A stretch of 64,000 bases of DNA from Nitrospirae bacterium MYbinv3 (lineage in GTDB: Bacteria > Nitrospirota > Thermodesulfovibrionia > Thermodesulfovibrionales > Magnetobacteriaceae), in the NCBI GenBank assembly GCA_002753395.1, contig PEAB01000011.1, forward strand, positions 1 through 64,000. The letters are read 5' to 3'. The notes under the pieces were generated by a model that made no database searches, had not been told where the DNA came from, and was given only the letters and a program-made list of their open reading frames with translations. Below, piece after piece: positions 1 through 64,000 of the stretch. The position numbers and the translations under genes were made by a program. Numbering within the stretch: position 1 is the stretch's first letter; each line of letters starts with the position of its first letter.

Positions 1-444
1 TATACTATTCATACTGCCCTCCATTGTTTTAGATGTTTTTTCTTCAATAATATATTCTAAAACATTTGTGAGGGCTTACTCTACATGCTCCGAAAGTCCC
101 CCATGAATTTCTTATGCACCCGTTGACTTCCAGGACAATCGCATTTTAAAAATTGACCCGTACCGTTCCTTATGGCTGCAAATTTGGTGAATTATCAATA
201 CTTGACCTTAAGGGATTGTATGAACATTAAACAGATTCAAAGATTTATAGGAGATAGGTTCGTAGGCATTGATACATACAATGTTACAATCGTAGATGCT
301 TATGAGTTTTTTTAACATAATCCTGATAATCCTTTAATCCGTTAAATCGTGATTCGGACAGTTTTTTTCTAATACGGGGTCAAGGGAACAAGTTCCCTTG
401 ACCCCGTAAATAATTTTAGGTCATATATTTAATTCTTATACACC

Positions 445-2358
445 TTACTTTAACAGCCACGGTGAAGTTGTATAAGCTGGGGTGCCGCTACTGGTTATGG
501 TTGATCCGTTCATAAGCAAGATAACCATCTGCCCCGTTGAGGTGTTCTGCCACAGCAAGTCGTCTTTGCCATCGCCGTTGTAATCCCCTGCGTCTTTAAA
601 CAGCCATGGGTCTGTGATTACTGCTACCGCCCCTGTGCTTGCCACAGATGCGCCGTTCATAAACCAGATGGCAACAGAACCGGTTGTGGTGTTTTGCCAA
701 AGGATATCAATTTTACCATTACCATCATGGTCGCCTACCCCTTTTATTTGCCAATCAGATGGTACGGTTGCTATGCTGCTTGCATTCTTTATCGCCGCTG
801 CGTTCATAAGCCAGAGCACCAACTGACCGGTGGCAGCGCTTTGCCATAGGACGTCAACCTTGCCATCACCGTCAAAATCACCCACTGCTTTGATCTGCCA
901 GTTGAAATCTGCGACCGTTGCGGGCGACCCACCGCTGGCTACCGTAGTACCATTCATAAGCCAAATAACAACCTGACCGGTAGAGACGTTGTACCACATA
1001 ATGTCACTATTGCCATCGCCATTGAAATCACCGGTTGCCTTTATCTGCCAGAGCTGGTCAGCTACCGTTGCCGGTGAACCAGCGCTGGCTACCGCTGTGC
1101 CGTTCATTAGCCAGATGTACAGTTGACCGGTAGAGGTGTTCTGCCATAGGATATCGCTTTTGCCATCGCCATTGAAGTCGCCGGTTGCCTTTATCTGCCA
1201 GAGCTGGTCAGCTACCGTTGCGGGCGACCCGCCACTGGCCACCGTAGTGCCGTTCATAAGCCATATGATAACCTGACCGGTAGAGGTGTTTTGCCATAGG
1301 ACATCGCTTTTGCCGTCACCGTTGAAGTCTGCTTTCTTGCTGTAGAGAACTGCCCCAGGACATCCGCCTAGGTTTTTCCAGCAGTTGTAGTATGTGTTTA
1401 AAAGAGGGACAAACTCGCCAGTGGCCTTTTGATTTCCCGCCTGTGTTGGATGGTCGTCATCGCTTGGATACTCTAAGACGTTTGAGTCGGCGTCGTCATC
1501 TCCGTCTACCTTGTGTTGGATTACACCATTACGCCATCTGTGATGGTTCCCGCTATCAGCGTTAAGGTCGTTTGTGTTGGCATTGCCGCTGTTGGTCGTT
1601 AAGACGTTGTAGAAGTCAAAGACGGCTACGTTGTTATAAGGATAGTTTTTCAACCAATCGTTGGTTAGCCACTCGTTAAATGCCCTGGTATTAGCTGCAT
1701 AAGTAGGGTCATATTGTGGGGGGGCTGTAACAACGATAAAGAGTTTGTCCTGCCGAGTTCTGAAGTATTCTAGTATATCTATGTAGATACCCTTTGCGTT
1801 TGCCACGGTGTTGTACTCTGAACTGTAGTCCTGGCTCCTTAGAGGATTGCTGCTTATAAGAGGTATCGGGTCATTTGGATTTCCCCTAAGCGCTGAGTTG
1901 TAAAAACACGACTTAAACATAACTATTTCGTTCTCACCGGCAGGGGCAGTGGTCAGACGTTCGTAAGTAGAGTTTTGAGCGCTTAGATTGTACAGTTCAC
2001 TAAGGATAGTGCTGCTATTTGTCCCGCGAAACCAATCCCACCAATGCCCGATGTCAGTGCGGTCGCCGATAGAGTCTGGTCCCCATCCATAATTGGTATC
2101 GCTGACGAAGTAGCTGTTGTCGCGCAGCGCTGTACCCAATGCGCCGCCATGTGTAGCCCATGTGTCATTGAGCCAGTACTCGCCTACAGAGTGGTGTACG
2201 AAAACGAGTCTCACGGGGTTGGCCGGTGGTGCAGGGTTAAGCGTTGAGGCTAAGACTACACCCTGATTGAAAACGCCAAAAAACAGGTAAGCGAGCAACA
2301 ACAGTGAGTTTAAAGATAGTAGGGACTTTTTACTGTACTCATTCTTAACTTTTTTCAT
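445..2358 (-). CDS. Secreted protein with N-terminal SGNH-hydrolase-like region and about six C-terminal FG-GAP/VCBS repeats
   Basis: Signal peptide; repeated DFNGDGKSDVLWQNTSTGQVIIWLMNG units. Confidence 0.8.
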   Translation of the reverse strand: MKKVKNEYSKKSLLSLNSLLLLAYLFFGVFNQGVVLASTLNPAPPANPVRLVFVHHSVGEYWLNDTWATHGGALGTALRDNSYFVSDTNYGWGPDSIGDRTDIGHWWDWFRGTNSSTILSELYNLSAQNSTYERLTTAPAGENEIVMFKSCFYNSALRGNPNDPIPLISSNPLRSQDYSSEYNTVANAKGIYIDILEYFRTRQDKLFIVVTAPPQYDPTYAANTRAFNEWLTNDWLKNYPYNNVAVFDFYNVLTTNSGNANTNDLNADSGNHHRWRNGVIQHKVDGDDDADSNVLEYPSDDDHPTQAGNQKATGEFVPLLNTYYNCWKNLGGCPGAVLYSKKADFNGDGKSDVLWQNTSTGQVIIWLMNGTTVASGGSPATVADQLWQIKATGDFNGDGKSDILWQNTSTGQLYIWLMNGTAVASAGSPATVADQLWQIKATGDFNGDGNSDIMWYNVSTGQVVIWLMNGTTVASGGSPATVADFNWQIKAVGDFDGDGKVDVLWQSAATGQLVLWLMNAAAIKNASSIATVPSDWQIKGVGDHDGNGKIDILWQNTTTGSVAIWFMNGASVASTGAVAVITDPWLFKDAGDYNGDGKDDLLWQNTSTGQMVILLMNGSTITSSGTPAYTTSPWLLK

Positions 2359-2437
2359 AGTACCTCCTTTATCATAGACGTAGATCTATATCTTTATGCT
2401 ACCACAAAAGATCAATCGGATCAACATATTGCAGTAC

Positions 2438-2660
2438 GGGCGCATAAAAAAGTCGTGGTTTTTTCAAAAAAGGGGAGGCTCTGCCCACTGTTGCAGGGGT
2501 CCGCAACCCCTCCCCTCAGACCCATCATCAAGGGGACCAGACCCCTTGAACCCATTAAACTCCCCATGAATTTTATATGAAAGTCTAAAAACATCCTACA
2601 TAATCAAGGACTTTCATTGCTTGTTGTGTCCGTAAGATCATGGTGGTTCTTATGCACCCT
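2438..2660. repeat. MITE-A-related repeat
   Basis: gggcgcataaaaaagtcgtgg ... cttatgcaccc; 3' module shared with 38976-39059. Confidence 0.7.
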
Positions 2661-2840
2661 ATTACACTTGCTTTAATTATAAAAGTTCTGCATAATATGA
2701 ACTAAGATATTGGTTTTATCAAGAGGCTTGATATGAGAAACATATATTGCATTATAACCTTATGGAAGTTAGAGGGTATTGGCAAGTATACTTAAGTAAA
2801 GCAGGTATCGCTGTTTTAACATAAAACTGAGAGGATAAAA

Positions 2841-3284
2841 ATGACAACAAAACAATTATTTGTGTGTTCGAGAAAGGAGATTTATCGACAACTTAGCTTT
2901 ACATTGAAGGAGTTCGATAAACAAATAGATGTAACATATTTTCAAAGAACAGCGGAGTTGGAGACTGCCCTGGAACAAGAGGAGATCTGCTGTCTTTTAA
3001 TATTGGACTCACTTGTAGAGAAGCAGTCAATGTTTGACTTAGCTAAAAAGATAAAGAGCGAAAAACCATCGATAAACATATTGATGTTGGTGCCATCTGA
3101 TACCACAAAAGATGAACTAATAGAGATAATCAGCACGAAAGTAGTTTGTGGAGTTCTGCTGATACCCTTTACTTCACAACAGGTAGAGACGTATGTAGCC
3201 CGTTTATGCGATATAGTAAAGGAAGAACCAGACAACCCATTGTTAATGAAAAAGAGTCAAACAATAAAAAAGCATATATTCTAA
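2841..3284 (+). CDS. Receiver-like (degenerate REC) domain protein
   Basis: 147 aa with response-regulator-like alternation (LLILDSL, ILMLVPSD, GVLLIPF); RBS-like gagagg upstream. Confidence 0.5.
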   Translation: MTTKQLFVCSRKEIYRQLSFTLKEFDKQIDVTYFQRTAELETALEQEEICCLLILDSLVEKQSMFDLAKKIKSEKPSINILMLVPSDTTKDELIEIISTKVVCGVLLIPFTSQQVETYVARLCDIVKEEPDNPLLMKKSQTIKKHIF

Positions 3285-3483
3285 CCTGTACACATAACAA
3301 TACCGGAGAGCGGTTTTATATCCTGTCTTAATTAACATAGCTTAGAAAGAAACATAAATGGCCTTTCTTTTAAGCAAGGGGATCGGTCACCCCTAGCATA
3401 AAGAAGGCTTGTAAATACGCTTAACTACTGGTCAAGATAACGTTAAAAAACGCCTGTTGTACCTTTTACGGCAGAGCTGAGAC

Positions 3484-3906
3484 TCAGTCGATAAACTTGT
3501 ATTTTCGCAAGATATCTAGCAGTTTGTTCTTATCAATAGGCTTTACAAGGTAATCGTTGCACCCCCATTCAAATGCCTCGTCCTTTTCCTCTTGCAGGTC
3601 ATACGCTGTAGTCATTATCACCTTTACTTCGTATTTTTCCTCAACTCCAGCCTTTTTTTCCATTTCTCGCAAGTCTTTCAAGGCCTGTTGACCATCCATC
3701 TCAGGCATCATAATGTCCATACATATCAGGTTATATGGTTCGCCATCTTTCCAGGCATGAACAAAGGCCTCTATAGCCTCTTCACCGTTCATTGCAACAT
3801 CACAGTTGCCATAACGGGAAAGTATCCTCTGTAAAAGGGTTCTGCTCTTAAACTCGTCTTCCACTACCAAAGCTTTCATCATTACCTCCATGTACTGAAC
3901 TTTCAA
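3484..3906 (-). CDS. CheY-like response regulator
   Basis: VVEDE, ICMDIMMPEMDG, MTTAYD, LVKPID motifs. Confidence 0.9.
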   Translation of the reverse strand: MKVQYMEVMMKALVVEDEFKSRTLLQRILSRYGNCDVAMNGEEAIEAFVHAWKDGEPYNLICMDIMMPEMDGQQALKDLREMEKKAGVEEKYEVKVIMTTAYDLQEEKDEAFEWGCNDYLVKPIDKNKLLDILRKYKFID

Positions 3907-3945
3907 TGTGACTTTCCTTTATACTAATGCTTAAATCACAAAATT

Positions 3946-5178
3946 CTATGTTGTTAACTCTATTGTAAACATGGCGCCATTGCCTGTGTTTTCAGCGTAA
4001 AGCCGGCCACCCATATGATTCTCTATAATTATCTTCGACATATATAGTCCAATGCCTATACCCTCTTCTCTGGTTGTAAAGTAAGGTTCAAAAATCCTAT
4101 CTATAATATCTTCTGGTATGCCAGGGCCATTGTCTTTTATCTTAATAACGTTTTTTTGTGGTTCTTTGTAAAGCAATACGTCTATTTCGTCCCTATTGCT
4201 GGTGCCAAACTCGCCACTTTGCCGCTTTCTCATTATTGCATCACGTGAGTTATTTATCATGTTAAGTATAACCTGTTGAAACTCCCCTGGATACCCTTTG
4301 ATAATAAACCCGTTACATATAAACTCATCATTTGAGGGCTCATTTTTGAGACTACTGTCAGTTAATATTGAAGATTTTATGCACACCTGCAGGTTTTCAA
4401 GCTGTAACTGGATGAGTGAGATAACGTCATCTATAGCCTCCTTTATGTCAAAGAAGACTTGCTCCTTCATTGGTTTGAAGAAGTTAGTAAAATCCGATAT
4501 GGTATTAGACATAAAAGTCAACTGAGCCATAGATTCCCTCGACATGCTCTTGATGTAGTTATCATCTATCTCACCAAACTCATATGCCTCCTCAAGGTCC
4601 TGGATGAGAAGACCTATAATGTTTAAAGGCTGACGCCATTGATGTGATATGGCCACCATCATCTCACCCATAGCAGCTAACTTTGACTGCTGGATTAACA
4701 TATGTTCCTTCTTACGTCCCTTTTCAATCTCATCTTTTACCTTTGTCTCCAGGTTCCTATTTAACTCTTCGAGTTGTCTGGATTTCTCCTTTAGCTTACT
4801 CTCCATTGCGTACTTATACAGGGCCATTTCAATAATTATACGTAGTTCCCTCTTTTCAAACGGTTTAATTATGTAACCAAATGGGTCTGTCTCCTTAGCC
4901 CTTTTAAGTGTCTTGTCATCGGTGTACGACGTTATGTACACAATAGGGATATTTAGAAAAGTGCTTATATTTTCAGCCGCCTCTATCCCGTCCATCTTCC
5001 CTCGCAAAAGGATATCCATGAGAATGATGTCCGGCCTTTCCTCCTCGGCCTTTCTTATAGCCTCCTCGCCGCTAAAAACGACCGCACAGATCTCGTAGTC
5101 AAGCCCCTCAAGCATCTCTTTGAGATTGGCTGCAATAATCCACTCATCCTCTACCACCATGATCCTGGTTTTTGTCAC
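3946..5178 (-). CDS. Response regulator-histidine kinase hybrid
   Basis: N-terminal REC (VVEDEWIIAANL, DIILMDILL); H-box ISHQWRQPLN; N-box NNSRDA; G-boxes DNGPGIPE and GIGIGLYMSK. Confidence 0.93.
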   Translation of the reverse strand: MTKTRIMVVEDEWIIAANLKEMLEGLDYEICAVVFSGEEAIRKAEEERPDIILMDILLRGKMDGIEAAENISTFLNIPIVYITSYTDDKTLKRAKETDPFGYIIKPFEKRELRIIIEMALYKYAMESKLKEKSRQLEELNRNLETKVKDEIEKGRKKEHMLIQQSKLAAMGEMMVAISHQWRQPLNIIGLLIQDLEEAYEFGEIDDNYIKSMSRESMAQLTFMSNTISDFTNFFKPMKEQVFFDIKEAIDDVISLIQLQLENLQVCIKSSILTDSSLKNEPSNDEFICNGFIIKGYPGEFQQVILNMINNSRDAIMRKRQSGEFGTSNRDEIDVLLYKEPQKNVIKIKDNGPGIPEDIIDRIFEPYFTTREEGIGIGLYMSKIIIENHMGGRLYAENTGNGAMFTIELTT

Positions 5179-5409
5179 TCTGCTAACGTTCCTTATCCTT
5201 AATATCTACGCTTTTATCGCATCTGTATTCTAACATAATTATTTAGTACAATCGATATATCATTCATACATTTCACTTAGACATATTTTATGGGGTCACG
5301 GTACTTTCTGTCAACAACATGTCTTATAAGGGTGTATAAGAAAAATACATGAGTAGGGTACCTATTCGCCCCCGCACATGAAAATGTATTTCATAAGAAA
5401 CTATACTGC

Positions 5410-5702
5410 TAAGTTTCGGTAGTCCTGCACAAGTAGTGGTGACAGTAAACTTAACACCCTCCCCTAACCCCTAATGCTGTTGACTTAAGGTTGTGAAGAT
5501 GAAAAAAGGGAGGGCTTTGCCCTCCCTTAGACCCTCCCACAAGGGAACTTGTTCCCTTGACCCTGTAAATGTCAGGCGTGGCTGCTTAAGGTGCTATACA
5601 TAGGTTCATACACCTAATCTTAAGTCAACAGCATTACCCCTAACCCCTCCCATCAAGGGAGGGGATTGAATATCACTACCTCTGCAGGACTACCTAAGTT
5701 TC
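5410..5702. mobile_element. MITE-1: element 5418-5694 flanked by 8-bp direct repeat TAAGTTTC, containing nested MITE-2
   Basis: Terminal inverted repeats GGTAGTCCTGCACAAGTAGTGGT / GGTAGTCCTGCAGAGGTAGTGAT; exact duplication TAAGTTTC at 5410-5417 and 5695-5702. Confidence 0.85.
5461..5647. mobile_element. MITE-2 copy 1 (5472-5636, 165 bp) with 11-bp target duplication CCCCTAACCCC
   Basis: TIR TAATGCTGTTGACTTAAG / CTTAAGTCAACAGCATTA; exact 11-bp flanking repeats 5461-5471 and 5637-5647. Confidence 0.85.
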
Positions 5703-5774
5703 TTATGCGATCCACTGGTTTATATTGACTAAAGTTCTCATGTGTTATAGAATAAAGCGTGAGAGTCAGAGAAG

Positions 5775-6794
5775 ATGGAGGACATGGAAAAAAAGCAGCT
5801 CAGTGTTGTTATCCCGTGCTTTAATGAAGAACTAGTCATTGAAGAGACTAATACCAGGTTAAGAATTTTATTAACTGGATTTATTGAAAAAGGATTGATA
5901 ACCGATTTTGAGGTTTTATATGTAAACGATGGTTCTTCCGATGGCACGTTGGAGATATTGACCGGCTTTGCATCAAAGGACAAGCGGATAAAAGTCATTT
6001 CACTCAGCAGCAACTTCGGTCATCAAGCTGCACTAACGGCTGGTCTTTATAATTCTTCTGGCGAACTCGTCGTCTCACTCGATGCAGACCTGCAGGACCC
6101 GCCAGAGGTCATTGAAGCCATGATCGAGAAGTATAACAGCGGTTATGACATCGTCTACGGTGTTCGCAGCAACAGAGAACGAGACACATTCTTTAAACGT
6201 TTCACAGCACAGTTCTTCTACAAACTCATGGGTCTGATGGGCGTAAACATAATCTACAATCATGCCGACTTCAGACTCATGTCCAGGGCTGTTGTCAAAG
6301 AATTCAAGAAATACGGTGAGATTAACAGATTTCTACGCGGCATATTCCCTTCTATTGGATTCAAGCAGGGAGTGGTTGAGTACGCCAGAGAAAAGCGCTT
6401 TGCTGGAACAACAAAATATCCATTCAAGAAGATGCTCATGTTTGCAATAGAGGGTATTACCTCATTTAGTAACTTCCCTCTGAGGCTGTCTCTTGTGCTT
6501 GGGTTTATTAATTTTATAGCTGCCATAATGCTGGTTGTCTGGACATTGGTAACCAAAATCAAAGGAGATGCAGTACCAGGCTGGGCTTCCACAGTTCTGC
6601 CGTTATATCTATTTGGAGGGATACAGCTGATGTTCATAGGGGTATTAAGCGAATATGTTGGAAAGATCTATATGGAAGTCAAACGACGACCAATATTTAT
6701 AATAAAAAAAACTTACAACCTACGAGGAAGAAGTAAAGATGGAGGTAGGAGAATGGGACCTCAGCCCCCTCTGCAAGATGACCAGTCAACTTGA
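5775..6794 (+). CDS. Family 2 glycosyltransferase, DPM1/GtrB-like, with C-terminal TM helices
   Basis: LSVVIPCFNEE, SLDADLQDPPE, two C-terminal hydrophobic segments. Confidence 0.92.
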   Translation: MEDMEKKQLSVVIPCFNEELVIEETNTRLRILLTGFIEKGLITDFEVLYVNDGSSDGTLEILTGFASKDKRIKVISLSSNFGHQAALTAGLYNSSGELVVSLDADLQDPPEVIEAMIEKYNSGYDIVYGVRSNRERDTFFKRFTAQFFYKLMGLMGVNIIYNHADFRLMSRAVVKEFKKYGEINRFLRGIFPSIGFKQGVVEYAREKRFAGTTKYPFKKMLMFAIEGITSFSNFPLRLSLVLGFINFIAAIMLVVWTLVTKIKGDAVPGWASTVLPLYLFGGIQLMFIGVLSEYVGKIYMEVKRRPIFIIKKTYNLRGRSKDGGRRMGPQPPLQDDQST

Positions 6795-6887
6795 GACATG
6801 GGTGTAACACCCACATAATATTGTAACCAGTTTAGCTTATCTATACATAAGAGTTCTGATATGGGATTGTGAGGGAGGTGTAAGGAT

Positions 6888-7703
6888 ATGCATCAGACGT
6901 ATGATGTGCTGCTCAAAGACATTATCAAGGATGTACCACCAGTATTTTTAAAGATACTTACTGGCTATGAGACGGGTAAGTTTCTGGACATCCAGCTCTC
7001 TGATGTGCAGTTTAGACAGCCGGATCTGTTGGTAGAGGTTGAGGATGGCTCAATCGTACACATCGAGATACAATCAACCAATGATAAGTCTATCACAAGC
7101 CGAATGTATGAGTATAGCGCCCTCATCAATAGGCAGTTTAACAGACTTCCTAAGCAGACGCTACTGTACATCGGCGACAAAGATATAAATACGGTAAACA
7201 GACTAAATAGCGAGGATGTGAATTATTCGTACAGGGTGATTGATATTAAGGAGATAGACTGTTGGCTGTTGCTTTAAAGCGACAAGCCGGAGGATTTTGT
7301 GCTTGCAATCTTGTGTAAGACAGATGATGAAGACGATACTATAAAGACTATTGTGGGTAAAATCTCGGTATTGCCACCAAAAGAAGCGAAAGACTATTGC
7401 TTAAAGCTTCTATATCTGTCTAGCTTAAAAAAGTTGTATAATAGAGTTAAAAATGAGGTAGACAACATGCCTATAACATTTGACATAAGAGAGAGCGAGA
7501 TATTTTTAGATGGTATGCGTGAGGGGTTGATTGATGGGATAGAGATGGTACTTGAGATTAAATACGGCTCTAATGGCCTCGAGCTTATGGATATGGTCAG
7601 AAATATTGAGGCATTTGAGAAACTCAATCAATTAAAGGTCGCGATAAAGAGGTCTGATACGGTAGAAGAGTTAAGAACGATCCTTGTTGATATGATTGGA
7701 TAA
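6888..7703 (+). pseudogene. Rpn/PD-(D/E)XK nuclease family transposase-like protein interrupted by one in-frame TAA (7275-7277)
   Basis: 6888-7277 and 7299-7703 lie in the same frame; reading through TAA gives ...IDCWLLL*SDKPEDFVLAILCK... Confidence 0.8.
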
Positions 7704-7820
7704 ATAAAACGATAATGCTTCCAGGGTGCATGAGAAAATCATGGGTTTTTGGCAATTGTGTAAAATCCATAGGCACTAATGTTAGAATATAGACAAATAG
7801 TGGTATAGAAGGGAGGGTGT

Positions 7821-8471
7821 ATGTCTAGCGACTTCACAAATCGTCCCTTTGAAGGCTTAGGTGGTTTGCTGAAGAAGAAGGTGTCTGCAGCCAAGCAGCA
7901 GCCAAAGAAAATGGTCGTTGCCCCTGTGGAGATAAGCGATGAGGAGTTCTTCAGGCAGGCTATGTTACAGGTACGAGAGATCAAGGAATTCACGCAGATC
8001 CCCTACTATCAGCGGCATATAAAGCCTGTTCGCCGCAAGTGCAGCACCACTAAAGATGAAGAGGAGACCTTAAACGCCCTTCGAGAGATACGCGACGGTA
8101 AACGAGCGATAGATATAAGAAATACTCAGGAGTTCATTGAATGGAGCAATCCGGCTTTTAAAAATATCTCAACAGTACATATCCATGAGGGCAGGTATTC
8201 TGTGCAGGACTTCTTGGATCTGCATGGTTGTACACTTTCTGAGGCGGAGTTGATTATTGAGGAGTTTATCAAGGAGTCGATGATGAAAGGTTTTCGTTGT
8301 GTCAAGGTAATCCACGGACGAGGGCTGCGCTCACCAAATGGACCTGTCCTTAAGAGCGCCATCATAAAGTGGTTGTCAGGCCGCCTGCGCAAGTACGTCA
8401 TAGCCTTTACTACTGCGCCTCAATACGATGGCGGTTTAGGCGCCATGTACATCCTTCTAAAAAAAGGTTAG
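7821..8471 (+). CDS. Smr-domain protein
   Basis: LDLHGCTLSEAELIIEEFI and CVKVIHGRGLRSPNGPVLK motifs. Confidence 0.9.
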   Translation: MSSDFTNRPFEGLGGLLKKKVSAAKQQPKKMVVAPVEISDEEFFRQAMLQVREIKEFTQIPYYQRHIKPVRRKCSTTKDEEETLNALREIRDGKRAIDIRNTQEFIEWSNPAFKNISTVHIHEGRYSVQDFLDLHGCTLSEAELIIEEFIKESMMKGFRCVKVIHGRGLRSPNGPVLKSAIIKWLSGRLRKYVIAFTTAPQYDGGLGAMYILLKKG

Positions 8472-8480
8472 AATACAGAA

Positions 8481-10124
8481 CTATTCTTTTTCGAGTCTTA
8501 TAGCATCCTTATATTCTGATAACAGCCTTTCTTTGTCTGTACCACAGTCGATAAAATCCCAGGGTAATAATTCGTTTAACCCCCTTTGTCGGTATATGTA
8601 AAAGTCGATAGGGATATCTGCCCTCTGACACGCCTTTTTCCAATCCGTCTCTTCATCCATGAGTTCAAGCACTCGTGAGAGTCTCCTGTCCCCCGTAGAG
8701 AATAGGCCTTGTAGATAGGATGCCTTGTGTGGCTCGTGAAACACCCTTACCCTATCTGCCTTTAAACCATCTTTGATGATCCTGAGCCTTCCCTTTATTG
8801 TTTCGCTTTGTGCCATAGGATGCCACTGAAATGGCGTCATAGGTTTTGGCACAAACACGCTCACGCTTATATGTATATTAGACTTCCTGTTTAGACCTCT
8901 TATCTCTTTAACGAGCGCTACGGTCTCAAAAACGTCATCATCGGTCTCCGTTGGCAGGCCAAGCATGAAGTAGAGTCTGAGGGTTGATATGCCGTTGTTA
9001 AATATTAGGGTTGATGTCTCTATTATGTCTTTACGTGTGATTTGTTTGTTTATTACACGTCTCAGACGCTCAGAGCCAGTCTCAGGTGCCAACGAGACAC
9101 TGTTCTTATTGCGCATCAGCGATAGGATATCAGCGGAGTGTTTGCTTGCCCGCAGCGAGGTAATAGAAAACTCAACACCCTCTATACCCAATACCTCTTT
9201 AATATGAGGATAGTCTGTCAGAGATGGTCCTATAAGCCCAACCCTATCGGCACACTCCTTGGACTTGTTCAGTTCTTTAGCCAGAGATTCAAAACTCCTC
9301 TTGCGCGGAGGCCCATAGATACTCCTTACGGCACAGAACCTGCAATTCCAGGGACAACCTCGCATGGCCTCAACTAAATACATGGAGGCAAACTCTGCCT
9401 TGCGTGTTATTATCTGTCCTGTAAACGACAACTGGTTTAGGTCGTTGACGAAACTGCGTTTTATAGTATCTGGATAGCCTGAGGATGGGTGCCTCTCCTT
9501 CATCCTTCCGTCGTCGTGATAATGGAGGGTATAGCGGCTTGGCACGTATATGCCATTTATGCCTTTTATGTTGTCAAACAGCTCGTCTCTGCCGTTACTT
9601 GCCCTGTATACGTCAAGGAAGCCGTTAAGCATAGCCTCAGCCTCGCCTATGAACACTATGTCGATAAACTCACACAGCGGCTCTGGATTTAAAAGGGAAC
9701 AGGGGCCGCCCATAATTATCAGCGGATGTCTGTTATCCCTGTCTTTTGCATAATAGGGGAGTCTTGCGTGCTTGAGGAGTTTTAATAAGTTGGGGTAATC
9801 GTTTTCAAAGGACACTGTAAAGGCAACTATATCAAATTGGGCGATGGGGGTGGTTGACTCCATGCTGTAGATAACCGTATTGGTTCGTAAAAGCTCCTGA
9901 GTTGTCTCCTCATCAGGCAGAAAGGCCCGTTCACATACAATGTCGCTGTATACATTTAACATTGAATACAGAAGACGAAGGCCTAGATTAGACATACCTA
10001 TGTGGTAGGTGTTTGGATAGAGCAAGCAGACCCTTATCTTCCCGCCATGTTCCTTGTATACAGTCCCGTGTTCGCTACTGAGGAGCGCCTTTGTCTTAAG
10101 TAGCAGTTTTCTGCTTATCGGCAT
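8481..10124 (-). CDS. B12-binding-domain/radical SAM protein
   Basis: CPWNCRFCAV radical SAM motif after an N-terminal Rossmann-like region; LAPETGSERLRRVINK. Confidence 0.85.
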   Translation of the reverse strand: MPISRKLLLKTKALLSSEHGTVYKEHGGKIRVCLLYPNTYHIGMSNLGLRLLYSMLNVYSDIVCERAFLPDEETTQELLRTNTVIYSMESTTPIAQFDIVAFTVSFENDYPNLLKLLKHARLPYYAKDRDNRHPLIIMGGPCSLLNPEPLCEFIDIVFIGEAEAMLNGFLDVYRASNGRDELFDNIKGINGIYVPSRYTLHYHDDGRMKERHPSSGYPDTIKRSFVNDLNQLSFTGQIITRKAEFASMYLVEAMRGCPWNCRFCAVRSIYGPPRKRSFESLAKELNKSKECADRVGLIGPSLTDYPHIKEVLGIEGVEFSITSLRASKHSADILSLMRNKNSVSLAPETGSERLRRVINKQITRKDIIETSTLIFNNGISTLRLYFMLGLPTETDDDVFETVALVKEIRGLNRKSNIHISVSVFVPKPMTPFQWHPMAQSETIKGRLRIIKDGLKADRVRVFHEPHKASYLQGLFSTGDRRLSRVLELMDEETDWKKACQRADIPIDFYIYRQRGLNELLPWDFIDCGTDKERLLSEYKDAIRLEKE

Positions 10125-10164
10125 GTTATATTTTTGACACTGTCATATTTCGTATGTTGCGATG

Positions 10165-10430
10165 AAGATGCCTGAACCACGATTTAACGGATTTAAGGAT
10201 CGTCAGGATTATGTTATCTCTTTTTCCTCTATACTTTTGCACTTTTTTATAAACCAGCATTTTATGCAGCTTTTGAAAACAGATTCCCGCTTTCGCTGGA
10301 ATGACAGCAAATGGCGCATTTAGCCCCTCTATGCCTACCCCTGGCCTAAGCAAGCATCCAGAAAGTGCAAAACTATAGATTCCTATAAATCCTTTCATCC
10401 GTTTAATCATAGTTCAGACAATCTCTATGG
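10165..10430. repeat. Palindromic repeat (family D) with an internal REP-like VIPAKAGI repeat
   Basis: Inverted arms cctgaaccacgatttaacggatt ... atccgtttaatcatagttcaga; internal attcccgctttcgctggaatgac. Confidence 0.6.
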
Positions 10431-10586
10431 TTAATCAAATGTGACATTGTCAAGTTAAATCTCTCTGTTATTGAGAGAGCGTGGAAGGAGAGGGCAGAGG
10501 ACTTTGTAAGGAGGAGTATCCTCTGCCCTTTGGAGTGATAAAGCTTTTTATACGAACTTTGACCTTTTGCATAAAAGGGGAAAGCG

Positions 10587-11753
10587 CTATTTCTTGTCTT
10601 CTCTTTGTTTCCTTATAAAAGTAGGTATATCTATGTCATCGTCATAGGACATTAATTCGGTAGTTGGGATCTTGTCCTCTTTTGAGAAATCAAACAGATT
10701 CTTTGTCAGCAACCTGTCTGAACTTCTCGTAAAGACGCGGTCTTTTTCTGTCGATTTCCATCTGTTCATCTCTGGCAGCGATATCTTGATGTCCTTCTTT
10801 TCTTCAAAGCCGGTTGCTATGACAGTGACCTTGACCTCACCCTCGGAGTGCGGGTCAATCACGGCGCCGAAGATGATGTCTGCATCATCGTGTGCTGAGT
10901 CGAAGACCAGCTCTGATGCCCCTTGAACTGCGTCTAGTGACAGGTCGGTTCCGCCGGTTATGTTGATCAATATACCCCTGGCTCCATCTATCGAGGTTTC
11001 CTCTAAGAGGGGATTTGAGATTGCCTTCTTGGCAGCCTCTATATGTCCCTGTTCACCCTTGCCCTTTCCTATACCCATTACGGCCTTTCCTGAGTACTGC
11101 ATTATGGTCTTGACGTCGGCAAAATCGAGGTTTATCAGTCCTGGCACTAGGATCAGGTCTGTGATGCCTTGTACTGCGTCTCTGAGTACGTCGTTTGCTA
11201 TCTCGAAGGATTTTATAAGCGGCGTGCCTTTCTCTACAACCAACTGTATCTTGTCGTTTGGGATGACGATTGTAGTATCAACGAACTGATTTAACTCCTT
11301 TATCCCAAGGGTTGCGTTGCTGAGGCGTTTTCTGCCTTCATAGAAGAAGGGCTTTGTTACAACGGCTACAGTTAGCGCTCCGAGGTTTCTGGCGATCTCT
11401 GCTATAACCGGAGCAGCGCCCGTGCCTGTGCCTCCCCCCATGCCGGCGGTTATGAACACCATGTCGGCGCCTTCCAGTATCTCACGTAAACGATCGTTGT
11501 CTTCCAGGGCAGATTCCCTTCCTACCTGAGGGTTAGAGCCGGCCCCAAGGCCTCTGGTTATCTTTTCTCCGATCTGTAGTTTATACTCAGCCCTGGAGGT
11601 TTGAAGCACTTGTGCATCAGTATTTACGGCAATAAACTGCACATTCTTAAGATCAGAAAGGATCATGTTGTTTATAGCATTACCACCTGCACCGCCAACA
11701 CCTACTACCTTAATGTTTGCCTTTCCTTCATTGCTTTCTACCAGTTCAAACAT
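10587..11753 (-). CDS. ftsZ: Cell division protein FtsZ
   Basis: [14 protein letters not shown] tubulin signature; C-terminal peptide [12 protein letters not shown]. Confidence 0.98.
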
Positions 11754-11797
11754 AGCCTTGTACCTCCATTTGTATTTATCATTTTATATTCTTTATC

Positions 11798-13012
11798 TTA
11801 CGAGAACAGTTTGCCTACAAAACCCTTTATCCATTTTCTAATGTGGCTGAAATCACCTGCTAGTATCTCTATTGATGATGGATCGTCAATACTCTTTTGC
11901 GCATACATGATCAGGCCAACGGCTGTAGAGTACATGGGGTTTTTTACCGTGTCGATCATATCCTTGCCTTCAGGCATACCAATTCTGACGGGCATGTTAA
12001 GTATAGATTGAGCCAGTATCTCAAACCCTTTTAATTGTGCCCCTCCGCCTGTAAAGATTACACCGAAGGATGGTTTGTTGTTTCCACACAACTGTGTTAT
12101 TTCACCTTTTATAAGGTTTAGCAATTCCTCGCTGCGGGATTTTATGATCTCAGTTATATGGCCGCGAGTTACTTTTCTCTCACCATCGGCACCGGTTATG
12201 GCTATCTCCTCCGAGTCGTATTCACCAAAGGATGTGGCCACGCCGTAGGCTTTTTTTATCCTCTCAGCCTCTTTCACCGGTATAGCTAAACACACCGATA
12301 TGTCGTTTGTAAACTGATTACCGCCAATGTCTAAGATGGTGGTACCGATAAATTTTGAGTCCCTAAAAAGGCCTATATCAGTGGTTCCACCGCCAACGTC
12401 TATCAACAGGCAGCCGCACTCCATCTCGTCATCCCTGAGCGTTGCCATAGCAGATACAAGGGGTTCCAGTACAATATCCGCCACAGAGACCCCTGCCACC
12501 TCACAGCACTTGATAAGATTGTGCAGCGAATTGGTAGAGCCGGTAACAATCTGAACATGAGCCTCAAGCCGTACACCCCTCATACCTATGGGATTGGTTA
12601 TCTGTTCCTGACCATCAATTATATATTCTAATGGTATGATGTGCATTATCTCTTTATCTAAAGGGACGTAGACGCTTTGGGCTGTCTCCAAAGCCAATTC
12701 GACATCCCTTTGCCGCACGACCCCGCTTGCTATACCAACTGCTCCAGTGTTTGTCATACATTTGACGTAGCCGTCAGCAATACCGGAGTATACCTCCTTT
12801 ATTTCTACATTAGATAACGTTTGTGCCTTCTTTATCGAGTTTCTTATAGCCTTGGAGGTTGATTCCATGTCTACAATCATGCCCTTCTTGACTCCACGCG
12901 ACTGCGCTGTGCTTACAGCCAAGAACTTTATCGATGCAGCATTGACCTGAGCCACTATCGTACATATCTTGGTGGTGCCAACGTCCAATCCTACAACAAT
13001 TGAGTCTTTCAG
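11798..13012 (-). CDS. ftsA: Cell division protein FtsA (probable CTG start at 13012; ORF track starts at TTG 12988)
   Basis: DVGTTKICTIVA, GGGTTDIGLF, FTGGGAQLKG; position between ftsQ and ftsZ. Confidence 0.95.
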   Translation of the reverse strand: MKDSIVVGLDVGTTKICTIVAQVNAASIKFLAVSTAQSRGVKKGMIVDMESTSKAIRNSIKKAQTLSNVEIKEVYSGIADGYVKCMTNTGAVGIASGVVRQRDVELALETAQSVYVPLDKEIMHIIPLEYIIDGQEQITNPIGMRGVRLEAHVQIVTGSTNSLHNLIKCCEVAGVSVADIVLEPLVSAMATLRDDEMECGCLLIDVGGGTTDIGLFRDSKFIGTTILDIGGNQFTNDISVCLAIPVKEAERIKKAYGVATSFGEYDSEEIAITGADGERKVTRGHITEIIKSRSEELLNLIKGEITQLCGNNKPSFGVIFTGGGAQLKGFEILAQSILNMPVRIGMPEGKDMIDTVKNPMYSTAVGLIMYAQKSIDDPSSIEILAGDFSHIRKWIKGFVGKLFS

Positions 13013-13797
13013 GATTGTCTCCTTGCCTCTTTAACGATCAGCCGCTGTGAGAATCTTACGTCTATGTACTCTATGGGGATGTTCCTGCTGGCTATCTCAT
13101 CCTTAAGTTGCAGGTAGTTTTTAATCTTCTTTTCGTAATCGCCAGCGCCCAACAGCACGAGTGTGTCGTTGATCTTAATCGCAATATCTTCAGGCTTCTT
13201 GCCTGTTATCAGGACGTCTTTGCCTTGGGTTACACTGTTTTTGCTTAAAGCGCTTGTAAGCTTCAACGCCTCATCGTAAGCCTTCCTGTTTGTTGTATCA
13301 ACGTTGATGACTGGTAACTGCGTCAATGGTACAACACCCTTGGCAATAAGGGTCTTGTCCATCTTTACAAGTCTTTGACCTGCGTTGTCTATCAGGTATG
13401 TATCCTTACCATCATCCAGTATACCTACAGGCTCTTTTTCCTTTATTTTGATAAAGAGTGTATTTGGGAATTCCTTTCGTATAAACAAGGTTTTTATCCA
13501 CGGAGAGGTCATAAGGCGTTGGGCTAACTGCGTACAGTCTGTGGTGATAAGGCTTTTCCCATTTGTGTTGAGCAGTTTGAGTATATCTGACTCCTTTAGA
13601 TAAAAGTTACCCTCAAGGCTCAGGTGCTGAACCTTTAGGAAGTCAGCCTTCATAAACATGTACACACCTGCCGTTGCACAGCCCGTCAGCATGATAATCG
13701 TGGCTATTGCTATGAAAAGTCTCAATGACATGACCTTTTCTGTTTTTCTCTTTAAGCCATGTTGTCTGATATGTATATTCTTTTTTAGAACATTCAA
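13009..13797 (-). CDS. ftsQ: Cell division protein FtsQ (POTRA domain)
   Basis: Single N-terminal TM; LSLEGNFYLKESDILKLL; dcw position. Confidence 0.92.
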   Translation of the reverse strand: MNVLKKNIHIRQHGLKRKTEKVMSLRLFIAIATIIMLTGCATAGVYMFMKADFLKVQHLSLEGNFYLKESDILKLLNTNGKSLITTDCTQLAQRLMTSPWIKTLFIRKEFPNTLFIKIKEKEPVGILDDGKDTYLIDNAGQRLVKMDKTLIAKGVVPLTQLPVINVDTTNRKAYDEALKLTSALSKNSVTQGKDVLITGKKPEDIAIKINDTLVLLGAGDYEKKIKNYLQLKDEIASRNIPIEYIDVRFSQRLIVKEARRQS

Positions 13798-14885
13798 GGG
13801 GTGCCCTCCCCTAACCCCTCTCCTATATGAAAGGGGATATTTTCTATATCTACCAAGACACCTTTGTTATCACTGTCCATATCACTGCTCATAAACGGAT
13901 ATGTATTCAATGCCGATATCAGGATTTCCTCTATGAGCGTTAGGAAAGATATGCCAGCGTGTCTTGCTATCTTTGGCAGCAGGGACGTACTGGTCATACC
14001 GGGAAGTGTATTGACCTCAAGCAAGTACACTGCCGCCTGCTCGCAGCTATTGGCACCGCCACCCTCTTCTATGATATCGCAGCCCTCTGATAGTATCGTG
14101 TCTACACGTCCATAGCCCCTGCAGCATAAAGCTCTAAAGGCCTCAAGCGCAGCATCTTTGATCATGTCGGAGACATATTCCTCTATGTCTGGTGGCAGGA
14201 TGTATTGTGTACAGCCAACAGTGTATTTTGCGGTGTAGTCGTAGAACTCACTTGATGGACGCACCTCAACGCAACCAAGCACTTGGCCGCCCAAGATACC
14301 CACCTGTATCTCCCTACCATTTATGAATCTCTCTACGATTGCCTTGCTGCCAAATGACAGTGCCTGTGTAACAGCCGCAATGTAATCTTCTCTTGTTCTT
14401 ACGATGCCGATGCCAATGCTTGAGCCCTCGGCATTAGGCTTAACGATCCACGGAAGCGGAAAATCAGGTTCCTCCATATTTGATGAGATGACACCATTTT
14501 CCATGCCAACTGTTTTTTCAATAACGATGTAAGGCGCTGTATTGAGGCCATGATTTAGAAACAGCGTCTTTGATGCGTGCTTATCCATTGCCATGGCGGA
14601 TGCAAGAACGCTTGAGCCGCTATAAGGTATCTCTAAAATCTCTAGCAGCCCCTGGATGGAGCCATTTTCACCCCAACCTCCATGTAATGCTATAAATACA
14701 ATGTCTGGTTTAAAAGCGAGCAACCTATAGGCGATATCTCTACCGGCATCCAGTGCATGTGCGTTGTAACCAGCTTCTGACAGGGCTGCAAGCACTGCCG
14801 TGCCGCTCTTTATAGAAACATCTCTTTCTGATGAAGTACCTCCCATTAAGACCGCTATTTTTTTATCTTTGAGTTCCTTTCTCAT
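13794..14885 (-). CDS. ddl: D-alanine--D-alanine ligase
   Basis: VLMGGTSSERDVSIKSG; ALHGGWGENGSIQG; EVNTLPGMTSTSLLPK. Confidence 0.97.
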   Translation of the reverse strand: MRKELKDKKIAVLMGGTSSERDVSIKSGTAVLAALSEAGYNAHALDAGRDIAYRLLAFKPDIVFIALHGGWGENGSIQGLLEILEIPYSGSSVLASAMAMDKHASKTLFLNHGLNTAPYIVIEKTVGMENGVISSNMEEPDFPLPWIVKPNAEGSSIGIGIVRTREDYIAAVTQALSFGSKAIVERFINGREIQVGILGGQVLGCVEVRPSSEFYDYTAKYTVGCTQYILPPDIEEYVSDMIKDAALEAFRALCCRGYGRVDTILSEGCDIIEEGGGANSCEQAAVYLLEVNTLPGMTSTSLLPKIARHAGISFLTLIEEILISALNTYPFMSSDMDSDNKGVLVDIENIPFHIGEGLGEGTP

Positions 14886-14919
14886 CTGTCTTATGACCTC
14901 TCCATATCCTGATACTCCT

Positions 14920-15852
14920 TTAAATCCTGCTTGTGTTCACAATTTTTATCTCAGGTTCTAGTTCGATACCAAAATGGTCTCTAACCGAGCTTTGTACCCT
15001 TTCCATTAGGACAATGAAATCCCTGGCCGTTCCTCTTCCTTTGTTGACGAAAAAGTTGGCGTGTTTTGAGCTGACTTCAATGTCGCCTTCCCGATCCCCC
15101 TTGCATCCTGACAGGTCTATGAGTTTACCGGCAAAACGGCCTGAGGGATTTCTAAAAACACACCCCGCAGATAGTTCATTAACTGGCTGAGATCGTTTTT
15201 TCTGTAAGAGGCAGGTGTTATACCGCTCTTCTATCTCTGAGGGATTGCCTCTTAAGAGCTCAAAGTTGGCCTCTACAATAAAGCTGTTTTGGGTGAGTCC
15301 ACAGTGTCGATAAGCGAATGGTATCTGATCTCTGGCCAGTTTTGTTAACTCACCGGCGTCGTTTAAGAAGGTTATATGTTTTATAACATCCTTGATCTCA
15401 AACCCAAAGGAGCCGGCGTTACCTGCTATCGCCCCCCCCAGTGGTACCCGGATACCTGCAAGTCCTTCAAGTCCTGCGACGGAGGTCTTTATTGCAAATG
15501 ACAGGAGTTTGGACAACGACACCCCGGCGGTTACCCTTAGCGTTAATACATCTTCCTTTAGCAGCCACTCAAGGGTGTTTAGTCTTCTTGTTGAAATCAC
15601 GATGCCATCAAAGCCCTCATCGCCAAAGAGCAGATTAGAGCCTCCTCCCATGACACACAGGGGGATTTCCATCTCTCTTGCCTGTTTGATAAGCCCAATC
15701 ATTGAACTCAGCATCTCAGGTTCATAATACAGTGAGGCAGTTCCGCCGATCCTTAACGTCGTGTGATGTCTTAATGGTTCATCGTAATATGCCCTGCCTT
15801 TTAGATCCACTACCAATGAGTTATAATCATAATCGGTGTTAGTTACGTACAT
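14920..15852 (-). CDS. murB: UDP-N-acetylenolpyruvoylglucosamine reductase
   Basis: HHTTLRIGGTA, GGGSNLL, GIRVPLGGAIAGNAGSFG, SAGCVFRNP. Confidence 0.97.
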   Translation of the reverse strand: MYVTNTDYDYNSLVVDLKGRAYYDEPLRHHTTLRIGGTASLYYEPEMLSSMIGLIKQAREMEIPLCVMGGGSNLLFGDEGFDGIVISTRRLNTLEWLLKEDVLTLRVTAGVSLSKLLSFAIKTSVAGLEGLAGIRVPLGGAIAGNAGSFGFEIKDVIKHITFLNDAGELTKLARDQIPFAYRHCGLTQNSFIVEANFELLRGNPSEIEERYNTCLLQKKRSQPVNELSAGCVFRNPSGRFAGKLIDLSGCKGDREGDIEVSSKHANFFVNKGRGTARDFIVLMERVQSSVRDHFGIELEPEIKIVNTSRI

Positions 15853-17254
15853 GACAGCCTCCAATGAACTCCTCACCGATCTTCCACACATCCCCTGCGC
15901 CAAAGGTTATTAGATAATCGCCATTATTAACCTCTCTTGATAACAGGCATTGTAGCTCTTGCGTATCGCTAATATACGTTACATCTACCCCCTTAGACCT
16001 TAGTCTATGGTACAACGCCTCCGAGTTTATTCCCTCTATAGGCTCTTCCCCGGCAGCGTATATATCCATTAAGTAGAGTTTGTCTGCGTGTTTGAATGAG
16101 ATGGCAAATTCCTCCATCAGTGCCCTTGTACGAGAATAACGATGGGGTTGAAACACAATAACCAGTCTGTTTTTTACCTGTTCTCTGACGCCCTGTAAGG
16201 TCATTTGTATCTCTGTGGGATGATGTCCATAGTCATCATAGACCTTTACACCCATCGCCTCGCCTTTAAGCTCAAGCCTGCGTTTGATGCCTTTAAACTG
16301 TTGTAGAGAGTTTTTAATGGATTCTATCCCTATTTGAAGATAAAGGGCCACGGCAGTGGCTGCCAGGGCGTTTAGGATATTATGTCTGCCCAATAATGGA
16401 ATCTCAAATTGGTCTAAGAATTCTCCTTTATAAAACAGGTCATATCGCGAGGTCAAATAGCCATATTCTATGTTGCGGGCTGTATAGTCAGGCACGGGGG
16501 CTACATCGCTCTTGCCGAAAGAGTCCGAGAAACCATAAGTGACTGTGTTTCTGTTTATGTGAGGCAGTATGTCCCTGACGTTTGGATCCGCTGCCGATAC
16601 GACGCTCAGACCGTAGAATGGCACCTTGTTCAGGAAGCACAGAAAGGCCTTTTTCAGGTTGTCCATGTTAGAGAAGTAGTCCATGTGTTCGTTGTCGATG
16701 TTGGTGCAGACGGCTATCGTTGGAGACAGCTTTAGGAATGAGCCGTCACTCTCATCGGCCTCAGCCACCATAAATTGTCCAGTGCCAAGGCTGGCGTTTG
16801 TGTTGGTAGCCAAAAGCTTACCGCCAATGACTACGGTTGGGTCATACCCTGAATGCAGGAGGATGGTAGAGATAAGTGACGTAGTGGTAGTCTTACCGTG
16901 TGAACCGGCAACCAAGATACCGTACTTTAACCTGCCCAGTTCTGCCAACATCTCTGCACGAGGGATAACTGGTATGGAGAGCCTTCTGGCCTCTACGACC
17001 TCTGGATTGTCTTTCCCTACCGCTGAGGATACGACAACCACGTGAGCCGAGCCAACGTTTTCAGGCCTGTGTCCTATATAGACCTTGATCCCTGCGCTGG
17101 TCAGTCTATCAATCGTCGATGACCCTTTGATATCTGAACCGGTGACCTCATAACCAAGCCCCGATGCCCCCAAATTATGAAGCACCTCGGCTATGCCACT
17201 CATACCGATACCACCGATGCCAACAAAATGTATTACTCTGTACTGGTTAAACAT
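15839..17254 (-). CDS. murC: UDP-N-acetylmuramate--L-alanine ligase
   Basis: HFVGIGGIGMSGIAEVL; AGSHGKTTTTSL; DDYGHHPTEI. Confidence 0.98.
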   Translation of the reverse strand: MFNQYRVIHFVGIGGIGMSGIAEVLHNLGASGLGYEVTGSDIKGSSTIDRLTSAGIKVYIGHRPENVGSAHVVVVSSAVGKDNPEVVEARRLSIPVIPRAEMLAELGRLKYGILVAGSHGKTTTTSLISTILLHSGYDPTVVIGGKLLATNTNASLGTGQFMVAEADESDGSFLKLSPTIAVCTNIDNEHMDYFSNMDNLKKAFLCFLNKVPFYGLSVVSAADPNVRDILPHINRNTVTYGFSDSFGKSDVAPVPDYTARNIEYGYLTSRYDLFYKGEFLDQFEIPLLGRHNILNALAATAVALYLQIGIESIKNSLQQFKGIKRRLELKGEAMGVKVYDDYGHHPTEIQMTLQGVREQVKNRLVIVFQPHRYSRTRALMEEFAISFKHADKLYLMDIYAAGEEPIEGINSEALYHRLRSKGVDVTYISDTQELQCLLSREVNNGDYLITFGAGDVWKIGEEFIGGCHVRN

Positions 17255-18390
17255 CTATCGTACTCCTGTTTGTAGTCTTGAGACTTATCTTTCATAAGCA
17301 TCAGGGCAATGCAGGCTACCTTTTTGCCGGCATCTGGTTTTCCAAATGCCTTGCAGTCTCGACGGATCCTGTTTCTGAGCGAGGCATCTGTGTATAGGGA
17401 AACGATATGCCTTGACAGTGTCTGTGCTGTTAATTCTTGTTCTCTTATCATTATGGCTGCGCCGCTATTGGAGAGTCTGGCTGCGTTAGCCTCCTGGTGA
17501 GCTGATACATATGGGTATGGCACTAATATGGAGGGTATCCCGATGGTTGTTATCTCGGCTAAGGTGGTTGCCCCTGCCCTTGATATGAGCATCTCGCACA
17601 CGGCATATGCCTCAGGCATGTTATAGATAAAGGGTGTTACGGTGCCGGAGAAACCGTGGCGTTGATATGCGCCCCTGACTATTTCGTAGTCCTTGTTACC
17701 AGTTTGGTGAAGGAACTGTATCTTGTCCTTATAAGCGCTCAATATTGGTAGCGTCTCTATCATGGCATCGTTCAATCTGCTGGCCCCTGAGCTTCCACCA
17801 AAGATCAGCAATGTGAACAGATCCTCTCGCAGCGAAAACATATTGACGCCATCGCTTTTGGCTGCCTTGACTATCTTATCTCTGACCGGATTACCAGTAA
17901 TAATCACCTTATTCTTGGAAAAATAAGACTGTGAGTTCTCATATGTTATACATACCTTGTCAGCCAATCTTGCCAGCACCCTGTTGGCAAGACCAGGTAT
18001 TGAGTTCTGCTCGTGTATGACGATAGGTATAGCAAGAAGAAATGCCGCTAAGATGGGGACAAATGAGGCATACCCTCCAGTGCCAATTATTATGCTTGGT
18101 CTGACACTTCTTAAGAACGAGTATGCCTCAAAAAATGCAACAATTAGCCTAAACAACGCTGTTATCTTTTTCCTGAGCGACATGCCTACAAACCCCTCTG
18201 TCTTAAGGAGCTTGACGTAGTACTTTTCAAGGGGCAGCACCCTGGTCTCTATCCCCCTGTCTGTACCCATAAAAAGTATCTCGATATCGGGCGCCTGCTT
18301 TTTGATCTCCTCTGCTATAGCGATCGCAGGGTAGAGGTGGCCGCCCGTTCCCCCACCTGCTATTACTACCTTACATCTATCATTTGTCAT
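17233..18390 (-). CDS. murG: UDP-GlcNAc:undecaprenyl-PP-MurNAc-pentapeptide GlcNAc transferase
   Basis: VVIAGGGTGGHLYPAIAIAEE; HEQNSIPGLANR; FGGSSGASRLND. Confidence 0.98.
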   Translation of the reverse strand: MTNDRCKVVIAGGGTGGHLYPAIAIAEEIKKQAPDIEILFMGTDRGIETRVLPLEKYYVKLLKTEGFVGMSLRKKITALFRLIVAFFEAYSFLRSVRPSIIIGTGGYASFVPILAAFLLAIPIVIHEQNSIPGLANRVLARLADKVCITYENSQSYFSKNKVIITGNPVRDKIVKAAKSDGVNMFSLREDLFTLLIFGGSSGASRLNDAMIETLPILSAYKDKIQFLHQTGNKDYEIVRGAYQRHGFSGTVTPFIYNMPEAYAVCEMLISRAGATTLAEITTIGIPSILVPYPYVSAHQEANAARLSNSGAAIMIREQELTAQTLSRHIVSLYTDASLRNRIRRDCKAFGKPDAGKKVACIALMLMKDKSQDYKQEYDRCLTSTE

Positions 18391-19630
18391 ATGAAAACAC
18401 CCTTGCTTTTCTTTGATTAAATGTCCTCGTTGTATTCCTCTGCGACATAGATTCAGTCCATGCCGTATCATTCTTAGCGATGTTTAGGAGTAGACCAACC
18501 TCAGCTAAGTTTATTATCATAGAAGAACCTCCATAACTGATAAAAGGCATGGGCAGCCCCTTTGTCGGTACCATACCTGTTACAACACACATGTTTATCA
18601 GTGCCTGCAACACAATAAGAAGCGTAATACCGACTGCCATAAAGAACATGAATCTGTCTTCAAGTTTGTTGATAATCGAGATCGCCCTGATGAAAAATAG
18701 TAGAAACAGGCATATAACAAAGACAGTTCCTAAGAGTCCTATCTCTTCTCCTATTATGGCGAAGATAAAATCGGTTTTAGACTCTGGCAGAAAGAAGAGC
18801 TTTTGCATACTCTTGCCTATCCCCACACCGTGAATCCCTCCGTTTCCAAGGGCAACGAATGATTGTATCAATTGAAACCCGCTGTTTTTCTCATCTGCCC
18901 AAGGATTTAAAAATACCAACACCCTTTTTAACCTGTAAGGCTCCTTTACCAGCTTAATAACGACAGGGATAAAGGCCAACCCAACCGATAGGATGTAGGT
19001 CAACCTCACGTTTGCAACAAAGAGCAAACTGAACGTGATAACGCCAATTATTGCCGCTGAACCAAAGTCTGGTTGGCGCAGCAAGATGCCCTGTATGCAA
19101 ACCATCAAGATGATTGGCTTGATAAAGGCCTTAAACTCGTCGGGTTTAAAATCGGAGCTGGAGAGGTATTTGGATAAGAAGATCACCATTGCCAACTTCA
19201 TTGCCTCAGATGGTTGAAACGTGATGTGCCATATCCTTAACCATCTTCTGGCTCCATTTACGGTTAGGCCAATCACGGGTAGGTATACTGCAAGCAAAAG
19301 GACAGCGGTAACCACAAGTATCTCAAGCGCCCTCTTCCTGTACAGCTCTATGGGCAGCTTGTAAGCGATGATCATCAGGAGAATGCCTAGACACACTGAG
19401 ATCAGATGCTTTTTTAGGTAACGCACATCTATCAGGCTAATGTTAGCCGCTGCCTGAACATGTCTGCCCTCTGGCGGTACAACCGACGTAGAACTGTACA
19501 CCATCAAGACGCCTGTAAACACAAGACAAGCCGTGGCTAGCAGCAACACGCTATCAAAGCTTCCCCTTAAATGAGGATGTGCTTGCGATTGGGGAGAATC
19601 TCCCATAGTATATAGCTTTTGTGATCCCAT
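18380..19630 (-). CDS. ftsW: SEDS peptidoglycan glycosyltransferase FtsW
   Basis: Polytopic; FQPSEAMKLAMVIFLSKYL; GLPMPFISYGGSS. Confidence 0.96.
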   Translation of the reverse strand: MGSQKLYTMGDSPQSQAHPHLRGSFDSVLLLATACLVFTGVLMVYSSTSVVPPEGRHVQAAANISLIDVRYLKKHLISVCLGILLMIIAYKLPIELYRKRALEILVVTAVLLLAVYLPVIGLTVNGARRWLRIWHITFQPSEAMKLAMVIFLSKYLSSSDFKPDEFKAFIKPIILMVCIQGILLRQPDFGSAAIIGVITFSLLFVANVRLTYILSVGLAFIPVVIKLVKEPYRLKRVLVFLNPWADEKNSGFQLIQSFVALGNGGIHGVGIGKSMQKLFFLPESKTDFIFAIIGEEIGLLGTVFVICLFLLFFIRAISIINKLEDRFMFFMAVGITLLIVLQALINMCVVTGMVPTKGLPMPFISYGGSSMIINLAEVGLLLNIAKNDTAWTESMSQRNTTRTFNQRKARVFSYDK

Positions 19631-19646
19631 TGTGAAACTAAACCGC

Positions 19647-21128
19647 CTAATGTTTCTGCGAGGCGTCTGACAGGCTTAATACGGCTTGTTTAAACACCCT
19701 GCCTCTTTCCTCAAAGTCTTTAAACATGTCAAAGCTCGCACAAGCCGGTGAAAGCAAGACGACGTCCCCTGGGTTGGCAATGCCTTTTGCGCTGACAACG
19801 GCAGATTGCATATCCTGTTCCATATACACACTGGTTATGTCCTGTAATGAGTTATTGAGTTTGTACCTCGCCTCACCGATAAGGATGGCCGCCTTGACCT
19901 TATTCTTGACAGACTGACGCAGTGCAGAAAAATCACCTGCCTTATCCCTGCCCCCTGCGATAAGAATAACTGGTCTATCAAAGCTCTCCAGCGATTTTAT
20001 TACTGCCCAGATGTTGGTCCCTTTAGAGTCGTTGTAGTAATTTACGCCGTTAATCTCTTCTACAAACTCGACTCTATGTTCAAGTCCCTTAAAATCCTTT
20101 AATGTATTCCATATGTTTGTCATGCTGCACCCACAGACAAGCGCCATAAGCGCTGCCGCCATTGTGTTTTCTATGTTATGAACGCCGGTGACCTTAAGGT
20201 CAGCCGCATTTATTACAGGCATCTGATGTCCTACAAGCTCAGGACAGAGTACCTCTAACTCTGGTAGTTTGAAGGATATGGCGCCATCTTTGTAGAAGGC
20301 TCCCCTAAGTTTACCGTTTGTAAAGGCATCGGCATCGTACTTGCGGCTAAAGTACAGTATATCAGGACCGTTAGTGCCCACCATCGAGGCCACATCCTGA
20401 GTGGAAGGGTCGTCGGCGTTTAGGATGAGGAAGTTCATCTTGTCCTGATTCTCAAATATCCTGCATTTGGCATCTATATAATTCTGCATTGTTCCATGCC
20501 TATCCAGGTGGTCAGGTGTGATGTTTAAGATTGCCGCTACTTTGGGTTTAAATCTATCTATGGACTCTAATTGAAAGCTCGATACCTCGGTAACGATATA
20601 ATCGGGACGGACAAACTCCCTTGGCTTATCAAAGCTCCTGACTAACTTGCTGATCTCCTCTGTGAGGGCCTTACCAATGTTGCCGCCTAAGACGGTATTG
20701 AAGCCGCCGTTTCTCAGGATTTCATTGAGCATGGTCGTCGTAGTTGATTTTCCATTTGTGCCCGTTATTGCTAAAAATCCCAAGGAACATATCTTGTGAA
20801 ACTCCTCAATTACCTCGTATGCAAGTTCTAATTCACCTATTACCTTTATGCCTTTTTGCTGAGCACGCTTTATTGATGGCTGTTGCATAGGCACACCAGG
20901 ACTTACAACGATAAAGTCTGCCTTATCAAAGAGCTCGTCTCTGAACTGTCCTAGCTTTATATCAACAGACGAATCAAGTTGATCAACGTAATTCTCCAAC
21001 TCTTTATAACCCAGCTCATCCATTATCGTCACTATGGCGCCTAGACGAACGAGGAGATTGGCAGCTCCCACCCCGCTCCTTGCTAACCCTACTACTATGA
21101 CCCTTTTACTGTTAATGTTTTTAAACAT
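19647..21128 (-). CDS. murD: UDP-N-acetylmuramoylalanine--D-glutamate ligase
   Basis: ITGTNGKSTTTTML; YNDSKGTN; LIAGGRDKAGDF. Confidence 0.97.
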   Translation of the reverse strand: MFKNINSKRVIVVGLARSGVGAANLLVRLGAIVTIMDELGYKELENYVDQLDSSVDIKLGQFRDELFDKADFIVVSPGVPMQQPSIKRAQQKGIKVIGELELAYEVIEEFHKICSLGFLAITGTNGKSTTTTMLNEILRNGGFNTVLGGNIGKALTEEISKLVRSFDKPREFVRPDYIVTEVSSFQLESIDRFKPKVAAILNITPDHLDRHGTMQNYIDAKCRIFENQDKMNFLILNADDPSTQDVASMVGTNGPDILYFSRKYDADAFTNGKLRGAFYKDGAISFKLPELEVLCPELVGHQMPVINAADLKVTGVHNIENTMAAALMALVCGCSMTNIWNTLKDFKGLEHRVEFVEEINGVNYYNDSKGTNIWAVIKSLESFDRPVILIAGGRDKAGDFSALRQSVKNKVKAAILIGEARYKLNNSLQDITSVYMEQDMQSAVVSAKGIANPGDVVLLSPACASFDMFKDFEERGRVFKQAVLSLSDASQKH

Positions 21129-22395
21129 CTTTGCCCTCTCTATGAAGCGAGTTTATGACAGTGGTGTTTTGTGCGGTAATTGAGCTCAATGTGCGCTTAT
21201 CAGTTAAATGACTCACCCTCTTACTATATTTCCTGGTCTTTCGACCTTCTTTCACGACTGGGGTGTGAGTCATAGAGGTCGCACCTTCTTTGTTGGCTAA
21301 CCTTATCTCTCCAGCCTCATGTCTATGTTTATGAGGTTTTGACTTTTTGGCGACAAGCGATTTATCCTTATGTTTGACTATTTCTACGTTGTCTGCCACA
21401 TCTCTTACCCTTCGATGGCGAGACTTTATATGACTTGATTTTTTCTTATGGTGTCCACTTTTTAACTTATGTACGGCTACATTATTTATGCGTTCATCGT
21501 TGATCTTGCTGTAATAGATAACAGGCTCGGTATTGGTAGAGGATATGTAGTAGCCCTTAGAGAGAACGTTTCTGGCGCTATGCCACAGAGCGCTTCTCTT
21601 GTTATCGCCCAATACAGCAGCAACGAGGGTACTGTCACCCCTTTCTGCTGCAAAGGCAAGACAGTGACGCGCCTCTTTGGTGTAGCCAGTCTTGCCGCCT
21701 ACCAGGTCATCATCTGACCAGAGTAACTTGTTTGTGTTTGCCACGGTTATAGCCTTACCATCTATGGAGGTGACGGTCTTGGTCTTTGTGTTGATGATGT
21801 CTTTGATCAGAGGGTAGCGCAGGGCCTCTTTCATTATAATGGCTAGATCGTAAGCAGTTATATACTGCCCTTCACCAGGCAGACCGTGAGGGTTTACATA
21901 CTTTGTGTCTCTTGCCCCAATGTGAGCCGCCCTTTTGTTCATCAACTGTACGAATTGCTCCTCACTGCCGGAGACTGCCTCTGCAAGCGCTACAGCAGCC
22001 CCATTGACTGACCTAACAAGCAGCAGATAAAGGAGGTCTTTGACGTAAAACCGATCACCCTCTCTAAGCGCTGCCGCAGAACAATACAGGTTTGATGCCT
22101 CTTTTGACACGGTAACGATCTCGTTTATGTTCACATTGTCCAAGACGACCATAGCTGTTACGAGTTTGGCAGTGCTTGCCGGGGGTTGCTTAAGGGTTGG
22201 GTTTTTGGCATATAATATTTTTTCGCTATCAACATCTATTATAACGGCTGACCTTGCTGTTATGGAGTTTGTGACGTCCTTTTTTATGCTACTTCCATAA
22301 GCTGAATTCGACATAAAGAAGAAGATAAACAATGACAACGAAACATAAATGCTGCCTACGCTAGATTTTCTGAACTTGTAATACACTTTTTCCAT
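21121..22395 (-). CDS. D-alanyl-D-alanine carboxypeptidase (S11-like) with long basic/His-rich C-terminal tail
   Basis: SxxK STAKLV, SVNGAA, KTGYT; 115-aa Lys/Arg/His-rich tail (21124-21468). Confidence 0.9.
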   Translation of the reverse strand: MEKVYYKFRKSSVGSIYVSLSLFIFFFMSNSAYGSSIKKDVTNSITARSAVIIDVDSEKILYAKNPTLKQPPASTAKLVTAMVVLDNVNINEIVTVSKEASNLYCSAAALREGDRFYVKDLLYLLLVRSVNGAAVALAEAVSGSEEQFVQLMNKRAAHIGARDTKYVNPHGLPGEGQYITAYDLAIIMKEALRYPLIKDIINTKTKTVTSIDGKAITVANTNKLLWSDDDLVGGKTGYTKEARHCLAFAAERGDSTLVAAVLGDNKRSALWHSARNVLSKGYYISSTNTEPVIYYSKINDERINNVAVHKLKSGHHKKKSSHIKSRHRRVRDVADNVEIVKHKDKSLVAKKSKPHKHRHEAGEIRLANKEGATSMTHTPVVKEGRKTRKYSKRVSHLTDKRTLSSITAQNTTVINSLHREGKDV

Positions 22396-22400
22396 AATTT

Positions 22401-23483
22401 TCACCTCAATTTGATAGTTGTTAGACTTAGTAAAGCAAGCATTATGCCAATGATCCAAAACCTGACAACGGTCTTTGGTTCGGCCCATCCCTTTAGCTCG
22501 AAATGGTGGTGTATAGGGGCCATCTTAAAGAGTCTTCGCCCTGTCATTTTAAAAGAAGCCACCTGTAGTATCACCGAAAGGGTCTCTATAACAAATATGC
22601 CACCTACTACCGCCAGAACGATCTCGTGCTTTGTTATCACGGCTAAAGTCCCCAGCGCTCCACCTAATCCTAAGGAGCCAACATCTCCCATAAACACCTC
22701 TGCAGGGTAGGTGTTGAACCACAAAAAGCCCAAAGACGCCCCTAACATAGCACCACAAAAGACGGTAAGTTCGCCTATATCTGTCCTGTACAAGATTTGC
22801 AAGTATTTCGCCAGCTCGGCATGGCCTGATATATAAACAAGAACGCCATTTGCAAATGTTGCGATGCCAACTAGACCAATTGCCAAACCATCGACGCCAT
22901 CCGTCAGATTAACGGCATTGGTTGAGCCAACAATTACAAACACCGCAAAGGGCACATAAAGTATAAACAAATCGATGAGCATCTTCTTAAAAAACGGTAT
23001 CACCAGGATTGTGCTGTACTGGTCAGATGGGTATAGGTACAGCGCCATGCTTATCAACAGAGATACAAGTATCTGAAGCCCAAACTTGTATCTGGCCTTT
23101 AGCCCCTTTGAGTTGCGTTTGGATACCTTGAGATAGTCGTCAATAAAGCCGATGACGCCAAAGCTCAACGTTGACAGTATCATTATCACTATGTACTTGT
23201 TGGCAAGGTTACCCCATAGCAGTACGGAGGTCAGTATGGAGATAAGTATCAATATGCCTCCCATTGTGGGTGTACCTGCCTTTGTCAGGTGGCTTTGCGG
23301 GCCGTCGTTTCGTATCTGCTGGGTCAGACTGATCTGTTTTAAAAACCTGATAACCAGAGGTCCAAGTGCAAAGGTTATCAATAGGGCAGTGATGACGGCA
23401 ATTGCCGTCCTAAACGTAATGTATCTAAATACGTTTAGGGGGGTGTATAGGTCATGCAGACTGTATAAAATATAATAAAGCAT
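22401..23483 (-). CDS. mraY: Phospho-N-acetylmuramoyl-pentapeptide-transferase
   Basis: GTPTMGGILIL; NAVNLTDGVDGLA; MGDVGSLGLGGALG; APIHHHFELKGW. Confidence 0.98.
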   Translation of the reverse strand: MLYYILYSLHDLYTPLNVFRYITFRTAIAVITALLITFALGPLVIRFLKQISLTQQIRNDGPQSHLTKAGTPTMGGILILISILTSVLLWGNLANKYIVIMILSTLSFGVIGFIDDYLKVSKRNSKGLKARYKFGLQILVSLLISMALYLYPSDQYSTILVIPFFKKMLIDLFILYVPFAVFVIVGSTNAVNLTDGVDGLAIGLVGIATFANGVLVYISGHAELAKYLQILYRTDIGELTVFCGAMLGASLGFLWFNTYPAEVFMGDVGSLGLGGALGTLAVITKHEIVLAVVGGIFVIETLSVILQVASFKMTGRRLFKMAPIHHHFELKGWAEPKTVVRFWIIGIMLALLSLTTIKLR

Positions 23484-23484
23484 C

Positions 23485-24900
23485 TTACTCCAATATAGTT
23501 TCCATTTTATTGCTTCTAGAACCTTTAATAAGGATAGCGTCGTCAACTGAGATAATGTCGTTGAGTATCTCCCTGGCAGATAGACAGTCCTTTGCGTGAT
23601 AGGCCTGACAACCCTCCCCTCTGTGATGGATGAACTCCTGTGTTGTTATCTTCATGGACTCCCCTACAGCGATTAGGACGTCAACAGGTAGTTGTGACAT
23701 CCATCTTCCTAACTCTGAGTGTTTTTCTTTGCTAAAGGGGCCAAGTTCGAGCATGTCTCCTACAACGGCTATTGCCCTGCTGGTCCTCAGTCTGACCAGC
23801 TCCTTAACTGCCTCCATCATCGAGGCCGGATTGGCGTTATAGACGTCATACAGCACCGTAGCGCCCCTGTGTTTTCTTATCTCTAATCTCATCGCTATGC
23901 CTTTAAACTCTGTAAGTGCCGCCAGTGCATCATCAACATCAACGCCCATCAGATGCCCTGCACAAAGAGCGGCCAGGGCGTTGTAGAGGTTAAATGCCCC
24001 TGCCACGTTGAGTACCATCTCTCTGACACCGCCATCTGGCAGTCTTACTTCAGCCCTTAAGGTGGGGGTGAGGTCGTCTTTCCCCATTGCCGCAGCTGGC
24101 CGCACCTCATTAATGATACGGGCAGTAATGTCTGCCCTACTGTGTAATGCATAAGTGATAACCCTCTTACGCATTGTGGAGGATAACTGGTTATTTTTGT
24201 CTAAGACCGCCTCCATGAGGAATCGGTCATCAGCATTTGCGATCAACCCCATTGCGCTGTCCATCAATTCGAGTTTTCCAGCCCTAACCGATTCAATACT
24301 GCCAAAGCCCTCAAGGTGCCCTGGGCCAATGTTTGTTATAATGCCAATATCCGGTGAGGCTATCTCGCACAATTGCTGTATATCCCCTCTCCTGCTAGCC
24401 CCCATCTCCAGGACGGCAACATCATGTCTGTCCATACTGGTGAGGGTCAGAGGCAGGCCGATGTGATTATTCAGATTACCTTTGGTCTTTAATACCATAA
24501 AACGTTTCTCAAGCACACGCGCGGTCATCTCCTTTGTCGTGGTCTTACCGTTTGTGCCTGTGATGCCTATGACATTCAGGGCAGTCTTGACCCTAAGATG
24601 CCTTGCAAGTGACTGAAGCGTTCTTAAGGTGTCATCAACGGTAATAATCGTGCTGCCAGCTTGTACGTTTTGCTGTTGTGCGTAGTCTCTTGTGATGACT
24701 GCCCCGTGTGTCCTTGTCAGTGCGTCGTTTACAAAAACAGCGCCATCAACGTTTTGACCCTTAAGGGCAACAAACAGCTCACCCCGCTGTATGCTTCTTG
24801 TGTCAATGGAGACGGCATCAAAGGTGGTGTTTGCCCCTCCATTGCTTGACGAGACGGTCGCCGTCGGATCAGAGTCTAATATGTCGAGCACTGAGAACAT
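23485..24900 (-). CDS. murF: UDP-MurNAc-tripeptide--D-Ala-D-Ala ligase
   Basis: SIDTRSIQRGELFVALKG; ITGTNGKTTTKEM; YDVYNANPASM. Confidence 0.97.
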   Translation of the reverse strand: MFSVLDILDSDPTATVSSSNGGANTTFDAVSIDTRSIQRGELFVALKGQNVDGAVFVNDALTRTHGAVITRDYAQQQNVQAGSTIITVDDTLRTLQSLARHLRVKTALNVIGITGTNGKTTTKEMTARVLEKRFMVLKTKGNLNNHIGLPLTLTSMDRHDVAVLEMGASRRGDIQQLCEIASPDIGIITNIGPGHLEGFGSIESVRAGKLELMDSAMGLIANADDRFLMEAVLDKNNQLSSTMRKRVITYALHSRADITARIINEVRPAAAMGKDDLTPTLRAEVRLPDGGVREMVLNVAGAFNLYNALAALCAGHLMGVDVDDALAALTEFKGIAMRLEIRKHRGATVLYDVYNANPASMMEAVKELVRLRTSRAIAVVGDMLELGPFSKEKHSELGRWMSQLPVDVLIAVGESMKITTQEFIHHRGEGCQAYHAKDCLSAREILNDIISVDDAILIKGSRSNKMETILE

Positions 24901-24903
24901 ATC

Positions 24904-26430
24904 TTATAACTGCCCCACTGCACTACCGTTACACCGTTTTCGTAAAAACCTGAGCGCTGTCTCTCTATCGTTAAAAGGATATCGCACGCCCTTGATCTCC
25001 TGGTAGTTTTCGTGTCCCTTGCCTGCTATCAGGACGATATCTCCTTTTTCTGCTATGTAAATGCCCTTCTCTATTGCCTTGATCCTGTCAGGTTCAACAT
25101 CGTACTTACCCTCCGTGCCGGCCTCGATCTGGGCAATGATACCGAGTGTGTCTTCATGTCGTGGATTGTCTGAGGTTATGATTGTAAAGTCGCTCAGTGT
25201 TGTTGCGATCTTACCCATTGCCGGTCTCTTGCCGGTGTCACGGTTGCCGCCGCAGCCAAAGATAGTGATAATCTTACCTGTCCGATGACGTAACGGAGAA
25301 TCTCCATCAATAAACATCCTTCGTACACCCAGCAGCAGGCTCCTTAAGGCATCATCGGTATGGGCATAGTCGATAAATACGAAGAAGTCCTGACCACAAT
25401 CCACCGGTTCAAACCTGCCTTTTACCTCCCTGAGTTCCGATATCCCCCTCAGTATTACATCAATCGGGATGTTGAGGGCAAGGCCAGATGCAAAAGCAGC
25501 GAGTATGTTGTAGACGTTGACGTAGCCGCGCAGGTTTGACTCTACCCTGTATGACTCGCCGCCGTGCCTGATGCGAAAGTCCAATCCTCCAATCGTCCGC
25601 TCTATATCAGAGGCGATAAGGTCAGCGCTGCTAGTGATACCGTAGGAGAGGACGTTTCTTGACAGTCCCTTGAGTTCTTTTAATAGAGTCTGTCCGTAGA
25701 CGTCGTCAACGTTGATGATTGATACGGCCTCTGGCTTGAGGAGCGCAGTAAAGAGTCTCTTCTTGGCGTTAAAATAGCTCTCCATGTCCTTATGGTAATC
25801 CAGGTGATCCCTTGTCAGATTGGTAAACACTGCCACGTTAAATTCGTTTGCGTCGACTCGTCTTTGTGCCAGGGCGTGTGAGGAGACCTCGGTTACCACG
25901 CACTGACAACCCTCGTCGTACATCTTCTTGAGATACCTCTGAAACTCCGGCGCCTCAGGCGTTGTGTGTGAAGTGCTAAAACTCTCGCTGCCGATCATGT
26001 TATGGATAGTTCCGATGAGACCGGTCTTTCTGTTGTCTGCCTCAAGGATTGATTTGATGATATAACTGGTAGTGGTCTTTCCATTCGTCCCAGTGATGCC
26101 AATCAGCTGTAGTTTCTTTGCAGGCTCCCCGTAGTAGCAGGCAGCAGTATAAGCCAGGACCTGACGCACATCCTGTACCTTGACCATCATGACGTTCTTG
26201 TGATTTAGGAGTTTGGTGTCTATATCGTTTTCGTAGACGACAGCTTGGGCGCCCTTTTCAATAGCCTGAGCTATAAAAGAGTGACCATCGGAGTGTTCTC
26301 CTTTGATAGCAAAGAACATGCCACCATCTACGACACTCCGTGAGTCGTATGATATGCCGCTGACTGCTCCGTTAACTTTGCCAGTGAGCTTCACTACGTT
26401 TAACCTATTGATGACTTCAGTTATGTTCAT
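24904..26430 (-). CDS. murE: UDP-MurNAc-L-Ala-D-Glu meso-DAP ligase
   Basis: ISYDSRSVVDGGMFFAIKG; ITGTNGKTTTSYI; TSDNPRHED motif (DAP-type DNPR). Confidence 0.97.
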   Translation of the reverse strand: MNITEVINRLNVVKLTGKVNGAVSGISYDSRSVVDGGMFFAIKGEHSDGHSFIAQAIEKGAQAVVYENDIDTKLLNHKNVMMVKVQDVRQVLAYTAACYYGEPAKKLQLIGITGTNGKTTTSYIIKSILEADNRKTGLIGTIHNMIGSESFSTSHTTPEAPEFQRYLKKMYDEGCQCVVTEVSSHALAQRRVDANEFNVAVFTNLTRDHLDYHKDMESYFNAKKRLFTALLKPEAVSIINVDDVYGQTLLKELKGLSRNVLSYGITSSADLIASDIERTIGGLDFRIRHGGESYRVESNLRGYVNVYNILAAFASGLALNIPIDVILRGISELREVKGRFEPVDCGQDFFVFIDYAHTDDALRSLLLGVRRMFIDGDSPLRHRTGKIITIFGCGGNRDTGKRPAMGKIATTLSDFTIITSDNPRHEDTLGIIAQIEAGTEGKYDVEPDRIKAIEKGIYIAEKGDIVLIAGKGHENYQEIKGVRYPFNDRETALRFLRKRCNGSAVGQL

Positions 26431-26475
26431 CTTGTCTCTATGAATTTCCTAACATTGTAAGCCGTCAATGATGGC

Positions 26476-28236
26476 TCAGTTTAATTTCCAAGGGTTTGAC
26501 GCCCCAGGCATTTCCTTAGATTCTTCCTTATTAACAACAAGTATGTTCTTTTTTAGTTTATCTTCTTTGTCGTCCTTTGGGATGTTTAGATAGGTAAGGG
26601 ATTTCTCGGCTATATTCTTAAATACAGGCGCTGCAACCAAACCGCCGTATATCTGCCCACGCGGCTTCCAGACAACCACGATAAGGGAAAAGACGGGTTT
26701 ATCAGCCGGCACAAAACCCACAAACGAACTGATGTAGTCGGTACCTGAATACCTGCCAATGCTCTTGTCAAACATCTGAGCGGTACCGGTCTTACCTGCC
26801 ACTGCGTTGCCGTCAACTGTGGCAAACGTAGCTGTACCTCCCTCCTGGGTAACCATCTTGAGTGCCTCTGTAACTATTCCTGTAGTTTCCTTAGATATTA
26901 GTTGTTTTTTCTTTGCCTCACTCCAGTATTTTATGGTCTTGCCCTCTGGTGTTATAATACCCTTTACGATGTGAGGTAAGACACTATAACCTCCATTTGC
27001 AACAATGGAGTAGGCAGTTACCATTTGAAGTGGGGTTACAGCTACCTCCTGTCCTATGGGGATTGCCCCGATAGAGGTGCCTGACCACTTCTCTGGCTTT
27101 CTGATCCAACCTGTTACCTCCCCTGGCAGATCGAGATCTGTCTTGCTGCCAAAACCAAACATCTTGACATACTTGTAAAGTCTTTGCTTTCCAAGCCTTT
27201 GAGCGAGTTTTATGGTCCCCACGTTAGAGGACTTCTGGATCACCTCCATAAAGGTAAGAACGCCGTGAGGGTGTGCATCTCTGACCCTCTTATGTCCTAT
27301 CTCTATGAATCCGCCCTGGCAGTCTATAAGCTCATCTGGTCTTGTAAGTTTCTCCTCTAAAACCCCCGTTGCTGTGACTATCTTAAATGTTGAACCTGGC
27401 TCGTATACATCGGTCATCGCCCTGTTGCGCCGCGTCTCAGGAGGATACTTGCCGGGGTTGTTGAGGTCATACGTTGGACGATTGGCAAGGGCCAGAATCT
27501 CACCCGTATACGGGTCCATCATCACAGCAGTAGCTGAGGCTGCCTTCCACTTCTCCATCGCTGCATCAAGCTCTGACTCTACTATATATTGAAGACCCTG
27601 ATCTATCGTGAGCACAACTGAGTTGCCTATCTTTTCACTCTCACTGGCTGTATAAAAGATGTTTCCCCTGGCGTCTCTCTCTACGAAATACTTACCTCCA
27701 GATTTACTCAGGTCGTTATTGTATTTCGACTCAACGCCCTCTAACCCTTTGTTGTCCAGGTCTACGAAACCTATTACATGCGAGGCCAGTTGACCCATCG
27801 TGTAGTACCGTTTTGGCTCTGGCAAGAAGCCTATGCCGTTTAGTTTGAGTTTCTCTATCTTTGCCGTCTCTTCAAGAGGTACCTTTCTCTTTAGCCACAC
27901 AAAGTTCTTATCTCCTTTTATTACGTGCAAGAGGTTGTTATAATCAAGGTTTATTATCTGTGACATTTCATATAGCTTATCCTCATCTCCGCCGAAGTTT
28001 AGCTTATCTAAATATACAGAGCTATGTTCGAGGTTAACGGCAAGACGCCTGCCTAGCCTGTCCAGGATCATACCGCGCCGCACCTGTATTGCAACCTCAG
28101 CGGTTGTCTGGGTCTCGGATTTCCTTGCAAGACGCTCGTGCTTTATAACCATCAAGTCAAACAGCCGCACGATTACAGCTGAAAAACCAAAGAATATAAG
28201 CATGTAAATCAGTAGAATACGTCTTTTCTTTAACAT
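26476..28236 (-). CDS. ftsI: Peptidoglycan transpeptidase FtsI/PBP
   Basis: EPGSTFKI (SxxK), SSN, KTGTAQ; dcw position. Confidence 0.96.
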   Translation of the reverse strand: MLKKRRILLIYMLIFFGFSAVIVRLFDLMVIKHERLARKSETQTTAEVAIQVRRGMILDRLGRRLAVNLEHSSVYLDKLNFGGDEDKLYEMSQIINLDYNNLLHVIKGDKNFVWLKRKVPLEETAKIEKLKLNGIGFLPEPKRYYTMGQLASHVIGFVDLDNKGLEGVESKYNNDLSKSGGKYFVERDARGNIFYTASESEKIGNSVVLTIDQGLQYIVESELDAAMEKWKAASATAVMMDPYTGEILALANRPTYDLNNPGKYPPETRRNRAMTDVYEPGSTFKIVTATGVLEEKLTRPDELIDCQGGFIEIGHKRVRDAHPHGVLTFMEVIQKSSNVGTIKLAQRLGKQRLYKYVKMFGFGSKTDLDLPGEVTGWIRKPEKWSGTSIGAIPIGQEVAVTPLQMVTAYSIVANGGYSVLPHIVKGIITPEGKTIKYWSEAKKKQLISKETTGIVTEALKMVTQEGGTATFATVDGNAVAGKTGTAQMFDKSIGRYSGTDYISSFVGFVPADKPVFSLIVVVWKPRGQIYGGLVAAPVFKNIAEKSLTYLNIPKDDKEDKLKKNILVVNKEESKEMPGASNPWKLN

Positions 28237-28277
28237 TGTCCGTACTTACTCCCTGTTGTCATACGAAAAATATATTC

Positions 28278-28574
28278 CTAACTTTTTTCTTTAATGTAGA
28301 TAATCTTATTTCTATCTGGGAAATCAAACCCCATCTTCTTTATTGCCAAGTGGTCTATGTTGGTTATGGAAAGCAGGTTGTCCTTTTTAGCTATAAGGTT
28401 TCTCTGCTCTTTCATAAGTTGGTAGTGCCGTTGTTGAAGGTTACCTAATCTGTATTGAAGCGACTTGATACTTGACCTGAGCCATACGGTAAAAAATATA
28501 CTACCTACTATCAACAACGCACCAAGCAGCATTAGTACGTTGCCAATTAGTTCATGCCTTCTGTCATGGAGCAT
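28278..28574 (-). CDS. ftsL: FtsL-like septum protein
   Basis: 98 aa, single TM plus coiled coil, between rsmH and ftsI. Confidence 0.75.
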   Translation of the reverse strand: MLHDRRHELIGNVLMLLGALLIVGSIFFTVWLRSSIKSLQYRLGNLQQRHYQLMKEQRNLIAKKDNLLSITNIDHLAIKKMGFDFPDRNKIIYIKEKS

Positions 28575-29473
28575 TGTCTGATACCTCCCCTTAATTTGGC
28601 GCTTCTTGATGATGGATTATCTCTTATCTCCAAAAGCCCTGGTGTTACCGGTTTTTTCGTAAGTACCTTAAACATACCGTTGCTCTGCATCTGTTTAAAG
28701 AAAAACTTGACAATTCTATCTTCAAGTGAATTATAGGAAATAACGCATAACCTACCGTCTTTATTCAACAATTTAGGGCAGTCATCCAGACAGCGCGTAA
28801 GAGTGGCTAACTCGTCGTTTACAAAGATCCTTAGCGCCTGAAACGTCTTTGTTGCTGGGTGTCTCTTTCTGTACCCTCGGCACTGGGCGGCCACGATTGT
28901 AGCCAGCTCCTTGCAAGTATTGATTGCATGTCTCTTTCTCTCTGTAACGATTGCCTTTGCAATTGCCCTGTATCTGCTCTCTTCTCCGTATTGCAGGATT
29001 ATCTCCTCAAGTTTCTCTTGTCTGAAGTTGTTAACAACATCCCACGCACTCAGTGGCCGTGCATTTTGTAACATACCTCTGTCCATCCTCATATCCAGGG
29101 GATAGTCGGAGTTAAAGCTAAACCCTCGCTCATCGTCCTTGACCTGAACCATGCACATCCCTAAATCCAATAAGATTGCATCTACCCTGTCGTATCCTAA
29201 TCCTCTGACGGCGCCGTATATATTGCTAAAGTCTTCCTTCAATATAGTTATGGTATCACACGATATATCCTCATTAAACCGCTGTCTTGCAGCGCTTACT
29301 GCCTTGGCGTCCTTGTCCAGACTTATGAGCCTGCCATGAGGTCCAAGCCTCTGGAGGATTGCCTCGCTGTGCCCTCCCATACCTAGAGTAGCATCAACGT
29401 AGACGCCATCTCCGGTTATGTTAAGAAGCTCCATCACCTCGTGTAACAAAACCGGTTTGTGATAAAGACACAT
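28547..29473 (-). CDS. rsmH: 16S rRNA m4C1402 methyltransferase RsmH (MraW)
   Basis: HKPVLLHEVMELL; DATLGMGGHSEAIL; LLDLGMCMVQVKDDERGFSF. Confidence 0.97.
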   Translation of the reverse strand: MCLYHKPVLLHEVMELLNITGDGVYVDATLGMGGHSEAILQRLGPHGRLISLDKDAKAVSAARQRFNEDISCDTITILKEDFSNIYGAVRGLGYDRVDAILLDLGMCMVQVKDDERGFSFNSDYPLDMRMDRGMLQNARPLSAWDVVNNFRQEKLEEIILQYGEESRYRAIAKAIVTERKRHAINTCKELATIVAAQCRGYRKRHPATKTFQALRIFVNDELATLTRCLDDCPKLLNKDGRLCVISYNSLEDRIVKFFFKQMQSNGMFKVLTKKPVTPGLLEIRDNPSSRSAKLRGGIRQCSMTEGMN

Positions 29474-29488
29474 CTTATATCCTTTCCC

Positions 29489-29947
29489 TTATATGCCGAG
29501 ACTTGCCAGCTCTGTTTCATATTGCTTGATCTCACCATTGACGGGTCTAAATATCTTCTCCCACTTTTGTCTTTCCCACATCTCAATCCTGTCGCTCAGC
29601 CCCGTCAGTACGACCTCGCCATTTACAGTTATACTGGTCTCTTCCCTTAGTATGGGGGGGATGACGACCCTCCCGTGTCTATCGAATTCGCTTTCACAGG
29701 CTGAGCCTATCACCTTTCTCATAAAGTACTTTACAGCCTCGTTAGACCTTGGCAGAGTGCTTACTTTCCTCATCAGAGCCTCCCATTCCATGTCGGGAAA
29801 TATCTGAAGGCACTCATCGCTTACGGCACAGGTTATGTAAATCTTGTTACCGTAAGCGCTTTTTATGACGTCTCTGAATTGGGCTGGGATAACAATCCTG
29901 CCTTTTTCGTCGACCCTTAAATTATGTCTACCGTAAAATCCTGCCAC
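29489..29947 (-). CDS. mraZ: Transcriptional regulator MraZ (start revised to GTG 29947)
   Basis: LRVDEKGRIVIPAQFRDV and FDRHGRVVIPPILRE AbrB-like repeats; track start 29968 overlaps the predicted -10 box. Confidence 0.93.
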   Translation of the reverse strand: MAGFYGRHNLRVDEKGRIVIPAQFRDVIKSAYGNKIYITCAVSDECLQIFPDMEWEALMRKVSTLPRSNEAVKYFMRKVIGSACESEFDRHGRVVIPPILREETSITVNGEVVLTGLSDRIEMWERQKWEKIFRPVNGEIKQYETELASLGI

Positions 29948-29968
29948 TAGACAACCACATTGATCCAC

Positions 29969-29996
29969 TTTATACCACTTAGCAGGTCGCTGTCAA
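29969..29996 (-). promoter_or_regulatory. Predicted sigma70 promoter of the dcw cluster
   Basis: TTGACA (29996-29991), 16-bp spacer, TATAAA (29974-29969). Confidence 0.7.
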
Positions 29997-30331
29997 GAAA
30001 AAAATTTGTTTATAAAATGTTACTTAATAAATGCTCAATATTTACTTTAAGATTTGTCCTTGTTTTATAGAGGTATTAAGGGTGGTGTTTTTGGTGAGAG
30101 CTGAAAAATCGGGGCTTTTTTAAGGTGCAAAAGTTGGGGTTACATCGAGGTATCTTCATGTTGTGGCATGTCAATTGCATGACTAACATGTGCGCAAAAC
30201 ACCTTGTTGCCATCTAACTTTTGGATCCAGAAACCTGTCTTGAAGAGTTTATGGTATAGACCTCCGAACAAAAACATCCGCATGAACCATACCAACTGTC
30301 AGATACGTCCCTCTTTTTCTCAAAAATCCTA

Positions 30332-30361
30332 GGATAAAGGGGTTTGTTGTCCCCTTTATCC
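30332..30361 (-). terminator. Hairpin downstream of flagellin
   Basis: GGATAAAGGGG-N8-CCCCTTTATCC followed on the minus strand by taggattttt. Confidence 0.65.
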
Positions 30362-30383
30362 ATATTGATTATAGTAGGGAGGG

Positions 30384-31421
30384 CTACTTTAACAAACTCA
30401 GTACGTTCTGTGGGAGAGTATTTGCCTGGGCGAGGACTGACATGCCTGCTTGCTGGAGGATCATATACTTGGTCATGTTTGCTGTCTCTTGAGCAAAGTC
30501 AGCGTCTAATATCCTGGATCTCGCCGCATATGTTGTCTCAATAACGTTATCAAGGTTTCTGATGATAGCCTCAAACTGATTAGCCTTTGCGCCCATCTTA
30601 GCTTTTTCACTTAGTATAATATTCAAGGATCCATCAACAATTGCTATGGTGTTGGAGGCCTGTGAGTTCCATACTACGTTACCAGCGGAATCCAGTGAGC
30701 CGGCAACCTTAAGGGAGGCTAATCCTGTATATGATATTGATCCACCCATACCACCATTGGCGGTGTCGCTCCATGTCGCTGCTGCCCCTGAGCCATCTCT
30801 GAATAAACCGTTACCCACACCCGGTGTGTAGGCTGTTGTGGTGGCCGTGTGTATATCGGCCAGATACATTAATCCGCCATTTTTACCAGTTGGAGAAAAT
30901 GTTACGCCACCAAGTGCATCGGTGTTTAGTGATGACAGTCTAAAAGAGACTGACGGGTCTGATGCAGAATAGCTTACGTGTATACGTGATTGAAACGTAC
31001 CGGAGAGCAGCTTTCTGTCATTGAACTTGGCCTGCTCGGAGATCCTGCCTATCTCTTCGACAAGGGCATTGATCTCACTCTGCATGAATGATACGTCAGT
31101 TGTACCGTACTGACCACTCATGGCCTGTACTGCAAGCTCTCTGATCCTCTGAAGGTTATTGATTATCTCATCCATTGCGCCTTCTGCCGTCTGTGCCATC
31201 GACAATGGTTCTGCTGCATTCCTCGATGCTACCGTAAGACCTCTTACCTGTGTGGTCATCCTCGTGGATATTGCCAACCCAGCCGCATCGTCCTTTGCCG
31301 AGTTAATACGTAGGCCGGATGACAGTCTCTGCATAGTCTCCTGTAACGGAGTCTGCGACCTTCTCAGATTTCTCTGAGCATTAAGTGACATAATATTAGT
31401 GTTAATTGAAAAACCTGCCAT
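30384..31421 (-). CDS. fliC: Flagellin
   Basis: INTNIMSLNAQRNL..., RLSSGLRINSAKDDAAGLAIS; C-terminal ...AQANTLPQNVLSLLK. Confidence 0.97.
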   Translation of the reverse strand: MAGFSINTNIMSLNAQRNLRRSQTPLQETMQRLSSGLRINSAKDDAAGLAISTRMTTQVRGLTVASRNAAEPLSMAQTAEGAMDEIINNLQRIRELAVQAMSGQYGTTDVSFMQSEINALVEEIGRISEQAKFNDRKLLSGTFQSRIHVSYSASDPSVSFRLSSLNTDALGGVTFSPTGKNGGLMYLADIHTATTTAYTPGVGNGLFRDGSGAAATWSDTANGGMGGSISYTGLASLKVAGSLDSAGNVVWNSQASNTIAIVDGSLNIILSEKAKMGAKANQFEAIIRNLDNVIETTYAARSRILDADFAQETANMTKYMILQQAGMSVLAQANTLPQNVLSLLK

Positions 31422-31553
31422 ATTACACCTCCATGTATTGTTTGAACTTAGATAATCTATTATCTATCTTTGGTTGTCTACAACAACTCATCAACATAAA
31501 TTCCCTCGTTAGTTTGTTTTTTTAAAGCCAGTTTAAATTAAACTGATTATGAT

Positions 31554-31573
31554 GTTTGCAACTGTCATGCCAA
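31554..31573 (-). promoter_or_regulatory. Predicted sigma54 (-24/-12) promoter for flagellin
   Basis: TTGGCATGACAGTTGCAAAC: GG-N10-GC spacing, about 130 bp upstream of the flagellin start. Confidence 0.65.
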
Positions 31574-31757
31574 AGAAGAATCACATAAATAAATTGAGCT
31601 AATCCCCTGTGTATAAAGGATACTTACATTGACTGCTATGTTAGCGCTATGTCACTACCGTCATGTATTTAAGGATGAGAGGGAAATATTTACTGTGACA
31701 GGAAAATTTTTCTTTGTTTTCAATCAGAGAAGGGGGAGCGTCTCTCCCCCTCAGACC

Positions 31758-31825
31758 TAATGCTGTTGACTTAAGCATCTATGTAACATTATAAATAACC
31801 ACGCCTGACCCCGTAAACATTCTTA
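31758..31825. repeat. Partial MITE-2 copy
   Basis: taatgctgttgacttaag...ccacgcctgaccccgtaaa matches the MITE-2 end in reverse orientation. Confidence 0.6.
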
Positions 31826-31848
31826 CTCCCCATGTTTTTATATGAACC

Positions 31849-32069
31849 CTTTTCATATCAGGGCAATCGCATTTAAAAACTTGACGCATTGTTCGTTGAC
31901 CTTAGGGATTGTCTGAACAAGGATTAAACGGATGGAAGGATTTGCAGGATATATATTCATAACCTTGATACATTTTATTCGTTTTGTTACCTAAATCCTG
32001 TCAACCCCTTAATCCGTTAAATCATGGTTCAGACAGTTTTTTCAAATGCGATTGCCCTGCTTTTCATAT
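31849..32069. mobile_element. MITE-C (31859-32059) flanked by CTTTTCATAT, with internal family-D palindrome
   Basis: TIR CAGGGCAATCGCATTT / AAATGCGATTGCCCTG; exact 10-bp repeats 31849-31858 and 32060-32069. Confidence 0.75.
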
Positions 32070-32199
32070 GGGTGCATAAGAAAGTCGTGGGAAATTATGT
32101 CATTCCTGCGAAAGCAGGAATCTATTAGCTTGTGGATTGCCGTGTCGAGCACGGCAATGACAGAACGACCCATAAGTTTCTTATGCACCCTTTTCATAT
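32061..32199. mobile_element. MITE-A copy (32070-32190) flanked by 9-bp TTTTCATAT
   Basis: TIR GGGTGCATAAGAAA / TTTCTTATGCACCC; repeats 32061-32069 and 32191-32199; internal REP gtcattcctgcgaaagcaggaatc. Confidence 0.8.
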
Positions 32200-32231
32200 T
32201 TACAATTGTAGCATTATGTTATAATTGAAAT

Positions 32232-32672
32232 ATGAGACAAACGATTATGCTTATTTTAGTAGCGGTATTGATGATGTTTGCTGATGCTACTATAGCACAT
32301 GCTAAAGAACTGACCTTTACGCAGGAAGACAGGGAAAGGATTATCAGGCTCGAGATCAAAGTCGAAGAAGGCTAAAGGCTGTAAACCAGCGAATTGACGG
32401 GTTAGATAAGCGGATTGACAGCTTGGAATCCTCACTAGTAAAAGATTTGACCAGATGATGACGCTGATGCTCTAGGGATTTGGAACACTCTCTGGCGGTA
32501 TGGGGCTTTTGATGGGGTTTGTGTTATGGGACAGACGTACAGCCCTTGCCCCTGCTATACGAAGAACTAAAGAGGTAGAAGAACAATCCGAGTTACTTGT
32601 TAAGGCACTCAAAGAAGTGGCCACAAAAAACCTGAGGTCAAAGATGCGCTTAAGCACGTAGGGCTGTTGTAA
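32232..32672 (+). pseudogene. Decayed small secreted/coiled-coil membrane protein
   Basis: Intact peptide blocks in successive frames: MRQTIMLILVAVLMMFADATIAHAKELTFTQEDRERIIRLE / LKAVNQRIDGLDKRIDSLESSLVKD / MMTLML*GFGTLSGGMGLLMGFVLWDRRTALAPAIRRTKEVEEQSELLVKALKEVATKN / KPEVKDALKHVGLL. Confidence 0.75.
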
Positions 32673-32695
32673 CGATATGAGAGAGGAGAAAGGGT

Positions 32696-33376
32696 ATGGA
32701 CTTCAAACAGTTAAAGGATAACGTTAAGTCTCTATTAGTAAATAGGGAATATGACAACATAATCGAGCTGGCAAAGACAAACAAACGGATTATTAGCGTT
32801 CTGATTTCGTTTTCATACGAAAAGACCTCAGAGCTTACATGGAACTCAATACAGATGATTGGAAGGATAGTAGGTAATATGCCTTATGAGGAGGCCCGCA
32901 AGCAGGTCAGGAAGCTGTTATGGAACGCCACTGACGAGTCTGGTACAATACCGTGGACTGTACCGGAGATATTGGGTGAGATCATACGTGAAAACCCAAC
33001 GCCATTTGAGGACATCGTCCCTATCCTGATTGGTTACTCGCACTCTGAGACAGAGGATAACATATTTCTGTCTGGTGTAGTCTATGCACTTGGCAGGATT
33101 GGTCAAAGACATCCAAAATACATAAGCAGTTATGCCGAGATCATTGTCAAGGACTCTTTAAGACACAAGGATCCAGAGGTATGTGCAAACGCCTGTATAG
33201 CAGTAAAACGATTAAACCTTACAGATATGGAGATTGATCAGTCCCGCCCGCTACGGTCGCTATGGGACGAGCTTAAGAAAAGAGACGATACAGCAACGGT
33301 CTTTTATGAGGATAAGGTTATGACCCTGACTATTTCGCAGCTTGTGGATTTATTAGAGAGGTATTCTGATGGATAA
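32696..33376 (+). CDS. HEAT-like repeat protein (resembles the DVU0298 family)
   Basis: Helical repeats; ARKQVRKLLWNATDESGTIPWTVPEILGEIIRENP. Confidence 0.65.
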   Translation: MDFKQLKDNVKSLLVNREYDNIIELAKTNKRIISVLISFSYEKTSELTWNSIQMIGRIVGNMPYEEARKQVRKLLWNATDESGTIPWTVPEILGEIIRENPTPFEDIVPILIGYSHSETEDNIFLSGVVYALGRIGQRHPKYISSYAEIIVKDSLRHKDPEVCANACIAVKRLNLTDMEIDQSRPLRSLWDELKKRDDTATVFYEDKVMTLTISQLVDLLERYSDG

Positions 33377-34625
33377 GCTGTTAATACGAGGAGGCCGGCC
33401 TTTAAGAGGGGAGGTACAGATAAGTGGTGCGAAGAACTCTGCCCTGCCCATCATGGCTGCCACTATACTATGCAATGGCGAGGCACACATTGAAAACATC
33501 CCAGATCTTAAAGACATAAGGACGATGTCAAAGATGCTTGAGATCCTGGGCGCATCAGTTGACTTTGAAGACAGCAGGCTTATTATAAACACACAGCATT
33601 TGACAAACAACGAGGCACCATATGAGTTGGTAAAGACGATGAGGGCCTCTGTGCTGACACTTGGTCCGCTGGTTGCCAGATTTGGGTACGCAAAGGTGTC
33701 ATTGCCTGGAGGCTGCGCCATTGGAGAAAGGCCGATCAATCTGCATCTAATGGGTCTTGAAAAGATGGGCGCTGAGATAAGTCTGGCACAAGGTTATGTC
33801 ATCGCACAGGTCAAAGAGCTAAGAGGAGCCAACATATTTTTTGACATCTCAACGGTAACTGGTACGGAGAATCTTATGATGGCTGCCGTATTTGCCAAGG
33901 GTAAGACAACTCTTGAAAATGCTGCCTGCGAGCCTGAGGTACGGGACCTTGCCGATTACTTAAACTCTATGGGGGCAAAGATCTATGGCGCTGGGACGCC
34001 GGTGATTGAGATTGAGGGAGTTGCAGGGCTTGTGCCTTCCCCGTACAGGATCATACCCGACAGGATAGAGACAGGCACCTTTATCGCCATAGCTGGTATT
34101 ACGGCCGGTAACATACTCATTAAGGGCTGCAGAACTGATCATATTTCAGCCATAGTAGAAAAGATGAGAGAGACAGGGATCATTATAACAGAGGAGGCTC
34201 AAGGGCTAAGAGTCATGGCCCCCAAGTGGGGTGGCTTAAAATGCACAGATGTTAAGACGATGCCTTACCCTGGTTTTCCTACCGATATGCAGGCGCAATT
34301 CATTGCCATGATGGCAGTTGCCAATGGCACAAGCATAGTCAAGGAAACAATCTTTGAAAACAGGTTCATGCACGTGGCAGAGCTAAGACGTATGGGGGCA
34401 AACATCGAAACTGAGGACAACATTGCAACCGTGCGCGGGGTAGAGCGACTTGTTGGCGCTCCTGTTATGGCCACTGATTTGAGGGCAAGCGCCTCATTAG
34501 TTGTTGGCGCATTAGCTGCCGAGGGTGAAACGATAATTGACAGAATCTATCACTTGGATAGGGGTTACGAAAAAATCGAGGAGAAGATATCCAAGCTAGG
34601 GGCTGATGTACAGAGGGTTAAATAA
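33369..34625 (+). CDS. murA: UDP-N-acetylglucosamine 1-carboxyvinyltransferase
   Basis: [40 protein letters not shown]. Confidence 0.98.
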
Positions 34626-34634
34626 CCACAGTCT

Positions 34635-35333
34635 TTACACAACGCTAAACACCTCGTCAAGGAAAATGACCAGCTTTTCAAAATAGTCCTGCCAGCTAAG
34701 GATGAAGGTCCTGAGTCTTTTAATCTCTGCCTCTTTTGTGTCGAGGTGGTAATTGACCTTTACATCAATGGCTGGGATAGTCTTAAGCAGGCTGCTACTG
34801 CCGTGGTGACCATTGTCCTCACTATTTCCCTGCTCGTGGGCGGCAACATCCGTGACCTCAAGGGAGATAGTGCATGATACATCATCAAAATAGTAAACAA
34901 ACTTTAGACCTGCCTCAGTCAGGCCGGAGCTAAAATTCATCCAGTGACCTTCCTTAATAAAGGTATTTTTCAAAAATAAGAGAGCTGCCTCCTGCGTTTC
35001 GTATGGATAGTGCCCTGTGAAGTTTATACCTGCGGCTAGGTAGTTAACGTGTGGTAGTACCTCTATGTATCTAAGGGCAATACCAGGTATCTGAGAGTCG
35101 TAAGGAATCCTTACTTTATCCTCGTCTATGAACTGGAGCCTTTCATACTCGGCAACGATTGAGAGGCCTTCACGGTAGACTACGTGTGAAGCTGCTGATG
35201 TGCATAGGACATCCTTAGGTGTCAAACGTCCCTTTACTATCTCATTGTGTCTTAAAAAGTCTGGGTTTAAGATAGAGGGGTTATGCCGTTTGCCAAGAAT
35301 TACTATTGAATATGACGTCAAATCAACCTTCAT
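34635..35333 (-). CDS. Hypothetical protein
   Basis: 232-aa ORF, no recognised motif. Confidence 0.55.
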   Translation of the reverse strand: MKVDLTSYSIVILGKRHNPSILNPDFLRHNEIVKGRLTPKDVLCTSAASHVVYREGLSIVAEYERLQFIDEDKVRIPYDSQIPGIALRYIEVLPHVNYLAAGINFTGHYPYETQEAALLFLKNTFIKEGHWMNFSSGLTEAGLKFVYYFDDVSCTISLEVTDVAAHEQGNSEDNGHHGSSSLLKTIPAIDVKVNYHLDTKEAEIKRLRTFILSWQDYFEKLVIFLDEVFSVV

Positions 35334-35393
35334 AACTCTTCATCCCCTCCTCTTGTTGCTGCCTGCCCTATGTGCTCATCCCAGTAGAAGAAC

Positions 35394-35466
35394 GCGCCCA
35401 GGAGGAGTCGAACCCCCAACCTTCGGATCCGTAGTCCGACACTCTGTCCAATTGAGCCATGGGCGC
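35394..35466 (-). tRNA. tRNA-Arg (anticodon ACG)
   Basis: Minus strand GCGCCCA...GCTC..GAGT..TCGGA-CTACGGA-TCCGA..GGGGG-TTCGACT-CCTCC-TGGGCGC cloverleaf. Confidence 0.95.
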
Positions 35467-35517
35467 ATGTTTTATAATACCGGTTTAGGGGGCATGTTGT
35501 CAATTGAAATTTAAAGA

Positions 35518-35817
35518 GGGGTGCATAAGAAAGTCGTGTTTTTTTTCAAAGAAGAGGAGGCTCTGCCTCCCCTCAGACCTAATGCTGTTGACTTAAGGAT
35601 ATAAAGATGCAAAAAAATAGAGAGGGCTTTGCCCTCCCTAGACCCTCCCACAAGGGGACTCGTCCCCTTGACCCCGTAAATGTCAGGCGTGGCTGCTAAA
35701 GATGTTACTTGCTATACATCAAGAATGCTTAAGTCAACAGCATTACCCCTCAGACCCCTCCGCAAGGGGACAGTCTCCTTGACCCAATTAAACTCCCCAT
35801 GAATTTTATATGCACCC
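35518..35817. mobile_element. MITE-A copy interrupted by MITE-2
   Basis: Outer ends GGGTGCATAAGAAAGTCGTG ... TATATGCACCC. Confidence 0.7.
35569..35756. mobile_element. MITE-2 copy 2 (35580-35745, 166 bp) with 11-bp target duplication CCCCTCAGACC
   Basis: TIR TAATGCTGTTGACTTAAG / CTTAAGTCAACAGCATTA; exact repeats 35569-35579 and 35746-35756. Confidence 0.87.
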
Positions 35818-35841
35818 TTAAATAGGGATCCCTTTGGAGAT

Positions 35842-36447
35842 TCAACCATTAATCACAAGTATCTCTGGTTTGACCTTCCTGAGAAATGATACACAGAACG
35901 TTGTTACTATCCCCTCTATAACCATAATAGGTGTGTGACCGATGAACATCACCTTTGCTACAGTATAAAACTCTTTTGTTGTTAAAAAGAGGCATGTTGT
36001 AAGCAGCAAGCAGGCAAACAGTATTCCGCATACACCTGCCGCAAAAGCTGCTGCCAGGGCTATATAGTTATTGCCACGCTTTATCAACGGGTTAAACAGA
36101 TAATACACGGCAACGGCAGGAACAGCCATAGTTAATGTATTAGCCCCAAGTGTTGTAAACCCGCCAAATTGAAACAGCAATGCCTGTAGCGTTATCGCCA
36201 CAAAAATGGATGGAAAGGCCATCCATCCCATCAGCAGCCCCACCAAACCGTTCAATATAAGATGAGCGCTGGCTGGTCCCACTGGTATGTGCACAAGAGA
36301 GATAACGAAAAACGCCGACGTTAAAACTGCAACCTCAGGTATCTTATGAACCTGCATCTTTCGTAATCCGATAGCAACACCGGAAGCAGTTAGCACGGCG
36401 GAGGATAACAGTACAGGGCCAGACAGGATACCTTCTGATATATGCAT
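35842..36447 (-). CDS. cbiM: CbiM-type cobalt/nickel transport S-component
   Basis: MHISEGILSGPVLLSSAVLTASG; polytopic. Confidence 0.88.
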   Translation of the reverse strand: MHISEGILSGPVLLSSAVLTASGVAIGLRKMQVHKIPEVAVLTSAFFVISLVHIPVGPASAHLILNGLVGLLMGWMAFPSIFVAITLQALLFQFGGFTTLGANTLTMAVPAVAVYYLFNPLIKRGNNYIALAAAFAAGVCGILFACLLLTTCLFLTTKEFYTVAKVMFIGHTPIMVIEGIVTTFCVSFLRKVKPEILVING

Positions 36448-36473
36448 ACTATTCGTCTCCTATTTAGCCTTAA

Positions 36474-37457
36474 TCAGAAATAAAACGATAATGTAGCGAT
36501 TGCCCTTACTTTTTCAAGACCTTCAGAACCTTGTTGTTGCTGCCCTTCATTTAATGATTTTGCAAGTGGAAACTTGAGCATAATCCCTACGTTGGCATTG
36601 TTTACCTTTGGGATGGCAAACCTCATACCAGGTGAAATATACAGGATGTCTCCACCGCTTGCCAGAGCCTTTTGCCCCCCTTCTTCGTCTTTCTGTAGTT
36701 TGAGAAAATTGAACTCCAGGACGCCGTCTATCTTTGAAACAACGCCCTCCGGTTTTCCATACAGTTCATATATAGCGGCAAGGTCGATCCTCAACTCGTT
36801 TCCAAACTTAAAACCGGCGCTCTTGGTAAAGATATCATATGTGGTGCTGGCGGTCATACTTAGTGCCTCAGCAACTTGCCTTGAGACGGCAGCTCCGATA
36901 GAGAATGACGGACTTCTAAAGCCTGGCTGCATATCCCTGGCGATCTCTTCTGCAAGCTGCTTATGGCTCTCACCCGTAGGAAGTGTAACCCCGCCGATTA
37001 AGGCAATATAGGTTCTCTTGTTACCCTCAAGTGTAACTGCGGTGTCCTCATGAGAATTTAACCTCAAACCGTTATTGGGTTCATAGTTAAATCCTAACGT
37101 GGTAGAGAGTTTTAGGTCGCCAAACCCCCTGTTGGAGCCAAGCGTATCCTGTCTCTTTATGGCGTATGGCATAAACAGGCTTGTCGTTAAATAAGGTGTT
37201 ACTCCATAAGATAACCCAAGATTGTAAAAGGTGTAGGAGTCTTTGTTCATAGGTTCTTCAAACTGAAACTTTTTAAACTCAACCTGTTCAACTCTCGTAG
37301 AGACAACAAATCCACCCTCAGGGAGGGTCAGAGGAGAGCTGGTCTCTATCGGACTACCAGGTCCAAGGGCAAGGCTGACACCCCCATGATGAGCCTCAAC
37401 TATGGTAGGTAATAAAACCACAGATACTAATAACGCAATAATTAAAGACTTGTTCAT
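36474..37457 (-). CDS. Putative outer-membrane beta-barrel protein
   Basis: Signal peptide, amphipathic strands, C-terminal aromatic (LSFYF). Confidence 0.6.
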   Translation of the reverse strand: MNKSLIIALLVSVVLLPTIVEAHHGGVSLALGPGSPIETSSPLTLPEGGFVVSTRVEQVEFKKFQFEEPMNKDSYTFYNLGLSYGVTPYLTTSLFMPYAIKRQDTLGSNRGFGDLKLSTTLGFNYEPNNGLRLNSHEDTAVTLEGNKRTYIALIGGVTLPTGESHKQLAEEIARDMQPGFRSPSFSIGAAVSRQVAEALSMTASTTYDIFTKSAGFKFGNELRIDLAAIYELYGKPEGVVSKIDGVLEFNFLKLQKDEEGGQKALASGGDILYISPGMRFAIPKVNNANVGIMLKFPLAKSLNEGQQQQGSEGLEKVRAIATLSFYF

Positions 37458-37969
37458 TCCTTTTCTCCATTTCTGTTTTTGTTTGCCAAAAACCTTTGGG
37501 TTTTCTTCGTTTTCAGTATGAGATATGCGCCAAACATCCCGATAATAAGACTTATTCCTACAAATAATTTTATAAGCGTTGCGCTGAGGGTTTCAACAAA
37601 TGGCTTGTTGAAGGATTTGAGATTGAGGGCGTCGTCAACCTTGACCTCGATTGTTGCTCCATGCAATCCGTGTGTCGACTCACCACGCACCTTTATTACC
37701 CATATTCCTGTCCTATTAGGGAAAAAGCAGACAAATCCGTTCTTATCAGTCCTTCCTGTCTGGTGAGGCAGGGTATCGCCTGGGCCAAACAACTCGTATT
37801 CGGCATAGTTAACTGGGTCAGAAGCTGTATAAGATATCTTTGCAGAGATCCCTCTTTGCAAAACATCGTAGTGTACCGCATGAGCCTGCACATAAGAAAC
37901 AGGCAGGAGGCTCAAAGCGGTCGTCAGGATAGCATAAACATGAAAGACTCTCACATTGATGGCTATCAT
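37454..37969 (-). CDS. Putative CbiL/nickel-transport accessory membrane protein
   Basis: Signal peptide, Ig-like region, C-terminal TM; 4-bp overlaps with neighbours. Confidence 0.55.
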   Translation of the reverse strand: MIAINVRVFHVYAILTTALSLLPVSYVQAHAVHYDVLQRGISAKISYTASDPVNYAEYELFGPGDTLPHQTGRTDKNGFVCFFPNRTGIWVIKVRGESTHGLHGATIEVKVDDALNLKSFNKPFVETLSATLIKLFVGISLIIGMFGAYLILKTKKTQRFLANKNRNGEKE

Positions 37970-38673
37970 TTGGCAAACTTAAACGTAAGCGTTGAAGTAA
38001 GGTTTAAGTAATCAGCATCTGGGTCATTGTTGAGCTTTTCCTTGTAACTGACCGAGATCATCATAAGTTCTTTTGTGAGTTTGATACTCGCAAATCCGTT
38101 GCCATCTGTTTCAGCTAATTTTTCATGTGATTTACCTTCCAGCGTCGTTGCTGCAACCGGTTTGCCATCATATACTACCTTAAGTGGTAAAATGTCGCCT
38201 GGTTTCATCTTAAACGGATCATCAAGCAGGATGATATCGAGTCTCGACTCCGTTAAAGGCCTTTGAGCTAAATCACTCCATACAAGTATAGATTTAGTGT
38301 AAAACAAAGAGCGGTTGGACTCCACTACCCTGCTTGCCTTTCTCTTAGGCTGATTGCGCCAACCATAGATTGTCTTTGACCAGTAACCGTTGTCTACTTC
38401 AACAAACAGCACTGAAGGACGTTCCTTTGTCTTTATCGTCAAGGCATTTTCCTTAATCTCCTTAATAACTGCTAACTCTACACCTGCAATGCCAAAGGCC
38501 TTTAAGGTTTTTACTTTGGTAGGATCAAATTCCATTCTACTGTCCCCATGTCCGAAGACTAACGAGAAATCGAAACCACCACCTTCAATCCAGAAATCGT
38601 GTGCATAGAGCACGGTAGCATAAGATAATACGAAAACAGCTAAAAGCTCAAACTTAAGAGCACTTTTTTTCAT
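37966..38673 (-). CDS. DUF4198-like periplasmic metal-associated protein
   Basis: AHDFWIEGGGFDFSLVFGHGD; PLKVVYDGKPVAATTLEG. Confidence 0.7.
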   Translation of the reverse strand: MKKSALKFELLAVFVLSYATVLYAHDFWIEGGGFDFSLVFGHGDSRMEFDPTKVKTLKAFGIAGVELAVIKEIKENALTIKTKERPSVLFVEVDNGYWSKTIYGWRNQPKRKASRVVESNRSLFYTKSILVWSDLAQRPLTESRLDIILLDDPFKMKPGDILPLKVVYDGKPVAATTLEGKSHEKLAETDGNGFASIKLTKELMMISVSYKEKLNNDPDADYLNLTSTLTFKFAK

Positions 38674-38683
38674 AACCCCTCCT

Positions 38684-38736
38684 TAAATAAAAAAAAAGCC
38701 GTGAAAGCCTACCTTCTGGTAGAAGCCATCACGGCT
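38684..38736 (-). terminator. Intrinsic terminator in the 5' leader of the metal-uptake operon (possible attenuator)
   Basis: AGCCGTGAtggcttctaccagaaggtaggcttTCACGGCT followed by TTTTTTTTT, ending just upstream of AAGGAGGGG-ttATG. Confidence 0.75.
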
Positions 38737-38842
38737 ACAATCTATAAATTAAGACACATAACTAAAACCTGAGATTCATTCTCAGGATTAAACTGTTTAA
38801 GGCTATCATTACACGTATTGGTAAGTCAAGCGTAATATTTTA

Positions 38843-39059
38843 AGGGTGTATAATGTTTAATGGGTTTATAGGAAATAGAAGGGAGGGCTTTGCCTGCTGA
38901 CGCAGGGGTTTGCAACCCCCTCCCTCAGACCTGCCCACAAGGGGATCAGTCCCGTTGACCACATTATATATTTCATATGAAAGTCTAAAAACATCCTACA
39001 TAATCAATGACTTTCATTGCTTGTTGTGTCCGTAAGGCCATGTTGGTTCTTATGCATCC
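38843..39059. repeat. MITE-A-related repeat sharing a 3' module with the 2438-2660 copy
   Basis: Shared atgaaagtctaaaaacatcctacataatcaa.gactttcattgcttgttgtgtccgtaag. Confidence 0.7.
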
Positions 39060-39062
39060 ATA

Positions 39063-39926
39063 TTAAAATGTCTTGGTTAAAGAGATCAGGTAGTCTTTCA
39101 AGATAGAGGCAAACTCTGGACGTTTTAAGGACAGGTTTATTGTGGCCTGCAGGAAACCAAACTTATCGCCGGCGTCATATCGTTTGCCCTTAAAAAGATA
39201 TCCATAGATATCCCGCTTTTCAAGTAAAAGGCTAAGGGCGTCTGTTAATTGGTACTCACCGCCAGAGCCAGGCTGGATGTTTTCTAGAACGTCAAAAATA
39301 TCGTTTGTAAGTATGTATCTGCCTATGACTGCATAGTTAGACGGGGAATCTTCCATCTTGGGCTTTTCTACAAGACTCTTAATTTTAATGATGACATCAC
39401 TAACATGATCGCCATCTATTATACCGTACTTGGATACGTCCTTTTTGGGTACCTCCTGTAGGGCAATCACTGGAGAACGATACTGTTGATATATCTTTAT
39501 CATGTCGCTGAGCAATGTCTCATCTGGGTCTATTATGTCATCCCCCAATAGCACGGCAAATGCCTCATCCTTGACAAAGGGCTTTGAACACAGGATTGCA
39601 TGTCCAAGTCCAAGAGGTTTGCTCTGTCTAATAAAGGCGAAACTCGAATTACTATGCTGGTTGATCTCATCTAAAAGGGTGTGCAGTCCCTTTTGTTTAA
39701 GGGTCTCCTCAAGCTCAAATGAGTAGTCAAAGTGATCCTCAATCGCCCTTTTATTCTTGCCAGTGATGATTATAAATTCGTCGATCCCATACCTCTCACA
39801 CTCCTCCACAGAGTACTGAATAAGAGGCTTATCCACAATAGGCAGCATCTCTTTTGGAGATGCCTTAGTTACCGGCAAAAACCGCGTACCTAACCCAGCA
39901 GCCGGCAGTATAGCTTTCTTAATCAT
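39063..39926 (-). CDS. galU: UTP--glucose-1-phosphate uridylyltransferase
   Basis: KAILPAAGLGTRFLPVTKASPKEMLPIVDKPLIQYSVEE. Confidence 0.97.
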   Translation of the reverse strand: MIKKAILPAAGLGTRFLPVTKASPKEMLPIVDKPLIQYSVEECERYGIDEFIIITGKNKRAIEDHFDYSFELEETLKQKGLHTLLDEINQHSNSSFAFIRQSKPLGLGHAILCSKPFVKDEAFAVLLGDDIIDPDETLLSDMIKIYQQYRSPVIALQEVPKKDVSKYGIIDGDHVSDVIIKIKSLVEKPKMEDSPSNYAVIGRYILTNDIFDVLENIQPGSGGEYQLTDALSLLLEKRDIYGYLFKGKRYDAGDKFGFLQATINLSLKRPEFASILKDYLISLTKTF

Positions 39927-40187
39927 CGAGGAATTATAACACATAGGATGCTGTTTGTAAAGGATGCATAAGAAACTAATTGGAACAAAGATATATTTAA
40001 CGCAAAGGGACTGGATACATTGCTGATGGGTAATGTTGCTACCTTAAGCATTATACAATACATCCAGGTAATATCTTAAAGGCAACCACGATAGACATTT
40101 ACGGGGTCAAGTGGACGAGTCCCCTTGTGGGAGGGGCTAGGGAGGGCGAAACCCTCCCTATTCCACCTCTCGCTGTATTTCTAAGGA

Positions 40188-41714
40188 TTAGACCCCTTGT
40201 TTGATGATCCTGTTTTTGCCTTCGAGCTTATTGATTGCGTTTATATAGGCCTTAGCCGAGGCCACGATGATGTCCGTATCTGAGCCAGACCCTCTTACTG
40301 TCCTGCCGTCTTCCTCAAGCGTAACAACTACCTCGCCAAGAGCGTCCGTGCCGCCTGTGATACCCTTGACCTCATATTTGAGCAACTGGCTCTTGGTCTT
40401 AGTAAGCTCTGCTATTGCATTATAGGTGGCATCGACTGGACCGTCACCTGCGCCCTCAGTCTTGAGTTCCTCACCGCGCTTAGAAATAGATATCTTTGCT
40501 AGTGGAGCATCCTCGGTGCCACTTGTGACCTTGAGATAAACAAGACGGTAGATATCGTCTGTCTTTGACATCTCCTCTGTTATCAGTGCCTCAATATCCT
40601 CGTCAAAGACGTGTTTTTTCTGGTCTGACAGGGCCTTGAACTTTTCAAAAGCATGGTTTACCTCATCCTCGGTCAAGGTGTAGCCCAACTGCTTCAGTCT
40701 ATCCTTAAAGGCGTGCCTGCCAGAGTGCTTACCCAATATTAGCTTGCTTCCTGGGATACCGACCTCCTCAGGTTTGAGTATCTCATACGTAGAACGTTCC
40801 TTCAAAAAACCGTCTTGATGTATCCCTGACTCATGCGCAAAGGCATTGTCACCTACGATTGCCTTATTGGGCTGCACCTTCATGCCTGTTATCTGAGAGA
40901 CCTTCCTGCTTGTCTTGTATATCTCCGTGGTTACAATACCCGTGTCGGCCATAAAGAGCTTTGGCCGCGTCTTAAGGGCCATAACGATCTCCTCTAACGA
41001 GGCATTGCCCGCCCTCTCACCGATGCCGTTAATGGTACACTCAACCTGTCCTGCCCCTTTATAAATGGCAGCCAGTGAGTTGGCCACGGCCAGGCCTAGA
41101 TCGTTGTGACAATGCACAGAGACAACACACTTGTCTATGTTGGGTACCTTGTTCATCAGGTACTCTATAAGCTCGCTATACTCAAGGGGTACTGTATAGC
41201 CAACCGTATCAGGTATGTTGACCGTGGTGGCGCCTGCCTTTATTACCTCTTCTGTGACCCTGCAGAGGAAATCCCAGTCAGAACGGGTGGCGTCCTCGGC
41301 TGAGAACTCCACATCATCTGTATACTGACGTGCGTGTCTTACTGATTTTACAGCCGTCTCCAGCACCTCTTCCCTGGTCATCTTCAGCTTGAACTTGAGG
41401 TGTATGTCAGATGTGGCTATAACGATGTGAATTCGACCTCTCTTAGCGTTTCTTATAGCCTCTGCAACCCTGTCTATGTCCTCAACGCGTGCCCTGGCAA
41501 GTCCTGCCACAGTAACAGTATCAAGCTCCTCAGAGATCCTCTTAACCGCCTCGAAATCTCCTATAGAAGTTATGGGGAAACCTGCCTCTATAACATCTAC
41601 CTTGAGTCGCGCAAGCTGCCTGGCAATCTGTAGTTTCTCCTCCACGTTCATGGTTGCCCCCGGGGACTGCTCACCGTCCCTCAAGGTAGTATCAAAGACC
41701 TTGATAAGCCTCAT
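40188..41714 (-). CDS. leuA: 2-isopropylmalate synthase
   Basis: [31 protein letters not shown]-terminal regulatory domain. Confidence 0.97.
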
Positions 41715-41739
41715 CGTCTGTAATCACCTTCCTTCTTCC

Positions 41740-42516
41740 CTAATGAGATTCTTTTTTATGCTCTGCCTTCTGCTCCACGCCTATAACACCTGCTGGTTCA
41801 ACGATAACACCCTTCTTTCTTCGGGCATAAAGCAGGTAGCTATTCTCTATTATACCAACCAACATGTAAAGAAAAGCAAACACGAATAACATAATCGGCG
41901 GGTCTATCATAATAATGATGACCATCAGTATCAGCAGCACGAGAAATGGAAAAGGCTTTCTTTTCTTTATGTCAAACTCCTTTAGCCCATGAAATCTCAA
42001 CGTGCTTATCATAAATATCGACAACACTACCGACAGGACGATAATAAAGAGACTGTTTACAGGCATTCCTTCAAAGTGATTTTCATGGAAGATAACAAAC
42101 GTTGCCAGTATCGTGGCAGCGGCTGGTATCGGCATTCCTGTGAAATATTTTTTTTCGGTTGAGACCATCTGGACGTTGTATCGAGCCAATCTAAGAGCCC
42201 CGCAACAGACGTAAAGAAAGGCCACGCCCCAACCGATCCTGCCGGCAGGTCTTAACGCCCAGGCATAGGTCATAATGGCTGGCGCTACGCCAAAGGCCAC
42301 CAGGTCAGACAGAGAATCGAGTTCTATACCGAACCTTGATGTACTATTTGTCATCCTGGCCACCCAGCCATCCATGCCGTCGAATATGTTTGCAATGATA
42401 ATTGCCCATCCGGCTTCAACATAACTACCCTTTAAAGAGGCCACAATCGAGAAGAATCCAAAACCCATCCCACCAAGTGTAAGCCCGTTTGGTAAAATGT
42501 AAACCCCTCTTTTCAT
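41740..42516 (-). CDS. pssA: CDP-diacylglycerol--serine O-phosphatidyltransferase
   Basis: FDGMDGWVARMTNSTSRFGIELDSLSD (CDP-alcohol phosphotransferase motif). Confidence 0.95.
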   Translation of the reverse strand: MKRGVYILPNGLTLGGMGFGFFSIVASLKGSYVEAGWAIIIANIFDGMDGWVARMTNSTSRFGIELDSLSDLVAFGVAPAIMTYAWALRPAGRIGWGVAFLYVCCGALRLARYNVQMVSTEKKYFTGMPIPAAATILATFVIFHENHFEGMPVNSLFIIVLSVVLSIFMISTLRFHGLKEFDIKKRKPFPFLVLLILMVIIIMIDPPIMLFVFAFLYMLVGIIENSYLLYARRKKGVIVEPAGVIGVEQKAEHKKESH

Positions 42517-43214
42517 AACTCCCTCCCATCTAACCCTGTTGTTATACGACCTTGCATTGTCCCTGCTATGGATTGATCAGTGCCCCATCTGCCAATCACA
42601 GTCTCACCTGCCAGTACCTTATCACCCACTTTTGCCGTTATCTGAGCGCCTAACGGTAAATACAGGTCAACCCTTGAGCTGAACTTAATTATCCCAAACC
42701 GTTGCCCTTTCTTGAGGGCGTCTCCAGGTTTGACACGACATACTGCCCTTCTTGCAACAGAGCCTGCCACCTGTCTTACGAGTATGTCCCCCATATCAGT
42801 TGACATAACCATAGCGATGTTTTCGTTGTTACCGGAGGCCTCATCCAGATACGCCTTGTGAAAACTTCCCTTTGTGTACTTTACGCTCACGACGGTGCCA
42901 TCAAAAGGTGCCCTGTTTACATGCACGTTTAGAGGCGACATAAATATACTGAACTTCTGCACATCCTTCTTCAAAAAGTCCTTCTCGAAGGTGTTCTTAA
43001 TCAGAATGACCTTGCCATCAGCAGGCGATATTATTGCATCGCTCTGATCAGGGATGACCCTTTCAGGGTCTCGAAAGAAAAAAAACATGAAAAATAGCAA
43101 ACTTATAGGTATTATGGTTATCCAGTTTTTTGTAAACATAAACACAGCTATTATCAGTGCTGAGGCAGCAATAAAAAATGGTATTCCTTCTGGAGCAAAT
43201 CTCATAATCCACAA
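42513..43214 (-). CDS. psd: Phosphatidylserine decarboxylase
   Basis: FRDPERVIPDQSDAIISPADGKV; FMSPLNVHVNRAPFDG; VGDKVLAGETVIGRWGT. Confidence 0.94.
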   Translation of the reverse strand: MWIMRFAPEGIPFFIAASALIIAVFMFTKNWITIIPISLLFFMFFFFRDPERVIPDQSDAIISPADGKVILIKNTFEKDFLKKDVQKFSIFMSPLNVHVNRAPFDGTVVSVKYTKGSFHKAYLDEASGNNENIAMVMSTDMGDILVRQVAGSVARRAVCRVKPGDALKKGQRFGIIKFSSRVDLYLPLGAQITAKVGDKVLAGETVIGRWGTDQSIAGTMQGRITTGLDGREL

Positions 43215-43325
43215 ACCCCTTACTTGTATTATTAAAAATATTTTATATAATTTATGATATTATATAAAGTGCAATTATACCATACTAAAGTTGATTTTAA
43301 ATACTAAAAAAAAGGGGAATAATAA

Positions 43326-44996
43326 ATGCGGTATTCAAAGACGTTAATACCAACCTTAAAGGAAATGCCCTCAGATGCTGAGGCTATAAGCCATATCCTG
43401 CTTCTCAGAGGGGGTTATGTGAGGCAGTTGGCCTCTGGCCTATACATATATTTACCGCTATTCTGGCGTGTCTTGGAGAAGATCAACAATATATTGAGGC
43501 ATGAGCTAAATCGCATAGGTGCTCAGGAGATCTCGATGCCTGTGCTTAATCCTGCTGAGGTATGGCAAAAAACCGGCAGGTGGAACGACATAAAGGAAGA
43601 GATGTTCCGGTTAAAGGACCGCACAGGCCGCGACATGTGTCTGGCCATGACCCACGAGGAGATCATGACGTGGCTGGCGGCAAGGGAGCTCAAATCCTAC
43701 AGGGACCTACCTCAGGTGTGGTATCAGATACAGACAAAGGTACGAGATGAGGCCAGGCCTAAGAGCGGGGTACTAAGGACCAGGGAATTCATTATGAAGG
43801 ACAGTTACAGCTTCGATGTCGATGAGGAAGGGCTACAGAAAAACTATGACCTGCACATAGAGGCATACGACAGGATATTTAAAAGATGCGGTATAACCTT
43901 CTACCGGGTTGAGTCTGATCCTGGCATGATGGGAGGGAGTTCAGCTCATGAGTACATGGCTCCAAGCCTGGCCGGTGAGGATGAGGTGGCTTTATGCGGT
44001 TACTGCGGCTATGCGGCAAACGTGGAGTTGGCAGCATCAGTCCCCAAGGAGTATCAGTATGAGGAGACAGCCTTGGAAGAGGTCTTTACGCCCCAAAAGA
44101 GGACAGTTGAGGAGGTATCTGGCCACTTACAGATAGGTGCTGATAACTTTATCAAGAATCTGCTTCTCATAAGCGACGGAGGCCCTGTATTAGCCGTGAT
44201 CCGTGGCGATCAGGCACTGCATGAAAAGAAGGTCTCACGTATAATTGGCCCATTTAGACCTGCCCACAGGGAGGAGGTAGCAAGCATCCTCGGTGTGGAG
44301 GCCGGGTTTATTGGCCCTATGGGGCACAAGGTTCGTATAATCGCTGACAATGTCCTAATGACAGGTGTTTACGTAAGCGGCGCCAACAAGACGGACTATC
44401 ACGTCAAGGGCATCCGTCCCGACGTTGACTTTCAGGCTCAGTGGTACGACATCCACACGGTAAGGTCAGGAGACGGCTGTCCTCGGTGCGGCAATCCATT
44501 GAGGATAGAGCAGGTCATAGAGATAGGAAACATATTCAAGCTCGGCACCAAGTACTCGGTACCGTTAAACGCAGTTTATCTGAACAAGGATGGTGTTGAG
44601 GTTCCTATCGTTATGGGAAGCTACGGGATAGGCCCAGCACGTATAGCAGCAGCGGCCATTGAGCAGCACCATGACGTAAACGGTATCGTGTGGCCTGATA
44701 GCATTGCCCCTTTTGCGGTTGAACTCATCCCGCTTAACGTTAAAGACGAACTGACCTTAAGCGTTACCGAGAGGTTATACAGCGAGCTATCAAACAAGTC
44801 GATTGAGGTGCTCCTTGACGACAGGGACGAAAGGGCTGGCGTAAAGTTCAAGGACGCCGATCTGCTCGGTATACCATATCAGGTTATTCTTGGCCCCAAG
44901 AGCTTAAAAGAAGGCTTTGTTGAGGTAAAAAGGCGTAAGACCGGTAAAACGGAGCGATACACAATAGACAACCTAATCAGCAATCCCCCCTTTTAG
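43326..44996 (+). CDS. proS: Prolyl-tRNA synthetase
   Basis: LLRGGYVRQLASGLYIYLPL; MTHEEIMTWLA; GSYGIGPAR. Confidence 0.97.
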   Translation: MRYSKTLIPTLKEMPSDAEAISHILLLRGGYVRQLASGLYIYLPLFWRVLEKINNILRHELNRIGAQEISMPVLNPAEVWQKTGRWNDIKEEMFRLKDRTGRDMCLAMTHEEIMTWLAARELKSYRDLPQVWYQIQTKVRDEARPKSGVLRTREFIMKDSYSFDVDEEGLQKNYDLHIEAYDRIFKRCGITFYRVESDPGMMGGSSAHEYMAPSLAGEDEVALCGYCGYAANVELAASVPKEYQYEETALEEVFTPQKRTVEEVSGHLQIGADNFIKNLLLISDGGPVLAVIRGDQALHEKKVSRIIGPFRPAHREEVASILGVEAGFIGPMGHKVRIIADNVLMTGVYVSGANKTDYHVKGIRPDVDFQAQWYDIHTVRSGDGCPRCGNPLRIEQVIEIGNIFKLGTKYSVPLNAVYLNKDGVEVPIVMGSYGIGPARIAAAAIEQHHDVNGIVWPDSIAPFAVELIPLNVKDELTLSVTERLYSELSNKSIEVLLDDRDERAGVKFKDADLLGIPYQVILGPKSLKEGFVEVKRRKTGKTERYTIDNLISNPPF

Positions 44997-45323
44997 CTGC
45001 ATTATTGGATTGAAGGCTGGCTCGTATCCTCTTAAAAAAGCATTGTAGACTTATTTTTATAGTTTCGAGAGACTATGGATTCCCTCTTATACGCATATGC
45101 GTCAACTTAAGGATAATGCTGCCAGAGTATCCATATAGTTGGCTCTATTCTTTCGTTTTTCATAACAACAATGTTTAGTGAATTGTTGTATGATTAAATC
45201 GAGAAGCCCGTCTAAATGTGTAAACGATCTCATAGCAAAAATGTATAATGTATAAACAAACGAATTGTGCTGCTTTCAGTATACTGAGATGTTTTCCTGT
45301 CTTGTCAAATATATAACGGTGTA

Positions 45324-45482
45324 GGGCGCATAAGAACCCGATGGGAACAAAAACATACTTTAATGGGGTCAAGGGGACCAGTCCCCTTGCGGAGGGGTCT
45401 GAGTGGAGGGGTTGCGAACCCCTGCGGCAACAGACAGAGCATCCCCTTCTTTGACAAAACCCACGACTTTATTATGCACCCC
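45324..45482. repeat. MITE-A-related repeat
   Basis: gggcgcataagaacc ... cacgactttattatgcaccc. Confidence 0.65.
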
Positions 45483-45674
45483 CCCTTTACAAAACATGAA
45501 ATACTTAGTTAAACTTAATGCTGAGGACGGTATGCAAGACATATTGAGTTATCAAAAGATATGTACCCTTGAGTATAAGAGATACAGGTTATTCATATTA
45601 TGCGTGTAACGGGGTAGTGAAGTCTAAAGTATTTGGTGAGCGTGAGATTGATATTACTTAGATATTCGGTTGAC

Positions 45675-47165
45675 ATGAAGCATTGTTTTATCCTTGTATA
45701 TCTGATGTGCTCTATACTGTTATCTGTAGTTGAGGCCAAGGGTGAGATCGTTGTAAGCGACTATGAGGCACAGTTTACCGTTGTACCAAACGAATCGGGG
45801 AGATTTGAAGATGTCGCCGTTACCTTAAAGATCACCTATGAAACCACTAATCAAAGACTCAGTAATGGGTTTAAGTTTGTAGGTAAAGACAAGATTGAGA
45901 AGGTTAGCGTCTGGGATGAAAGCGGTGAAATCCCATTTAAGATCGAAGAACTCGTTGAACGTAAGATCAGCTTTAATTTTGCCTCTGTTAGCACAGGCAG
46001 CAAGGTCGTTATCATTAACTTCCTGATTGTCAACGCTATAAAGGAGAAGTTATTCACAAGTCATTTCGATGCCACATGGGTTGGAAACTGGTCTATACTT
46101 GTAAAAAACGCCCTCTACAGCTTTACATTTCCAGCTAGCTACAGTTATCAAAGCGTTACCACCAACTTCCCTTCCTATACAGAGACCAACGCCTCCGGTA
46201 GAAAGGTAATTATAATCTACCAGGCTCCATTAACTACCAGGCATTTCAGATTAGAGGTCAGCCCTGCAATCAATGGATACAAGTTTATATTTTTTATTAT
46301 ATGGGGCGTAGCCTCATTGTACATTGTTCTAATCAGCATAATCAAGCGAATTAGAATGCCAGCAGCACAAATCTCAGATCCACAACAACCAACGGCAGCC
46401 GAGGCTGCGTATCTTAAGAAGGGATTTATACATGCCGTATGCGTAACAGTCTTTGATCTGATACAACGCGGGTTCATCCAGAGGATAGACAATCATTACA
46501 TACAATCCACAAAACCAAACAACACGATCAATAACCATGAGTATATTATTATGGCATTCTTTAGACAATCTGCAACCCTAAAAGGCTTCTTTAAGAACAA
46601 ACACGCTAAAGAACAATTTAAACGGGAAATTCTTGACTCACTGACAAAAAAGGGGTGCTTTGTTAGCAACTACGACAAGCAATCTGTCTTTTCTACAGTG
46701 ATTTTTAACTGCATCCTGGTCGCTGTTGTGCTCGTAGCGTCAGGTAACTACTTTGGGATTGGTGCCAAATATATCGCACAGTCCCTCATAATTTCTGTAG
46801 TCTGCACAATATGGGCAATAATATTCTTGCTTTCTCACACAAAATCAAAAAGAGCAAAGGAAATCTTATCTACAATAGAACAAACCGTAAAAAGGGATAG
46901 CTTGATAATAACAAACGACCCGCAATACAACCCTATGTTAAGCTATGCTGTTGCCATTATTGGGATGCCTATACTGTTAGGCACGGTGTATGACACATTC
47001 CTTGATACCGTATCCTACGCACGCGCCTTTCACCCTGGCGGAAGTACGGCGTGCAGCTCATGTGGCAGTTCGTCCTCTGGCGGTGATGGCGGTGGCAGCG
47101 ATGGTGGTGGTGGCGATGGCGGCGGCGGAGGGTGCGGAGGATGCGGGGGCGGCGGTGGTGATTAG
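45675..47165 (+). CDS. Membrane protein (DUF2207/TIGR04222-like) with low-complexity Cys/Gly/Ser C-terminal tail
   Basis: Signal peptide, TMs, EAAYLKKGFIHAVCVTVFDLIQRGFIQ block; tail STACSSCGSSSSGGDGGGSDGGGGDGGGGGCGGCGGGGGD. Confidence 0.85.
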   Translation: MKHCFILVYLMCSILLSVVEAKGEIVVSDYEAQFTVVPNESGRFEDVAVTLKITYETTNQRLSNGFKFVGKDKIEKVSVWDESGEIPFKIEELVERKISFNFASVSTGSKVVIINFLIVNAIKEKLFTSHFDATWVGNWSILVKNALYSFTFPASYSYQSVTTNFPSYTETNASGRKVIIIYQAPLTTRHFRLEVSPAINGYKFIFFIIWGVASLYIVLISIIKRIRMPAAQISDPQQPTAAEAAYLKKGFIHAVCVTVFDLIQRGFIQRIDNHYIQSTKPNNTINNHEYIIMAFFRQSATLKGFFKNKHAKEQFKREILDSLTKKGCFVSNYDKQSVFSTVIFNCILVAVVLVASGNYFGIGAKYIAQSLIISVVCTIWAIIFLLSHTKSKRAKEILSTIEQTVKRDSLIITNDPQYNPMLSYAVAIIGMPILLGTVYDTFLDTVSYARAFHPGGSTACSSCGSSSSGGDGGGSDGGGGDGGGGGCGGCGGGGGD

Positions 47166-47168
47166 ATC

Positions 47169-48161
47169 GTGCTTAGGATATCCGGCTTTGATGAGTATTT
47201 CTACCTCCAATGGCATATAAATAGTCAGTGCAACTTACGCTGCGCCCACTGCTACGCACAGCAGGCCAACCCCCATCTTGGTGTGGAAGAGCTTTTCTTG
47301 ATCCTTGACAAGTACGTCGCTTTTCTCAAAAAAAAGGGAATAAAGGGCAGGATCCAATTCTCAGGCGGTGAACCATTTCTATCAAAAGAACTGTTTCCAT
47401 TACTTATGCAAGCAAAAAATAAAAACATCCCAACCAGAGTACTCTCCAATGGGACTCTAATCACCGTACAGGTCGCTTTTGAACTGGTCAAAACAGGTTG
47501 CCGCACCGTCCAGATATCCCTAGATGGCGATATTTCAGTGCATAATGACATCAGGGGGGATAAGGCCTTTGAAAGGGCGTTAGAAGGAGCCATACATCTT
47601 AGAAACAACAATATAAAGGTTACATTTCAGATGACAGTATCACGTCGAAATCACCTGTCGCTTAAGCCCGTTTACGACATCTCAAGGCAATATGCCAACA
47701 GGTTCTCCCTATCGAGATTCGTCCCGATAGGGTATGGTATTCAGATGAGTAACGATGTCCTGTCGGCAAAAGAAATGCGCGGGGTCTTTAAGACCTTCAC
47801 TAAACTGAAATCGGGCAATCAAATAGACACTCCGATGCGCGACCCCCTCTGGCATCCATTTTTCAACAGATGCAATCCCCATCTTCTTAGCGGTTGTTCT
47901 ATAGGTTACAACGGCATTTGTATCGACAGCGACGGAACGGTCTACCCGTGCAGGCGTCTGCCGATACCATTAGGAAACATCCTGACTCAGGACTTAGATG
48001 TTATCTACAATTCAAAAGTGCTCAACCAGTTGAGAGACAGAGACCTGCTCAAAGGCAAGTGTGGTAAGTGCCGCCTGAGGTGGCAATGCGGCGGCTGCAG
48101 AGCTATAGCATATGCGGTAAATAACGACTACCTGCACGAAGACCCTCAGTGCTTTTTTTAG
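47169..48161 (+). CDS. Radical SAM/SPASM-domain protein, putative peptide-modifying enzyme
   Basis: CNLRCAHCY (CxxxCxxC); C-terminal CSIGYNGICIDSDGTVYPC...CGKCRLRWQCGGC...C. Confidence 0.93.
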   Translation: MLRISGFDEYFYLQWHINSQCNLRCAHCYAQQANPHLGVEELFLILDKYVAFLKKKGIKGRIQFSGGEPFLSKELFPLLMQAKNKNIPTRVLSNGTLITVQVAFELVKTGCRTVQISLDGDISVHNDIRGDKAFERALEGAIHLRNNNIKVTFQMTVSRRNHLSLKPVYDISRQYANRFSLSRFVPIGYGIQMSNDVLSAKEMRGVFKTFTKLKSGNQIDTPMRDPLWHPFFNRCNPHLLSGCSIGYNGICIDSDGTVYPCRRLPIPLGNILTQDLDVIYNSKVLNQLRDRDLLKGKCGKCRLRWQCGGCRAIAYAVNNDYLHEDPQCFF

Positions 48162-48418
48162 GTTGGCAGGCATGATGAAGTTGGGGAGCGCTACAATATA
48201 ATGGAAGGCTTTGCCTACTAACGCAGGGGTTCACAACCCCCTCCCTCAGGCCCACCCACAAGGGAACTCGTCCACTTGGCCCCGTAAATGTCAGGCGTGG
48301 TTGCTTAAGCTGTTAGCTGATTTGGCGTACCTTAGTCTTTCACTTTCCTTTAATTCGTTAAGCAATTAAGCAATATGTAACTTGTTTTTTTAATCTAAGA
48401 CATGATAACTTACTGCTA

Positions 48419-48988
48419 ATGTGTGACGATTATATATACGACGTGTTTATAAGTTACAGGAATCGTGTTCCGTTAATTTGTGGGTGAAAAACCACTTTCA
48501 CAAGTTGCTAGAGTGGTGGTTAAAAGAGAACTTGTCTTATATGCCGAAATTTTTTTTGACAAGGGATGAGTATAGGAGATGATTGGTCTGAAGAAATTAA
48601 AATAGCATTGAAGCACTCACGTTGTTTAGTTGCAGTATTGTCAACTCAGTATTTCAATTCTTCCTGGTGTGTATCTGAGTGGAAAAGCATGGAAGAACGT
48701 GAAAGTCGATTAGGTTGTAAAACTATTTACCCTGTAACGTTTTTTGATGGTGAAAAGTTTCCTTTGTACGCTAAACGAAGATTCCCAAAAGATTTAAGTA
48801 AATGGAATCTTCCTGAGGATCATTACAACACAACAGTAGAATACTTAGAATTTCAAAGAGAAATGAAAATAATTACAGAAGAATTAGCAATAAAAATCGA
48901 ATCGGTGCCTCCGTGGCGACCTGACTTTCCAATCTTGGAAGTACCAGAAGAGCCAGAAACCAAATCGACTATGCCGGCGTTTAGATGA
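48419..48988 (+). pseudogene. TIR-domain protein, disrupted by about three single-base deletions
   Basis: MCDDYIYDVFISYRNRVP (frame 1) / VNLWVKNHFHKLLEWWLKENLSYMPK (frame 2) / IFFDKG (frame 3) / MSIGDDWSEEIKIALKHSRCLVAVLSTQYFNSSWCVSEW. Confidence 0.85.
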
Positions 48989-49142
48989 GCAAAGGTCTTG
49001 TAACAACGTTTTATTGGTTCCTTCTTACTTCAAGTGTGTTACTCAACTTAAGGTTAGCGACCAACTGGAGCTGAGGTTACAATCTATACAACCTTATCCT
49101 TTATAGGCTTTCCGGTAGTCCTGTAAAGGTAGTGATACTAGT

Positions 49143-49769
49143 TCATGGGCTAACTAGGGAAGCATTATAATGATGGATAAAATACCATACTGCTCCAATG
49201 TGGTTCTCTTTTTTTTTGTAAAAAGAAAGAGCTTTTCTGACTAATCTGGATATTCTTTGTCTCATTGTACAATTAAATCTTTCGATGTGGCTTGTTTTTC
49301 CACTTTCTTTTCCAACAGGACGATGTCTTTTTGATGGAATAATTCCTGCGTATGCCGTCCAAAAATCTGTATAACATACGGCGCATTGCCTATAAACAGG
49401 AGGAAGCTAATTCCATAATCCCTTAGCTCCTTCTATGTCACGGCTCCCTACAAAAGCACCAACCACTTTGCCAGAATCATCATCTAATGCTAACCAAATC
49501 CATTGTTTATTCTCCTTATTTCTGACATAATACCACATTTCATCACATTGGATTGTTAGACGTCCCTTTTCTTTTTTTTTTACATCTATATATTGAGGCA
49601 CTGTATCATGTTTTTGGTTCACATAATCTTGAAGGCAATGTTCAGAGACACCAGTAACACGTACAATTGCAGCTAATGCCATCCTCTCTAATAACAATTT
49701 ATCAATTAATCTCTCGTTTCTTGTGATATTATGATGTTTTGTGGATTTTCTACAAATTGTCTGCCGCAC
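49143..49769 (-). pseudogene. IS1-family transposase orfB with in-frame TAG (49407-49409)
   Basis: ...GAKGLWN*LPPVYRQCAVCYTDFWTAYAGIIPSKRHRPVGKESGKTSHIERFNCTMRQRISRLVRKALSFYKKKENHIGAVWYFIHHYNA. Confidence 0.85.
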
Positions 49770-49852
49770 TCTTTAAACATAATTTTTTGTTTTCCGTTGT
49801 GAATGCTGCCATTTTTAACAATTTCCTTTGAACCACATTGTATGCAAGTCAT
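49706..49852 (-). CDS. IS1-family orfA (InsA-like zinc-finger protein)
   Basis: MTCIQCGSKEIVKNGSIHNGKQKIMFKECGRQF. Confidence 0.8.
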   Translation of the reverse strand: MTCIQCGSKEIVKNGSIHNGKQKIMFKECGRQFVENPQNIIISQETRD

Positions 49853-50301
49853 AAATACAGTCTCCTTAAAATAAATTCTCAATGTATTATAGCACTGCGG
49901 TAACTTCAAATAACACCAAAGCATGTAAACCGTTTATTTTGCCATGTTCTATTTCTAAACTGTCGTTGTAGGGATACAGTCTCCTTAAAATAAATCCTCA
50001 ATGTATTAGAGCAAATCACAGCGATTCTCACTGATAATGAATGTAACTTATTGATATATAAGCAATATACTATAAAAATACAGCAAAATCCTTATAAAAA
50101 GCCATTCTGCAAATTCAGTGAGATTTGCTGAGCAAATCAGCCATTAAGAACAAAAATAGCGCCATCACTACTTCTGCAGGACTACCAATTTAAAATACTT
50201 AGAGAGATGCAGGATATAGGTCTTCTGTGTGTACAGGGTTCTTATGGGTTGATGCGCCTGATTCAAGGGGAGCATGAGCCCCCCTTATTCTATTCGCTTC
50301 T

Positions 50302-50826
50302 TTATTTGGTGATTTTGCGGATGCCTATTTTTGCGTGACACTGGTTGCAAAAATTATCTGGTTCTGAGTGGCATCCTAGACACGTCTTTATGTTATCTTC
50401 TCCATTTATGATGACGTTGTCGTGTGTTGTCCTCCATTTTTCGAGATCCTTATGATTGTCTGGTGGTGGTATTGCAGAGTCTACGGATAGATTGAGTTGA
50501 TCTCTGAGCGGTTTACCGGCAGTATCTGTAAAGACGTGCTTTACTCCGACGTAGTCGTGACACTTGTTACAGAACTTATTGGGTTCACTGTGGCAGGTTA
50601 GACATCCTTCGGCTGAGACCTTTCCGGATCTGATCAGGTTCATGTGATTACCCCTGAACTTGTCAATTGGAAGGTGAAACCAGGGCATCACGTCCACGCC
50701 GGCAGGAACCTGTAGAGCAAGTTCACCGTGTCCGTCAGGTGAAGGTTTCTCTACGTTACAACTGAATATCAATACGCAACACAGAACAGTCAACAGCGAG
50801 AGTATCTTAAATTGGCCATTATTCAT
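50302..50826 (-). CDS. DsrJ-like multiheme c-type cytochrome (4 CxxCH), putative lipoprotein
   Basis: CLTCH, CNKCH, CLGCH, CNQCH; lipobox-like FSC; immediately after dsrK. Confidence 0.8.
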   Translation of the reverse strand: MNNGQFKILSLLTVLCCVLIFSCNVEKPSPDGHGELALQVPAGVDVMPWFHLPIDKFRGNHMNLIRSGKVSAEGCLTCHSEPNKFCNKCHDYVGVKHVFTDTAGKPLRDQLNLSVDSAIPPPDNHKDLEKWRTTHDNVIINGEDNIKTCLGCHSEPDNFCNQCHAKIGIRKITK

Positions 50827-50828
50827 GA

Positions 50829-52427
50829 TTATATACCCTCCTTTGCACCAAGTACAATTGCTCTACCAACGAGCTGATGTATACCGCCGACTTCTTCCAT
50901 TGGAAATCCGTACGTTGGTAACATCTTAGACATTTGCGCCTTACATATTGCACATATAAGGGCGAGGAAGTTGACACCGTTATTTTTCTTGACATAGTGA
51001 TAGGCCTGCATCCTTGGCATAGCGCCCTTAACCCTTGTAGCAAGCATGTCGTCACCTAGGAGTCCCTGTCCGGCGCCACAACAGAAGGTTCGTTCTCTGA
51101 TGGTGTGTTCGGGCATATCGACAAACTTGTCACAGACGCCCTTTATAACGCCTCGTGGTATCTCAAACTGGCCGAACTCTGTACCGCCCATCTCTAATCC
51201 TCTGGCAACCTGGCAGGAGTCGTGCATAGTTACCGTGAATTCCTCATTAGCAGACTTGTCTATCTTTAAGGCGCCACGCTTTATGAGGTCTAACGTAAAT
51301 TCACATATGTGCTGAGGTCTTGGGTATTTTGGGTCCAGATAATCGAATGGACCAAACATCGTGTTACTATAGGAGGACAGCACGCGCCACATGTGTCCGC
51401 ACTCGCCGCCGATCACCCTTTTGACTTTTAGCTCTCGGGCAGCGTCCCATATCCTCTTGTTTATCTTTTTCATGTGCTCGTAGTTGTGGATGAACAGGCC
51501 GAAGTTACCGCCCTCCGAGGCATGCGTGCTCATAGTCCAGCTTATGCCGGCCTGATGAAACACCTTTGCGTAGCCGTATAGGGACTCTATGTGAGGGGAG
51601 GCAAAGAAGTCTGCCGATGGTGTAACAAACAGAACATCAGCGCCCTCCTCATCAATCGGTATCCTTATGTCCTCTACTCCTGTGGTCTCTATGAGTTCGT
51701 CCTGGACAAACTCCAAAGCGTTTACGATAGCATTTTGTTGCATACCGAGGTTGTTACCAATCACCTGAGCCTTGTCTATGATCTCGTGTAGATACTTCTG
51801 CACAAGGCCCACGCTGTTGAGTATCTCGCGTGCTGCCATTGTGATCTCTGCAGTGTCTATGCCGTAGGGGCAGAACACCGAGCATCTGCGGCACTCAGAA
51901 CACTGATAAAAGTATGTATACCACATGGCCAAGAGTTCCTCTGAGAGTTCTTCACCGTTGACAAACTTACTGCCAAACAGTCTGCCCTGTACGGTAAAGT
52001 AACGTCTGTACACACGTCTCATCAGTTCCTGTCGTGCTACTGGCATATTGAGAGGGTCGCCCGTGCCTAAGTAATAGTGGCACTTATCGGTGCATGCACC
52101 GCATCTTACGCATATATCTAAAAACAGCTTAACTGATCTGTATTTTTTAAGTATTTCATCCATTTTTGCAAGAAATACCTCTTTCCAGTCGGGCCGCAGG
52201 CCGTTTTCAGGATAACCGAGCCTTGCCAAGACCTCCTTGGATGTCAAGAGCTGAGGTTTTACCATAACCAAGGCATCAGGGGTTAGCTTTGGTACCTCTA
52301 TATCACCGGTCAATTCGACAGGATAATATTTGATCTTTTCAAACTTAATATACTCCTGAATTATTTCATTTGGTTCTCTATCTGCTCCACTGTGGTGTTT
52401 TGTATCTGGAGCTTTTTCTTCAGCCAT
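50829..52427 (-). CDS. dsrK: DsrK, HdrD-like [DsrC]-trisulfide reductase subunit
   Basis: CVRCGACTDKCHYYL; CSECRRCSVFCPYGID; two CCG-like regions. Confidence 0.92.
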   Translation of the reverse strand: MAEEKAPDTKHHSGADREPNEIIQEYIKFEKIKYYPVELTGDIEVPKLTPDALVMVKPQLLTSKEVLARLGYPENGLRPDWKEVFLAKMDEILKKYRSVKLFLDICVRCGACTDKCHYYLGTGDPLNMPVARQELMRRVYRRYFTVQGRLFGSKFVNGEELSEELLAMWYTYFYQCSECRRCSVFCPYGIDTAEITMAAREILNSVGLVQKYLHEIIDKAQVIGNNLGMQQNAIVNALEFVQDELIETTGVEDIRIPIDEEGADVLFVTPSADFFASPHIESLYGYAKVFHQAGISWTMSTHASEGGNFGLFIHNYEHMKKINKRIWDAARELKVKRVIGGECGHMWRVLSSYSNTMFGPFDYLDPKYPRPQHICEFTLDLIKRGALKIDKSANEEFTVTMHDSCQVARGLEMGGTEFGQFEIPRGVIKGVCDKFVDMPEHTIRERTFCCGAGQGLLGDDMLATRVKGAMPRMQAYHYVKKNNGVNFLALICAICKAQMSKMLPTYGFPMEEVGGIHQLVGRAIVLGAKEGI

Positions 52428-52436
52428 TGTCTCCTC

Positions 52437-53240
52437 CTATCCCTTATCCCAGGGGTTTATATATCTAACACTTCTTGGATTATTTACCATGTTTCTGGTT
52501 GGGCTAAAGAAGTAGCCAACTGAGTGAACTAGCTTGCTGAAGGGGAAGTATATGAGCAATAGACACACTAGTCCCAGGTGTGTTACGAACATGAAGCAGG
52601 TTGGTGCATGTGCTGGCTCCATTGTCAGAAGCTTTAAAGGTGTTGTTGGGCTCATCAGTTCCATAATAAAGGCCTTTACAGCCGTTACATCCGGTCTGAA
52701 TGGTTCGTGCCGCAGCATAATACCGGTAACTACTATCGCCATAATCAAGAAGAGTACGAAGTAATCTGCTAATAATGTTACATATCTAACTCTCTCTTCT
52801 AAAAATCTCCTTACGACGAGTACTATCATTGAAAGCAGCATCACTATCCCAATGAGCAGGGACACCTTATTAAACATAGTAACAATCCCGGGAACCGGAT
52901 ATATGAAGTACCTCAAATGCCTTATTAGTAAAAGCAAAAAGGTGAAGTGAAACAACCAGCCAGCGACAAACAACAGTTTTGTTCCCTTGGCAAGGCTCCG
53001 GAAAAACAAGACATCCCCAGCCATCCTTAAAAACACCCCAAAGGAATCGGTGGGTTGAGGTGTCTGTGGTATCTTTAAAGGTTGAGGTGTTTTGTAGTAC
53101 TCGAAATAAACCTTATAAAAAATCCCTGCTGCAAAGATAAATATTGCCGCATAGACCAAGGAACTTAACCCCATGTCAATTATAAATTTTATGCCCCCCA
53201 TCTCTGTTATTCCTTCTTTCTCATTATTTGTTTTTATCAA
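52437..53240 (-). CDS. dsrM: DsrM, membrane cytochrome b subunit
   Basis: NarI-like polytopic protein upstream of dsrK. Confidence 0.88.
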   Translation of the reverse strand: MIKTNNEKEGITEMGGIKFIIDMGLSSLVYAAIFIFAAGIFYKVYFEYYKTPQPLKIPQTPQPTDSFGVFLRMAGDVLFFRSLAKGTKLLFVAGWLFHFTFLLLLIRHLRYFIYPVPGIVTMFNKVSLLIGIVMLLSMIVLVVRRFLEERVRYVTLLADYFVLFLIMAIVVTGIMLRHEPFRPDVTAVKAFIMELMSPTTPLKLLTMEPAHAPTCFMFVTHLGLVCLLLIYFPFSKLVHSVGYFFSPTRNMVNNPRSVRYINPWDKG

Positions 53241-53327
53241 GAGGAGCGTCTGATAGAAACTATCAGACGCCCCCTTCCGAGGCCTTCTCTTAAACTAACT
53301 GGAAAATCGTGTTCGTTGTAAAACCTT

Positions 53328-53663
53328 TTATACACAACCTGTAGGTTTGGGTAACCCTGCGTATCTACATGCCTGCTTTGCAGGACCATCTGGGAATAAC
53401 TGATAGAGGTACTTTGTGTTGCCCTTGTCTGCTCCCATCGTCTTTTTGATCTCTTTTACGAGGATCTTGATCATTGGTGCTATCTGGTACTGTTGGTAGT
53501 AGGACCTTAGGAAGTTTATAACCTCCCAGTGGGCATCCGTCAGATCAAGACTGTCTTCCTTGGCCAACGTATCAGCCAGTTCCTTTGTCCAGTCGTTTAG
53601 GTTTGTTAAATAGCCGTCTTCATCAAGTTCAATCTTTTTGCCTTGAAACTCCAATGTACGCAT
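53328..53663 (-). CDS. dsrC: DsrC sulfur carrier
   Basis: DEDGYLTNLNDWTKELADTLA; C-terminal QACRYAGLPKPTGCV with both conserved Cys. Confidence 0.96.
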   Translation of the reverse strand: MRTLEFQGKKIELDEDGYLTNLNDWTKELADTLAKEDSLDLTDAHWEVINFLRSYYQQYQIAPMIKILVKEIKKTMGADKGNTKYLYQLFPDGPAKQACRYAGLPKPTGCV

Positions 53664-53792
53664 GTTTACTCCTCCAATGTTTCAAATTTATTCGGGAAAT
53701 TCCCTTTTCTTAAAAAAAACTTTTATATAAACTTCCATGTAATCTATTTCCTATATGTTGTATAATATCTCGACATAGCATCTATCAACCTT

Positions 53793-54200
53793 CTAATTAT
53801 CAATCTTTTCATTACTAATCTTTTCTGGGACAAGTCTGATAAAGACTATGTTGCCTACCTTTTCTCTTATACTGGCATCAGCCGTCTTGTTTGAAACGGT
53901 GTGGCTATGACTGATATATGTTACAGAGAGTTCCTCATAATCTTTATCGGGTTCTAGAGACAGGGCAACGTCCCAATCGTCTCCGCAGGCATAGGCCAGG
54001 GCGTCCATAAAGGCCTCCCCAAGGTTCTTATTAGAGGCATCAAACACGTAAACTGCACCACAGATACACCGCCCGCCGGTGAAAAACCCTAAACTTGTTG
54101 ATACAGTGTAAGGTCTATCAAAAAGCTCTCTGCAAAAGGGACATCTCGGCTCTGTTAAAGAGGCCTTATCCTCCCGCTGTCTGTTTCCATACTTACCCAT
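53793..54200 (-). CDS. Hypothetical zinc-ribbon-like protein
   Basis: CPFC...CICG cysteines; conserved-looking 135-aa ORF. Confidence 0.55.
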   Translation of the reverse strand: MGKYGNRQREDKASLTEPRCPFCRELFDRPYTVSTSLGFFTGGRCICGAVYVFDASNKNLGEAFMDALAYACGDDWDVALSLEPDKDYEELSVTYISHSHTVSNKTADASIREKVGNIVFIRLVPEKISNEKIDN

Positions 54201-54284
54201 TTAGCGTATTATACTTTTTAACGACATTAAAGTCAAAGGGTATCTTCTTTATATTTCATGGTAACTATGCTTTTACGCTTTCTG

Positions 54285-54365
54285 GATTCCTGTTTACACA
54301 GGAATGACATATTTAGAAAACGGTCATTACTGTCATTCCCACGAAAGTGGGAATCCATAAGTCTT
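54285..54365. repeat. Paired REP-like palindromes
   Basis: ggattcctgtttacacaggaatgac and gtcattcccacgaaagtgggaatcc in one inverted unit. Confidence 0.6.
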
Positions 54366-54425
54366 GAAAGCATAAAAATTTTTACCATCTTTTTAAAGAG
54401 GATACGTCAAAGGTTTATATAGCGA

Positions 54426-55079
54426 TTACTTTTTAAATAGCTTTGAGGCTCTACCAATGACTGAAAAAGACGCCTTCAAGAACTCGTCGTACATGCTTAT
54501 GCCAATTAGGAACATAACACACATAACTACAAACCCCATGATGAAGAACCAGTGATTAAAGACGAGGAAGATATCCTGAAACGTTACCCTTCCTATATCT
54601 ATGTACGAAACAAGTCTGTCAAAGAGACTCTCGTGGTATAGCTCGGCATAAATGATGCTGCCTGCAATCATACCGGCCATAGTAGGTAAGGCATCCAGCG
54701 CCCCCTCTCCGAGTGCACCTGCGGCTATGGCCGGACAGTAGCCGCTGATGGCCAACCCTGCTCCAAAGAGCACACCGCCTATGAGCTGGGCAAAGATTAC
54801 AGTGCGCGGCAGGTACAGCTCTACCTCTCCGGCGTCTTTTAAGAAATACACCAGCACCATTGCTATCATCAGAAGTGGCGTGCCTACGCGAAAGAAGGAA
54901 AAATCCTGCATACGAAACATCCCCGATACAACGCTGTACTTGCAGAGCCTGCCCTTTTGTAAGATAATCCCTAAAAGTACGCCCAGCAGCAGTCCGCCCC
55001 ATAGACTTGAGGCTCCATACAGTGAGCTTAACGTATCAGGGTCAAAGGTGTTTTTTAGCCTTACGAACATCTCTTCCAT
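54426..55079 (-). CDS. YeeE/YedE-family (sulfur/thiosulfate) transporter
   Basis: Polytopic; GGVLFGAGLAISGYCPAIAAGALGEG. Confidence 0.85.
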   Translation of the reverse strand: MEEMFVRLKNTFDPDTLSSLYGASSLWGGLLLGVLLGIILQKGRLCKYSVVSGMFRMQDFSFFRVGTPLLMIAMVLVYFLKDAGEVELYLPRTVIFAQLIGGVLFGAGLAISGYCPAIAAGALGEGALDALPTMAGMIAGSIIYAELYHESLFDRLVSYIDIGRVTFQDIFLVFNHWFFIMGFVVMCVMFLIGISMYDEFLKASFSVIGRASKLFKK

Positions 55080-55081
55080 AA

Positions 55082-55621
55082 TTAATCCCTCTTCATTAAA
55101 GCCAGCGTTTTTAGCCGGTAAAATAATACTGTCATGTTTGCCCCGCCCATCCACAACGACATCATAAAGATAAATCCGGCGGGACTGAGCTGGATCACAC
55201 CGGCTATCAACATACCCAAGGTGCAGCCCATTGCCATCCTTGCTCCAAACCCTACCATAAGCCCCCCTATAAACGCCCAATACCAGCGCTTTAGTTTCGA
55301 AGGCCCCTTGGTCAGCCGCCACATCTCAGGGACTAACCTTAACTTAAACTCTCCCGACGACACCGAGGATATAAAACTGCCCAACACGATCCCTACCAGC
55401 ATAGCCATCGTCCACTCAATGTATGGCTCATACTGCTGCCAGTAAGACACCTTAGCGGCGTGTTTTGGAAATAACACGTACTCTATGATAGACCCTATTA
55501 CAGTGTATCCTCGGGAAGCCCCCAGTGGCCTTTTCGAGATGTAAAACGATGTAACCTCCAATAGGGCAAACCCTATTCCAACTATTACCGGCCACCAAGT
55601 CTTCTTTCTAAGAAAAAGCAT
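55082..55621 (-). CDS. YeeE/YedE-family (sulfur/thiosulfate) transporter
   Basis: GGLMVGFGARMAMGCTLGMLIAGV. Confidence 0.85.
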   Translation of the reverse strand: MLFLRKKTWWPVIVGIGFALLEVTSFYISKRPLGASRGYTVIGSIIEYVLFPKHAAKVSYWQQYEPYIEWTMAMLVGIVLGSFISSVSSGEFKLRLVPEMWRLTKGPSKLKRWYWAFIGGLMVGFGARMAMGCTLGMLIAGVIQLSPAGFIFMMSLWMGGANMTVLFYRLKTLALMKRD

Positions 55622-55778
55622 ATATATCTCCTAATTATATAATTGTCCTGTTTATTATACAATAAATTCGGAGGTTAATTTACTACCTTTGTTTTTACAG
55701 CGTGCATAAATATTTTAGAGTGACAAAAGATGTCACAATAAGTATTTCATCCCCCCTGACCCCACAATCAAGGTGCTG

Positions 55779-57041
55779 CTATTGTATTAAATCAGCTCCA
55801 TCAACTTCATCATCATCAACAAACCTCCCGTATTGCGCAGGAGACTCACCGTGGGTTTCTAATATCACTGGGTATTCCAATCCCTTGTCGTACTCTTCTT
55901 GGTATCCTTCCATCTTTATACTAAAACGCCAATTATCTCCAAAGTCATACAGGTATTTTATTGATTCACCCTTTCTAATACATAAATCACCAACGCGGGA
56001 TTCGTCAGCACTTAGTTCATCTTCCATGTAAGGATGACACACGTCCATTATAGAACCTCTCTTATCCTTTAATGTGAAGGCATATAAATGATCGTTATCA
56101 AAGTTGAAGGCGTCTAAGATAATATCGCTAAATTTCTCTAATGTCATCGTACCTGGGATTGCAATCCGCCTCCAGACATCTTCCAAGGATACCTTGAAGG
56201 TGAATAGACCAGCCTTGAACTCTTGTTTTGCAACAACCAGATTGTTTTTCCAAGCTGGTATATAAGGCTGAAATAAAGGCTGTAATGTCTTATTGAAAAC
56301 GAAATATGGTAAACAGGATTCAATGATGCTCTGCATTGCGCTACCAAATGTTGTTGGCTTTATCTCGACAATGTGCCAGCCTTTGCCTTTTTCAGGTTCA
56401 GCCTGTTTTATTGTCACAAAACCAAAGAGATCAGCCGCTGCAATGGTAACGATAGGGATGAGATGAAAAGGTATTTCTACATGAGTGTTAGCATCCGTTG
56501 AACTTACCCCCTCCTTAGACATCCATACAAGCAATCTATTAATTGTTATAATGGGAGAATCAAAGAAACCCCTTGCCTGTGCTGCAACGTTAGATCCAGC
56601 GTTGAATAACAATGCATCCAACAGGTTAAAATAACGCTCTGTTGGATTAAGAGTGTTCCATGACTGTTCAGTTTTCTTATCTATAACTAATCTCCGTTTT
56701 TTTCCAGAGCCGGCTATAGCAGTCAAACCTAAAGCCCTTACAAGTAGATAAAGGATATCTATATTAGGATATGATTTTTGGACTGGGTGCTTAAAGTCTA
56801 TAAGTATTGGATGTGTCAACCTGCTGTTAAGTTCCCTTAAGGATGACAGAGTAAGCAAGTTGTGTTTAACGCTAACATAGATACCTTCATCTCCTATAAA
56901 GGACAACAAAGTATCAAAGTCTCTCAGAATTGTTCCTGGTTGTTTCATATCAAACTTCTGGTTACCAAGAATCTTTGCATCCTCTTTTGAGATCTTCAAT
57001 TTTTCTTTACTCATACAAATCTCCTCATAATTTATATACAC
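55779..57041 (-). CDS. Plasmid pRiA4b ORF-3-like domain protein
   Basis: DNDHLYAFTLKDKRG...YLYDFGDNWRFSIKMEG. Confidence 0.8.
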   Translation of the reverse strand: MYINYEEICMSKEKLKISKEDAKILGNQKFDMKQPGTILRDFDTLLSFIGDEGIYVSVKHNLLTLSSLRELNSRLTHPILIDFKHPVQKSYPNIDILYLLVRALGLTAIAGSGKKRRLVIDKKTEQSWNTLNPTERYFNLLDALLFNAGSNVAAQARGFFDSPIITINRLLVWMSKEGVSSTDANTHVEIPFHLIPIVTIAAADLFGFVTIKQAEPEKGKGWHIVEIKPTTFGSAMQSIIESCLPYFVFNKTLQPLFQPYIPAWKNNLVVAKQEFKAGLFTFKVSLEDVWRRIAIPGTMTLEKFSDIILDAFNFDNDHLYAFTLKDKRGSIMDVCHPYMEDELSADESRVGDLCIRKGESIKYLYDFGDNWRFSIKMEGYQEEYDKGLEYPVILETHGESPAQYGRFVDDDEVDGADLIQ

Positions 57042-57138
57042 TCAGGTAACATCATAAACAACCACGTTTGATCTACGGGGTCAAGAGGACTGGTCCCCTT
57101 GCAAAGGGGTCTGAGGGGGAGCAGAGCTCCCCCTTCTT

Positions 57139-57897
57139 TCACTGCTCCCCCTTTTCCGCCACCACTGCGATGGCTTTCCTGCTTACCCAGCCTTGTTTGC
57201 CATCCAGACGGCGAACCTTGTACCAATCGCTCTTTATCTGCTGCACCTGCACCTTTGTACCAACGGTTATAGTGAAAAACACGGTTGCGTCTGAAAAAGG
57301 CTCATACCTAACCTCTGCCTTGTCCGCCAACACAACGGCCTCGCTGCCCGCCACACTTATGCGCTCATATAAAACAAAGGATGCCACCACAAACACTATA
57401 GCTGTTATCGATATCAACAGAAGCAGATACCTCCTGACTGCATCTAGGTAAAACCTTGTGATTAACAACGCTACAACAAATATGTATAACACTGTAATCA
57501 TAACACATATACCGTCAATGGTAAATACGCCAAACACCCTGTCCAACAACCTCTTGAAAAGAGCCGGCTGCTGTGACTTTCCTTTATCTGGCAACTGAGA
57601 CCGGACAAACTCGTAATTCGCCTTTAGATCGGCGTCGTTTGGGATAAGACGTTTAGCTCGTTCATAATATAACGTAGACCTGCCTAAATCGCCTGTCTTG
57701 AAATAACAGTTTCCAATGTTGTAGTAGAGTTCTCCACTTTCAAGGCCACCGGTAAGAAGGCTTTCATATTGGGCAATGGCGCTCTCATACTTGCCTTCGA
57801 CATAATAGACCGCCGCCTTCTTAAAGACCTCCTTTGTGGTATCACTGCCGTAGGCTGTTACAGCCATTAAGAGTATCAATGCAATGTGTCTAATCAT
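57139..57897 (-). CDS. BatE-like TPR + SH3 domain protein
   Basis: TPR repeats; C-terminal SH3-like TKVQVQQIKSDWYKVRRLDGKQGWV. Confidence 0.75.
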   Translation of the reverse strand: MIRHIALILLMAVTAYGSDTTKEVFKKAAVYYVEGKYESAIAQYESLLTGGLESGELYYNIGNCYFKTGDLGRSTLYYERAKRLIPNDADLKANYEFVRSQLPDKGKSQQPALFKRLLDRVFGVFTIDGICVMITVLYIFVVALLITRFYLDAVRRYLLLLISITAIVFVVASFVLYERISVAGSEAVVLADKAEVRYEPFSDATVFFTITVGTKVQVQQIKSDWYKVRRLDGKQGWVSRKAIAVVAEKGEQ

Positions 57898-59693
57898 AAC
57901 TTCATCTTTCCTATTAGAACAATAAGCTCCTCAAGCTGTTGATACGTTTTTGACATCTCATCAGCGCCAAAGCCAATCCTTGCATACCTTGCCTTATCGC
58001 AGGCGCTTAAGATGTCCTCAAGCATTTTGAGTGTATCATCCTGCACCCCCCTTGAGCGAAGCACTCCTACAAGAGAACTCTTTGTTGCCTCCCCTGGGGA
58101 GAGATGCAGCTTGTCGCTAAGGTAATCACTTATGAGCCTGAAGACGCCGTCATAAAACTCCTCCGCCTTACCCTCCGCTAAGAGGGCCTTGACCGACCTC
58201 AGTGCTGCCCTAGCCTGCTTGGGTGCCCTTAACTTTCTTGCATAACCGTCGTCACCCTGTAGGCGTTGACGCCTCCTGTGATACACAAGCACTCCTACGT
58301 ACAGTAAGAGTACAAAAACGTGCAAGAGCCAGTATAAAGGGTTGAGGTATAACGGTCTGCCCTTTATCTTTAAAGCGCCAGGAGCCTCCTTAATATATGC
58401 GATGTCTTTACCGAGCACCTCTTGTTGCCTTTTCTCTTTTGTTTGTGCATCTATAGTCTTTGCCTTGAGACCGGCATCAGAGCCGGTGACCAAAAGCGGA
58501 AATGGTCCCTTTGTTATGGTGTGATAGGTTTGGCTGACAGGGTCGAAATAGCTGAACCTGATCTGACCAATTGAATTAATGGTGTTCTTCATCGGGATTA
58601 CTGCCTGTTCAAAGGTCTTTGAGTTCTTGTTCTGCTTAACGGCTGGGTCGTAGAGTTTAAAGTCCTCGGTGGCTGAGATTACGGGCGCCGTAACGGTATT
58701 GAAGTTGCCCTTACCTGTTATTGATATCTTAACGGTCACAGGGTCGCCGACCTTCACCTCCTGAGCAGATAGACCAACGTCAAGGTCAAAGCTCCCCACG
58801 GCGCCTCTAAAATCTTTTGGTCTGCTCTCTTCTGGCAGTGGTAGTACGCTGATAGTCATCACTTCAGACTTAAGAGTAACCGGTTTGGCCGAGGTAAACA
58901 TGTTACCGAAGAGGTTATCATCAAAGAAGGAACGCGGCAGGTTATCCCTCATAACCACAGTACAATCCAACGATGCCGGCCCGAGTTTAAACTGTCCAAC
59001 CGATGTTGCAAACATGGTTGTGTTAAACTCTAAAGTCTCATACTGGATGCCCCCGATGACAACCCGTCGCTGGATGGGTTTGTCAAATTGTCCTACGGAT
59101 ATGTTGACGTTTGAAAGCTCGGGAAGCTCTATTTCTCTGACGCCGGCGTCCCGTGCAAAGAGTCTTAGGGCTACAGGGACGGCCTCGTTTATGTACACAG
59201 TGGTTTTAGTTGGGGTTAAGGTGATAAACACCCGTTCCGTTTTCTTATAAGGTTTAGTGCCATATACCTGATCCTGCGGTATTGGGGGAGCGGCTGTATC
59301 CTCTGTGACGTTAATCTTAACGGCGTTTGACGTGTAGGTATTACCATTGTACTTTACTGCCAGCGGACCAATCTGAAAGGACCCTGTCTTTAACGGTGTT
59401 ATATGGTAATTGTGTATGATGGAGGAGGAATAGCGGCCATTTATTATTGCCACGCGTGAGGAGGGGCCTATGTAGCTTATCGTGAAGGCATCTAAATGCG
59501 TGAAGTGCGGTTCTGGTACATCTCTGGTTCCCTTGAAGGTCAGGCTTAGTCGTATGGTTTCCCCTGTTCGCAAGTCTTCCTTCTCCGCTGATATCTCAAA
59601 AGAGACATTCTCTGCTGCTGCGCTTAAGCACATAAAGAGCAGCATTAAAAGCACTAATACTGCACTTATGAATAAAGTTCCTCTTTTCATCAC
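57894..59693 (-). CDS. BatD-family protein
   Basis: Signal peptide, oxygen-tolerance/BatD-like beta domains, C-terminal TM and cytosolic region. Confidence 0.85.
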   Translation of the reverse strand: MMKRGTLFISAVLVLLMLLFMCLSAAAENVSFEISAEKEDLRTGETIRLSLTFKGTRDVPEPHFTHLDAFTISYIGPSSRVAIINGRYSSSIIHNYHITPLKTGSFQIGPLAVKYNGNTYTSNAVKINVTEDTAAPPIPQDQVYGTKPYKKTERVFITLTPTKTTVYINEAVPVALRLFARDAGVREIELPELSNVNISVGQFDKPIQRRVVIGGIQYETLEFNTTMFATSVGQFKLGPASLDCTVVMRDNLPRSFFDDNLFGNMFTSAKPVTLKSEVMTISVLPLPEESRPKDFRGAVGSFDLDVGLSAQEVKVGDPVTVKISITGKGNFNTVTAPVISATEDFKLYDPAVKQNKNSKTFEQAVIPMKNTINSIGQIRFSYFDPVSQTYHTITKGPFPLLVTGSDAGLKAKTIDAQTKEKRQQEVLGKDIAYIKEAPGALKIKGRPLYLNPLYWLLHVFVLLLYVGVLVYHRRRQRLQGDDGYARKLRAPKQARAALRSVKALLAEGKAEEFYDGVFRLISDYLSDKLHLSPGEATKSSLVGVLRSRGVQDDTLKMLEDILSACDKARYARIGFGADEMSKTYQQLEELIVLIGKMKL

Positions 59694-59699
59694 CTCAGT

Positions 59700-61757
59700 C
59701 TACTCAACACTTACTTCTATTATTTTACTTGTATCAACACCCAAGATGTCAACAACCTTGACCATTATCTTATATCTGCCCGTCTGCTTGTACGTATGTG
59801 GGACAGAAACAAACTCTATTGCAGGCGACCTCTTGGTGCGAAAACTCTGCCACTCGTTTTCAAACAGATAATTGCCAATCCATTGTTCTTCTATCTCACC
59901 TCTATCGTTTTTGACCTTGATGATCTCCCTCTTGTCCTCGTAGTTGAAGTCTATCGCCCAGTAGTCGATCCAGTCGTGCCAATCCTTTGTGAGCAGCGTG
60001 CGGCTGATAATACCATCCTTATCCTTCTCTATCTTCCATATCTGGCCATCCTCAAAGACCACCCTGCTGCCAGCCCGCATCGACTGCTGAATCTCCTCAA
60101 GGTCGTCCTGTGTGTAGTGCGTTACAAAGTCGGTAAGCTCTACGGCAACGGTCTTTCCCTTCACTATCGCATTAGCGTTAAGGTAGGCCACATCAAAGAA
60201 CCTCGCCTGCCCCTTCTCTACAGCCCGTTTGTCAAAGACATCCCTGGGGATGTACTTAAGGGCTACCGATACGCCCTTGTCTCCAAGCTCCTGAATAAAA
60301 TGGGGCGTCAGGCCCATCTCAAACTCAAAGCCCAAGACATCAACCCTGATGTATAACTTCTGACGGCACTCCTCAAAGATATCCGTTAAGCGGGTCTGAG
60401 TAACTGGCACGTCAAGAGGCCCAACGTGCACAAACCTTCCAGCCTTGACTCCGTGCAGGGTTCTATTACCATCTATGCGTCTTGCCTTGTAAGCCTCCAA
60501 TATCAGGTCAACATAGAGATCCTCCTTAGCCTTGAGTCTATCGTTTGTCAGATCGTTCATAAAGAACTGACGCTCGTATCTACCCGGGTTTAGTACCTCA
60601 AAGGCCCTGTAATCCTTGCCGCTGCTCTTCAATTCCCTCTGGACACCGATGAGCCTCTTTCTTGTCGTGTGTATACTGAAACGCCCTAGATCCGCCGTTA
60701 TCCACTTCCTACTCAACCTCTCCGCAACTGCCGCCGTCGTCCCGCTGCCACAGAAGAAATCCGCTACTACGTCACCCTCGTTCGAGGATGCCTTGATAAT
60801 ACGTTCTAACAATTTGGTGGGTTTCTGAGTCGGGTAATTTAAATCCTCACTATGGACTTTACCCAAGTCAGGGATATCTGACCACCAATCTTCAATTATT
60901 TTTCCTTTTTCATCTAATGCCTCTAGAAGTTCATCATCTTTTCTACCTGTTAAGGCTGTCTTACCACCAGTTTTCAAACTTTTTACAAACGGTACTCTTA
61001 TCTCATCAGGTTTGAAAATTATTTTTTGATTTTTTTTGTAAAATAAAAGATGGTCATGTTTTCTTGGATAATTTCTTTTTTGATTAGTTGGCCCCGTATA
61101 GCAATAAGCGATTTGATTTACAAATTTTTCACTTCCAAAAATGTCATCTAATAATAATCTCAAATGACTAACAACTCTCCAATCGCAATGGACGTAAATG
61201 CTCCCATCATCAGCCAATAGGTTGTGCATCAGCTTTAAGCGTTCATACATCATGGTCAGGTACGATGAGATACCCTTCCCCCATGTGTCACGATAGGCGA
61301 TTTCCTCAATAATACTCCGTTTCTTCTGGGCTGTCTCACCCCCTATCTCTATGTCAAAGCCAAAGTCGGCACCTACGGCAAAAGGCGGGTCTATGTAGAT
61401 GAGCTTAACACCCCCCTCTTTCTCTATCTCCGCCCTAAGAGGCCCATAGGCAAGCGACGAGAGGATGAGCTTGTTGTCCCCCCAGATCAGCTTGTTCGTC
61501 CAGCCTTTAAGCTGCCTGCCCCGATAATCAGTCTCAAACAAAGAAAGCGCTGCCTCTCTCTCTTGACGAGGCTCATCTATATGCTCTATGCTGTGAAACG
61601 GCAGGACTACATTGGTTACATCCTCCTTACGACCGTTCCAAAAGAGAAACACATCCTCCTCATCCGAAAACAGCTTGTATATATATTCCTTTGGAAGCCT
61701 CTCCCCAGCCCTGATTAACTCAATGATCCGGTTTTTATCTCTATCATCCAAACTCAC
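59700..61757 (-). CDS. Type III-like DNA methyltransferase (Mod) with C-terminal PKD-like domain
   Basis: [27 protein letters not shown]; tail [30 protein letters not shown]. Confidence 0.92.
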
Positions 61758-61759
61758 TA

Positions 61760-63997
61760 CTATACACTGGCGTCAGTTATTTTAAATAACTTTACAATAT
61801 CAGAAAAAGTCTTTAGTTTCTTTCCTTTCTTCTCCCAACCTTCTTCTGTAACAAACAAAGGTGTATAAGTGTACCTGGTCTGTGCAGCGTTTACGTCTTT
61901 GCACCATGTGGATAGTCGTTTTATCTTGTGAGGGTCGTCTAAATCAGACCTGCCTTTAGTTTCTAAGATAAAAAAAGCTGTATCGCTTGTTTTTACTAGA
62001 AAATCTGGATAGTATTCTCGTATGTTTCCATTTTCAGCTTGATATTCAATCTTGAAGTTTATACCGCCATCACCCATAGTGTTTTTTGCATAGGAAATCA
62101 CATCTGTAAAACGATCTTCCAGCGCTGCTGCAAAGCCTAATTCAAAATTGTTATCGCCAATTACCTTATTGAATATAGATTTCTTAGAGACAATATAGTT
62201 TTGATTTTCCACGACCTTAGGCCTTGCTGATTTAAGTGAAAAATAACTCTTTACTTCTGTTTTTCCTTTATCTTTAACAGTCAATTCATCAATAGCTTTT
62301 TTAAATGTCGTGTATATAATATCCATTGGTTGTGCCTCGGATAGATTGAGTAATGTTTGAGGGTCGCCTGGTTCAACTTCTTTGTTAAATAGTTGATGTC
62401 TTATAAAACTCTCCACTTTAGGATACAAGGTGTTAAAACCGCCTATCAAACGGTTTTGCTTTAAAATGCTTTCAGTAATAAAACTTATTACGTTTCTATA
62501 ATCAGGAACGGTTTCCTTTAAAGTTGTTTTATGAGAAAAGTATCCTTCAATATCGTTAAAAACAATGTTGCGTTTTTTATCCAGGTAGAAATGCTTGAGA
62601 ACTACTTTTTCGTGTTTGATTTTACCAACGTCGAGCGATTCTAAGTCCTTATATTCTCTATAAAGTCGTGGACTTATCTGTGGAATAGGAATATCCAATG
62701 AGTCTAAATCTTTGCTGGGATTATCCTTGTCCACTTCTATGATTACAGGTGATTTCCCCCTTGAGTCGTCACCCATTTGGCTATATTGGAATTCTATTCC
62801 TTCGGTTTTTAGACCTTCTACAAAATCCAAAAAGGGAGCTGTGCCAACCACAACCAGTTCTTCTGGTATGTCTAACGAAAACATCTTTCGCAGCCCGCGT
62901 CCAATAGTTTGTTCTGGCAGTATTTTAGCATCAGCGCCAAACGGACGTAACCCAACAATGGTTGTTACGTTCTTTACGTCCCATCCTTCACGCAGCATAA
63001 GGACTGAGACAACGGCTTTGTATGGCGAATGGTCTTTGTCGATGTCGTCTGCTGCCTTACGTAATTTCTCTAACTCAACCTTATCTTTTTTCGCTGTTGC
63101 CAATTCCTTTAACTCACCTGAATTGTTTGTGTGAATAGTCAACACAGAACTTTTCATTAATGAATAGCTGCTTTCCAAAAATGCTGCGGCTTGTTCTGCC
63201 TCTTTAGTCGTCATTGTCATAACAAACAAAATAGGCGTTTTATGGTTTTTTAGTTCTTCGTACTGTTTTTTCCATTCCAGGTAACCCAAATGGATATAAT
63301 CTCTGTATCGTTCAATAAAATCAATAGAGCTTTTATCCTGTATTTTGTAACGAGAGGTCTCATCAGGCAATACTGGCGACTTTACTACATTGTGTTTGAT
63401 AGCCTCAACCAAAGGATAATCGCAGATTGTCTGAACAAAAATTGCACCACTGCTATCTCTCGGCGTTGCAGAATAGTCGATTTGAAGACTTATACCGGTA
63501 TTGTTTTTAAGTTTTAGTTTATTGCTTATATCTTGAATACTCTTAAACCAGACCAAAGAACTGTCATGTATGTGATGAGCCTCGTCATTTAAGATTAACA
63601 GGTCTTTTATCTTATCACTACGTACCACATTACCCAGGTCTAAGCCTTTTGACGTGTCAGCGTCAGGCTTAGGTATATGGCCTAAAAAAACTGATTCAAA
63701 AGGCTGTTCTGGATTATCATAAAAAAACACCCGGTGGATATTGGTTAAGAAGATATTTCCTGATTCGGTGATCGCCTTTAAATCGTCTTGTATGTGAAGC
63801 GTTAATCGAAAGTCGTTTTTCCAGTATCTATCGCCAAAACCGTTATCAGGTAAAAAAGGTTCTTCAATAAACATCTTCAGGTCATCAAAATCCTTGCGTA
63901 ACCTGTTAAGCACGATTACGTTTGGCGCAATAACCAAAAAGTTCTTTGACAACATACTGTGAGTTTCATAAAGTCTATTAAAGTAAGACCACACCAA
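61760..63997 (-). CDS. Type III restriction helicase/endonuclease (Res), truncated by the window edge
   Basis: [32 protein letters not shown]-terminal PD-(D/E)XK-like [18 protein letters not shown]. Confidence 0.9.
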
Positions 63998-64000
63998 AGT

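What the first reader, a model, noticed from the sequence alone, without database searches (positions are those of the whole stretch)
45675..48161. Candidate radical-SAM peptide-modification system: Cys/Gly/Ser-tailed membrane protein next to a SPASM enzyme
Seen: the membrane protein ends in STACSSCGSSSSGGDGGGSDGGGGDGGGGGCGGCGGGGGD, with two CxxC pairs in a low-complexity tail. Three bases after its stop a radical SAM protein begins (CNLRCAHCY), with a SPASM-like Cys-rich C-terminus. Known: SPASM radical SAM enzymes such as the sactipeptide and quinohemoprotein maturases often modify Cys- or Gly-containing peptides encoded next door. I recall a TIGR-defined membrane family (TIGR04222) with similar low-complexity tails near radical SAM genes. 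Inference: the tail is a substrate that becomes crosslinked while attached to a membrane anchor. The product and function are unknown to me.
Basis: partly seen in the sequence, partly recalled or inferred. Interest (0 to 1): 0.88.

Follow-up and report, generated by a model that had tools for sequence, protein, structure and literature searches.

The report
Cys-tailed membrane protein and its enzyme
Two touching genes in a magnetotactic-bacterium relative encode a membrane protein with a conserved cysteine/glycine tail and a radical enzyme that is found wherever that tail is found, so the enzyme very probably chemically modifies the tail's cysteines, perhaps making a metal-binding patch on the cell membrane.

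Summary
In a Magnetobacterium-genus genome (Nitrospirota), a DUF2207/TIGR04222-type membrane protein ends in two conserved CxxC pairs within a Gly/Ser/Asp tail. A full SPASM radical SAM gene starts 3 bases after its stop codon. In searches that ignored the enzyme, 17 of 17 Cys-tailed TIGR04222 proteins had a radical SAM gene next door or one gene away (one decayed). None of 40 relatives with Gly tails lacking Cys did; those often sit beside LemA. The tail is the constant part. The same enzyme clade serves different membrane bodies, and related bodies with near-identical tails are served by two enzyme clades that cannot be merged (AU p = 2.5e-12). One of those clades is inside SbtM, a family with a member shown to turn Cys into thiooxazole. 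A non-homologous thiooxazole-forming enzyme class, MNIO, is reported beside other TIGR04222 tails, but is absent from all 20 genomes checked here. I conclude that the tail is the enzyme's substrate (about 0.8). The product is more likely Cys-derived thiooxazole (about 0.45) than the crosslink first proposed (about 0.3). No modification has been shown. Whether the tail faces the cytoplasm or the periplasm is unresolved. New variant of a known kind.

The parts
45675..47165 (+). Membrane protein, 496 aa, DUF2207/TIGR04222 type, with Cys/Gly/Ser tail (stop codon included)
   Evidence: ORF; TIGR04222 1.5e-9, 37.9 bits; profile match to DUF2207 proteins, probability 99.3%
45675..45740 (+). N-terminal signal or anchor sequence (aa 1-22)
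   Evidence: Hydrophobic stretch 3-21, mean hydropathy 2.04; helix 3-18 in the model
45747..46268 (+). DUF2207-N-like beta domain (aa 25-198), expected outside the cytoplasm
   Evidence: Profile comparison; beta-rich in AlphaFold2; distant fold matches to parts of M1 aminopeptidases and oligosaccharyltransferase/translocon entries, weak
46305..46970 (+). TIGR04222 region: TM1, cytoplasmic helical domain, TM hairpin
   Evidence: below the curated cut-off; orthologues over it; probability 99.5% to over-cut-off members
46935..46991 (+). Last hydrophobic segment (aa 421-439), membrane-crossing uncertain; decides which side the tail is on
   Evidence: Hydropathy 1.8; helix broken and pLDDT under 50 from residue 433
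47043..47162 (+). Cys/Gly/Ser/Asp tail (aa 457-496), proposed substrate
   Evidence: C460, C463, C487, C490, G491-G493 and D496 invariant in 12 relatives; codon constraint; disordered, pLDDT about 33
47052..47063 (+). First CxxC (C460-C463)
   Evidence: Sequence, invariant
47133..47144 (+). Last CxxC (C487-C490), in the terminal CxxC-Gly(3-5)-Asp motif
   Evidence: Sequence, invariant
47169..48161 (+). Radical SAM/SPASM enzyme, 330 aa, proposed tail maturase
   Evidence: Pfam, NCBIfam, AlphaFold2 pLDDT 88.6 and nearest solved folds SuiB, anSME, SkfB, TigE, CteB-type
47229..47252 (+). CX3CX2C motif binding the SAM-cleaving [4Fe-4S] cluster (C21, C25, C28)
   Evidence: Invariant in 21 relatives
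47895..48155 (+). SPASM domain with C243, C251, C261, C298, C301, C307, C310, C328 (two auxiliary clusters expected)
   Evidence: Pfam SPASM; conservation

Best explanation
The two genes form a self-contained modification module. The membrane protein carries its own substrate, a disordered Cys/Gly/Ser/Asp tail, on a DUF2207/TIGR04222 body. The next gene makes the SPASM radical SAM enzyme that acts on that tail. Shown here by sequence: the strict pairing, the near-zero gene spacing, conservation of the tail at protein level, and constancy of the tail while bodies and enzyme clades change. Inferred: the enzyme removes a hydrogen from the beta carbon of each tail Cys and closes it with the preceding amide into a 5-thiooxazole (loss of 4 H per Cys). 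This would leave a thiol(ate) and ring nitrogen that can bind soft metals such as copper. The tail would stay membrane-anchored and work as a fixed metal-binding or redox patch, not as a released peptide. Confidence by step: tail is the substrate, about 0.8; thiooxazole is the product, about 0.45; metal binding is the role, about 0.35.
For: 1) Searches blind to the enzyme found 16 Cys-tailed TIGR04222 proteins in a 296-genome Nitrospirota sample. All 16 have a radical SAM gene adjacent or one gene away (in G113 it is decayed, in G184 only its start is on the contig). The one over-cut-off hit in 297 genomes of another phylum, L203, is also Cys-tailed with an adjacent SPASM enzyme. 2) 36 Clostridia DUF2207 proteins with Gly/Ser ends have no Cys in the last 30 residues and no radical SAM neighbour; 20 have LemA nearby. 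Four Nitrospirota relatives without tail Cys also lack the enzyme. 3) Same enzyme clade, different body: L044 and L045 have only the N-domain, one TM and a (CxxCxx)n tail, yet their enzymes are 45% and 43% identical to the window's. 4) Related body and tail, different enzyme clade: f9 and f24 bodies are 39-46% identical, the third gene 52-58%, and the tail end GGCGGGGC(G)GGCGGCGS is shared; joining their enzymes in one clade is rejected, p-AU 2.5e-12. 5) The f24 enzyme scores 538 bits against SbtM, cut-off 350. An SbtM converts Cys in a peptide to thiooxazole with loss of four hydrogens (PMC11002830). SbtA-like peptides beside SbtM here carry S/G-S/G-Sec-S/G-G/A motifs like the tail's Cys context. 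6) TIGR04222 proteins are proposed MNIO substrates (PMC12452194) and related MNIO enzymes make 5-thiooxazole that binds copper (PMC13097082); MNIO is absent from 20 genomes with the radical SAM version.
Against: No product has been seen. The window's enzyme is not SbtM: 170 bits against a cut-off of 350, near-equal scores to AhbD and the ACGX family, and no SbtM N-terminal region. It could do different chemistry on the same kind of tail. Grouping clade A with SbtM is neither supported nor rejected (p-AU 0.096) and A with B is not rejected (0.205), so only B versus C is a firm enzyme change. If the tail is outside the membrane, a cytoplasmic enzyme must act before export. The two large samples come from different phyla, so body type, lineage and Cys are partly confounded. 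No metal gene is a constant neighbour.
Confidence: 0.45

Rival explanations
1. The enzyme makes thioether (sactionine or ranthionine) or C-C crosslinks between tail Cys and Gly/Ser/Asp, stiffening the tail into loops; in particular an Asp follows the last CxxC in clade A and could be a partner, as in Cys-Asp ranthipeptides.
For: Nearest solved folds are peptide-modifying SPASM enzymes, several of them crosslinkers (SuiB, SkfB, sactipeptide enzyme 5wgg/5why). In clade A the Cys lie in CxxC pairs and a terminal Asp 4-6 residues after the last Cys is invariant.
Against: All crosslinker models (StsB, PapB, SkfB, AlbA, CefB) score far below cut-off. Many clade B and C tails end in Ser, Gly or Trp and lack Asp near the Cys, so Asp is not a general partner. 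Fold similarity does not separate these chemistries.
Confidence: 0.3
2. The tail is not modified: it is a metal- or cluster-binding or redox tail that serves the radical SAM enzyme (cluster delivery, electron donor, membrane docking), and the enzyme's substrate is something else.
For: CxxC pairs are classic metal and redox motifs; strict co-occurrence would also arise from such a partnership; scores to AhbD and NirJ2 haem enzymes are close.
Against: Separate SPASM clades, one of them a known peptide-modifying family, share the same tail. SPASM enzymes in general need no such partner. MNIO enzymes, which are not radical SAM enzymes, are reported next to similar tails.
Confidence: 0.14
3. Lineage hitch-hiking: the pair is inherited together without functional contact, and the Gly/Cys tail is low-complexity drift.
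For: Much of the sample is within one phylum.
Against: Flanking genes differ between genomes while the pair stays; the pair occurs in Nitrospirota, Omnitrophota, Elusimicrobiota, Tenericutes, Clostridiales and the phylum of a Deltaproteobacteria-labelled genome; the tail is under codon-level constraint.
Confidence: 0.04

Closest known systems
SbtM/SbtA thio(seleno)oxazole system (NCBIfam TIGR04082)
   Same: SPASM radical SAM enzyme beside a protein with S/G-flanked Cys or Sec; the f24 tail enzymes are SbtM by the curated cut-off
   Different: Window enzyme is below the cut-off and lacks the SbtM N-terminal region; SbtA is a short Sec peptide, here the carrier is a multi-TM protein with Cys only
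TIGR04222 proteins next to MNIO enzymes (PMC12452194)
   Same: Same membrane family, same kind of Cys/Gly/Ser tail, modifying enzyme next door
   Different: Enzyme is a SPASM radical SAM protein; no MNIO gene in 20 genomes tested; that paper does not mention radical SAM partners outside its references
MNIO-made thiooxazole metallophores: bufferins, captophorins (PMC13097082)
   Same: Repeated Cys in short Gly-containing motifs; proposed Cys-to-thiooxazole chemistry and copper binding
   Different: Peptides with signal sequences, made by a non-radical-SAM iron enzyme with a partner protein
DUF2207 proteins next to LemA
   Same: Same membrane body and Gly-rich end
   Different: No Cys in the end, no radical SAM neighbour
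Sactipeptide and ranthipeptide maturases (SkfB, CteB, PapB)
   Same: SPASM radical SAM fold
   Different: Small free peptides with leader; models not met
ACGX system (TIGR04340)
   Same: Among the three best models; Cys-Gly repeats in the target by its name
   Different: 159 bits against a cut-off of 400; target family not seen here

Membership tests
TIGR04222 membrane protein | Score at or above the curated cut-off of 43 bits | tested here: not met
   37.9 bits, 40.3 bits; six close relatives with the same gene pair do pass, 12 proteins in the phylum sample in all
TIGR04222 membrane protein | Low-complexity C-terminal region after the last hydrophobic segment | tested here: met
   Sequence and alignments
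DUF2207 | Pfam gathering score for PF09972 or PF20990 | tested here: not met
   13.2 and 11.0 bits; profile-profile probability 99.3% shows distant kinship only
Radical SAM/SPASM enzymes | CX3CX2C and Pfam Radical_SAM above cut-off | tested here: met
   66 bits against 29.5; Cys invariant
Radical SAM/SPASM enzymes | SPASM Cys set for two auxiliary clusters | tested here: met
   C243, C261, C298, C301, C307, C328 invariant, C310 in at least 90% of 21 relatives; Pfam SPASM 42.8 bits
SbtM (TIGR04082) | Score at or above 350 bits | tested here: not met
   170 bits; the f24 tail enzymes reach 529-538
SbtM (TIGR04082) | N-terminal region (model positions 1-195) | tested here: not met
   Match starts at model position 198; protein is only 330 aa
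SbtM (TIGR04082) | Makes thio(seleno)oxazole | not testable with these tools
   Needs co-expression and mass spectrometry
Sactipeptide/ranthipeptide maturase | NCBIfam equivalog score (StsB, SkfB, PapB, AlbA) | tested here: not met
   59-90 bits against cut-offs of 300-850
ACGX system enzyme (TIGR04340) | Score at or above 400 bits | tested here: not met
   159 bits
MNIO-modified precursor system | MNIO (PF05114) gene | tested here: not met
   0 of 20 genomes, positive controls rang
RiPP | Precursor modified, usually cleaved from a leader | not testable with these tools
   No protease or exporter is a constant neighbour

The most novel reading that the evidence does not exclude
Two unrelated enzyme classes, SPASM radical SAM (at least two separate clades) and MNIO, have independently been recruited to put the same Cys-derived thiooxazole metal ligands on the tail of one membrane-protein family. 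The result would be a membrane-anchored, never-released metallophore found from magnetotactic Nitrospirota to Firmicutes.
Probability: 0.33. Interest if true: 0.85.

Novelty: new variant of a known kind. Interest (0 to 1): 0.7.

Why it matters
It ties a widespread membrane family of unknown function to radical SAM enzymes through a clean natural contrast (Cys tail with enzyme, no Cys without). It suggests that peptide-type chemistry is used on an integral membrane protein that stays put. The swap between an SbtM enzyme and another SPASM clade on the same tail makes product identity directly testable: two purified enzymes and one tail peptide would settle it. If both give thiooxazole, as MNIO enzymes do, this would be convergent evolution of one metal-binding group by different chemistries.

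Tried and rejected
A first genome-contig scan with the membrane protein found nothing by the pattern method; the enzyme alignment worked. I considered viperin (PADLOC pVip hit, 75 bits) and rejected it: the hit covers the radical SAM core only, and a SPASM domain is present. I considered haem enzymes AhbD and NirJ2 from similar scores and rejected them as identity: all far below cut-off. I first read the tree as three origins of the pairing, then tested it: A with B and A with SbtM cannot be excluded as single clades, only B with C can. Cys-Asp pairing as a general rule was dropped because many clade B and C tails lack it. The published view that TIGR04222 tails are periplasmic was checked. 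The last hydrophobic segment is weak in some relatives, and the single-TM relatives L044 and L045 would place the tail in the cytoplasm if the N-domain is outside, so I left this open. Structure searches of the membrane model gave only low-TM matches. The SbtM primary paper is not in the library, so its result is cited through a review. Searches of other Omnitrophota and Elusimicrobiota found related enzymes without Cys-tailed neighbours.

Full report
WHAT IS THERE. The window lies in a 3.7 Mb genome (96.6% complete) of the same genus as Candidatus Magnetobacterium casense; the matching contig length identifies G242 as strain MYR-1. At 45675-47165 (+) is a 496-residue membrane protein. Three bases after its stop, a radical SAM gene begins with GTG and runs to 48161. 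In relatives the gap between the two genes is 0 to a few tens of bases or a small overlap, and the start codon of the second gene varies, which suggests translational coupling (inference).

THE MEMBRANE PROTEIN. It matches NCBIfam TIGR04222 at 1.5e-9 but just under the curated cut-off (37.9 of 43 bits). Six close relatives with the same gene pair exceed the cut-off. Pfam DUF2207 is only marginal, but profile-profile comparison joins it to DUF2207 proteins over residues 3-339 with 99.3% probability and to over-cut-off TIGR04222 proteins over 201-496 with 99.5%. So it is a DUF2207-type body: signal, outer beta domain, TM, inner helical domain, TM hairpin. An extra hydrophobic stretch and the tail follow. 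AlphaFold2 gives the body moderate confidence and the tail none, pLDDT about 33.

THE ENZYME. It has CX3CX2C and a full SPASM cysteine set. The AlphaFold2 model is confident (pLDDT 88.6). Its nearest solved folds are peptide- or protein-modifying SPASM enzymes (SuiB, anSME, SkfB, TigE, the sactipeptide enzyme 5wgg/5why). It fits no curated equivalog: best are SbtM 170 of 350 bits, AhbD 166 of 500, ACGX 159 of 400.

THE ASSOCIATION IS REAL. I searched for the membrane family without using the enzyme. In 296 Nitrospirota genomes TIGR04222 found 16 proteins with Cys-rich tails. All 16 have a radical SAM gene next door or, in family f9, one gene away. In G184 only the enzyme's first 140 or so residues remain before the contig ends, and in G113 the locus is decayed. 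In 297 genomes of the phylum of G300 the single over-cut-off protein also has a Cys tail and an adjacent SPASM enzyme (L203). The contrast set is 36 Clostridia DUF2207 proteins with Gly/Ser-rich ends: none has Cys in the last 30 residues, none has a radical SAM neighbour, and 20 have LemA nearby. Four Nitrospirota relatives without tail Cys also have no radical SAM neighbour. Fisher's test on 17/0 against 0/40 gives 7e-15; shared ancestry makes the true figure weaker.

THE TAIL IS THE CONSTANT PART. In Omnitrophota L044 and Elusimicrobia L045 the enzyme is 45% and 43% identical to the window's, yet the carrier lacks the TIGR04222 half: N-domain, one TM, then CSGCSGCSSCGGCGGCGGCGGCGG or CSSCSSCSSCSSCSSCSSCGG. 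Conversely, families f9 and f24 of Nitrospirota share body (39-46%), a nucleotidyltransferase-like third gene (52-58%) and tail end, but their enzymes belong to different clades; one clade is rejected with p-AU 2.5e-12. The f24 enzymes lie inside the SbtM clade (100/100) and pass its curated cut-off. The deeper order is less certain: clade A (window) with B, or with SbtM, is not rejected. At codon level, the last CxxCGGG block is nearly fixed at positions 1 and 2 and free at position 3 across 13 genomes.

MECHANISM. Because the tail stays while bodies and enzymes change, the tail is most simply the enzyme's substrate. The chemical guess rests on two bridges. First, an SbtM enzyme converts Cys or Sec in a peptide to thio(seleno)oxazole with loss of four hydrogens (review PMC11002830). 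In Nitrospirota, SbtA-like peptides beside full-length SbtM read like SGUGATKGDAQQAPAKSGUSG, the same S/G setting as the tail Cys. Second, a 2025 survey proposes TIGR04222 tails as MNIO substrates (PMC12452194), and related MNIO enzymes make 5-thiooxazole that binds copper (PMC13097082). MNIO is missing from all 20 genomes tested here, so the radical SAM enzyme appears to take its place. Crosslinking remains possible and is rated about 0.3.

TOPOLOGY. The cited survey puts the tail outside. In the window, three good TM helices and a weaker fourth stretch (hydropathy 1.8; 1.3-1.4 in f9) leave both sides possible. In f24 positive residues precede the tail, and single-TM relatives would keep it inside if their N-domain is exported. 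A cytoplasmic tail would let the enzyme reach it easily. A periplasmic tail would need modification before export.

NOVELTY. I found no paper that links TIGR04222 or DUF2207 with radical SAM enzymes in the library searched. The library lacks most subscription papers, and the curator's notes on TIGR04222 could not be read, so someone may have noted it. The parts are known kinds; the combination (an uncleaved membrane carrier, a radical SAM enzyme in the place of MNIO, and exchange between enzyme clades) is a new variant.

Noticed in passing
window 45357-45448 and 48200-48291: The gene pair is bracketed by two inverted copies (74%) of a roughly 92-base intergenic repeat; at least 41 matches to it lie across the genome, also at 2470-2559 of the window. 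Probably a dispersed intergenic repeat, not part of the system.
   Followed up: partly
window 48566-48988: Short TIR-domain ORF (TIR_2, 46 bits) that looks like a fragment; weak PADLOC match PDC-S66.
   Followed up: no
window 49407-49769: Sub-threshold IS1-type transposase fragment.
   Followed up: no
L211 1177-1428 (reverse-complemented locus) and L056 4728-4913: Small Cys-rich ORFs (TGCGS-like repeats in L211) lie just upstream of related SPASM enzymes: possible free-peptide counterparts.
   Followed up: no
L026, L027, L077, L078, L080: A nucleotidyltransferase-like gene sits with the Cys-tailed protein and radical SAM enzyme in families f9 and f24, as a third member.
   Followed up: partly
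L030 8020-9977: Decayed copy of the f9 locus: the radical SAM frame is broken, and an OsmC-like gene piece is duplicated on both sides.
   Followed up: no
L085, L088-L092, L095, L096, L098, L099, L101: Sec-containing SbtA-like peptides upstream of SbtM genes in Nitrospirota, visible only when TGA is read as Sec.
   Followed up: partly
L045 2378-4120: A separate 580-aa DUF2207_C protein (53 bits) precedes the single-TM Cys-tailed protein, as if the body had been split into two genes.
   Followed up: no
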